DNA from: a virus
Virus record (IMG/VR): IMGVR_UViG_3300032311_001182
Location: 1 to 37,650 of that record
Direction: 5' to 3' (one strand)
DNA length: 37,650 nucleotides
The position numbers and the translations under genes were made by a program. Positions 1-37,650 of the stretch are shown one piece after another; position 1 is the stretch's first letter; each line of letters starts with the position of its first letter. Under the pieces are notes generated by a model. That model saw only the letters and a program-made list of their open reading frames with translations. It did not search any database and was not told the DNA's origin.

Positions 1-919
1 CACGCTTGATACCAATAACTACGTTATTTGGGAATGTCAAGTGGATATCTCCGTGTGAACCAGTTTGTCCTGTGTAATCTCCAGCTTGTGTCTCTGGAAG
101 AAGTGGAACTTCAACAATCGGAATACCGAATGCAAATGGTGCCACATATCCTGCAGGTCCACCTAGTGGTGCAACTCCACCACGGATAACGCTTGAAGCG
201 ATATCTTGTGGAATTGTTTGGTTTGTTCCAATGCTGTTAGCATATAGGAAGTCCTGAATCAAGTTTGATCCAGCAAGGAAGCGAAGGTCTCCACGACGTT
301 GCTTGTACTTACGTGGCATAGCCTTAAGTGCCTTGTTGAATACTTCACGAGAAACTCCAGCACCGTTTGCGTCTACGACACGTCCTGATGCCTTTGCCTT
401 CTTTACAACGCCATCAAATGACTTGTAAAGTGCGTCTCCTGTTAGAGATGTGTTTCCGTTAAGGATAACATCTTCGATGTCATTTCCTGCTTGTGTTGCC
501 ATCAAGCGGGCAATGTGATCTTCTAGGTCTGCACCTTCAATGTTGTCTTCTAGAGACTCTGTTGAAAGCTCCCAGTCCATACGAAGCTTCTTTGTTGTCA
601 AAGAGATCTTTGAGAAAGTTACTGCACTGTTTTCTCCAGTGTTTTCTCCTTCTGATGCGAGACGCATAAGCTTCTCGCCGATTGACATACGGTCAATCTC
701 TGCTGTGTCTGCCTTAAGTCTAACTGTACGGGCAACCTTACCGATTACGGTTGCGTCGAACATATAGTCTAGGAAGCGAGCAGATTGTTCTGGGTTAAGT
801 AGTCCACCGTTTCCGTTTTCGGAAGCTCTGTGTACTCCTGTTCCACCAGTTGTTGAGCCAAATCCAGTTGATACTGTTGCACCAGCTGCGGCTGCTTTTT
901 CTAATAGTTCATTGCTCAT
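1..919 (-). CDS. Major capsid protein, HK97 fold (3' end outside window)
   Basis: My own translation from the ATG at 919 gives 306 codons without a stop up to the left edge, so the C-terminus is missing. This should be the shell subunit. The N-terminus is a flexible Ala/Gly/Thr-rich arm (MSNELLEKAAAAGATVSTGF) followed by LLNPEQSARFLDYMFDATVI. The middle has the pattern usual for HK97-type capsid proteins: KISLTTKKLRMDWELSTE, then an acidic helix (DLEDHIARLMATQAGNDIED) and ILNGNTSL. It lies directly after the protease gene, which is the normal order portal-protease-capsid. A weak AAGGTAGG ribosome site sits about 9 nt before the ATG. Assignment rests on motif pattern and gene order; the exact capsid family was not searched. 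Confidence 0.88.
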   Translation of the reverse strand, partial: MSNELLEKAAAAGATVSTGFGSTTGGTGVHRASENGNGGLLNPEQSARFLDYMFDATVIGKVARTVRLKADTAEIDRMSIGEKLMRLASEGENTGENSAVTFSKISLTTKKLRMDWELSTESLEDNIEGADLEDHIARLMATQAGNDIEDVILNGNTSLTGDALYKSFDGVVKKAKASGRVVDANGAGVSREVFNKALKAMPRKYKQRRGDLRFLAGSNLIQDFLYANSIGTNQTIPQDIASSVIRGGVAPLGGPAGYVAPFAFGIPIVEVPLLPETQAGDYTGQTGSHGDIHLTFPNNVVIGIKR

Positions 920-934
920 ATTATTTTACCTACC

Positions 935-2275
935 TTAGTTAAATATTTCGTTCACGGAACCGAGGAAAGAACCGTTCCATTTAGATTTCTTGATTGTTAC
1001 TTCCTCTGATCGGCCAAGATCAGAAGACTTCTTAATTGCAGTCTCGGACTCTACTGCATCGACACGCTTTTGTACACCATCAATCGTGCTCTTGATATCA
1101 TTTACAGCGCTTGAAAGCACTGTGTGTTGTTCTGCCAACTCTGAAATTCTAGCGTCTACGCTCTTGCTGAAAGCTTCAACAGTCTCTTGGATTGTTGTTA
1201 CTTGTGCTGCATTAACTTCTGATGCCTTATTTAGAGTTTCTGAGAAAAAGCCCTTTAGGTCGCCTAACATCTTTGCAAAATCAGGTTCTTCAACCTTATC
1301 TTCTGATACGTCGGCTACTTTTTCCAGAGTCTCGGCAGCTGTGTCTTCCGCTACTGCATCTTCTGCAGGAGCATCTTCGACTGCAGGCGCTGCATCTGCT
1401 GCAACTTCTGTTGTCTCTTCTACGGTTGCTTCTGGTGCTGCTTCAACAGCTGCATCTTCAACAACTACGTTTTCTGTATTTTCTGACACTTCATTACCTC
1501 CTTCTGCGTTTGCCTGTTTTGCTATTTGTGTATCAGGCAACGTAAATCTTGAATGCTTATATGCATCAAGAATCTTATCAATCTCTTTTGACTTGTTAAC
1601 ATCTGAGCTTTCAACCCAACCAATTAGTTGTGCTGGCTTACCAGATACTGGTGAGTCATATGTTTTTTCTGTTGAGATAAAAACAGAATTGCTTTCTTCG
1701 CAATAAAAAATATTTTCTGTTACTACTTCAGTTGCAATTCCTTTAAATACTAATTGGCCATTTACCTTTTGAATAGAAAGAACATTGCAAAGTTCATTTG
1801 CTGGAGAATCTACAATTGATAATTCAATCAAATCGTAATCCTTAATAAATCTTACTGTCTTGCCATTTGCCTTATTAACTTCGTTATCTGACTCATTAAT
1901 CTTTCCACCAATTGAGAATCCAGAAAGAGTGCCGTCTAAAACTTTTTCCCATGTGTCCTGTGCGCCCTTTGAAATGTAAGCATCTACATACACGCCATTA
2001 TAAAACTCTTTTGACTTTGGATCATAGTATGTTTCTGGCTTGAATGAAACAACTTTGCCAACTGCTGTTGAGTTGTGCATTTCACGAAGATTTCCTCTAA
2101 AGCCTTCAAAAGCTTTTAGGCTTGCTTCTGCTGTGACAACGTCTCCTGTTTGATCAACATTATCTAATGTAGCGAATCCTGACACCGTTCTTTTTTCACG
2201 GTTAACCTTTGTAAAGGGAACCGATAGACTGATGTTGTCGCCATGACTGGACCACAAAGACTTTTCAATATTCAT
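935..2275 (-). CDS. Prohead protease (XkdF/S78-like) with C-terminal scaffold-like region
   Basis: 446 residues. Residues about 1-175 look like an XkdF/peptidase S78 prohead protease: MHNSTAVGK holds the likely catalytic His67, LSGFSIGG holds Ser118 or Ser121, and LIELSIVDSPANELC holds the likely third residue Glu151. Such proteases cleave scaffold and capsid arms inside the prohead. Residues about 258-335 are a low-complexity Ala/Glu/Val stretch, and about 335-415 are predicted coiled coil with heptad-like hydrophobics. A basic tail (VTIKKSKWNGSFLGSVNEIF) follows. The C-terminal half probably acts as the scaffold, because no separate scaffold gene lies between portal and capsid. The start has no ribosome site; a TAAAAT box lies 7 nt upstream. 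Function is secure; the scaffold role is inference. Confidence 0.87.
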   Translation of the reverse strand: MNIEKSLWSSHGDNISLSVPFTKVNREKRTVSGFATLDNVDQTGDVVTAEASLKAFEGFRGNLREMHNSTAVGKVVSFKPETYYDPKSKEFYNGVYVDAYISKGAQDTWEKVLDGTLSGFSIGGKINESDNEVNKANGKTVRFIKDYDLIELSIVDSPANELCNVLSIQKVNGQLVFKGIATEVVTENIFYCEESNSVFISTEKTYDSPVSGKPAQLIGWVESSDVNKSKEIDKILDAYKHSRFTLPDTQIAKQANAEGGNEVSENTENVVVEDAAVEAAPEATVEETTEVAADAAPAVEDAPAEDAVAEDTAAETLEKVADVSEDKVEEPDFAKMLGDLKGFFSETLNKASEVNAAQVTTIQETVEAFSKSVDARISELAEQHTVLSSAVNDIKSTIDGVQKRVDAVESETAIKKSSDLGRSEEVTIKKSKWNGSFLGSVNEIFN

Positions 2276-2328
2276 ATGCTTAATTTTAGCGACTTATAGA
2301 TAAAAAGGCAAATAACAGTTGAGTGGGG

Positions 2329-3900
2329 TTAGTCAACTTGTCTGCCGTCGCCCTTAGCATTTCTTCCTTCTCCCGAAACGTCTGGGGAAGTTGCTTGGCG
2401 ATCTTGAGACCTTTGTCTGGTATTCCCAGCTTGGGCTCTAATTTCTGCGGCTTGGGCTTGAAGGTCTACAACCTTATCTCCGCCATCAATTGGAATCATG
2501 CCCTTTCTAATTCTAACTTCATTAGGGGTAATTACTTGCATACGCAAATATCTTTCATCAATCTTAGACTGTGTATCCTCATCGGTTAAAGTTAGCTCAT
2601 TAAACTTTAATACCAGGGCATCTGTTTTTTCATCAAATATTTTATTTATTTTCTTTTCAAGAATCATTTGTGCTGGACGACAGACTTGCTCTTTAAAGGT
2701 CTTATCTGCATCACGAGCAACTGCTAAATTAACTCCCTCTGGAGTTCCAATTTTATTGATTGGCACACGGTGAGCAAGTAATATTTCATCTCGGTTAGAC
2801 TTACGATATTTTTCAAATGAGCCTTCTTGGTTACCCGCCTCAATTGGCTCCATCTTAAATTCAACCTTTGAGTCTGGGGTATCTGAAGGAAGTGGCACAT
2901 AAAGAGATCTATGGTTTTTACCCTTTAGCCCTACCTGGAAAACCTCAAGCAGTTTTATTTCTGATTCTGGAGAAAGATTTGCTCCTTTTACTGTAATAAT
3001 ATATCTTGGAACCGCTTTGTTTTCAAAGTAGTCTAGGTTATACTTTCCAGAAAATTCGTTACCAGCAAGAGCAACCTGGGCTGCTACAATATCTGGCAAG
3101 CCATAGTAGTTGTTCATAGGGGTATACTTCTTTAAATGAATAATTTCATTTGGACGATCTTCTTGTCCCGCAATTGGATTTTCTGTTTCTGTGTCGCCAA
3201 AATTATTAAAGAACACTGCCTTACCATAAAGCAATTGAACAAAGCCATCTCTGAGTCTACGCACACGCATTGTCTTTGCTGGGATATGTCCGATGTATCC
3301 AATGTTACCGCCTGTGGTTCTGCCTATTTCAATATAACCATTACCTGTTGCTTCTAAGTCTGTGTACACTTTAATTAGTGTTTGAGTAAAGGTATCCTCT
3401 TCATTTGTTGTGTCTAGCCAACCGTGAAGATCTTGACGCAATTTATTAAGCTTCTTACGTGCTCTCTCCAATTGCTTCTCATCTGTTATTGAGTCAAATG
3501 CATCATTTGTCTTTTTTGTTTCAATAAAGTCATAGCCTAGCCCAACAATGTTCGCAACTTTTGCATTTATTGCTGCATAGTTGTATGTTGAAACTTCGTA
3601 AATCTTTGAAAGGTATTCTTGATTGTATGGTGGCTCAATAAGGTCAAACATAGCGTATCCGCTAATAGCCTGAGCAAGAAGATTTTGTTGTGTTCCTACG
3701 CCTTCAATTCCTGTGAATGCTTTTGAGAACTCTCTATTGATCTTTCTTTTAAATGCTGATCCTAGACCTCTTACTTTTCTTAAGTCATCTCCGCTTATTG
3801 CAAATGGGTCACTTGTTGGCTGCTCTTTTTTAAAAGAAAACCAGTCGGCTGTGTTAGATATATCAATTGTATTTCCGTCTTCTTCTTGAACCTCAATCAT
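2329..3900 (-). CDS. Phage portal protein (PBSX-type)
   Basis: 523 residues, normal length for a portal, which forms the dodecameric ring at the capsid vertex through which DNA passes. Typical pieces are seen in order: YNYAAINAKVANIVGLGYDF near residue 100, an insertion with Lys/Arg-rich helix, DLEATGNGYIEIGR, IGHIPAKTMRVRR, PNEIIHLKKYTPMNNYYGLPD, the segment FENKAVPRYIITVKGANLS, and the C-terminal helices ILLAHRVPINKIG and AVARDADKTFKEQVCRPAQM. The last about 45 residues are polar and Gln/Arg-rich, probably disordered. The start overlaps the stop of the upstream small gene as ATGA, so translation is coupled. The terminase large subunit that usually precedes a portal is not here. Confidence 0.93.
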   Translation of the reverse strand: MIEVQEEDGNTIDISNTADWFSFKKEQPTSDPFAISGDDLRKVRGLGSAFKRKINREFSKAFTGIEGVGTQQNLLAQAISGYAMFDLIEPPYNQEYLSKIYEVSTYNYAAINAKVANIVGLGYDFIETKKTNDAFDSITDEKQLERARKKLNKLRQDLHGWLDTTNEEDTFTQTLIKVYTDLEATGNGYIEIGRTTGGNIGYIGHIPAKTMRVRRLRDGFVQLLYGKAVFFNNFGDTETENPIAGQEDRPNEIIHLKKYTPMNNYYGLPDIVAAQVALAGNEFSGKYNLDYFENKAVPRYIITVKGANLSPESEIKLLEVFQVGLKGKNHRSLYVPLPSDTPDSKVEFKMEPIEAGNQEGSFEKYRKSNRDEILLAHRVPINKIGTPEGVNLAVARDADKTFKEQVCRPAQMILEKKINKIFDEKTDALVLKFNELTLTDEDTQSKIDERYLRMQVITPNEVRIRKGMIPIDGGDKVVDLQAQAAEIRAQAGNTRQRSQDRQATSPDVSGEGRNAKGDGRQVD

Positions 3901-4238
3901 TTCATTCCACCCATCTTTTTCATTTCATCTTTATAGTTACCAATATCCATAGGGTCTGGAATTAATCCCCAGTTGAGTCTTTGTTTTTGGTACTCAAATT
4001 CTTCGTCATCAATTTTTCTTCTTGCAGAAAGAAATTTAGGCCCGCCTTCATATATACCGAATGTGCGAACTTCTCTAGCCAAAGCATCGATTCTGGATCT
4101 ATTGCCTTTTTTTGATGTGACTGAAAGAAAGTTCCCATCATCGTCTCCAATCCATCTGCCGTCAGGCATCTCCCAGACATATATGCCTAGTGTGCTCTCT
4201 TCGTCAAGAACCTTGTATTTAGTGTTATTAATATCCAT
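3897..4238 (-). CDS. Small conserved phage protein upstream of portal, function unknown
   Basis: 113 residues, charged and soluble, with no signal or membrane segment. The centre reads GIYVWEMPDGRWIGDDDGNF, followed by a basic stretch (SKKGNRSRIDALAREVR) and a Met/Lys-rich end. It is the first gene of the head cluster, and its stop overlaps the portal start by ATGA, so it is probably made together with the portal. There is no Shine-Dalgarno sequence; a TGG-TAAAAT box lies 8 nt before the ATG. I do not recognise a family. Its position suggests a head or portal accessory protein, but nothing in the sequence shows an activity. Confidence 0.75.
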   Translation of the reverse strand: MDINNTKYKVLDEESTLGIYVWEMPDGRWIGDDDGNFLSVTSKKGNRSRIDALAREVRTFGIYEGGPKFLSARRKIDDEEFEYQKQRLNWGLIPDPMDIGNYKDEMKKMGGMK

Positions 4239-4246
4239 ATGACTTT

Positions 4247-4255
4247 ATTTTACCA
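4247..4255 (-). promoter_or_regulatory. Extended -10 box of a possible leaderless promoter for the head genes
   Basis: Read on the minus strand this is TGG followed by TAAAAT, one change from TATAAT, ending 8 nt before the ATG of the 113-residue gene. Transcription would begin at or just before the ATG. The gene has no Shine-Dalgarno sequence, which agrees with a leaderless mRNA. A second possible promoter just upstream (TTGACA at 4282-4287 with TAGACA at 4260-4265, spacer 16) would give a short leader. Confidence 0.45.
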
Positions 4256-4277
4256 TTATTGTCTACTCAAGTCCAGC

Positions 4278-4302
4278 TTTTTGTCAACCGATATGACAAA
4301 AA
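4278..4302. promoter_or_regulatory. Perfect 9-bp inverted repeat over a TTGACA -35 box (operator candidate)
   Basis: TTTTTGTCA at 4278-4286 and TGACAAAAA at 4294-4302 are exact inverted copies around a 7-nt centre. The repeat lies in the 66-bp gap between the appendage genes and the head genes, starting two bases from the stop of the LamG gene. On the minus strand its second arm contains TTGACA (4282-4287), a consensus -35. A regulator binding here would block or assist transcription of portal, protease and capsid genes. It is a poor terminator: the stem has only two G/C pairs and no T run follows on the minus strand. Confidence 0.45.
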
Positions 4303-4304
4303 TG

Positions 4305-6122
4305 TTAAATATTGGAAGATTGATATTCAGTATTATTGATTAAGTAGGCTGTTGAGTCATTGCCTGTGACAGATTCTGATATAGAAAATGCCGTATCCGA
4401 AACAGATAGAGTATACTGCTTTGTATAAAGCTGGTAATGGACCGTAGCCTGTGACGAACTAAGGGCTTCTGGATAAACTGCTATATTGCTATATACGTTT
4501 GCTCCTCCAGATTTTGATCCATTTTGGTTATAATTAAACCTGGTCCCACTTGTGGCCTGAGAATTTAAAACAAGAACAATATGGTGTGGCATTCTTTCTG
4601 TCAAGAATGAAGATATATTGGTGGCAGATGTATGGTTTACCCCATTTATATAAACCGCAGATATACCAGACTTATTAATAACCCCAGATGAATTCCACTC
4701 AAATATCTTTGTGTTACTTGAAAACAATACATTCTCTCCGCCTGCTGGGGTAAATATCATTTCTACAGTTCTGTAAGGATTAACAGAGTCCAGGTTGATT
4801 CCTCCGCCATCCAGCATTCTTAAGCCGTTGTAATCATTGTAAGAAATAATAGGATGATTATATCTTGAAATTGCATAATCTTTAATTGAATATATCTTAT
4901 CGCTTGAATTATCTGCATAGAAATCAAGGTTGGAGAAAAAGTCTAATGAGAGTGATCTGAGTATTGGTAGGTTTGTAGATGTATCAGGTGAGGACATTGT
5001 TACCTTTAAATAAACAAGTCCTGTTGTTATCCCGTCATTTTTATTAAAATAAGGTATTGGACTATTATTTTTGCAAGGCTTCCATGGGTCACCGTTCATG
5101 CTTACCTCAACTACAATATTATCTACATCGTCGTCCCAAGAAATTTGTGAGGTGGTTACTCCTAGTGATGAAGGAATTATCACGGTTTCTGTAAAAGTAA
5201 ATTGCTTTGCTCCTGCCGTTGCTGTTTCAAGAAAAGTTATATAATTACCACTTGTTGAAACTATAACATTTTCATCTGCAACCTGATCCCAAGTTTTTGT
5301 TCCTGGATAATAGTATCTTGCAACTGGCCTAATCTTTGAATGATTTAAGCTGAATAAATATCCTCCGTCTGGGTATACTATTTGAGAGTAGTCTAATTCT
5401 TTTATTCCTTGCTCATAGTGTGAGGCTATTTTTAAATTAGACAGATTGTATCTGTAAAAAGCTACTGAATCTATAACAAAATAATTATTTGATGGAGACG
5501 GACCTGTTGTAAATGAAGTTAAAGTATTAGTAAATATAACATTGTTTAATTGCTTTGCTGCAACCCGTATTCCGTTAAAGTAAAGAGACAATGAGTTTTT
5601 GTTATAAGATGCCACAATGTGCATAGCTTTATTATTTGAGGCTTTGTATCTTAATATATTAGAATAAACTTTAAATACAATATCACCATTTTGATAATAT
5701 ATACCGACTTGTGAATTTATATCAGCAACTATTGGAACTAGTGCAGATCCTGTATTTGGAAGTTTAGCCCAAACCTCTATTGAAAATGGGTTGTCTGCGT
5801 AATACTTATTTGCCAGTCCTGGTGTATTATATGTAATAGTTGTTTCATTGGATATTAAGGTTCCATAGATACCGCCTGCTACCAGTGGCATTATTTTAGA
5901 ACCAGACATTCCAGAAACTGATCCGTTGTTATTATTTCCTGAGTAGTCTAATACAGCTTGTCCAGATATCTCTTCGTAAGAATCAAATGCATCTCTTACT
6001 GCTTGATATGTCGGATAGGTAGAAAGTATTTGACTGTAGTAATCTACAGATCCAGACTTTACTTCATCTAGGGTGTAATATGAAAGGGGGAAGTCTGCCA
6101 ATACTGTTCTGTAGTAAGACAT
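4305..6122 (-). CDS. Tail appendage protein with LamG/concanavalin-like lectin domains
   Basis: 605 residues. The first about 260 residues form a typical LamG/concanavalin-like sandwich: SYYTLDEVKSGSVDYY, VLDYSGNNNNGSVSG, NPFSIEVWAKLPN, MHIVASYNKNSLSLYFNGIR and the closing VIDSVAFYRYNLS. The middle has another beta module (QISWDDDVDNIVVEVSMNG). A second sandwich follows at about 440-580 (YRTVEMIFTPAGGENVLFSS, ISAVYINGVNHTS, HHIVLVLN, NIAVYPEALSSSQ). Such domains in phage appendages bind surface polysaccharide. It is the last gene of the appendage block, next to the head genes. The ribosome site GGGGGT is close to the start. Lectin fold is well supported; ligand unknown. Confidence 0.75.
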   Translation of the reverse strand: MSYYRTVLADFPLSYYTLDEVKSGSVDYYSQILSTYPTYQAVRDAFDSYEEISGQAVLDYSGNNNNGSVSGMSGSKIMPLVAGGIYGTLISNETTITYNTPGLANKYYADNPFSIEVWAKLPNTGSALVPIVADINSQVGIYYQNGDIVFKVYSNILRYKASNNKAMHIVASYNKNSLSLYFNGIRVAAKQLNNVIFTNTLTSFTTGPSPSNNYFVIDSVAFYRYNLSNLKIASHYEQGIKELDYSQIVYPDGGYLFSLNHSKIRPVARYYYPGTKTWDQVADENVIVSTSGNYITFLETATAGAKQFTFTETVIIPSSLGVTTSQISWDDDVDNIVVEVSMNGDPWKPCKNNSPIPYFNKNDGITTGLVYLKVTMSSPDTSTNLPILRSLSLDFFSNLDFYADNSSDKIYSIKDYAISRYNHPIISYNDYNGLRMLDGGGINLDSVNPYRTVEMIFTPAGGENVLFSSNTKIFEWNSSGVINKSGISAVYINGVNHTSATNISSFLTERMPHHIVLVLNSQATSGTRFNYNQNGSKSGGANVYSNIAVYPEALSSSQATVHYQLYTKQYTLSVSDTAFSISESVTGNDSTAYLINNTEYQSSNI

Positions 6123-6144
6123 TATTTAACCCCCAATCATATTA

Positions 6145-6342
6145 TTAAAGTGCTGCTATTTGTATTTGCTTTTCAGCAATTGCTGACGTCAAAGATGCTA
6201 CTGTTTCTGATACTGGTTCTGCTTTTGCATTTTCTGCAATAAGCTGTACCTCTAATGAATACATTGCATATTCTAGGTTTCTAATTTCAGACTGTTTGAT
6301 TGCAGCTTTTTCATCATCTGTTAGTATTGTATATGTTGCCAT
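6145..6342 (-). CDS. Small helical protein, function unknown
   Basis: 65 residues, almost entirely predicted helix, with TDDEKAAIKQSEIRNLEYAM followed by a second helix ending IAEKQIQIAAL. A strong AAGGAGG site sits before the ATG. It lies between the Ig-like adhesin with its small partner and the LamG protein. It resembles the next upstream gene in size and helical nature and may be a second copy of the same idea, a small chaperone or linker, but the sequences are too short to prove a relationship. No family recognised. Confidence 0.65.
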   Translation of the reverse strand: MATYTILTDDEKAAIKQSEIRNLEYAMYSLEVQLIAENAKAEPVSETVASLTSAIAEKQIQIAAL

Positions 6343-6355
6343 TTTATCCTCCTTG

Positions 6356-6565
6356 TTAGTTTAATGAAGCTTTTAAATTGAGTATTGCCTCAATTTGCAA
6401 CATTAATTCTGATTTTTCTTTATTTAGTAATTGTATAGCATTATCCTGTATTACGCCATCTACTGTGTTTTTCTCTATCATTATATCAACCTTATTAAGC
6501 CTAGAATTAAACCATTCAAGGTGGTCTTCAATAACTCTAATTTTATCTTGATTAGTAATTGTCAT
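6356..6565 (-). CDS. Small coiled-coil protein coupled to the Ig-like adhesin
   Basis: 69 residues from the ATG at 6565 (MTITNQDKIRVIEDHLEWFN). This ATG overlaps the stop of the preceding 524-residue gene as ATGA, so I prefer it to the GTG at 6580 that would add five residues. The protein is predicted to be two amphipathic helices with a short turn (VDGVIQDNAI), ending EAILNLKASLN. Size, charge and coupling suggest a small chaperone or trimerisation helper for the neighbouring adhesin. That role is inference from position. Confidence 0.7.
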   Translation of the reverse strand: MTITNQDKIRVIEDHLEWFNSRLNKVDIMIEKNTVDGVIQDNAIQLLNKEKSELMLQIEAILNLKASLN

Positions 6566-8136
6566 AGGAATGAGGACCACGATCCGTAGTAGGTTGTACC
6601 ATTTTTACCTGTGCATTTAGCTCTCATTCTGCCATATCTAGCAGATGATGTATATGGAAGATCCGCAGTAGATGTAACTCTATAATTCCAATAAAGGTCT
6701 AAACCACCACTTCTTACTAAAAAGTCGTAACCACTATTATATCCTGTTGTTCCAGAAGCTATCAGTGTTCCGCCAGATGAAGCTGAAGCTCTAACTTCCC
6801 ACTCATACACAACATTTCCAGATATATCTCCTGAAGATGAAACGTTATCCCATCCCCATCTAATAATTGATGCCGTTCTTTCAAAAACTGGAGAAGGTGT
6901 TCCTAAGCTTGGAGTTACATATGGAACTGGGCCAATTTCAGATGAAGATACTCTAGATGAGGTGCCTCCACCATTTGTTGCATCAGCAAATGCTTTGTAA
7001 TAATAACCAGCATCTCCAGATGGAATTGTATATGATAGATTTGCTCCTGTTGTATTACTTGCTACAGTTGTTTCTGTAAAAATAACTCCTGCTGTTCCTC
7101 TTACAATTCTAAAATCATATGATGTTGGAGAATTTGTAAAACCATAAACATAAGCAGTAATTGTTGATCCCTGAGTAACAGTGCTTGCACTCCAAGAAAC
7201 TCCACCAGCAACTGGTGCTGGCTGAACTAATGTTCCAGATCCAGACTGATAGCCAGAATATTTTGTTGAACAAGCTACGCCAGTTCCAGCTGCACCATAG
7301 CCTTGATTGTTTCCTGCAGTTCTTGGATAGACTGTAATTGTATTTGTATTTGTATTACCTGGGCTATAAGAGTAAGATGTGCTTGTTGTATTTGTAACAT
7401 ACCCTCCATTTATATATATATCATATGAAGATGCGCCAGATACAGCTGACCAAGTTGCTGAGTGAACATAATTAGTATTTATAGATCTAATATATACCGT
7501 AACATTTCCTGCTGTGCCAGTACCAGAAGTAAATGTTTGTGATCCTGAGTTAATTGTTACTGACCCATTACTTGTGTATCCATCGTAAGATGTTGCGCTA
7601 GATCCTGCTGTCCAGCTACCAGAGTAGGTTAGATTGGAAACGTTTACCGTTACAGATCCTGGTGCTGTTGGCGTTACTGTTCCATCAGAACTTGAAACGG
7701 AAGACAAAACTGGAAGTATTGTTGCTCCTGTACTTATTGTTATTGGAGTGCTTCCTCTATTATTTGTAGCAGTAACTCTTGCACCTATTACTTTGTCTAC
7801 ATCAGATGCTGTTGTTTGATATTGACTTCCTGTTGCTCCAGGTATATCTGATCCGTTTCTTGTCCATTGATAAGAATAAGATGTTGGAATATAAGCATCA
7901 TTTGAATTCCAGGTTCCTGGTGATACTTGGTATATGCATCCTAGCTTTCCACTCTGACCAGCTGCCATTGAAAAGGAGGGCCCTACTGAATTTTGTGGAA
8001 ACTCTGGATAATATAAAATCCAGGAAGATCCGTTATATATCCACCCTTGTTTTGCTGAAGACCAATCGGATCCATTATAAACTTTTAATGCTTTTTGATT
8101 ATACCAGGCGTCATTGACGTATGCTCTTATACTCAT
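6562..8136 (-). CDS. Tail adhesin with tandem Ig/fibronectin-like domains
   Basis: 524 residues. The N-terminus is a Trp-spaced module seen in many phage appendage proteins (WYNQKALKVYNGSDW, KQGWIYNGSSWI), probably the attachment part. Next is an Ig-like domain at about 65-145 (SYQWTRNGSDIPGATGSQYQ, ASDVDKVIGARVTATNN), then several Ser/Thr/Gly-rich beta modules, including a fibronectin-like one (ATWSAVSGASSYDIYINGGY). The C-terminus (GRMRAKCTGKNGTTYYGSW) looks like one more sandwich strand pair. Such domains carry adhesins outward from the virion and bind sugars weakly. The downstream helper gene is coupled by ATGA; GGAG sits before the start. Confidence 0.75.
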   Translation of the reverse strand: MSIRAYVNDAWYNQKALKVYNGSDWSSAKQGWIYNGSSWILYYPEFPQNSVGPSFSMAAGQSGKLGCIYQVSPGTWNSNDAYIPTSYSYQWTRNGSDIPGATGSQYQTTASDVDKVIGARVTATNNRGSTPITISTGATILPVLSSVSSSDGTVTPTAPGSVTVNVSNLTYSGSWTAGSSATSYDGYTSNGSVTINSGSQTFTSGTGTAGNVTVYIRSINTNYVHSATWSAVSGASSYDIYINGGYVTNTTSTSYSYSPGNTNTNTITVYPRTAGNNQGYGAAGTGVACSTKYSGYQSGSGTLVQPAPVAGGVSWSASTVTQGSTITAYVYGFTNSPTSYDFRIVRGTAGVIFTETTVASNTTGANLSYTIPSGDAGYYYKAFADATNGGGTSSRVSSSEIGPVPYVTPSLGTPSPVFERTASIIRWGWDNVSSSGDISGNVVYEWEVRASASSGGTLIASGTTGYNSGYDFLVRSGGLDLYWNYRVTSTADLPYTSSARYGRMRAKCTGKNGTTYYGSWSSFL

Positions 8137-8144
8137 TTTCGCTC

Positions 8145-9359
8145 CTAGTAATAAATATATAAATCGCCAGCGGCAGTTCCAGCAGGTGGAGTTCCCGAAT
8201 TATTGTAAAATATTTTATTTGAGTTTGCAGTATTAGTTCCATTTGAATAGGCTGTAGAAGCAACACTTACGCTTCCGCCCAAAGAAACAGCGGAGCCATT
8301 TACTGTAATAGATGAATTTACAAGTTGAGCATTAGTAATAGATGAGTTTGGAATAGTAGGTGTAGCACCTGTAGCACCTGTAGATCCTGTTGCACCTGTT
8401 GATCCCGTAGCACCTGTTGCACCTGTAGATCCTGTTGCCCCTGTAGATCCTGTTGCACCTGTTGGGCCCGCTACTGTGCTGTTTGCGCCTGTTGCGCCTG
8501 TAGCACCTGTTGCGCCAGTTGGACCTACTATTTGTCCAGCAGATGTCCATGTAGAACCGTCCCAAATGTAAAGGTCTCCGTCAGCATCAACTATTCTTGC
8601 ATCATTAACTGAGTTTGCAGATGATGGTAAAGCTGCAAATGTTGCTGCGCTTGCTTTTAATGTTATTGATACGCCTTGAGATCCTGTTGCTCCTGTAGAG
8701 CCTGTTGCGCCTGTTGGGCCTGCTACTGTGCTTGCTGCTCCTGTTGCACCTGTAGCACCCGTTGCACCCGTAGCACCTGTTGGTCCCGCTACTGTACTGT
8801 TTGCGCCTGTTGGGCCTGTTACACCTGTTGCGCCTGTTGCTCCAGTAGCGCCTGTAGGACCAGTTACTCCTTGTGGGCCTTGAATGTTTCCAACGTTTTC
8901 CCAAGACGTGCTTACTGTAGACCAAACAACAAGGTCTCCATTAATTAAATATCCATCTCCAGAAATTCCAGTTGGGTGTGCGGATTGCAACGCAGATAAA
9001 TTATTGTAAGATCCTAATATTGTTACTGCAGTTCCTGTAGCTCCAGTTCCTCCTGTTGCTCCTGTAGAACCTGTAGGGCCCGTAGGACCCGCTACTGTGC
9101 TATTAGCCCCAGTTGCACCTGTGGGCCCCGTAGGACCTGTAGGACCAGTAGCTCCCGTTGATCCTGCTGTGCCAGTTGGGCCTGCTACTGTGCTTGCTGC
9201 TCCTGTTGCACCTGTTGCTCCTGTAGGACCTGTAGGGCCTGGGTGCGCTGTAAGATAATCATCTATGTCTTGTGCTAGATAACCTAAATCTCTAGGAATG
9301 TCAGGAGACATATCCAGTGTTGGATATCTGAAACTTTTAGGAGTTAGATTACTAGGCAT
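8145..9359 (-). CDS. Collagen-like (GPT/GAT repeat) tail fibre
   Basis: 404 residues. After a 40-residue N-terminal piece ([20 protein letters not shown]) come three to four blocks of G-x-y triplets dominated by GPTGATG, with AASTVAG or ANSTVAG breaks. Two globular modules interrupt the triplets: [20 protein letters not shown] ending [12 protein letters not shown], and [20 protein letters not shown] ending [18 protein letters not shown]. The C-terminus ([16 protein letters not shown]) resembles a short tip. Collagen triplets would form a triple-helical shaft. The gene lies directly downstream of the glycosyltransferase; a second GPT protein lies on the other side of that enzyme. No ribosome site; TGG-TATAAT lies 6 nt before the ATG. 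Confidence 0.85.
8370..9240. repeat. Tandem codon repeats encoding G-x-T collagen triplets
   Basis: Three dense blocks at about 8370-8530, 8690-8870 and 9050-9240 consist of degenerate 9-base units (GGA/GCA-ACA-GG type on the minus strand). Each encodes Gly-Pro-Thr or Gly-Ala-Thr. Copies differ mostly at third codon positions, so they are old repeats kept by protein selection with some recent copying. Such blocks readily gain or lose units by slippage or recombination, which would change fibre length. Confidence 0.7.
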
Positions 9360-9361
9360 TT

Positions 9362-10429
9362 TTAAATTATACCACTTTCACGGTTCTGAGCACTGTGATA
9401 AAAGCCCAAATTGTCATGTAGCCTTTGATCATCGCATAAGGAAACAGCTATTTCTCCGTGCTTTGAGGCATCCTCATAATTACCTAAATTATAGTTAGCT
9501 AGAGCTAGCAAGTCATGTGGCTTCCAGCCCCAAGCTTCTGATTCACAGAAATATCCTAAAAACTTTTCTTTTATATTTAAGGCAAGCTCTGAATACTCTT
9601 TTACTTTATCCCAATCTTGAATCTCATAAAAATATTGAGCAAGGTCTACAAATGGTTCTCTTCTTTCTGGGCATTCTGCAATTGCTAATCTTAGCCAGTA
9701 TTCTTTATCATTTGGCTCACACTTTGCAATGTAGCGCATAGATTCACATCTTTCTGGTTTCCAGAATGCTGAAGGTAATGACAAATGTCTTTTAAACTCA
9801 ATTGCTGCTTCTTCGTACCTGGCATAATAGAAAAGCTCTCTTGCGTAATAATGGGCACACCTATCGCTTGTAGGGTCTTCTTGTGCCGCCATTGCTAACA
9901 ATGGAAGATATTGCCCTCTTGATTTGTTATTATCTGGGTAGTGGTAGATCTTAATATTAACATCTTGTCTTACTTCGTCTATTCCATAAAATGCAACAGA
10001 TTCGTGAATTGGATACTTCCACCTATGTCCGTGTCTTGAGTGCATTCTTAATGCATCAAATTCAACACCTGGTTTTCCATTTTCATCAAATGAAGTAACC
10101 AGTCTATGTATCGGTCTTGTTACTGAAGAAGGAAGTTTTTCTAATTCTTCTCTCCAGCCTTCTGATAATACTTCATCCATATCTAAAGATATACAATAGT
10201 CTATATCGGAAGGAATTAATGCAAGGGCTGCATTTCTAGCATCGTCAAATCGCCAGGGGGCCACGGATATAGAATGAACTTCTATTCCTAGATGTAATGC
10301 TAATTCTTTTGTTTTATCTGTAGAGCCTGTATCTGCAATTAGTAAATAGTCAGCATCTTTTGCAGACTCATACCAACGCTTAACAAACTGCTCTTCATTT
10401 AAAGCAATTGTATATACTGCTATTTTCAT
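9362..10429 (-). CDS. Family 2 glycosyltransferase with C-terminal TPR-like repeats
   Basis: 355 residues. The N-terminal half is a GT-A glycosyltransferase: [20 protein letters not shown], then [10 protein letters not shown] (residues 32-41, nucleotide-binding Asp33), [13 protein letters not shown], and the metal-binding DMDE motif at 83-86. IHES at 141-144 is a usual acceptor-side element of this group. Residues about 185-350 are helical and TPR-like ([48 protein letters not shown]). No membrane segment, so it acts in the cytosol. It lies between two collagen-like Thr-rich fibre genes, which makes those fibres the obvious candidate substrates. Family is secure; sugar and acceptor are unknown. 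Confidence 0.87.
9366..9374 (-). promoter_or_regulatory. Extended -10 box of a possible leaderless promoter for the collagen-like fibre
   Basis: The minus strand reads TGG then a perfect TATAAT, ending 6 nt before the ATG at 9359. The gene has no Shine-Dalgarno sequence, and the preceding glycosyltransferase stop lies inside the same few bases. The spacing fits transcription beginning at the start codon. It would allow separate expression of the fibre. Confidence 0.45.
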
Positions 10430-10450
10430 TAATTACCTTCTGTTAGGGTA

Positions 10451-12652
10451 TTACCAGGTGTTTATTGGAATTCTTTTCCAAGTGTTTGTAGCTGTGCAAA
10501 CATAAATATAATTTGAATCCCATTTTACATCTCCCGCTGTTCCAGTGGTTGTTGATGTTGCTACTGTGCCGTTTGTAATCCCAGATGGGCCTGTTGGGCC
10601 TGTTGGGCCTGTTGGGCCTCCTGAAGGACCTGTTGGTCCCGTTGGGCCTGTATTGCCTTGTAAACCTGCACCAGTTGCACCTGTAGCTCCAGTAGCTCCA
10701 GTAGCACCTGTTGAGCCTGTTACTCCTGTTGGTCCTGTAGGTCCTTGAATACTTGATCCATTTGCACCTGTAGCACCTGTTGCACCTGTAGCACCTGTTG
10801 CACCTACTCCTGTTGGGCCAGTAGAACCTGTAGGTCCTTGAATACTTCCAACATTAGTCCAAGCAGATCCAGTCCAAACATATAAAGCACCATTGATTAA
10901 ATATCCATCGCCAAGGGTTCCTGATGGTCGTGCTGATACAAGAGCAGCTTCATTTGGATATGAACCTAATATTTTTACTGATGTTCCATCTGCTCCAGCT
11001 GTTCCTGTTGCTCCTGTTGCTCCTGTTGCACCTGTTGCACCTGTTGGGCCCGCTACTGTGCTGTTTGCGCCTGTTGCGCCTGTAGCACCTGTGGGACCTG
11101 TTGGTCCTTGCTTAAGAGTAAAGTTTAAAATAAGATCTGTAGATGTTCCAGAATTTGTAATTAAAGGAGAACCAGTTGGTCCAGTAGAAGCAATTGTTCC
11201 TAAAGTTATTGTTGTTGGGCCAGCTGGGCCTGTTGGACCAGTTATTCCCTGCTTTAAAACAAAATCAAGTAGTGCTGCAGTTGTTGTTCCAACATTTGTA
11301 ACAGAAGGAATTCCAGTTGGTCCAGTAGAAGTTACTCCTCCTACTGCAACAGTAGCCGCATTTCCAGTTGGTCCAGTTGCTCCAATTGGTCCTTGTGGCA
11401 AAACAAAATCAAAAACTCCAGCTGAGCCTGATCCAGAATTTGTTATAGATGCTGTGCCCGTTGGTCCTGTAGTAGTAACGGTTCCGATAGCTATTGTTGC
11501 TGGGCCTGTTGCACCTGTAGGACCTTGGAATTGTCCTGCATCTAGCCACTGTGTTCCGCTCCAAACATATAAATGCAAATCGCTTAACGCAATCCATGCA
11601 TCACCTGATGTATTTCCAGAAGATGGCAAGGCTGCAACATTTGCTTTTGTGCCTTTAATATTAATTGATCTTCCATCTGCTCCAGTAGGACCTGTCCCGC
11701 CAGTAGCACCTGTGGCACCAGTTGGGCCTGTAGCACCTGTGGAACCTTTATAAGAACCAGCATTTGACCATGCAGTTCCATTCCAAACATACATCGTTTG
11801 TGTATCTGTTACTAAATAAGTTGCACCTAAAAATGAATTTGATGGCAATGCTCCTACATTTGCAACTGTTCCTTGAAGTTGCAAGCTTGTTCCAGTTGCG
11901 CCAGTTGATCCAGTTGGGCCAGTTGGGCCAGCTACACCAGTTGCACCAGTAGGACCAGCTGCTCCATTAACACCTATTGTTCCATTAATTCCTGGATTTC
12001 CAGCAACAGCAAATACCCAATCTGAATATGTTCCTGTTCCATTTCTAGTGTCTACATCTACAGATATACTTACATTTTTTACAACTTGTGTAATAACACC
12101 TTCAACATATGTAGTTAAAGCTAGTGGGTTTATAACACGAACACGTTGTCCTGCTGTATAAGCACCACTGTTATTTACATAAAATACTTTTGAGCCAGTC
12201 GCTACTGAGTTTGTTGTTATTGATGTTACATCGGCATAACCTGCTCCTGAAGCTCCTGTGGTTCCGCCTGTTGATCCTCCACCAGATAGAGTTCCTGAAA
12301 GGTCTACTCCTGATATTGTTAATGAGTAGCAGTTTGGTGTTGTTGTAACTGCTGCAATAGACTCTCCAGCATTTAAAATTAATGAATGTTCTAGCTTGAG
12401 TGTTGTATTATTTGAAACAGTAACATTTCCATACAAAGTGTATGGGTCTAGGCTTGATCTATTTACATTATATAGGTTTATTACTTGATCGCCGTTTTCG
12501 CCTAATAAAAATATGCTAAATGGTAAAGTAGATCCGCTAAAATTTGTTACCGTAAACTCTTTAATAATTATAGTTGATACAGCTGTATATAATTTAGTAG
12601 GAGAGGCTGGTATTAATGAAGGTCCTGAAAATCTAATTGGAGCATATGACAT
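10451..12652 (-). CDS. Long collagen-like tail fibre with intercalated W-motif modules
   Basis: 733 residues. Residues 1-120 form a beta domain ([20 protein letters not shown] ... ISGVDLSG) like the two small proteins at 16811-17131 and 32378-32707. Then come G-x-y blocks, mostly GPTGATG, separated by modules of two kinds: a 50-residue one ([39 protein letters not shown]) seen about three times, and a 35-residue one ([20 protein letters not shown] ending LDFVLKQG) seen three times. The C-terminus is [20 protein letters not shown], a tip motif found on many phage fibres. Its overall plan suggests a triple-helical shaft with knobs. It is the gene just upstream of the glycosyltransferase. Confidence 0.85.
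10590..11750. repeat. Tandem codon repeats encoding collagen triplets in the long fibre
   Basis: Blocks at about 10590-10850, 10990-11110 and 11690-11750 repeat 9-base units that encode GPT, GAT and GPS triplets. Units near 10760-10810 and 11000-11050 are almost identical to units in the fibre gene at 8145-9359. The two genes are therefore likely to exchange repeats. The blocks give long proline/valine-rich false frames on the plus strand. Confidence 0.65.
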
Positions 12653-12666
12653 ACTTTAATTCCCCC

Positions 12667-13383
12667 TTAGACTATAGACCACTTAGATATTAGATCTTTT
12701 TCAACAGTTTCGTATTCTGAAAATTGTAAAGCTCTATTATAAATTAAAAATTCTCCAATTTTAAAGTTTCCATAAGTTGAAATATATCTTCCAATTGCTT
12801 GTCCAGTCATTGAAGCTACTGATCCACCTGTTACAGCACGTGAAACTTCCACTCTATTTCTTCTTACAGTTCTTTGATTATTTGATGAATCATAAACAAT
12901 TGTATAAATTTCTGTTGTACCTGATGGAACAACTGTTATAATAGATCCTTGGTCATCATTATAGAATCCAGTTCTATGTGTATTTGATGTTAAATCTCCT
13001 GCATAAAAATTTGTTCTTGTTCCTGTATTTGTTCCGCCAAAGATCCATGTATTACTATTTGCTGGATTTGATGCAACATAAATTACTGTAAATGATCTTC
13101 CTGCAATATACGCAAGTGTTTGATCTGAAAATGTCATAAAATCATCTACGCCGTCAAACTGAATGGCACCAAGTCCGCCTAGGCCTGTTGCTTGAAATAA
13201 TGGTTTATTTGCCTGTGTTGCTTGAACCATATGTCGGCCTGCACCTGACTTATCATTCCAAGCGGAAGCAAAATTGCTTCCATCTCTAATTACTGTAGCT
13301 GGAAGTGAAGCATCTAAATGAAGCTGTAGGCCTAATGTTGTAAATCTAGCTCTACGAAAATTTGAACGCTGATTAGGTAGCAA
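12667..13383 (-). CDS. Concanavalin/LamG-like lectin protein with TTG start
   Basis: 238 residues. The domain runs from LGLQLHLDASLPATVI through SAWNDKSGAGRHMVQ, IQFDGVDDFMTF, RSFTVIYVAS, STYGNFKIGEFLIYNRAL to EKDLISKWSIV, a full concanavalin-like sandwich of the kind used by phage lectins. The first codon is TTG at 13383, directly after the TAA of the preceding gene and in the same frame. No ATG occurs for about 55 codons. A GGAG site lies 8 nt before the TTG, inside the end of the upstream gene. Start by re-initiation is likely; readthrough of the single TAA would fuse the two proteins. Confidence 0.75.
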   Translation of the reverse strand: MLPNQRSNFRRARFTTLGLQLHLDASLPATVIRDGSNFASAWNDKSGAGRHMVQATQANKPLFQATGLGGLGAIQFDGVDDFMTFSDQTLAYIAGRSFTVIYVASNPANSNTWIFGGTNTGTRTNFYAGDLTSNTHRTGFYNDDQGSIITVVPSGTTEIYTIVYDSSNNQRTVRRNRVEVSRAVTGGSVASMTGQAIGRYISTYGNFKIGEFLIYNRALQFSEYETVEKDLISKWSIV

Positions 13384-13827
13384 TTAATTTTCTCCTGTTC
13401 CACCATAAACTACAGGCTTTTCTGGCCAAGTAATCTCTGATACATTTGAATATTCTTTTAACAAGTTTAGCTTTTCTCTGTACTTAACCCAAGCTTGCTT
13501 ATCCTTTGCAGATAAATCTGATTTAGTTTCTAGTCCCTCTGTAGATATTAATTCAAAATCGATATGCGCCAGCAAAATATCTTTTTGATCATCTGCAGAA
13601 ATTGACTCTACCTTAACATTATATACTTTTTTGCTTTTAATATATGGCTCACACGAAACTAACTTTTCAGTGTTTGAGTTATATTCTAAATCTGTAATAA
13701 CTGTATAAACATCGTTATCTTTTAAAAAATCTCCATAGTCGCCACTAGCAGGAAATGAAGTATTTGGAAACAATACTGTTATTTCACCAACATTGATGAT
13801 TCTATTATCCTTAACTATTGCGTACAT
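13384..13827 (-). CDS. Tail-fibre assembly chaperone-like protein
   Basis: 147 residues. The N-terminus YAIVKDNRIINVGEITVLFP and the C-terminus KQAWVKYREKLNLLKEYSNV followed by WPEKP match the pattern of small phage tail assembly chaperones, whose C-terminal helix ends in a short Trp-Pro motif. Such proteins help fold or trimerise the neighbouring fibre and usually lie right next to it. Here it sits between the 145-residue tip-like protein and the lectin protein, and is in frame with the latter across one stop codon. The relation to the chaperone at 17503-17910 is by pattern only. Confidence 0.6.
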   Translation of the reverse strand: MYAIVKDNRIINVGEITVLFPNTSFPASGDYGDFLKDNDVYTVITDLEYNSNTEKLVSCEPYIKSKKVYNVKVESISADDQKDILLAHIDFELISTEGLETKSDLSAKDKQAWVKYREKLNLLKEYSNVSEITWPEKPVVYGGTGEN

Positions 13828-13845
13828 GGATTCTCCTTTTAATTA

Positions 13846-14283
13846 TTATACGTATAAATCAGCGAATGCATATCCGCCATATATAGTTGTTCCGCCATCT
13901 CTTGTGTAAAAGTTTAATAGCGTTGTATTAGTTGATAATAGTGGTGCTACGTTTGCAGCTCCTCCACCGTCCCACTTAATTGCTCCTGGCCATGTGATTG
14001 TATAAGATCCACCAGCTTTAAGCTCTACTTGCCAGAATGCTGCCTTGTTGGTAGCTGGGATTCCTGTGAATGCTACTGTCATGTTTCCGTTAGCAAGAAT
14101 TCTAAAAACTCCTGCTGATGATACATCACATGTTGCAGTTCCTCCTGCATTAATTGTTCCTCTGTTGTTGTATTCAACTGGAATATTAAAATATGTATAA
14201 CCTTGACCATTAATTGGTGCTTGAAGGTATGTATATGTCCACAAAGATGGTGTAACAGCTTGTGGCGTCATTGATACTGGCAT
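13846..14283 (-). CDS. Small tail protein with fibre-tip beta domain
   Basis: 145 residues. The C-terminal half (FWQVELKAGGSYTITWPGAI, then KWDGG, LLNFYTRDGGTTIYGGYAFA) is a beta domain often found at the ends of phage fibre proteins. The N-terminal half (YTYFNIPVEYNNRGTINAGG) is also beta-rich. No shaft or collagen part is present, so it is either a free-standing tip or a decoration protein. It follows the glycine-rich adhesin and precedes the chaperone-like gene. Exact role unknown. Confidence 0.65.
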   Translation of the reverse strand: MPVSMTPQAVTPSLWTYTYLQAPINGQGYTYFNIPVEYNNRGTINAGGTATCDVSSAGVFRILANGNMTVAFTGIPATNKAAFWQVELKAGGSYTITWPGAIKWDGGGAANVAPLLSTNTTLLNFYTRDGGTTIYGGYAFADLYV

Positions 14284-14310
14284 TTTATTCTCCTTTTATT
14301 TCTTTAATTA

Positions 14311-15246
14311 TTAAGCTTTTACCCAATAGGTAATTTTGCATATTCCTGAACCACCAGTATTTGATCCGCCTCCGCCACCGCCTGAACCTGAGTTTGGTTG
14401 TGCGTTAGCGCCAGCAGTTCCAGTATAGTCTCCGTAGCCATTTCCTCCGCCACATGACCCTGGGCCACCTGATCCTCTTGCTGCTCCTCCGCCACCACCA
14501 GCGAGTCCGTAAAGTCCAGAACCACCTCTGCCTCCGTGTGATCTATATCCTGAGTCATTTGAGTTAGCAGAACCTGGTCCGCCACCTGATGAGCCTTCTG
14601 AAGAGCTTCTTGATCCGCCAAAATATCCAGCATATCCTCCAGAGTTTGGGTACTGTGTATCAGCTTCTTGTCCAGCTCCACCTGCACCTCCGCCACCTCC
14701 GCCACCGCCCCATGAGTTCTGCCATTCTCCTTGACCGCCTCCACCTGAGCCAATTCCTGTTCTATTGTTAGCCCCTGGTCCATTTGAACCAGATTGACCG
14801 TTACCTTGTGTTGAACCTCCACCATATGCAACCATGTAAAATGGTTGACCTGAAGTTCCAAATGTTGAGTTTCCACCTTGTGCATTACATGTACCACCTG
14901 ATGCAATACCAATTGAAATTGATTGTCCTATTGGAACAGAAGAAACATCAAGAGTTCTTCTTAAAAGTTGTCCTGCTCCGCCACCGCCGTGATCAGTTGA
15001 ACCAGCTGTGCATCCGCCTCCACCGCCGCCGCCTACTAGTGTTACGTTTATTTGTGGTGCGCTATTTGCTGGACGTGTCCAAACACCACCGCTTAAAATT
15101 GATACTTCATAGGCATTATAAAAACCTGAAAGGTTTGCTGCAATTAATGGAATTGCAATAGATGTTGAAAGTGTTGTTGCTGAAGATTGAATTGCTGCAT
15201 CTAAGCCTGGTACATAAATTTGATTAATTGTTCCGTATGTTGCCAT
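14311..15246 (-). CDS. Glycine-rich adhesin
   Basis: 311 residues. The N-terminal tag is INQIYVPGLDAAIQSSA, also seen in the 330-residue and 316-residue proteins. Then a strand pair (SGGVWTRPANSAPQINVTLV) leads into a Gly-rich domain with GGGGGGG runs, the conserved GAGQLLRRTLDVSSVPIGQS and FYMVAYGGGS pieces, and the end GICKITYWVKA. This is the Gly_rich-type domain of phage tail proteins, reminiscent of polyglycine-loop adhesins such as gp38 of T-even-like phages, which bind outer surface receptors. The start overlaps the preceding stop as TAATG. Variable Gly/Ser loops are the likely binding surface. Confidence 0.78.
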   Translation of the reverse strand: MATYGTINQIYVPGLDAAIQSSATTLSTSIAIPLIAANLSGFYNAYEVSILSGGVWTRPANSAPQINVTLVGGGGGGGCTAGSTDHGGGGAGQLLRRTLDVSSVPIGQSISIGIASGGTCNAQGGNSTFGTSGQPFYMVAYGGGSTQGNGQSGSNGPGANNRTGIGSGGGGQGEWQNSWGGGGGGGGAGGAGQEADTQYPNSGGYAGYFGGSRSSSEGSSGGGPGSANSNDSGYRSHGGRGGSGLYGLAGGGGGAARGSGGPGSCGGGNGYGDYTGTAGANAQPNSGSGGGGGGSNTGGSGICKITYWVKA

Positions 15247-15491
15247 TATGATTTTACCTCGATTTCAAGAACATTTTCTTCTACAACATGCTCTGGTTTT
15301 GGTCTTACTGATTCTGGTGCTTTAAACTTATTATCTTCTAATCTCCACATAATTGCTGGTTGTGGATTGTAATCTGTAATATCTATACGATCTAGTCCAG
15401 AGAAATCTGGGTGAGATTCAATAAAATCTTCTTCAGCAATAATTACATTTCCAATAATATTATCTACTAGCAGTGCCCAAGTTCTTGACAT
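15246..15491 (-). CDS. Small tail-associated protein, possible chaperone
   Basis: 81 residues: WALLVDNIIGNVIIAEEDFI, then an acidic middle, IMWRLEDNKFKAPESV and a charged tail. It lies between the two glycine-rich adhesins and is joined by TAATG on both sides. Together with the 101-residue gene just upstream it has the plan of small fibre-associated proteins: a short strand pair about a value or note, a W-Y-D or W-R-L-x-D motif, then a Pro-rich end. The 89-residue protein at 27137-27406 has the same plan. Function by analogy only. Confidence 0.6.
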   Translation of the reverse strand: MSRTWALLVDNIIGNVIIAEEDFIESHPDFSGLDRIDITDYNPQPAIMWRLEDNKFKAPESVRPKPEHVVEENVLEIEVKS

Positions 15492-15796
15492 TATTGTTGA
15501 CCCCCTACCATTGGAGCGGACTCTGGTTGTTCAACCTCAGAGGCTTCTACTGGCTCTGTAATAGGAATAAGATTTTCTACAACAACATTTGAAATAAATG
15601 GTGTAGGCTTATTCCATACTTCTGTTTCTCTATTGTAAGTCCATTGAGGACCTGGCTTATCGTCATAAGCCCAGTCAGTATAATCAAAGTGCAAAAGATC
15701 TTTTAAGTCATCATTTGCAGCAATTGCTTCAGGCCCTGTTAGATGCAGTATGTTATGTACTGTTCCATCTTCATTAATAAATACGTAGTCTCTCAT
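15491..15796 (-). CDS. Small tail-associated protein, possible chaperone
   Basis: 101 residues: YVFINEDGTVHNILHLTGPE, then FDYTDWAYDDKPGPQWTYNR and a Pro/Glu/Val-rich end. It lies directly downstream of the 330-residue glycine-rich adhesin and overlaps the next small gene by TAATG. The strand-plus-W-Y motif plan is shared with the 81-residue gene next to it. The pair could be dedicated helpers for the glycine-rich adhesins on either side. No catalytic motif. Confidence 0.6.
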   Translation of the reverse strand: MRDYVFINEDGTVHNILHLTGPEAIAANDDLKDLLHFDYTDWAYDDKPGPQWTYNRETEVWNKPTPFISNVVVENLIPITEPVEASEVEQPESAPMVGGQQ

Positions 15797-15798
15797 AG

Positions 15799-16791
15799 TT
15801 ATGCTTTAACGTAGTATGTAATAATAGCTACGCCAGAACCTCCCTTTTGACCATTTCCACCTGTGTGATTATTTCCGCCTCCGCCTGAACCAGTTCCATC
15901 CATGCCCTGTCCACCTGAGTTATCAGTTGTTTGTGATCCTCCTGCGCCACCACCACAAGATCCTCCTCCGCCTGCTGATCCTCCTCCGCCGCCTCCGCCT
16001 GCAATTCCGTATTCACCGTCTCCGCCCATTCCTCCAACGCCAATCCATGAAGTCCAGTTGTGAGATGCTCCTTGTGCACCACCAGATGCTCCAGGTCCAT
16101 ATCCAAAACCTCCCATGCGACCAGATGATCCAACTCCATTTGTAGTTGTTGTACATCTTGCTGGTCCGCCTGCAGTTTTTGCTCCTCCGCCTCCACCGCC
16201 ACCGCCGTAAGACTGTCCAAAGTTAGATCCACCACCGCCACCAGATCCTCCTCCGTTTTGGTTGTTGTAACCTTGACCCATGCTTCCGCTGTTTCCATTG
16301 TTTCCATTGTTTTCTGGGTATCCGCCTCCGCCACCACCGTATGCAATTAAATAAAATGAGTTTCCATTAACGCCGAATGAAGAGTTACCTCCATTATTAC
16401 CATTTGAATTTCCACCAACTGCTGGTCCACCTGCACCAATTGTAATTGGAATAGTTGATCCAATTGCAACTGAAGAAATATCTAACCATCTCTCAACAAG
16501 TTGTCCTGCTCCTCCGCCACCAGATCCGCTATGGCTCCATGAAACACCACAACCACCCGCTCCTCCGCCACCAACAAGAACTAACTTAATAACAGGACCA
16601 GAGTTAGCTGGACGTGTCCAGTTTCCAGAAGAATAAATTCTTTCTTCTAGTGGCATATACATTGAGCTTACTCCACCTGCTGCAATTGCTTGTGCGGTAA
16701 TACCAGTTTGTAGACCTGCTGTTACGGCAGCATCAATTGTTGTTGTAAGTCCTGGTAAATATATAGAGGACGTGCTATTAGATGATGGCAT
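15799..16791 (-). CDS. Glycine-rich adhesin, paralogue of the 311-residue protein
   Basis: 330 residues. Same plan as the 311-residue protein: N-terminal tag SSIYLPGLTTTIDAAVTA, strand pair SSGNWTRPANSGPVIKLVLV, Gly-rich loops with the conserved GAGQLVERWLDISSVAIGST and FYLIAYGGGGGG pieces, and the end GVAIITYYVKA. Most changes lie in the Gly/Ser/Asn loops between the fixed strands, which fits an adhesin whose loops define the target. A ribosome site AAAGGAG precedes the ATG. Duplication of this gene with its small partners created the 14311-16791 block. Confidence 0.78.
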   Translation of the reverse strand: MPSSNSTSSIYLPGLTTTIDAAVTAGLQTGITAQAIAAGGVSSMYMPLEERIYSSGNWTRPANSGPVIKLVLVGGGGAGGCGVSWSHSGSGGGGAGQLVERWLDISSVAIGSTIPITIGAGGPAVGGNSNGNNGGNSSFGVNGNSFYLIAYGGGGGGYPENNGNNGNSGSMGQGYNNQNGGGSGGGGGSNFGQSYGGGGGGGGAKTAGGPARCTTTTNGVGSSGRMGGFGYGPGASGGAQGASHNWTSWIGVGGMGGDGEYGIAGGGGGGGSAGGGGSCGGGAGGSQTTDNSGGQGMDGTGSGGGGNNHTGGNGQKGGSGVAIITYYVKA

Positions 16792-16810
16792 TCTTTATTA
16801 CTCCTTTAAA

Positions 16811-17131
16811 TTATGATGATGTTATTTTTACGCCTGAGATAAACATTGTAACTGCTGAGCCATTTGAGGCTTTTACAAGAATACTCTCTGCTGTGTTAAG
16901 AACTTGCTTAATATCTAACGTCATAAATGTTTGTGGTGGAAGGCTTAGCTGATAAGCTAAGAATGTTCCTGCCATTTTCACATCAAATGTTTGCGCTACT
17001 TGTGTGATGTTCATTGCTGTGATTGATGTAATTACATCTGTCTCTGCTGCTGGAACTGTCCAAACTCCTACTTCTGCATTTGTAAGCGTTCCTGCATAAA
17101 AACGTGCTGGTAAACTAACTGTTGTTGGCAT
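16811..17131 (-). CDS. Small beta-domain tail protein (ISGVxI family)
   Basis: 106 residues of predicted beta sandwich: VGVWTVPAAETDVITSITAM, then FDVKMAGTFLAYQLSLPPQT, IKQVLNTAESILVKASNG and the end ISGVKITSS. The same order (strand start with TVP, then a strand ending in the default or cue, D/E-x-K-Q-V-L, ISGVxI) is seen in the 109-residue protein at 32378-32707 and the first 120 residues of the 733-residue fibre. It is likely an attachment or decoration domain. Function not known. Confidence 0.65.
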   Translation of the reverse strand: MPTTVSLPARFYAGTLTNAEVGVWTVPAAETDVITSITAMNITQVAQTFDVKMAGTFLAYQLSLPPQTFMTLDIKQVLNTAESILVKASNGSAVTMFISGVKITSS

Positions 17132-17132
17132 T

Positions 17133-17465
17133 TTATATTACTCCCATATTCTGATAAATTGTAAAGTTGTTTAATTCATTTGCAACAGCTGCTACTTGAG
17201 TTGCTCCTGCTGCAGCTACTGCTGCCACTTGTGTACTTCCTGCACCAGCAACTGTTGTTGTAGCGGCTGTCACTGCAGTTGAGATGTCATTAAGCTTTGT
17301 AGTTGTAGCCGCCAAAACATCATTGACTCCCAAAAGGTTTCCCATTGACTCAATAGCTTTTGCTAAATAAATCAATTCCTGTGCGCCCAGCGTAGTACCG
17401 CTAAGGGCTGTAACCTTAGTTTTAAATAGATCTACTTGAGCGGTTAAGCTTGCATAATCTGGCAT
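17133..17465 (-). CDS. Small coiled-coil tail protein (MPDY family)
   Basis: 110 residues. Starts MPDYASLTAQVDLFKTKVTA and continues as helix with LGVNDVLAATT and a run of Ala/Val/Thr-rich heptads. The first about 55 residues match the start of the 220-residue protein at 18845-19507 (MPDYSSLTSQITQFKTAATT), which carries a tip domain that is missing here. This may be the shaft only, or a form that has lost its tip. A TGC-TATACT box and an AGAGGTG site lie before the start. Confidence 0.65.
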   Translation of the reverse strand: MPDYASLTAQVDLFKTKVTALSGTTLGAQELIYLAKAIESMGNLLGVNDVLAATTTKLNDISTAVTAATTTVAGAGSTQVAAVAAAGATQVAAVANELNNFTIYQNMGVI

Positions 17466-17485
17466 TATTGATCACCTCTTTGTAT

Positions 17486-17494
17486 AGTATAGCA
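17486..17494 (-). promoter_or_regulatory. Extended -10 promoter box inside the appendage cluster
   Basis: TGC followed by TATACT on the minus strand, about 20 nt before the ATG of the 110-residue gene, with an AGAGGTG ribosome site between. No good -35 box is visible. It sits in the 37-bp gap after the chaperone gene, one of the larger gaps in the cluster. Confidence 0.35.
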
Positions 17495-17502
17495 TAATAG
17501 CA

Positions 17503-17910
17503 TTATAATGTAGGCTCCGTAGGATAAACTACATTATGATCTGTTACGCTTTCTGGAAGATCTCTAAGGGCTTGTCTATAGATTCTCCACTCTTCCTTTT
17601 TCTCATCAGACAAGCTAGATGTTTCTACCCAGTCTGATAATTTTAATAGCTGATTTCTTTTAGTCCTTGCTGCACTAAGTGCTCCGCTTAAAAGAATTCC
17701 TGCTTCCCATGCCGCATGCTCTTCATCATTCATTGCTCTTGGGTTTCCATCGTTATAAATTAAATGTCTTTTATCTGGGAAATGCTCATCAACTTCAAAC
17801 CACTCTGATCCGTCTTCTGTGTTATCTGTTGGGAATTCGTGCCAAGTTCTAGTTTCAATCTGAATGTTGTGATCTGCGCTAAATCTAGCATACTTTTTAA
17901 ATTCTGTCAT
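17503..17910 (-). CDS. Phage tail assembly chaperone (Phage_tail_APC-like)
   Basis: 135 residues. The C-terminal part is a clear tail assembly chaperone: AARTKRNQLLKLSDWVETSS, then EEWRIYRQALRDLPESVTDH and the end VVYPTEPTL. This R-N-x-L-L-x-x-S-D-W ... YRQALRDLP pattern is shared by small proteins encoded beside many phage fibre genes and helps the fibre fold or attach. The N-terminus (RFSADHNIQIETRTWHEFPT) is a beta piece. It overlaps the 316-residue gene by TAATG, so that protein is the probable client. Confidence 0.8.
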   Translation of the reverse strand: MTEFKKYARFSADHNIQIETRTWHEFPTDNTEDGSEWFEVDEHFPDKRHLIYNDGNPRAMNDEEHAAWEAGILLSGALSAARTKRNQLLKLSDWVETSSLSDEKKEEWRIYRQALRDLPESVTDHNVVYPTEPTL

Positions 17911-18845
17911 TATCTATCTCCAAATACTGTAGCTGCAAAATTCCAAATTTTATGGGAATCAATTGTTGATGTGTAGTTAGCATTATTTACTTCATTAAAT
18001 AGAAGTGCTGCTTGTGTTAATCTCATATCTGGCTGGATAAAGTTGTTTGATCCAGTGAATGTACCCTGCATATTATAAAATGCATTGTTTTCATTCCAAT
18101 GATAGTTATTTGAGGTATCTGTCCAGAAATAGAATGTGTTACATAGTAGGACTACACAGGATTCCCCCGCATTTAATGTAAATGAACCTGATATACCAGC
18201 ATTTGTTGGGCTACCACCTGTATATGTAGCAAGGTTTGTCCATGACATACCAGTTGCTGCTGAATATTTTGTTCCTGTTGAATATGTTGGTCTTCCAACC
18301 TGCAGGCCTGCTCCATCATAACCGCTGCACCAATATGTTGAAATTAATCCCCATACTGAAACAGTTTGTGCTGTTGAACCAAAGTTACGTATAAACATTA
18401 CACGTGATCCAAATGGACCATAGCATGTTGTTCTTGGGTGAGTGTGCATACGTGAGTTTGAAGTACCACACATGTTGTTTGTGGCAAAGTCTAGGCGCTT
18501 ATATGCTGCTGACCAGAATGACTTTCTATTTTCGTTCATATTTCTATATCCACCTAGTGCATACCAGAATGCTCTTTCGGCATCCCATGGCTGTGTTCCT
18601 GTTAGATATGTATAAAAGTTTGTCCAGTCATCGGAGTTATCCCATGAGTAGTTGTTCATAAATGCATTACCACGGTGATTAACAGAATAAATAGATGGGA
18701 TAGAATAAGGTCTTCTAGATCCATCAGTTACTTCTGGCATTACTGAATTAAGACCACTTTGAATTCCAAGTGTTTGCGCTGTAATACCTAGGGATGTTTG
18801 TGTTACCCCCGTTGTTGGAATATATACATCTGAAAAATTTGGCAT
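17910..18845 (-). CDS. Tail protein with IY-P tag and unrecognised adhesin-like domain
   Basis: 311 residues from the ATG at 18845 (MPNFSDVYIPTTGVTQTSLG). I prefer this to the ATG at 18860, which would add five residues, because it overlaps the preceding stop as TAATG like its neighbours. It also matches the tag of the two glycine-rich adhesins (SIYLPGL, QIYVPGL). The body is rich in Trp, Tyr, Asn and Ser (DDWTNFYTYLTGTQPWDAER, SRVMFIRNFGSTAQTVSVWG, GESCVVLLCNTFYFW) and looks like a beta sandwich whose closing strands are FTLNAGESCVVLLC. It lies just upstream of the chaperone, which fits a receptor-binding protein. Fold not recognised. Confidence 0.7.
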   Translation of the reverse strand: MPNFSDVYIPTTGVTQTSLGITAQTLGIQSGLNSVMPEVTDGSRRPYSIPSIYSVNHRGNAFMNNYSWDNSDDWTNFYTYLTGTQPWDAERAFWYALGGYRNMNENRKSFWSAAYKRLDFATNNMCGTSNSRMHTHPRTTCYGPFGSRVMFIRNFGSTAQTVSVWGLISTYWCSGYDGAGLQVGRPTYSTGTKYSAATGMSWTNLATYTGGSPTNAGISGSFTLNAGESCVVLLCNTFYFWTDTSNNYHWNENNAFYNMQGTFTGSNNFIQPDMRLTQAALLFNEVNNANYTSTIDSHKIWNFAATVFGDR

Positions 18846-19507
18846 TAGGTTAGTGTCCATCCTCTCACGGCATCTGAATAAACTAGTGTCATTCTAGCTC
18901 CGTTAATATTAACTACAAGGTTTTCTGCAAGACCTTGAATTTTTTGTCCATTCCGTCCAACTGTCCAGTTGGTAGTTGCTGCGGCTCCAGTCATATCAAT
19001 TAGCTGCACTTGATATCCTAAAGTTGGGTTTAGCGGAAGAGTAACTGTAATTCCACCCTGATTAACAAATATTCTAGCATTGTTTAATGCAGTCATGCTT
19101 GTTGTTGTAATTTGCCAAGATGATGGAACAGTAGATAAAGATGTTTGAAGAGCAGATACTGTAGATTGAAGTGTTGTATATTGAGCCGAGTTGGTGCTAA
19201 CAAACCCTTCAATGTTTGTAGTTCTTCCCTGCAAATTTGTTATATTTGATTCTGCAGTAGTCAATCTTGTGCCATTAGTGCTTGCATTAAATGCTGTAAT
19301 TGCTGCATCTCTTGTAGCATTAATAGTTGCCTGCCCATCAACAACAGAATTGTTTACATCTGCTACTCCAAGTGTGTTTGACATTGAGTTTAATGCTGCT
19401 CCTACTAATTGAAGATCATTTGATGTCAATGACCCACTATTCATTAAAGTAGTTGCAGCTGTTTTAAACTGTGTTATTTGACTAGTTAATGATGAGTAGT
19501 CTGGCAT
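18845..19507 (-). CDS. Coiled-coil tail fibre with C-terminal tip domain (MPDY family)
   Basis: 220 residues. The N-terminal half is helical coiled coil (MPDYSSLTSQITQFKTAATT, then LTTAESNITNLQGRTTNIEG and STVSALQTSLS). The C-terminal about 95 residues are a beta tip common in phage fibres: RIFVNQGGITVTLPLNPTLG, YQVQLIDMTGAA, VGRNGQKIQGLAENLVVNIN and the end TLVYSDAVRGWTLT. It is a short trimeric fibre by plan. Its first half is shared with the 110-residue protein downstream. It overlaps the next gene by TAATG. Confidence 0.75.
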   Translation of the reverse strand: MPDYSSLTSQITQFKTAATTLMNSGSLTSNDLQLVGAALNSMSNTLGVADVNNSVVDGQATINATRDAAITAFNASTNGTRLTTAESNITNLQGRTTNIEGFVSTNSAQYTTLQSTVSALQTSLSTVPSSWQITTTSMTALNNARIFVNQGGITVTLPLNPTLGYQVQLIDMTGAAATTNWTVGRNGQKIQGLAENLVVNINGARMTLVYSDAVRGWTLT

Positions 19508-19510
19508 TTT

Positions 19511-22500
19511 TTACGCCTGCGCTTCTGTCCATGACAGCGTAGCTGAAATATTAGCCGCTGATGAACCTAGGTTGGTTGCAAGAATTGTCAAAATGTCTGG
19601 AGCATTTGGGAAACCTGGGCAAGCCGTACTTCCGTCTCCATTTAGAATTGAGTTTCCTAGGTCACGAGCCTTTGTAAGATCTACACGAGTAACTGAGTAG
19701 TTAGTACCACCAGCGTTATCTGTATAGAATGCAAACACACGGTCACCTCCAGAAACAGTATTTGTAGGAGAGAGAACTGGGGAACCTGTTGTTCCTGTTC
19801 CATCGTGATAAATAATTTGAGCCAGTGATCCTGAACCCACTCTGTTGTTTGCCCATGCATCTGGTATGGAAACACCGTTAAGTGACTGTGCATTCAAAAT
19901 TCCTTCAATCAAGAACTGACCCTGTGAAAGTATGTTAATGTTAAAGAGCTTTAGCTGCATGTTATTTGATAGTTCACGAAGACCAAAGTTACGTCCTGTA
20001 CCATTATCTACAGAAGGTGCCACTCTAAGAGAAATTAGTGGACGTGCCTGTTGTGTAGCACCAAATGTTTGAACAATTGCTCCATTTGGATTTACAGACT
20101 GTGATGGTTCATCAGCTTGTGCTACTGCATATGAAATTGTATTTGAGCTTACATTGCTTATAAGGAATGTTCCATTGTAATAACTTGATGTAAGTGCTGA
20201 TCCAGTAGCTGCCTGGAATGGAATGTTTACAGATGATTTAGTATAAAGAATTGTTGTAGAAGTAACTCCAGTAATTGTATATGTTCCATTAAATACTGAG
20301 TCTACACCCGAAATAGTTACCACTTGTCCAGCTCTGTGCTTATGTGCAACAGATGTTGTTAAGCTTGCTGTGTTTGATGTAAGTTGCTTATAAGTAATTG
20401 TAGATATATCATCTACACCTGAAATTGTTGCATTGTAACCCGCAAGCAATGAGTGTGGTGCAGATGTTGTAATTGTTGCAACACCTGATGTTCTTACTCT
20501 AGAGACAATTGTTGCTGAAACAGATCCAGAACCACCGACCTGTAAGTAACGCTGCATACCAGCTGTAAAGATAAAGGAAGCATCATCGTCAAATCCTCCA
20601 TCCATAATTACTGAAGATCCCCAGTGGCTCATAACTGGAGCACATTCTTGAGAAATAACTTGTACTGAAACCTGAGCAGAACCTGAACCTCCAGGAATTG
20701 TTGCATCTGGTCTAAATGTTGCTGCTACATATGTTCCATTAAGGCTATATGCTGCACCTGAATAATAAGTTAGATATGGTTGTCTACGAATTAAATTCAT
20801 AGCATATCCCTTTGCTGTTTGATTATACGCTCCAATTGATGTGTACTTTGCAATTTCTACATAGTTTTCATCTTGAATTCTAATATAACCAGATGATGGC
20901 CAGTAGTCAACGTTATCAACATACATTACTGTATCTTGTGGAAGAAGATTTGAACCTCTTACTGCAGTTCCGCCTGCTACTAACTTTGAGAACTTTGTTG
21001 GCTCATTAATTGCTTCATATCTTGCAGGCAAGTTACCTGAACGCTGATATGCTGCAAAATTATTATTATTATTTGAAATTTCATGAACCCAGGTAATCTT
21101 ACCACTTTGTCCTCTGAAACCATATCTAATTGTTCCCGCTCCATACCATGAGTAATCAATGTATGTCATCTGCATTTTTGATGGGTCAAATTTATGTCCT
21201 GAAGGACCAGTTCCATCAAATTTATCAAGAATCCATTGTGATTGTGGAACTTTAATAATTTGTACTTTACGTGCTTTGACGCTTGATTGAGAAGCACCAC
21301 GGTACGCTGGTGCAATGGTCAAAGATGTATCTGATGCAATTTGAACAACTCTATAAGTTTGTCCACGAACTACAATCTTATCTCCTGAAACTAATTGCTT
21401 TCTAAAAATTGTATCTGTTCCTGTAACTGTAGAGTTATATTTAGTTACTGCAATATTTCCTCTAAGAGTATTGGTTGCCCATTGACGACAAGCATAAATT
21501 CCCTGTCCATCATATTCAAAGAAGAATCCGTCTTGCTCTGAGTAAAGACCTGCTCTTGTTGAAGCACCCTTCCAAATGTATGCTGTACAGAATACATTGA
21601 CTCCACCTGGAATTTGATCAATTGCTGATAGTGTATTTGTAAATACTACGTTATATTTAAATGTTGTTTGATCAATAACAGCTGTTACAAGATAAATACC
21701 ATTAAATGGATTATATGACCCTGAAACCTCAACACCATCAATTTTTACATAAGCGCCTGGCTGTAAATTATGAGAAGCATTTGTTGTTACTGTAATATCT
21801 GTTGAGCCAGGAACAATTCCATTAGCTGCAATATATTCTACTTGAAAAGTTGGTGTAAACTTTGTACCAGTTGAGAACTGAATTGACTTACCTGACTGAT
21901 ATCTAAAGAATCTGCGTGTTTGACGCATTGTCTGTGTTCCGCAAACGTTATTTCCTGTTGAAAGAATAACTCCACCGTCATGTGGTCTATGGTTTACATA
22001 ACCTTCTGGCTTAGCATAAACCGCTTGATCTGTTGTATTAATTGGATTATTGATTTGGCCTGCGGCCAAAAATGACATTGAGTTTGGTGTATCTACTGTA
22101 TCAATAAAGAAGCCACCACTAAAATTGCTTCCTTCTTTTGCTGTAATAAGAATTGGTGTACCTGGAAGAAGTCCGTGTGGTTTTGGTGACACAATAGTAA
22201 TTCTTGAAGGAGTTGCTTGATCTGATACCGCAGCAAATGCTCCTAGGTTTCCAACAATTCCACCCATGATGTGAGCATTGTCAAAAACTCCACCACCATA
22301 AATAGATGTTAGTGTTCCGTCTAAAATACTTCCTGTAACAATACCTTTTGCTGTATATGTAAAAGCAGTAGATGATGTTGGAGTAACTAAAAATGTTCCG
22401 TCTGCAGCATCACTTGTTGTTTCTTGAACAGAAATAACATCTCCCGCACTAAGTCCGTGTGGGCTATTACATGTTCCAGTAATTGTTGAAAATCTAGATG

Positions 22501-23011
22501 ATGTAGCTGTTCCATTTCCTGTTAACAACTGAAGATCTAATGCATTTCCTCCAGATGATCTTCCATAGAATCCTGGATAGTTTTGAATCATTGTAAGTGT
22601 TTCCCACTTAGAATTCTGGATACCATACTCAAAGTCAGTATCAATAAGAGATTTAGGGTTAGCTGTGCGAAGCTTTCCTACGGCATCTACCAAAAATTCG
22701 GCTGGCTCAAAGCTTTCATTTGTTGCGTCATAAACAATTTGAAAAGTATCTGTTGGAGACATTGAAGATGTACCATATTTTAATACAAGAGTTGTAGATC
22801 CATGTGCAGTATCTGTGAGTGTAGTTGAATCATTATTAATTGTATGGCTATATAATCCAAGAGAGGGGTCGGCAAAGTTATAAACAATTTTATTTTGTGT
22901 TGTGTTAGTAATCAATAACAACTTTTCACGACGAATAATTTGAGGTATTGTTAATGTACCTGTAGCTGGTACAAATACAAGGTTTGTTAAGCTTAGAACT
23001 TTTCTTGCCAT
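19511..23011 (-). CDS. Large tail/baseplate structural protein with HGL repeats
   Basis: 1166 residues, the longest gene in the window. A long N-terminal part (LSLTNLVFVPATGTLTIPQI, DAVGKLRTANPKSLIDTDFE, YGIQNSKWETL) resembles large structural proteins of marine and T4-like phages. It contains at least five copies of a beta repeat of about 45 residues, pattern (S/A)PHGL-x2-G-x5-I ... FNGTY-x-(I/V)-x2-V ... T-x-(F/Y)-x-Y (for example SPHGLSAGD, KPHGLLPGT, ASHNLQPGA, APHSLLAGY). The middle has an RQxRRFFRYQSGKSIQFS segment and the C-terminus a sandwich (YSVTRVDLTKARDLGNSILN). Probably a baseplate wedge or fibre network scaffold that carries other appendages. Confidence 0.75.
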   Translation of the reverse strand: MARKVLSLTNLVFVPATGTLTIPQIIRREKLLLITNTTQNKIVYNFADPSLGLYSHTINNDSTTLTDTAHGSTTLVLKYGTSSMSPTDTFQIVYDATNESFEPAEFLVDAVGKLRTANPKSLIDTDFEYGIQNSKWETLTMIQNYPGFYGRSSGGNALDLQLLTGNGTATSSRFSTITGTCNSPHGLSAGDVISVQETTSDAADGTFLVTPTSSTAFTYTAKGIVTGSILDGTLTSIYGGGVFDNAHIMGGIVGNLGAFAAVSDQATPSRITIVSPKPHGLLPGTPILITAKEGSNFSGGFFIDTVDTPNSMSFLAAGQINNPINTTDQAVYAKPEGYVNHRPHDGGVILSTGNNVCGTQTMRQTRRFFRYQSGKSIQFSTGTKFTPTFQVEYIAANGIVPGSTDITVTTNASHNLQPGAYVKIDGVEVSGSYNPFNGIYLVTAVIDQTTFKYNVVFTNTLSAIDQIPGGVNVFCTAYIWKGASTRAGLYSEQDGFFFEYDGQGIYACRQWATNTLRGNIAVTKYNSTVTGTDTIFRKQLVSGDKIVVRGQTYRVVQIASDTSLTIAPAYRGASQSSVKARKVQIIKVPQSQWILDKFDGTGPSGHKFDPSKMQMTYIDYSWYGAGTIRYGFRGQSGKITWVHEISNNNNNFAAYQRSGNLPARYEAINEPTKFSKLVAGGTAVRGSNLLPQDTVMYVDNVDYWPSSGYIRIQDENYVEIAKYTSIGAYNQTAKGYAMNLIRRQPYLTYYSGAAYSLNGTYVAATFRPDATIPGGSGSAQVSVQVISQECAPVMSHWGSSVIMDGGFDDDASFIFTAGMQRYLQVGGSGSVSATIVSRVRTSGVATITTSAPHSLLAGYNATISGVDDISTITYKQLTSNTASLTTSVAHKHRAGQVVTISGVDSVFNGTYTITGVTSTTILYTKSSVNIPFQAATGSALTSSYYNGTFLISNVSSNTISYAVAQADEPSQSVNPNGAIVQTFGATQQARPLISLRVAPSVDNGTGRNFGLRELSNNMQLKLFNINILSQGQFLIEGILNAQSLNGVSIPDAWANNRVGSGSLAQIIYHDGTGTTGSPVLSPTNTVSGGDRVFAFYTDNAGGTNYSVTRVDLTKARDLGNSILNGDGSTACPGFPNAPDILTILATNLGSSAANISATLSWTEAQA

Positions 23012-23023
23012 AGTTTTTTTCTC

Positions 23024-23644
23024 CTAGAATATCATGCTTGTTGCTAAAAGTGTTGCATTGTTTTGTGACATATTTGTTAAGAACTCGTACTTTGGATAGT
23101 ATACACCAAGATTAAGTATCTGGTCTGCTTTCCAGCTATTTAGTTCTGTTATTACATTTTGTACTGCAGTTTCTCCCGCTGGTCCTGTTGCTCCAGTTGG
23201 GCCAGTTACGCCTTGTGTACCTGCTGTTCCTACTGGACCCTTTAAGTTTCCTTGAAGAACCCATGTAGAGTTTGTAGAATTATATTGGAAGTAGTCTCCG
23301 CTTGTTGTATTCAAATATGTGTCAAGGCCTAGCTTGCTTGCTGGATTTGATCCTGTTGGATTAGCAATTCCTGTAAATGTATAAGAACCTCTTTGTCCCG
23401 CCACACCTTGAGATCCTGCAGCTCCTGCAGCACCAGTTGGTCCTGCTGGAATCTGAAAATTAAATATTGCAGCAGATGATGTTCCACCATTTATAATTGA
23501 TGCTGCTGTTCCTGCTGCAACAGTTGTTACTGTTCCTACAGAAATAGTTGCTGCTGGACCTGTAGGTCCTGTTGCACCTTGGGGTCCTGGTCTTGAGCCA
23601 GCAACGGTTACCCATGCTGTACCATTCCATCTTTTTAATGACAT
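23024..23644 (-). CDS. Short collagen-like fibre
   Basis: 206 residues. Starts with the Trp module KRWNGTAWVTVAGSRPGPQG, then short G-x-y blocks ([35 protein letters not shown]), broken by TISVGTVTTVAAGTAASI and by a module YLNTTSGDYFQYNSTNSTWV. It ends in a helix and the tip-like ATLLATSMIF. The collagen part is more varied and shorter than in the two long collagen genes. SD AGGAGGG lies before the ATG. Confidence 0.78.
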   Translation of the reverse strand: MSLKRWNGTAWVTVAGSRPGPQGATGPTGPAATISVGTVTTVAAGTAASIINGGTSSAAIFNFQIPAGPTGAAGAAGSQGVAGQRGSYTFTGIANPTGSNPASKLGLDTYLNTTSGDYFQYNSTNSTWVLQGNLKGPVGTAGTQGVTGPTGATGPAGETAVQNVITELNSWKADQILNLGVYYPKYEFLTNMSQNNATLLATSMIF

Positions 23645-23665
23645 ATTATGACCCTCCTATCCTAA

Positions 23666-23674
23666 AGTATACCA
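23666..23674 (-). promoter_or_regulatory. Extended -10 promoter box upstream of the short collagen-like fibre
   Basis: TGG-TATACT on the minus strand, 21 nt before the ATG, with an AGGAGGG ribosome site in the short leader. No TTGACA-like -35 at the right distance. It sits in the 36-bp gap after the 896-residue fibre gene and would allow separate expression of the downstream block. Confidence 0.4.
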
Positions 23675-23680
23675 GAATGC

Positions 23681-26371
23681 TTATTCAAATCCCATCCAGG
23701 CTAAAGCTTTTAAATCTTCAAATACTGTTGAATTTGAAGAAATAATATTGTTTATATTAGATGCGGTTACTATTGCTAACCACTGGCCTTGGCTTCTTAC
23801 GTAAGCCAGCCCGCTTGATGCGTCTGAAGCAACATACCCATTTGGGGCATTAACTGGAAAGTCTGCAACAGTTGCATAGTTAGTAAATGTTAAATCTTTA
23901 TAATAGCTTGGAGATTCGTTTTCATTTATGTCCACCCATAATTGAACGTTATTTGGATTAGGCGCTGTTGCACCAAATTCTACAATTGCGCCATCGTAAT
24001 CATCTGTATCAATCCAAAGTTCTCCTGCATAAGAAGGTGTACCTGGTTCGTTTGCGCTATAAATTAATTCTTGAATTGGTTCAACATTGTCAACCCAAAA
24101 TTCATATTGAGCAGGATCTGGAGAAACTCCGCCTGTATAAAATTGATTAAAAGGTGTATCTATGTCATCAACATCAATCCATAAATCTCCGTTTGCTGTT
24201 GCCCCAGCTGGTGGTGCAATTAGTCCAACAAAGAATGTGCTTGGTGGTGCAGAGGCATCTGTTGGAATTAATGTTAATCCTCCGCCGCCGCCTCCTGAGC
24301 CCTGAATATCTTGCCAAAGTAATCCATCCCAAACCTTAAGCTTGTCTAATGCTTTGTTATAATAAATTTGTCCGTGTACTGGGGTAAGAGGTGCTGCATC
24401 AAGTCCAATAATTACACCATTAGTATATGTATTTTTAGATGTCCATGTATTTGTTGTAGATAAAGATAAATCAGAAGAAACATATTGCCAAGATGATGTT
24501 GATGCTTGCCAAACCTTTAATGCCCATGTGTTACCGCTTCTATATTCATCCGTATCAAACCAGAAGGTTCCATCTGCAGGAGAAGTTGGAGCTGAAGCAG
24601 ACATAATAGCTTTTGAAGGAGGAATAATTGTTTCTAAAATTAAATTATTTGTTGTGTCATCATATGTTGCTGTAATATTAGGATTTAATCCGTGTGTAAA
24701 CAATGGAGCAATATAGTCTTGAGCTTGCTCTTGTGTTAATTGAGCAGTTACTGCTAGGTTAATTCGATTGGCAACATCGTCATATGTTGCTGTTACATTT
24801 GAGTGTCCTGCGTGTGTAAATAAGCTAGCTACTGAGTCTTGTGCCGCTTCAGTAAATCCTGGAAGGTTTGCAGTAGTTATTTCAAAGTTTAATTTACCTG
24901 TTGGATCATCATATGTTACAGCAAGTCCAGTTGATTCTGTGTTACCAGAAACCATGCCGCCAACGACATCCTGAATTCTTTCATCTGTATCAGCAAGGGC
25001 CAAATATGTGCTTGCAGCAGTGGTTATGTTTAACTTAGTAGCAAGAGCAGTTGTTATTGTTGTTGCAAAATTAGCATCATTTCCTAAAGCATCTGCAATC
25101 TCTTTTAATGTATCCAACACTGCTGGAGCAGAAGCAACTAAGTCAGCAATCTTTTGATTTACATATGTCTGATCAGCAATTACAGATGTATTTACTGCTA
25201 GTGTTATTGTATTAGCAATATCATCGTAAGTTTTTGTTATTCCGTTGCCCGCCGTTAATGATGTGGCAATTGCATCCATCACTTCTTCATCGTCATAGTT
25301 TGCGCTTAAACTTAATGTAGCATTAGTATCATTATATGAGACAGTTATGTTATAGTGGGTTCCGTCTGTGATTAACTTTGCCGCTACGTCTTGAATTTTT
25401 TCGTCTATATTTAATTGAGAAGCAGGAACAAATCCGCTTTCGTCAAGTTCGGCTACACCATCTGCATTTCCAAGTAGGGCTAGAGGAACATAGGTATTAG
25501 CTGCTGTATTTCCAAGTCCAGATACTGCTGTATCTACATATGACTTCGAAGCCATTGTATTTGTATTAGTCCATAGGCCTGTTGTTGCGTTATATATTAA
25601 AACTTCGCCTGTTGCAGGAGCAGTAATTAAAACATTATGTAGCTCTTCTAATTCAAATCCATTTTGAACCTTAACAAAGATTTCTCCTTGGTTTGCATGT
25701 GCTCGTGTAACTATACCAATAAATACTAAGTGATTTGGAGCCTTTGGTTTATTTACTAATCCATATATTAGTGTTCCTGTGGGTCCAAGCCAAACTGGAT
25801 CTCCATCTGCCGCTGTTGAAGTATTTAAGCCATCAAGTAGGCCTTCTGTGACAACAAACCCATTTCCATTTGTAGACAAGTTTTGAGCAATAAGACCCAT
25901 GGTCTTTGAAGATGCTGACTCTGTTGCATAGCCAGCTTTTGATACAATAATGTTTGTTCCATTAGCAGAACTTACATATACTGGCTGTCCTTTTGTTAGT
26001 GCTTCTGATGCACGTACTGTATGCTTTAATACAGATGTGTAGTTTGCTGATGGAGCATTTGAAACAGTTAAAACAAGTTTATTTGCTATGTCATTATAAG
26101 CAACAGTTAAATTAGAATGATCAGCATGATCTAAGAGAGATGCCGCTAAATCTTGAACCTCTTCGCCATCTAGAAAGTTTAGCTCTAGCTGTTTTACTTT
26201 ATAATCAAGAGAAGCTGGGTCGGTAGAGTTGTTAACACCAACCTTGGTCTCAAGGGCTTCAATGGCATCATTTGCATTAGCGTGTTGGGCAGCATGGGAT
26301 ACGGTTTGTACTGAATCCGTAGATTGCGGATTTACAAAGTCATCCTTAGCGGTTGGAAATGAGGTTGCCAT
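23681..26371 (-). CDS. Long tail fibre with repeated Y-D-D shaft units
   Basis: 896 residues. The N-terminus FPTAKDDFVNPQSTDSVQTV, then HAAQHANANDAIEALETKVG, is the attachment domain found on many phage fibres. The shaft has tandem units of the type E-x-x-D-x-x-(A/V)-x-x ... ITKTYDDIANTITLAV and (S/T)YDD-x-x-N-x-I-x-L. Part of it (ASKSYVDTAVSGLGNTAANT, LLGNADGVAELDESGFVPAS) is shared with the 396- and 320-residue fibres. The last about 280 residues carry repeats of GDLWIDVDD, GELWIDTDD and QLWVDINE, then a tip. No ribosome site; TATAAT lies 7 nt before the ATG. Confidence 0.8.
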   Translation of the reverse strand: MATSFPTAKDDFVNPQSTDSVQTVSHAAQHANANDAIEALETKVGVNNSTDPASLDYKVKQLELNFLDGEEVQDLAASLLDHADHSNLTVAYNDIANKLVLTVSNAPSANYTSVLKHTVRASEALTKGQPVYVSSANGTNIIVSKAGYATESASSKTMGLIAQNLSTNGNGFVVTEGLLDGLNTSTAADGDPVWLGPTGTLIYGLVNKPKAPNHLVFIGIVTRAHANQGEIFVKVQNGFELEELHNVLITAPATGEVLIYNATTGLWTNTNTMASKSYVDTAVSGLGNTAANTYVPLALLGNADGVAELDESGFVPASQLNIDEKIQDVAAKLITDGTHYNITVSYNDTNATLSLSANYDDEEVMDAIATSLTAGNGITKTYDDIANTITLAVNTSVIADQTYVNQKIADLVASAPAVLDTLKEIADALGNDANFATTITTALATKLNITTAASTYLALADTDERIQDVVGGMVSGNTESTGLAVTYDDPTGKLNFEITTANLPGFTEAAQDSVASLFTHAGHSNVTATYDDVANRINLAVTAQLTQEQAQDYIAPLFTHGLNPNITATYDDTTNNLILETIIPPSKAIMSASAPTSPADGTFWFDTDEYRSGNTWALKVWQASTSSWQYVSSDLSLSTTNTWTSKNTYTNGVIIGLDAAPLTPVHGQIYYNKALDKLKVWDGLLWQDIQGSGGGGGGLTLIPTDASAPPSTFFVGLIAPPAGATANGDLWIDVDDIDTPFNQFYTGGVSPDPAQYEFWVDNVEPIQELIYSANEPGTPSYAGELWIDTDDYDGAIVEFGATAPNPNNVQLWVDINENESPSYYKDLTFTNYATVADFPVNAPNGYVASDASSGLAYVRSQGQWLAIVTASNINNIISSNSTVFEDLKALAWMGFE

Positions 26372-26378
26372 ATATTAT

Positions 26379-26387
26379 ATTATACCC
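26379..26387 (-). promoter_or_regulatory. -10 box of a possible leaderless promoter for the long fibre
   Basis: GGG followed by a perfect TATAAT on the minus strand, ending 7 nt before the ATG at 26371. There is no Shine-Dalgarno sequence. The 21-bp gap holds little else, so the box cannot serve any other gene. Confidence 0.45.
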
Positions 26388-26392
26388 CCTGC

Positions 26393-27130
26393 TTAGTTAT
26401 AGTTCTTACGGTTCCAATACTTCTTCTTGTAGTATCCAACTACTGATCTGTCTATATTGCCATCAAAGAAAGCTCTTGCTTGAAGAACTTTGCTTACAGA
26501 CATTACCCAGCTATCTCTTTTGTATGGGAATACATGTGCAAAAGGAGTTCCTTTTGGTATTACCCCGTTAAATCCTTTTTGAAGAAAAAAGGGTATGTTC
26601 CCTGGTGGAACCCAACCATCACTATCAATAATTCCAGAAGTAGTAGTAAATGGCAAATCAAATCTATTTAAAGGATGTGTTATAAGTATTGAATATCCTC
26701 TTGGAACTTGCATTCCCCATTTCCCAGACCAAGTAAAATGATTTTGTAAATGTCCTGATGGCCTAGGTATTGTTGATCCGCTTGTTGATGTTCTTTCACC
26801 AACCATCATACTTTTTATTTGATTTTCTTTTATTTTGTGAGCATGATCATGCTGTTTACCTTTTAAAATAAAAGACCCATCTGGCTGTATATCACCATCT
26901 TCTATGGTTATAGTCTTACCCTTTTGAGTTATTTTTAAATCTTCCCACGTTGTTAAAACATATCCTGAAAGCATTGCATCTAAAAACGGTACACATGTTT
27001 TTAAAGCAGCCATTCCTTTATCATCATACATTTCGCCATCTTTATACCACTGAGGTATATGATTTTTTATTGGAGTTGGCGCAAGTATGTTTTCAAAACC
27101 CTTATCTGGAACAAATTTAATTTTTTTCAA
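26393..27130 (-). CDS. Conserved phage protein, IPxWYK/THPxNR family, function unknown
   Basis: 245 residues. It has the pieces of a protein widely found in T4-like marine and other phages: APTPIKNHIPQWYKDGEM, ALKTCVPFLDAMLSGYVLTT, WEDLKI, HFTWSGKWGMQVPRGYSILI, THPLNRFDLPFTTTSGIIDS, GNIPFFLQKGFNGVIPKGTP, FAHVFPYKRDSWVM. Beta strands dominate the centre, perhaps a cupin-like double-stranded helix, with His and Asp residues but no clear active site. It sits among appendage genes with three other small non-fibre genes upstream. I recognise the family pattern (DUF6065-like) but no function. Confidence 0.7.
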   Translation of the reverse strand: MKKIKFVPDKGFENILAPTPIKNHIPQWYKDGEMYDDKGMAALKTCVPFLDAMLSGYVLTTWEDLKITQKGKTITIEDGDIQPDGSFILKGKQHDHAHKIKENQIKSMMVGERTSTSGSTIPRPSGHLQNHFTWSGKWGMQVPRGYSILITHPLNRFDLPFTTTSGIIDSDGWVPPGNIPFFLQKGFNGVIPKGTPFAHVFPYKRDSWVMSVSKVLQARAFFDGNIDRSVVGYYKKKYWNRKNYN

Positions 27131-27136
27131 TTTTAC

Positions 27137-27406
27137 CTACTCAGCTGGGGTAAATGTTGTTCCATCGTAGTTCCAGCCAGATGAGATCGTAACTTGAGTT
27201 GACCCATCTGCTGTTTGTACGTCTGGAAAATTAATATTTGTAAAATCAACAACTGTTGGGTTGCTCATAATTATTGACCATAGTCTCTCATTTGTCTGCA
27301 ATGTTTCGACAACTTTTCCATCAATAACATAAGCTATTCGAAATGTATTTTCTGGTGGTGGCTCAGATGGTGACTGTGCTGCTAACCAATCTTGATATTG
27401 TGTCAT
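27137..27406 (-). CDS. Small conserved protein, possible tail chaperone or accessory
   Basis: 89 residues: FRIAYVIDGKVVETLQTNER, then LWSIIMSNPTVVDFTNINFP and the end WNYDGTTFTPAE. The plan (short strand, V-x-D-G-x-V-V, a helix with N-P-x-V-V-D, then a W-x-Y-D-G end) is common in small phage proteins beside tail genes. Its start overlaps the upstream zinc-ribbon gene stop as ATGA. The 101- and 81-residue proteins at 15246-15796 share part of the plan. Confidence 0.65.
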   Translation of the reverse strand: MTQYQDWLAAQSPSEPPPENTFRIAYVIDGKVVETLQTNERLWSIIMSNPTVVDFTNINFPDVQTADGSTQVTISSGWNYDGTTFTPAE

Positions 27407-27645
27407 ATTATTTCCTCCTCTGTCTTAATTTGTCCCCATTTTCCAATTGGGCATTCTGCATTTGGCAATTTTGTTTTTGCCAACATTATGCAACCACACT
27501 TTTTACATTGTGTAGTTCCTTTTATAAAGAATTCGCATCCCTTACAAATTTCAAATCTTTCTTCTGCTGTTTTAGGTGCAACCCTACCTATTTTTTTATT
27601 ATATAGGTCCCATGGTCGTGCTGGCCTATCAAATGGGTCTGTCAT
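27403..27645 (-). CDS. Small Cys-rich zinc-ribbon or iron-sulfur protein (DUF6171-like)
   Basis: 80 residues with six cysteines in the pattern C-x2-C ... C-x2-C-x-C ... C: ICKGCEFFIKGTTQCKKCGC, then IMLAKTKLPNAECPIGKW. This matches a small phage and bacterial family in which the Cys groups bind a metal; the end CPIGKW is characteristic. It lies between the 122-residue and the 89-residue genes, joined by TAATG and ATGA. Metal binding is inferred from the motif; its role in the phage is unknown. Confidence 0.78.
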   Translation of the reverse strand: MTDPFDRPARPWDLYNKKIGRVAPKTAEERFEICKGCEFFIKGTTQCKKCGCIMLAKTKLPNAECPIGKWGQIKTEEEII

Positions 27646-28013
27646 TATATTTCTTCCGCTCTAAAAAAATCTTTTTCCTCTGGGTTATATATCCAGATTG
27701 GGGAGTTTGGTTCAAAATGTAGCTTATGTTTAGTCTCTAAATCAAGAGGAATAAACAATGGACGCTGTTCTAGCAGATCTCCCATAGGCTCTCCGCAATG
27801 CATTACATCTTCAACTGTAAATGTATTAGGATTGACAATTGCATAATGTCTTCCAAGTTTGCTTTGATCTGGTATAAATTCATGATTTTTTGGAACACGA
27901 TATCCTATTTTAACCTTGTGCCTTACGGTATCATGAGCTTTTTGCTTAGTAAACCATCCTAGATCTCTTATTCTAGTTTTAATATCATCAATTAATTTAA
28001 TTCTATTGCTCAT
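27645..28013 (-). CDS. Protein of unknown function between the Cys-rich tail protein and the zinc-ribbon gene
   Basis: 122 residues, charged and soluble. Starts with a basic helix (RIKLIDDIKTRIRDLGWFTK) and continues as mixed beta (GRHYAIVNPNTFTVEDVMHC, FIPLDLETKHKLHFEPN, SPIWIYNPEEKDFFRAE). TAATG overlaps join it to both neighbours, so it is translated with the Cys-rich protein upstream. I recognise no family. The tight coupling makes a helper role for that unusual protein possible, but no feature shows this. Confidence 0.6.
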   Translation of the reverse strand: MSNRIKLIDDIKTRIRDLGWFTKQKAHDTVRHKVKIGYRVPKNHEFIPDQSKLGRHYAIVNPNTFTVEDVMHCGEPMGDLLEQRPLFIPLDLETKHKLHFEPNSPIWIYNPEEKDFFRAEEI

Positions 28014-29245
28014 TAGTTTACCCTAAACTCATCTATTGTATATCCTTGACTATTAGTTGAAGTCTTAGAAATTATACCATGATCCTTTGACTTTTGTCCA
28101 GTATTTGTTGTAGTTAAGGTTGAACCTACTTGAGAAGAAAAATTAGTATCAGAATAAGCTGTTGCTGTAACAGAATTTCCTGATGTTATTACTTGGATTC
28201 CTGCTATATTACTTGTAGAATTTGATGTAGAAGAAACTAGTGTCTCTGTACCATTTTCTTTTTTATATAACTCAATTTTATGATTATCTGCACAATTGCA
28301 TGAATATGTATAATAAGAAGCGCAGCCACAGGAAGCGCTTGCTCCATAGGAATTTCCTGTACACCCATAAACATAATAAGTATAGGTTGTTCCAACGCAA
28401 CAACTTACTGAATAATTATAATATCCTCCTGGACAACAAGTTTGATAATAAGTAAATGTTCCACCTGGGCAACAAGTTACATAATATATAAAAGCTCCCG
28501 ACAGGCAGCAAGATTGATAGTAAGTATATGGCGCTTGGCAAACACTTACATAATAAGTATAATATGACCCACATCCAGTTTGTGGGGTACTAGTCCATGC
28601 AAAACAGGCATAGCCATATTTATAATAATATGCATATTGACTACAAGTAGTTGTGCTATAAAAATATGGACTATTACATGAAGTTCTGGGTTCTGTTGTA
28701 TAATAACCACAACCACTTACTTGACAAGTTCCTGGATTTGAACATCCTTGTGCTGGACAACTTGAATATCCGCCATTACATCCTTCTACTGGGCAACTTG
28801 AAAATCCACCGTTGCAAGATGATGCGGGACAAGATCCTGTTTGGGTACAACCTGCTTGAGCAATTTCACCATAGGACGAACAATATACACAAGAATTATA
28901 TGAGCCACAAGCGCTACAAGTCTGACAAACATTTACAATATTATGAACAACTGACCAATAGTTACCAGAATCTGTAACCCAAAATGCTGGGCCAACACCA
29001 CCTGCTGGATTTTTTGCTTTAATAACTGCATTTGTAGATGAAAATGTTGTTGAAATTAATGCACCAATTGCAACTGAAGTTCCTTTTCCTGCAGCAACAG
29101 TCCAGCCAGAAATAACCTGTTTCCATTTGGCAGATGTTGCTCCTGCATTTACAAGAGTCAGTCTGCTAAAATCTTCTACGAGTGAAAGCAAGGCTTTTAG
29201 TCTTGAGACGGATGCATTATGTCTTCTTCTGGGTCCTCTTGGCAT
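28013..29245 (-). CDS. Tail protein: beta sandwich interrupted by a 32-cysteine repeat region
   Basis: 410 residues. Residues about 40-103 (WKQVISGWTVAAGKGTSVAI, AFWVTDSGNYWSVVHN) and 322-410 (KIELYKKENGTETLVSS, SQGYTIDEFRVN) look like the two halves of a jelly-roll sandwich of the LamG type used in phage minor tail proteins. Between them, residues 107-318 contain all 32 cysteines. Two repeat types are seen: C-P-x3-C-(N/S)-G-G-(F/Y)-S-S at about 137-170, and an 11-12-residue unit T-Y-Y-x-(S/T)-C-C-x-G-(G/T)-x-(F/Y) at about 230-295. The rest is Tyr/Ser/Gly-rich. The insertion must be stabilised by disulphides or bind metal. TAATG overlaps join it to both neighbours. Confidence 0.8.
   Translation of the reverse strand: MPRGPRRRHNASVSRLKALLSLVEDFSRLTLVNAGATSAKWKQVISGWTVAAGKGTSVAIGALISTTFSSTNAVIKAKNPAGGVGPAFWVTDSGNYWSVVHNIVNVCQTCSACGSYNSCVYCSSYGEIAQAGCTQTGSCPASSCNGGFSSCPVEGCNGGYSSCPAQGCSNPGTCQVSGCGYYTTEPRTSCNSPYFYSTTTCSQYAYYYKYGYACFAWTSTPQTGCGSYYTYYVSVCQAPYTYYQSCCLSGAFIYYVTCCPGGTFTYYQTCCPGGYYNYSVSCCVGTTYTYYVYGCTGNSYGASASCGCASYYTYSCNCADNHKIELYKKENGTETLVSSTSNSTSNIAGIQVITSGNSVTATAYSDTNFSSQVGSTLTTTNTGQKSKDHGIISKTSTNSQGYTIDEFRVN
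28292..28927. repeat. Cys/Tyr codon repeat region inside the tail protein
   Basis: This stretch encodes residues 107-318. On the minus strand it holds degenerate repeats of about 33-36 bases with TAT/TAC and TGT/TGC runs (TYYxxCC units at about 28350-28560), and of about 36 bases for the CPxxxC units (about 28730-28840). Copies differ by scattered substitutions. Tandem units of this kind can expand or shrink. Confidence 0.6.
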
Positions 29246-30435
29246 TATGCAGTTGTATCTCCTGTAACTAGCCAGGAATTAGCTGACCTCTTTTCAAGCA
29301 TAATAGTACTCCATTGAACTCTTGTTTTAAACTGACTATCTGCTCCCACCATTGTTACTGCTGCATCTTTTGTAATTGTAACTTGGCCTGTTCCTACTTG
29401 TCTTACCTCAACCATTGATCCAACTGGCCAGCCAGCATCTTGTGTGTCATTTGGAATTGTAATTGTTGTAGCTACGCTACATTCTATTAGCTTATTTTTG
29501 TCTGTTGAGGAGTTAATTGTTCTTGTTAGCTGAGGCTCTGCTATATAAAAAATTAAAGCTTTTGTATTATCTGAAGTATTGTCAACATTTGCTAATCCAA
29601 CATCGCCTTTAACTAATCCTGAAGGTTGATTAATAATTGGAGAGTTTAATGTTTTGTTAGTAAGCTCTTCTGTACCTGATAGAGTTACAAAATCTGCATC
29701 TGTTATGGCAGCATTAAATTGTGCTTTAGTGCCAGTTAGAGTGTTTGAAGTTAAATTTATGGTTTTATTAGAAAGAGTATCTGTGCTTGAGGCAGTTATT
29801 TTTGTGCCTAAAGCTGTTGTTACTGTTGCGGCATATGAGGCATCGTCATTTATTGCTGCTGCTAATTCGTTTAATGTGTTTAAGGCGTCAGGTGCTGTAT
29901 CAACAAGATTTGATATTGCTGTGCTAATTGCGGTATTTCTATTTGTTACTTCGGCGCTTATAGCTGATGAGATTTCTGTATCTCTTGCAATTGAAGCAGG
30001 TATTTGTGACTCTGGAACAAAACCATTTGAGTCTAGTTCTGCTACTCCATCAACCTGTCCCAATAAACTTAATGGGATATAAGTTGTTGCAGATGTACTG
30101 CTTAGTCCAGATACGGCGGTATCTACGTATGTCTTGTTAGCAATAGTATTGTCAACAGCTATTGTTAATGTATTTGCAGAGTCATTATAGCTTTTTGTAA
30201 TTCCTGTTCCTGCAGTAATTGCTTCTTCTACAAAATCTTGAGCAAGCTCTTTTAGTTCACTTGGGATAACATTTAAATAAGGCAGCACATTCCATCTAGA
30301 GGTTTCATTTGAAGCAATTCCTACCTTAAACCTATTTACTGTTATATCAAAGCCAAATTCCCCAACTTGCAATATTGGGTTATTGGTTGACCAGTTAGTA
30401 GAGGTATCTCTTCTTACTTGTAATCTAATTGCCAT
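29245..30435 (-). CDS. Tail fibre with Mtd-like N-terminal domain
   Basis: 396 residues. The N-terminus RLQVRRDTSTNWSTNNPILQ, then VGEFGFDITVNRFKVGIA and RWNVLPYLN, is the Mtd_N-like domain found at the head of many phage fibres (R-R-D-T-x-x-N-W ... G-E-x-G). The shaft has LPSELKELAQDFVEEAITAG, TGITKSYNDSANTLTIAV, TYIPLSLLGQVDGVAELDSN and an Asn/Thr/Ala-rich helical run (EVTNRNTAISTAISNL). It shares most of this with the 320-residue fibre. The end (GWPVGSMVEVRQVGTGQVTI, then KRSANSWLVTGDTTA) is a tip domain common in phage fibres. A ribosome site AGGAG lies before the ATG. Confidence 0.8.
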   Translation of the reverse strand: MAIRLQVRRDTSTNWSTNNPILQVGEFGFDITVNRFKVGIASNETSRWNVLPYLNVIPSELKELAQDFVEEAITAGTGITKSYNDSANTLTIAVDNTIANKTYVDTAVSGLSSTSATTYIPLSLLGQVDGVAELDSNGFVPESQIPASIARDTEISSAISAEVTNRNTAISTAISNLVDTAPDALNTLNELAAAINDDASYAATVTTALGTKITASSTDTLSNKTINLTSNTLTGTKAQFNAAITDADFVTLSGTEELTNKTLNSPIINQPSGLVKGDVGLANVDNTSDNTKALIFYIAEPQLTRTINSSTDKNKLIECSVATTITIPNDTQDAGWPVGSMVEVRQVGTGQVTITKDAAVTMVGADSQFKTRVQWSTIMLEKRSANSWLVTGDTTA

Positions 30436-30463
30436 AATGTCTCCTAGTGTGGGGTATATATAG

Positions 30464-30472
30464 ATTATACCC
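30464..30472 (-). promoter_or_regulatory. -10 promoter box and hairpin upstream of the Mtd-like fibre
   Basis: GGG-TATAAT on the minus strand, 28 nt before the ATG. The same bases belong to an inverted repeat GGGTATA / TATACCC (arms 30452-30458 and 30466-30472, 7-nt loop). It could be a promoter or a small stem-loop in the mRNA; no T run follows, so it is not a normal terminator. Confidence 0.35.
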
Positions 30473-30495
30473 TAATCTCATCTATTAAAAGCTTA

Positions 30496-30843
30496 TTATT
30501 GAAATAGGTGTTCGTCGTAAATAGTAGCTTCTGATATGCTAGCTGGTGGTTCATATTCACCGCTTTCATTCTTTGTCCACATTGGCTTTACTTCTGAACT
30601 AATAATATCTCCAGTAACGTCTGATGAAAATACTGTTGAATTTATTCTAAGGACTTTGTTTCCTAGCATTTCTTCTACAAAATATACAAGGGGCGCTTCT
30701 TCCCATTGACCGTCAACATATTTTTTTGCCATTAACGTTTCTGGGTTAACAGAGTCTTCTACTGGAATAGAATTTGCAACAAAATTTGATGAATTTACAT
30801 ATGCAAAAGCTACCCCGTCTTTTAGTTGTATCCAATTAGTCAT
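30496..30843 (-). CDS. Small tail-associated protein, unknown function
   Basis: 115 residues: WIQLKDGVAFAYVNSSNFVA, then KKYVDGQWEEAPLVYFVEEM, LRINSTVFSSDVTGDIISSE and an acidic end. It lies directly after the four tandem paralogues and before the Mtd-like fibre, with a strong AAAAGGAG site. The plan (a strand with D-G, then W-x-x-A-P) recalls the small chaperone-like proteins elsewhere in the cluster. No family recognised. Confidence 0.6.
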   Translation of the reverse strand: MTNWIQLKDGVAFAYVNSSNFVANSIPVEDSVNPETLMAKKYVDGQWEEAPLVYFVEEMLGNKVLRINSTVFSSDVTGDIISSEVKPMWTKNESGEYEPPASISEATIYDEHLFQ

Positions 30844-30855
30844 TTTTTTCTCCTT

Positions 30856-31233
30856 TTAGTAATATTCTACTACTTGCCATCGACAAGCACCTGTTGCTGT
30901 CAATGTTGTTGAATTTGTCAAACTTACTCCATACTCTGCTGATGTTAAAGAGGTAGATCCACCAGAGAGACTTCGTGTTCCTATAAAATTTGGGAAACTA
31001 CCCCCACCCATTGCTCCATTAGCTTGCGTTGCAACCGATCCTCCAGAAGGCGTTAATGTACCACTTTCTGAACTATTTGTTGCTACGGTTCCATTTGATC
31101 CTGTTGAAAATGATGTAACAAAAGACTTTAAAGTGTTTACAGATGAAATTGTTATTGCTCCTGATGAAGCTGTTGATCCACGCTGTATAGATTTAATTGC
31201 TGAAGAAACTATTGGATAAGATTTAATTGTCAT
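30856..31233 (-). CDS. KSIQRG-family tail protein, fourth tandem copy
   Basis: 125 residues. Pieces shared by all four copies: IKSIQRGSTASSGAITISSV near the start, a Ser/Gly-rich middle with SGTLTPSGGSV, GTRSLSGGSTSLTSAEYGVS, and the end TGACRWQVVEYY. The middle (QANGAMGGGSFPNFI) differs most between copies. No membrane segment or signal. The start overlaps the preceding stop as TAATG. The pattern fits a small beta-rich virion protein duplicated to make variants; a role in receptor binding is inference. Confidence 0.75.
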   Translation of the reverse strand: MTIKSYPIVSSAIKSIQRGSTASSGAITISSVNTLKSFVTSFSTGSNGTVATNSSESGTLTPSGGSVATQANGAMGGGSFPNFIGTRSLSGGSTSLTSAEYGVSLTNSTTLTATGACRWQVVEYY

Positions 31234-31619
31234 TATGAATACTCAACTACTTCCCACCGACAGGCTCCAGTAACTGATATTGTTGTAGGGTTAACTATAT
31301 ATGCACCGTACTCTTCAGTTGTAACAGATGTGCTTCCTCCGCTAAATGATCTTGTCCCAGAATAGTTTGCAAATGTTCCTCCTCCAGCAACTGCTCCTCC
31401 ACCACCACCTGGGCCAACAACGCTTCCTCCAGACGGGCTTAAGGTGCCAGACTCATTTCCTGTAATCTGAGCGGACCCAGCGGATGAGGTTGAAAATGAT
31501 CTAATAAAAGATTTATTAATATTCACAGAAGCAATTGTTATGTTTCCTGCGCTAGCGGATGAACCTCTTTGAATAGATTTAATTACGGAAATAGTTTCTG
31601 GAAATAAAGATGTTGCCAT
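31233..31619 (-). CDS. KSIQRG-family tail protein, third tandem copy
   Basis: 128 residues from the ATG at 31619 (MATSLFPETISVIKSIQRGS), which overlaps the preceding stop as TAATG. The ATG at 31649 would add ten residues that have no match in the other copies, so I reject it. Shared pieces are SASAGNITIASVNINKSF, GTLSPSGGSV, GTRSFSGGSTSVTTEEYGAY and TGACRWEVVEYS. The variable middle here is Gly-rich (VGPGGGGGAVAGGGTFANYS). Confidence 0.75.
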   Translation of the reverse strand: MATSLFPETISVIKSIQRGSSASAGNITIASVNINKSFIRSFSTSSAGSAQITGNESGTLSPSGGSVVGPGGGGGAVAGGGTFANYSGTRSFSGGSTSVTTEEYGAYIVNPTTISVTGACRWEVVEYS

Positions 31620-31996
31620 TATAAATACTCCACAACTTGCCAAATGCAAGCCCCTGTTACGGTTATTGTTGTTGAGTTTACTAGATACGCACCATATTTA
31701 GCAACTGCTAAAGATGTTGTGCCTCCAGAAAGACTTCGTGTTCCAGAATAAGTTGGAAAAGATCCAGACTGATTCCAACTGCCGCCTGGTGCTCCTACTG
31801 ATCCTCCACTTGGAGTATATGTTCCACTTGTATTAGCTGACCCAGCAACTGTTCCTGCTGCACCGTTTGAAAAAGATGTAGCAAATGATTTATTTATATC
31901 AACTGATGAAATAGTAATATTTCCTGCAGATGCAGCGGTTCCTCTTTGAATGGATTTGATTGGTGAAGAAACTGATGGATATATTCTAGATCCCAT
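31619..31996 (-). CDS. KSIQRG-family tail protein, second tandem copy
   Basis: 125 residues from the ATG at 31996 (MGSRIYPSVSSPIKSIQRGT), again set by a TAATG overlap; the upstream ATG at 32020 would add eight unmatched residues. Shared pieces are SAGNITISSVDINKSFATSF, GTYTPSGGSV, GTRSLSGGTTSLAVAKYGAY and TGACIWQVVEYL. One difference in the conserved end is Ile for Arg (GACIW rather than GACRW). The middle reads GAPGGSWNQSGSFPTYS. Confidence 0.75.
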   Translation of the reverse strand: MGSRIYPSVSSPIKSIQRGTAASAGNITISSVDINKSFATSFSNGAAGTVAGSANTSGTYTPSGGSVGAPGGSWNQSGSFPTYSGTRSLSGGTTSLAVAKYGAYLVNSTTITVTGACIWQVVEYL

Positions 31997-32376
31997 TATG
32001 CATACTCCACAACTTCCCACCGACAGGCTCCAGTTAAAGTTATTGTGGTGGAGTTTAATAGAAATGCTCCGTAAGCAGAAGAGACTAAAGAAGTTGAACC
32101 ACCGCTAAATCCTCTGGTGCCAACTAAATTTGGCCAACTTCCACTTCCTGGGTTATAAGATTGAGAGTATTGACCAAAGTTACCACCTTGCGGAGTATAT
32201 GTGCCAGATGTGTTGCTGTTAGTTGCAATTGAACCTGCTGATCCAGTTGAAAATGAATTTATAAATGATTTAGATATATCAATTTGCGATATAGTTACGT
32301 TTCCAGCAGAGGCAGATGAGCCTCTTTGAACGGATTTAATAATTGAAGCTGTTGCTGGAAATGTGCTATATGCCAT
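31996..32376 (-). CDS. KSIQRG-family tail protein, first tandem copy
   Basis: 126 residues: MAYSTFPATASIIKSVQRGS, SAGNVTISQIDISKSFINSF, GTYTPQGGNFGQYSQSYN, GTRGFSGGSTSLVSSAYGAF and the end TGACRWEVVEYA. It is the most divergent in the fixed pieces (KSVQRG instead of KSIQRG, QGGN instead of SGGS), so it may be the oldest copy or closest to a separate branch. It heads the array of four, following the ISGVxI-family gene. Confidence 0.75.
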   Translation of the reverse strand: MAYSTFPATASIIKSVQRGSSASAGNVTISQIDISKSFINSFSTGSAGSIATNSNTSGTYTPQGGNFGQYSQSYNPGSGSWPNLVGTRGFSGGSTSLVSSAYGAFLLNSTTITLTGACRWEVVEYA

Positions 32377-32377
32377 A

Positions 32378-32707
32378 TTAAGATATTTCTACTCCACTTA
32401 AATGTGCTGTTAACGCTGAGTTGGCAGATGCCCATCCTATTACTGTTTGTGTACCAGAACCGCCAAGAACTTGCTTAAGATCAAATGATGCAATGCTGTT
32501 TGCTGGAACAGATACTGATGTAGCAAATGCTACCTGAGTGCCAGATGCATCTGGCAATGTTAAATTAAATGATGCTGCAGATCCAGAAATATTGCTTATA
32601 ATAATATTTGTAAGTACTGTAGTTGTTGCAGAAGGAACTGTATATAATACAGTTGTGCTTGTGGTATTTAGTGCTGTTCTTGCTATTAGCTTTGATATTG
32701 TTGCCAT
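32378..32707 (-). CDS. Small beta-domain tail protein (ISGVxI family)
   Basis: 109 residues: TVLYTVPSATTTVLTNIIIS, NISGSAASFNLTLPDASGTQ, VPANSIASFDLKQVLGGSGT and the end LSGVEIS. Same order of elements as the 106-residue protein at 16811-17131 and the start of the 733-residue fibre. It lies between the 320-residue fibre and the KSIQRG array. SD AGGAG is present. Likely a decoration or attachment unit. Confidence 0.65.
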   Translation of the reverse strand: MATISKLIARTALNTTSTTVLYTVPSATTTVLTNIIISNISGSAASFNLTLPDASGTQVAFATSVSVPANSIASFDLKQVLGGSGTQTVIGWASANSALTAHLSGVEIS

Positions 32708-32727
32708 ATTTTTTCTCCTATTAGTTA

Positions 32728-32753
32728 GAGATAATATTTTTTAATATTATATC
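32728..32753 (-). promoter_or_regulatory. AT-only inverted repeat with TATAAT box
   Basis: Minus strand reads AGATATAATATT, a short A run, then AATATTATCT: an inverted repeat made only of A/T plus end bases. It includes TATAAT at 32746-32751, about 38 nt before the ATG of the ISGVxI gene, with an AGGAG site between. It may be a promoter or a weak stem-loop. The 50-bp gap holds nothing else. Confidence 0.3.
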
Positions 32754-32757
32754 TTTT

Positions 32758-33720
32758 TTACCATGCTTCCATTATGTTCATTAAATTTGGTCCCTCTACA
32801 TCAAGGGCTGACCATGATGCAGAAGTTCCATTGGTTTTTAAATATTTACCCGCATTATTTGTTTGAGTAGGCAATGCGTCAACCGTAGCCCAAGATTCTG
32901 ATGTGCCGTTTGTAGTTAAAAATTTACCACTATTTGATGTTTGAGCAGGCAATGTATATTGTGCAACTGTAGCCCAGGATTTAGATGTTCCGTCTGTAGT
33001 TAAAAATTTTCCAGAATTTCCCGTCTGAGTTGGAAGCGTTGGCTCTTTAGTTCCAAGTGCTGTAGTAATTGTTGCAGCATATGATGAATCATCATTTATT
33101 GCAGCAGCCAACTCATTTAGAGTATCTAGTGCTGCAGGAGATCCATCAATTAAATTAGTAATTGCTGAAGTAATTGCTGTATTTCTATTTGTTACTTCTG
33201 TGCTAATTGCTGAAGTAATTGCTGTATTTCTATTTGTAACCTCTGTGCTAATTGCTGAAGATAATTCTGTATCTCTTGTTATTCCTGCTGGGAGTTGAGC
33301 ATCTGGAACAAAACCATTTTGATCAAGTTCTGCGACACCGTCGGCATTTCCAAGAAGGCTAAGAGGTATATAAGTTGTTGCGGATGTGCTGCTTAATCCT
33401 GAAACTGCAGTATCAACATAAGTCTTATTGGCAATTGTACTATCTACTGCAAGTGTGATTGTATTTGCGGTATCATTATAAGTCTTTGTTATTCCAGTTC
33501 CAGCCGTAATTGCTAACTCTACTGCATCTTGAGCAAGCTCAGTTAATTCGCTAGGTAGAACATTTATAAAAGGAAGTGCTGCCCATAAATCTGAGCCATT
33601 TCCAACTTTAATTTTATTTAAAGTTTTATCAATTCCAATTTCACCATCTTTTAATATGTAGGTAGCAGAAGCCCATTGAGTAGAAGTTCCTCTTTTATGT
33701 TTGACTATACTGGTTGTCAT
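32758..33720 (-). CDS. Tail fibre with Mtd-like N-terminal domain and triple SGKFL repeat
   Basis: 320 residues. The N-terminus IVKHKRGTSTQWASATYILK, then DGEIGIDKTLNKIKVGNGSD, is Mtd_N-like. Shaft pieces match the 396-residue fibre closely (LPSELTELAQDAVELAITAG, TYIPLSLLGNADGVAELDQN). The helical unit SAISTEVTNRNTAIT occurs twice in a row here and once in the 396-residue gene. The end has three copies of about 27 residues (TGNSGKFLTTDGTSKSWATV, TSNSGKFLTTNGTSESWATV, TNNAGKYLKTNGTSASWSAL). Its start overlaps the upstream stop as ATGA. Confidence 0.8.
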   Translation of the reverse strand: MTTSIVKHKRGTSTQWASATYILKDGEIGIDKTLNKIKVGNGSDLWAALPFINVLPSELTELAQDAVELAITAGTGITKTYNDTANTITLAVDSTIANKTYVDTAVSGLSSTSATTYIPLSLLGNADGVAELDQNGFVPDAQLPAGITRDTELSSAISTEVTNRNTAITSAISTEVTNRNTAITSAITNLIDGSPAALDTLNELAAAINDDSSYAATITTALGTKEPTLPTQTGNSGKFLTTDGTSKSWATVAQYTLPAQTSNSGKFLTTNGTSESWATVDALPTQTNNAGKYLKTNGTSASWSALDVEGPNLMNIMEAW

Positions 33721-34022
33721 AGTGCACCTGCATCAATATCTTTTGTCTCATCATATTGAGATTGTGAAGTTCCGCCGTCAAATATAGTTAAGGTTGGATT
33801 ATAACTACCTGCATACACAGTGTGAATATCTCCATCGTATGTATGAATGTGATTTTCTAATAAGTATTGTGGTCCGCTTGAACCAACTGCAATCCAGTCT
33901 GTTCCTGAAAATACTCTAAGCTCTTGCGCTACTGTATTATAGTATATATCTCCAACTCGGCCTGTTAAAGGGTCTGATACTAATTCTGCGGCATTAAGGG
34001 GAACTAATCTTTTTACAGACAT
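33717..34022 (-). CDS. Small tail fibre-associated protein
   Basis: 101 residues. The first half (LVPLNAAELVSDPLTGRVGD, then IYYNTVAQELRVFSGTDWIA) is the short strand module that opens many phage fibres (G-D-I-Y-Y-N-x3-x-L-R-V-x-x-G-x-x-W). The rest (HIHTYDGDIHTVYAG) is a linker with a His/Asp stretch. It lies between two fibre genes and overlaps the second by ATGA. It may be a short attachment or adaptor piece. Confidence 0.65.
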   Translation of the reverse strand: MSVKRLVPLNAAELVSDPLTGRVGDIYYNTVAQELRVFSGTDWIAVGSSGPQYLLENHIHTYDGDIHTVYAGSYNPTLTIFDGGTSQSQYDETKDIDAGAL

Positions 34023-34032
34023 TTAAATCTCC

Positions 34033-35442
34033 TTAACCAGTAATTACGACTCTGTATGCTCCACTAGCTGGTGCTGTTGCAAATCTTAATGTTACTGCGT
34101 CTGTAGATGTGCGCTCTACATCTGTTTCAACAAGAGCTTTTGATCCCGCTGTTTCAAAAACTTGAACGGTTACGTCTAGTGATCCTAAGTTATGGTTTAC
34201 CTGTAGAAAAGTTTGGCTTGATGGATTTGCTAAATCAGCAGCATATTTTCTTGCAATTGCGTGATAGTTTGTTCCATCATTTGTTAATGTCCACTTATCT
34301 GTGGTTTCATTCCATAGTACTTCTACATCTGCAGATGTTCCACGCTCTACTCTAATTCCAGCATCTGTTACTGGTGTTCCAGTAAAGTCAGTATTAAGAT
34401 TAATCTTATTATCAACTATATTTACCTGTGTAGTATTTACTGAATTGATTGTTCCAGTTACATTTAGGTTTCCGCCAACTGTTAAATTATTAGTAATTGT
34501 TACGTCATCTGGCAAACCAATTGTTACTGTTGTACCTTCGCCTGATGTAGGTGAAACTGTTACTTCATTAGTTGTACCTTGAATATTTTGTACATAATCT
34601 CCAGTTGTATCTGTTCCTAAAGCAACAGAATTTGGTGCAACTGTAGTTGTGATTGTTACATCACCAAGGTTTGTCATTGTTGCAGAACCAGTTACATCTC
34701 CTGAAAGAGTAATTGTAGGATCTGCTACATTAAAGTCTAATTTTCCATTTGTATCATCATATGTTACAGAAATACCAGATTCAGTATTTGGAGAAGTAAC
34801 CATTCCGCCAACAATATCTTGTACACGCTCAGTATTTAATGTTACCGCACCTGATGTTACTGTAAAATCTGTTGAATCAAAGCTTGCAACACCTTTATTT
34901 GATGAAGTTGCATCTTCTGCTGATACTGTAACTGTATTATTTGTTACAGCTACGTCAATTCCTTCTCCGCCAGCAACAGTTAATGTGTCAGTTAGTAGAT
35001 TAACTGTATCTGTTCCAGTATCTCCAGCTATTGAAAGATTTGTTGCTACATCTGCTTCGCTTGCAGCAGTTAAACGACCTTGTGCATCTACTGTAAATGT
35101 TGGGATCTTTGTTGTTGAACCATATGAGCCAGCAGTTACTGCTGTATTGTCAAGATCAACTGTTAATATTCCAGTTGAATCAACGTATGTTGATGTTAAG
35201 CCAACTCCGCCGACAATTGAAGATCCAAGAATATCTTGAATAACTTCTGTGGAGCCAGACATAGGCATCCATGGACCATTAGGAGAGGCAAGTCCATTGT
35301 AGTAGTACATGATGTTACTAGATGAGTCATAATAAATCTGACCTAATACTGGGCTTGATGGTGCTGAAGCCAAATTCTGAATTCTTGCATTGAGTAGCTC
35401 ATTCTTGTTGAGGTCAATGTTGGTTACAAATAATCTTGCCAT
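34033..35442 (-). CDS. Tail fibre protein
   Basis: 469 residues. N-terminus LFVTNIDLNKNELLNARIQN, then GQIYYDSSSNIMYYYNG, is the usual fibre opening domain. The middle has T-rich beta repeats of the V-T-x-x-S-x-x-x-T type (GSATMTNLGDVTITTTVAPN, NNLTVGGNLNVTGTINSVNT) and the segment INLNTDFTGTPVTDAGIRVE, common in fibre shafts. The C-terminal domain (FLQVNHNLGSLDVTVQVFET, AVTLRFATAPASGAYRVVIT) is the HNLG-type tip. A ribosome site AGGAG lies before the ATG. Confidence 0.82.
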   Translation of the reverse strand: MARLFVTNIDLNKNELLNARIQNLASAPSSPVLGQIYYDSSSNIMYYYNGLASPNGPWMPMSGSTEVIQDILGSSIVGGVGLTSTYVDSTGILTVDLDNTAVTAGSYGSTTKIPTFTVDAQGRLTAASEADVATNLSIAGDTGTDTVNLLTDTLTVAGGEGIDVAVTNNTVTVSAEDATSSNKGVASFDSTDFTVTSGAVTLNTERVQDIVGGMVTSPNTESGISVTYDDTNGKLDFNVADPTITLSGDVTGSATMTNLGDVTITTTVAPNSVALGTDTTGDYVQNIQGTTNEVTVSPTSGEGTTVTIGLPDDVTITNNLTVGGNLNVTGTINSVNTTQVNIVDNKINLNTDFTGTPVTDAGIRVERGTSADVEVLWNETTDKWTLTNDGTNYHAIARKYAADLANPSSQTFLQVNHNLGSLDVTVQVFETAGSKALVETDVERTSTDAVTLRFATAPASGAYRVVITG

Positions 35443-35455
35443 TTTTTACTCTCCT

Positions 35456-35899
35456 TTAGGACAGGTACGCTGTCCCTGAAAATGGTTGTGCCATCGTCAG
35501 TGTTATTTGGTTAATACTATTATAGTCTATTCCCGTTTCTAATATGTCGCCTGCGCTATTTTTAATAGTCACATTTGGATTGTAGCCCAGGTTATGGGTT
35601 ATTTGAAGTGAATATACTCCACTAACTGGCCCCGTGACTTGATTAATGTTCCAAGGATAGGTTAGTGTTCCTGTGCTTAGAAGGTAGTTGTTAGACCCCT
35701 CCCAAGTTATGTCGTTTACTTTTGGTCCGTAAAATCTTGTTGTTACCTTATCATAATAAAAATCGCCTTCAAGACCTATATTATTAGATGGAGCACCAGT
35801 CCCATTAAGTATTGTTTTTCCTCTAGGACCTTGGGGGCCAGACGTGGAAATAACTACATCGTTTTTAATTTCGGTTACTATTACTCTTTCGTTGCTCAT
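35456..35899 (-). CDS. Small tail protein with collagen-like linker and HNLG tip domain
   Basis: 147 residues. The N-terminus ERVIVTEIKNDVVISTSGPQ leads into a short GPQGPRG linker and the module GTGAPSNNIGLEGDFYYDKV. The C-terminal half (GVYSLQITHNLGYNPNVTIK, then QITLTMAQPFSGTAYLS) is a common phage domain (H-N-L-G ... P-x-V-x-V/I-x-x-S-A-G-D). It overlaps the BppU_N-like gene by ATGA. It is likely a short adaptor or fibre base. Confidence 0.78.
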   Translation of the reverse strand: MSNERVIVTEIKNDVVISTSGPQGPRGKTILNGTGAPSNNIGLEGDFYYDKVTTRFYGPKVNDITWEGSNNYLLSTGTLTYPWNINQVTGPVSGVYSLQITHNLGYNPNVTIKNSAGDILETGIDYNSINQITLTMAQPFSGTAYLS

Positions 35900-36243
35900 A
35901 TTGTCACCGACCTACTTAATGTGATGTATCCTTCAAGAAGCTTTGTTCTATTTCCATTTGAATCTGTGATCATGATGTCGTAAGAAGACTTTGGATAAAA
36001 AAGACTATTTGTTTGTGCTTGAGACATTGTTACTGTCAATTTGCCTGCTGGCTGATCTATAACAATTCCGCTTGTTGGTGATGATAATGTAAATGCTAAT
36101 TTAGATCCGCCTTTTGTATCTCTAACCTGCATTTTTGCAGATGCTGAAGTTAGCGCAATTGGAAGTCCAGCATTGTCTTTGTACTCGACAATAAATGAAA
36201 ATGTAGTGTTTTGGTCAATTTCAAAATTTTTTTGCGCTGACAT
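35896..36243 (-). CDS. Baseplate or tail protein with Ig-like (BppU_N-like) domain
   Basis: 115 residues: FEIDQNTTFSFIVEYKDNAG, LPIALTSASAKMQVRDTKGG, SGIVIDQPAGKLTVTMSQAQ, then SYDIMITDSNGNRTKLLEGY. This is the order of strands of the Ig-like domain that opens baseplate upper proteins and similar phage structural proteins (D-x-N-T-x-F ... A-x-M-Q-V-R ... Y-D-I-x-I-T-D-x-x-G). It is the first gene after the putative terminator, so it may begin the appendage transcript. AGGAG lies 6 nt before the ATG. Confidence 0.72.
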   Translation of the reverse strand: MSAQKNFEIDQNTTFSFIVEYKDNAGLPIALTSASAKMQVRDTKGGSKLAFTLSSPTSGIVIDQPAGKLTVTMSQAQTNSLFYPKSSYDIMITDSNGNRTKLLEGYITLSRSVTI

Positions 36244-36260
36244 ATATCTCCTAAAATAGG

Positions 36261-36290
36261 AAAACTCCTGTACTTATTTTAGCACAGGAG
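36261..36290 (-). terminator. Putative rho-independent terminator after the holin-like gene
   Basis: On the minus strand CTCCTGT (36284-36290) and ACAGGAG (36265-36271) pair perfectly as 7 bp around a 12-nt loop, followed directly by TTTT. It lies in the 71-bp gap between the holin-like gene and the first appendage gene. The T run is short, so it may let part of transcription through. Confidence 0.5.
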
Positions 36291-36314
36291 AGTCCCTAAT
36301 TCGATATTAAATTT

Positions 36315-36551
36315 TTACTTTGCTACGAATCCGAATTCCTTGTTACTTGGGCTTAGAGCCTTAAGGATTACTGGTGCAACTGCTGCTACGCCACCTAGAA
36401 GAAGGTCTCTTGGATTTGTATTGCCAGTCATATATAGAGCAATTGCTGCTGAAAGAAATGCACGAGCATATGTTCCAAGCGCTGCTAAAATTTGTTCTGT
36501 CATTGTTACCTTTCCGTCTTTGTTTAAATCCAACTTATTGAATTTAGCCAT
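36315..36551 (-). CDS. Holin-like small membrane protein with N-terminal EF-hand loop
   Basis: 78 residues. The centre and C-terminal half carry two membrane-type segments (AALGTYARAFLSAAIALYMT and LLLGGVAAVAPVILKAL) separated by GNTNPRD. This is the plan seen in small phage holins, which open the membrane for lysis. The N-terminus, residues 8-19 (DLNKDGKVTMTE), is a perfect EF-hand calcium loop by pattern: Asp, Asn, Asp, Gly, Val and Glu at positions 1, 3, 5, 6, 8 and 12. It lies between the reductase and the appendage cluster, and no endolysin is in the window. Holin is likely but not proved. Confidence 0.65.
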   Translation of the reverse strand: MAKFNKLDLNKDGKVTMTEQILAALGTYARAFLSAAIALYMTGNTNPRDLLLGGVAAVAPVILKALSPSNKEFGFVAK

Positions 36552-36567
36552 TTTATCATCTCCATTT

Positions 36568-36604
36568 TGGGCGGGGTGCCCAGAATTTTGGGGAATATCC
36601 CCAA
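36568..36604 (-). promoter_or_regulatory. Two stem-loops in the leader of the holin-like gene
   Basis: Arms TTGGGGA (36588-36594) and TCCCCAA (36598-36604) form a 7-bp hairpin. Arms TGGGC (36568-36572) and GCCCA (36578-36582) form a second one. Both lie in the 71-bp gap between reductase stop and holin ATG, just before a GGAG ribosome site. They lack T runs on the minus strand, so they may stabilise the mRNA or tune translation rather than end transcription. Confidence 0.4.
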
Positions 36605-36622
36605 TACTATAATTCTACCACA

Positions 36623-37650
36623 TTAAGCAGATATGTCTACAAGCTCACAATTTCCATCTGAACTGCAGGCAAGGGTAGCATTGGTAGATGTGCCATCCTC
36701 TGTCTCATAAAAAGATAAATCTTCCCAGCGAATGTCTTTAGGCATCTTTGCAACAAGTGCATCGTATTCAGCCTTATCTACTTCTTGATATGGAGCCTGC
36801 TTGTATGAGTGATCTGAGTGTGGCAAGAATGAAATTCCAGACACCTCGTCAAAATGTTTATATACCCAAGCTCCAACTTCCATCCATTCATCTTCTTTTA
36901 CAGATACTGTAATTGATGGCTTATGCTCACACCATGCACGTTGGTAAACCAACCAAATGTTAAGGTGCTCAATAGCTGTTAGATCATTTCTGACAATTGC
37001 ACCCTCTGGTGCCTTTACTGGGAATGAAAATACGTATGTATCGTTTGGCTTCATTACATCATCTTCTACTGGAATCCCCACCTCTTTAAGGAAGGTAGAA
37101 ATTGGATCTCCCTTTGAACCACGAACAGTTCTAATATAGTATGGAGAATGCCAAGCATGCATTCCTGAAGATACCCCGACCAATTGAGATACTGTTCCAG
37201 AAGGCTTTACACAAGTAATAGCGGCAGACTCAGGAATCCCAATTTTCCCAGCCTCTTCTTTATTCTTTACTCTTGCTCCTTCTCTAAGGGTCATCAAGAA
37301 TGACTCTAGTGCAACCAAATCTTGTTTGCCTGACATAAACTTATGCCCGAACTGCCCAGTCAAAGAAACTCCTAGTAAGCGTTCCTCTTCTGTGTTATCT
37401 TTCCAAATCTTACGTAGATACTTAAAGTCTGTAAGAGTAGACTGCCAGGTTCCAAGAATAGTTGCTAGTTCTACTTTACGTTCAATATCTTTCTTTGTAT
37501 CATTTTCACGTAGTACGACTTCTGAAAGATTACAAAACTGGTAAGGACGTAGAATAATCTCTGAACACGGGTTAGTTCCATAGTGTATATCTGGATCTCT
37601 TCTTCCATACTTGGCTGCTTGGGCTTGAGCTGCGGCCACATTGTATATAC
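36623..37650 (-). CDS. Class II (cobalamin-dependent) ribonucleotide reductase, C-terminal part
   Basis: 342 codons are visible and the frame stays open to the right edge; the GTG at 37639 is an internal Val, not the start. It reduces ribonucleotides to deoxyribonucleotides for phage DNA synthesis. NPCSE (Cys codon at 37565-37567) is the active-site thiyl radical motif, followed by FCNLSEVVL, ERLLGVSLTGQFGH, ITCVKPSGTVSQLVGVSSGM and VTGIS-like SGISFLPHSDH. The end has a Cys pair (CSSDGNC) like the reducing pair of adenosylcobalamin reductases. Pattern is closest to the monomeric RtpR-type class II enzyme. No small subunit is seen, as expected. Confidence 0.87.
   Translation of the reverse strand, partial: IYNVAAAQAQAAKYGRRDPDIHYGTNPCSEIILRPYQFCNLSEVVLRENDTKKDIERKVELATILGTWQSTLTDFKYLRKIWKDNTEEERLLGVSLTGQFGHKFMSGKQDLVALESFLMTLREGARVKNKEEAGKIGIPESAAITCVKPSGTVSQLVGVSSGMHAWHSPYYIRTVRGSKGDPISTFLKEVGIPVEDDVMKPNDTYVFSFPVKAPEGAIVRNDLTAIEHLNIWLVYQRAWCEHKPSITVSVKEDEWMEVGAWVYKHFDEVSGISFLPHSDHSYKQAPYQEVDKAEYDALVAKMPKDIRWEDLSFYETEDGTSTNATLACSSDGNCELVDISA

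Follow-up and report, generated by a model that had tools for sequence, protein, structure and literature searches.

Termination-reinitiation couples the start of translation at a downstream gene to termination at the gene before it. Reporters in E. coli and Haloferax show that such coupling requires the two genes to overlap or to lie very close together and is nearly lost at ~20 nt; the coupled class extends from -8 to +10 nt (PMC10666635). Among tail fibre assembly chaperones, that of Pam3 is numbered gp25, its fibre gp24, and has a beta N-terminal half and a helical C-terminal part (PMC9608196). Here we describe the junction between a chaperone-like gene and a lectin-fold gene in a viral DNA stretch of 37,650 nt, the whole of which we call the window. 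The arrangement of this junction is ordinary, with one modest oddity in how seldom its TTG turned into ATG.

Both genes lie on the minus strand. The upstream gene (13384..13827) encodes a tail-fibre-assembly (chaperone)-like protein of 147 aa, named from profile matches and a structural model. It runs from an ATG to a TAA stop (13384..13386) that abuts, in the same frame, the TTG (13381..13383) of a 238-aa ORF (12667..13383). The product of this second ORF is predicted, from its model, its fold matches and phrog_10356, to be a concanavalin-A-like (LamG-type) jelly-roll protein and a probable tail adhesin. We assign the TTG as its start codon from a comparison of relatives, a codon test and a tree. 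An SD-like AGGAG (13392..13396), recognised by its sequence and its pairing with the anti-SD, lies inside the chaperone-like gene, in its final codons, and ends 8 nt ahead of the TTG (AGGAG-AAAATTAA-TTG). A first-pass annotation of the same DNA had these coordinates and the same-frame TAA/TTG layout right, had correctly placed the end of a GGAG 8 nt from the TTG, and had given the proper length for a hypothetical fusion (147 + 1 + 238 = 386 residues). Its statement that no ATG occurs for about 55 codons holds for the long ATG-free stretch, but the figure is slightly high, since the earliest in-frame ATG of the lectin-fold ORF is codon 52.

The window's gene list gives 40 adjacent pairs, and the chaperone/lectin pair alone has a gap of exactly 0 nt. 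Overlaps of 1 or 4 nt are found in 11/40 pairs, so tight junctions are routine in the window. TTG starts are given for 3 of the 41 listed genes, in a list whose starts are mostly mechanical ORF starts. No RNA structure that might signal readthrough or reinitiation was seen at the junction: the 100-nt fold was no better than those of shuffled sequences (z 0.28; 122/200 shuffles at least as stable).

When viral contigs were searched at the protein level, 35 loci came up that are 69-95% identical and form, with the window, clade I; two of them end inside the lectin gene and 33 have a readable junction. In all 33, TAA and TTG abut directly and the chaperone and lectin frames are in register. The layout is therefore no product of chance, sequencing or assembly. 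The first-pass annotation had suggested looking at the TAA in close relatives and had allowed that it might be a sequencing or assembly error; the TAA is kept throughout, and the error can be set aside. The 33 readable loci and the window together hold 24 distinct lectin genes.

A profile search returned 57 loci: 34 of clade I (all already found), 22 of a second clade (clade II) and one outlier (L117). By tblastn, identity in clade II is 61-63%, and six aligned members show 59-61% along their full length; L117, at 55%, is the most distant relative. At 22/22 clade II loci, the chaperone gene ends in TAG and overlaps the lectin gene by 8 nt in a different frame, and the lectin starts with TTG. 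L117 has an 11-nt overlap, also with a change of frame, and an ATG start. The lectin N-termini align across the clades (MLPNQRS.., MLSNN.., MLNNQRS..; clade II differs by one codon), and on this alignment the start position is homologous in all three. An ATG start in relatives, which the first-pass annotation had named as counting against its reading, occurs at 1 of the 56 loci with a readable start, namely L117. A fused chaperone-lectin frame is found in 0/56 readable relatives, all 56 having an in-frame stop at or near the start. A lectin-profile search of 26 virus records places the lectin in open frames of 237-250 codons. The two genes are out of frame at 23/56 readable loci (L117 and every clade II locus) and in frame at the 33 of clade I; in the out-of-frame phages, the lectin is therefore made without readthrough. 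In a genome collection, none of 22 pattern stretches was confirmed to be a relative, and the translated stretches following three weak matches to the chaperone query (L061-L063) held no lectin.

A leucine codon within a readthrough protein could switch silently to five other codons. The first codon of the lectin gene is TTG in 24/24 distinct clade I genes and in 13/13 of clade II, counts that, like those of the junctions, are not independent events because the sequences are related. In clade I, nine other always-leucine columns use two to six codons each, and TTG makes up 27 of 388 internal leucine codons. The invariance of the TTG thus fits a start codon. The codon test is informative in clade I only, since in clade II a single codon is also used at 3/13 other invariant-leucine columns. 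Among frozen columns of other residues in clade I, one codon is used at 7/12 arginine, 1/9 serine and 1/19 glycine columns; over the whole tree, 4/10 arginine and 2/6 phenylalanine columns show no change. The tree built on 38 distinct genes spans 3.96 substitutions per site; along it, the first codon shows a single change, between TTG and the ATG of the outgroup, and three leucine columns that are invariant in all 38 genes change 2, 7 and 19 times. The 24 four-fold sites on this tree change 5.6 times on average, and two of them never do.

An SD-like site is present at 16/16 distinct junctions. Its purine core varies (AGGAG, GAGGA, GAGGG, AGGGG, GGAGGAG, GAGGAGG, GGAGG or GAGG), one of these standing at each of the 16. 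Against a background of 127 in-frame windows of upstream coding sequence from the same loci, between 0 and 8 background windows equal the junction in anti-SD pairing (mean 1.7% over the 16 distinct junctions), and at the window's own junction 0/127 pair as well. These pairings use the universal anti-SD, which may not be that of the host.

The reading that we favour, at a probability of about 0.93, is that of a separate lectin whose synthesis begins at the TTG. Ribosomes would translate the chaperone-like gene and terminate at its TAA; lectin synthesis would start at the abutting TTG, placed by the SD-like site in the last chaperone codons; and two separate proteins would be made from adjoining genes of the tail-fibre gene block. 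Of the two options left by the first-pass annotation, (re-)initiation at the TTG gains from the invariant TTG, the SD-like sites, the out-of-frame TTG of 22 relatives and the ATG of L117, and readthrough loses, the genes being out of frame in two of the three clades. We also think it fairly probable that lectin initiation is coupled to upstream termination (termination-reinitiation), because stop and start touch in clade I, and the genes share 8 nt in clade II and 11 nt in L117. Short overlaps or a very short gap on one strand (0 nt in clade I, 8-nt overlap in clade II, 11-nt overlap in L117) keep the junction distance between 0 and -11 nt across three clades despite changed sequence and frame.

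Programmed or leaky readthrough of the TAA would instead yield a 386-aa chaperone-lectin fusion, as the functional product or as a minor functional form. The A1 protein of Qbeta is a readthrough product, and the registered frames of the window and its 33 readable clade I relatives would permit one here. A 755-aa structural protein of Erythrobacter phage ZS04 contains a related lectin domain, which shows that the domain can belong to a longer chain, though not to one with this chaperone. Plain readthrough would, however, miss the lectin frame at 22/22 clade II loci and in L117. In clade I, it would leave the leucine free to change synonymously, yet the codon is unchanged and does not evolve as an ordinary coding codon. 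The SD-like site would be needless. The chaperone stop is TAA in 24/24 distinct clade I sequences, against mixed lectin stops in the same genes (TAA 20, TAG 3, TGA 1), and a TAA followed by T is a strong termination signal. We consider functional readthrough highly improbable; the comparison of relatives indicates that a chaperone-lectin fusion is no conserved product. Just as improbable is a lectin start at the ATG of codon 52 with the stretch before it left untranslated. TTG is a weaker start than ATG, which speaks for the later codon, but residues 9-51 show silent changes under a conserved protein sequence, initiation at codon 52 would delete the predicted strands 19-24, 31-33 and 38-43, and L117 carries its ATG at the place of the TTG.

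A variant of the favoured reading keeps the same start and does without coupling, the SD-like site alone driving initiation at the TTG. Its presence at all 16 distinct junctions is consistent with this, and so is one relative (L028) in which the chaperone-like gene lacks 82 nt and its frame is broken upstream of an intact lectin gene, which speaks against strict coupling. Coupling may be dispensable in L028, or L028 may be misassembled; the 82-nt loss may be a real deletion or an assembly collapse. Uncoupled initiation would not account for a junction held at 0 to -11 nt in three clades, and the coupled class of -8 to +10 nt (PMC10666635) takes in clades I and II, the 11-nt overlap of L117 falling outside it. 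We regard initiation at the TTG without coupling as rather unlikely. As a separate observation on L028 (5639-6000, on a contig shared with L059), its chaperone gene is identical to that of L025 apart from the gap and two mismatches flanking it. Searches of the literature for TTG starts with tail-fibre chaperones and for readthrough with tail-fibre assembly gave nothing on this junction in the titles and abstract starts of the matches listed.

The identification of the 147-aa protein as a predicted tail fibre assembly chaperone is weakly to moderately supported, and the chaperone-like label of the first-pass annotation stands to that extent. The window protein matches phrog_188 (tail fiber assembly) at E 4.2e-5, as do 17 of 22 aligned family members at E<=1e-3 (alignment A3, of 22 chosen chaperones). 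With Caudo_TAP (PF02413), it scores 18 bits, under the curated Pfam gathering cut-off of 22.1; E<=0.01 is reached by 16/22 aligned members, with 1.7e-4 the best value. In the structural model (pLDDT 90.3), the N-terminal half is beta and two long helices follow at the C-terminus; Foldseek found no match to the model at E<=0.001. In a fold search of the PDB, mainly the C-terminal half was matched, weakly, among the matches listed (2kz6, Z 6.5, 64 residues), and Pam3 gp25 was not among the best 50. A sequence search of the PDB with the chaperone profile gave one match, again 2kz6 (E 6.6e-4), and named phages gave no match to the protein at E<=0.01. If the gp24-gp25 order of Pam3 holds here, the chaperone would have as its client the product of the upstream gene (13846-14283) rather than the lectin.

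The 238-aa protein is modelled, at a pLDDT of only 72.9 (pTM 0.78), as a concanavalin A-like jelly roll that carries a helix at its C-terminus. The alignment used for the model (A2) holds 22 chosen lectins; in it, the rows of clade II open one codon ahead of the TTG. Foldseek returned 421 matches at E<=0.001 (best E 2.6e-9), and the best VIA-align match is the tailspike chain 9vyh_p of cyanopodophage Pan3 (Z 19.6, 221 residues, rmsd 4.6). The lectin of the first-pass annotation is thereby upheld as a fold only: on the model, the protein is of concanavalin A-like/LamG fold and a putative lectin. It matches phrog_10356 (virion structural protein) at E 6.8e-23 and is probably a virion or tail adhesin. 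Pfam Laminin_G_3 (PF13385) matched 2/22 aligned family members (best E 5.1e-6) and not the window protein, and the lectin profile found no PDB sequence at E<=0.1. Eleven records of named phages hold distant lectin matches (<60% identity). The literature search on the Pan3 tailspike gave nothing related among the matches listed.

Directly upstream of the chaperone-like gene lies a gene for a tail-fibre-like protein of 145 aa (13846..14283, minus strand), and directly downstream of the lectin is one for a collagen-repeat tail-fibre-like protein of 733 aa, named from family matches (10451..12652, minus strand). In all three clades, as far as the loci extend, the 145-aa protein comes first, then the chaperone (only partly matched in L028) and then the lectin. 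A match of 116-117 residues to the collagen-repeat protein directly follows the lectin in L117 and at 13/22 clade II loci; at the other nine, the best such match is elsewhere or not among the matches listed, in a comparison that took the best match per gene and locus only. Farther upstream, two glycine-rich adhesin-tip-like proteins enclose two small genes (14311-15246, 15246-15491, 15491-15796, 15799-16791). The N-termini of the small genes' products (15246-15491 and 15491-15796) resemble that of the chaperone-like protein by eye, and neither has a Pfam or PHROGs match. A glycosyltransferase-like gene, named by eye, lies between two collagen-repeat genes (9362-10429), and relatives of it are found downstream of the lectin at many clade I loci. 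In the otherwise dense block, 6123-6561 is a 439-nt gap without a listed gene. In the region 935-3900, the portal is closest to those of large Streptomyces phages (56-58%, among the best 15 of 284 matches), as is the capsid maturation protease (43-48%, among the best 15 of 137). By these head genes, among the matches listed, the phage is akin to actinophages. Streptomyces-phage-like head genes thus sit in an AT-rich group of uncultured phages.

The TTG is found in 37/38 distinct lectin genes over ~4 substitutions per site and two junction layouts. At the lectin start it hardly ever became ATG, although one base change suffices. A second gene of the window with a TTG start (26393-27130; phrog_7084, unknown function) was compared at the aligned first codon in 13 of 30 loci: ATG stands in 9/13, TTG in 1/13 (79% identity) and no start codon in 3/13. 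Seven of the nine ATG loci are at 64-66% identity, L123 and L140 come from one record, and some loci are second copies. In several records, the family is present in at least two diverged copies. The near fixation of TTG in the lectin, against ATG in 9/13 for the second gene, hints at a weak start kept for dose, a hint drawn from one gene against one, in related sequences with some second copies. From the weak codon we infer a lower lectin dose. Selection may keep the TTG so that the lectin stays sub-stoichiometric to the chaperone-like protein, a suggestion that we offer tentatively and think somewhat improbable. Were selection acting on the weak start, it would offer a simple means of tuning the chaperone-to-adhesin ratio.

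With the gene start fixed and a fusion argued against, the lectin of this uncultured phage group can be annotated and expressed from the proper codon. The test itself is small and reusable: an invariant TTG amid drifting leucine codons marks a start codon. Compared with known systems, the junction resembles termination-reinitiation pairs in its abutting genes or 8-11-nt overlaps, in the SD-like site within the upstream gene and in the probable membership of both genes in one functional module; it differs in its 0-nt spacing and TTG, against the 4-nt and 1-nt overlaps commonest in such pairs (PMC10666635), and in that the coupling is one we infer. The 147-aa protein is like the tail fibre assembly chaperones (Caudo_TAP, phrog_188 and Pam3 gp25) in being small, in lying among tail-fibre genes, in its beta N-terminal half and helical C-terminal part, and in a C-terminal profile match; it departs from them in its sub-cut-off Pfam score and in an N-terminal half without a good PDB fold match. 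With the Pan3 tailspike chain, the lectin-fold protein shares the jelly-roll fold at only 14% identity over the 221 aligned residues. Cyanophage KBS-S-2A encodes a related domain in a 253-aa gene that stands by itself, starts with ATG and overlaps the preceding gene by 4 nt. Its product shares the phrog_10356 match and a similar free-standing gene length with the window lectin, but it is 35% identical over 45% of the query and the gene preceding it is endonuclease-like and not a chaperone.
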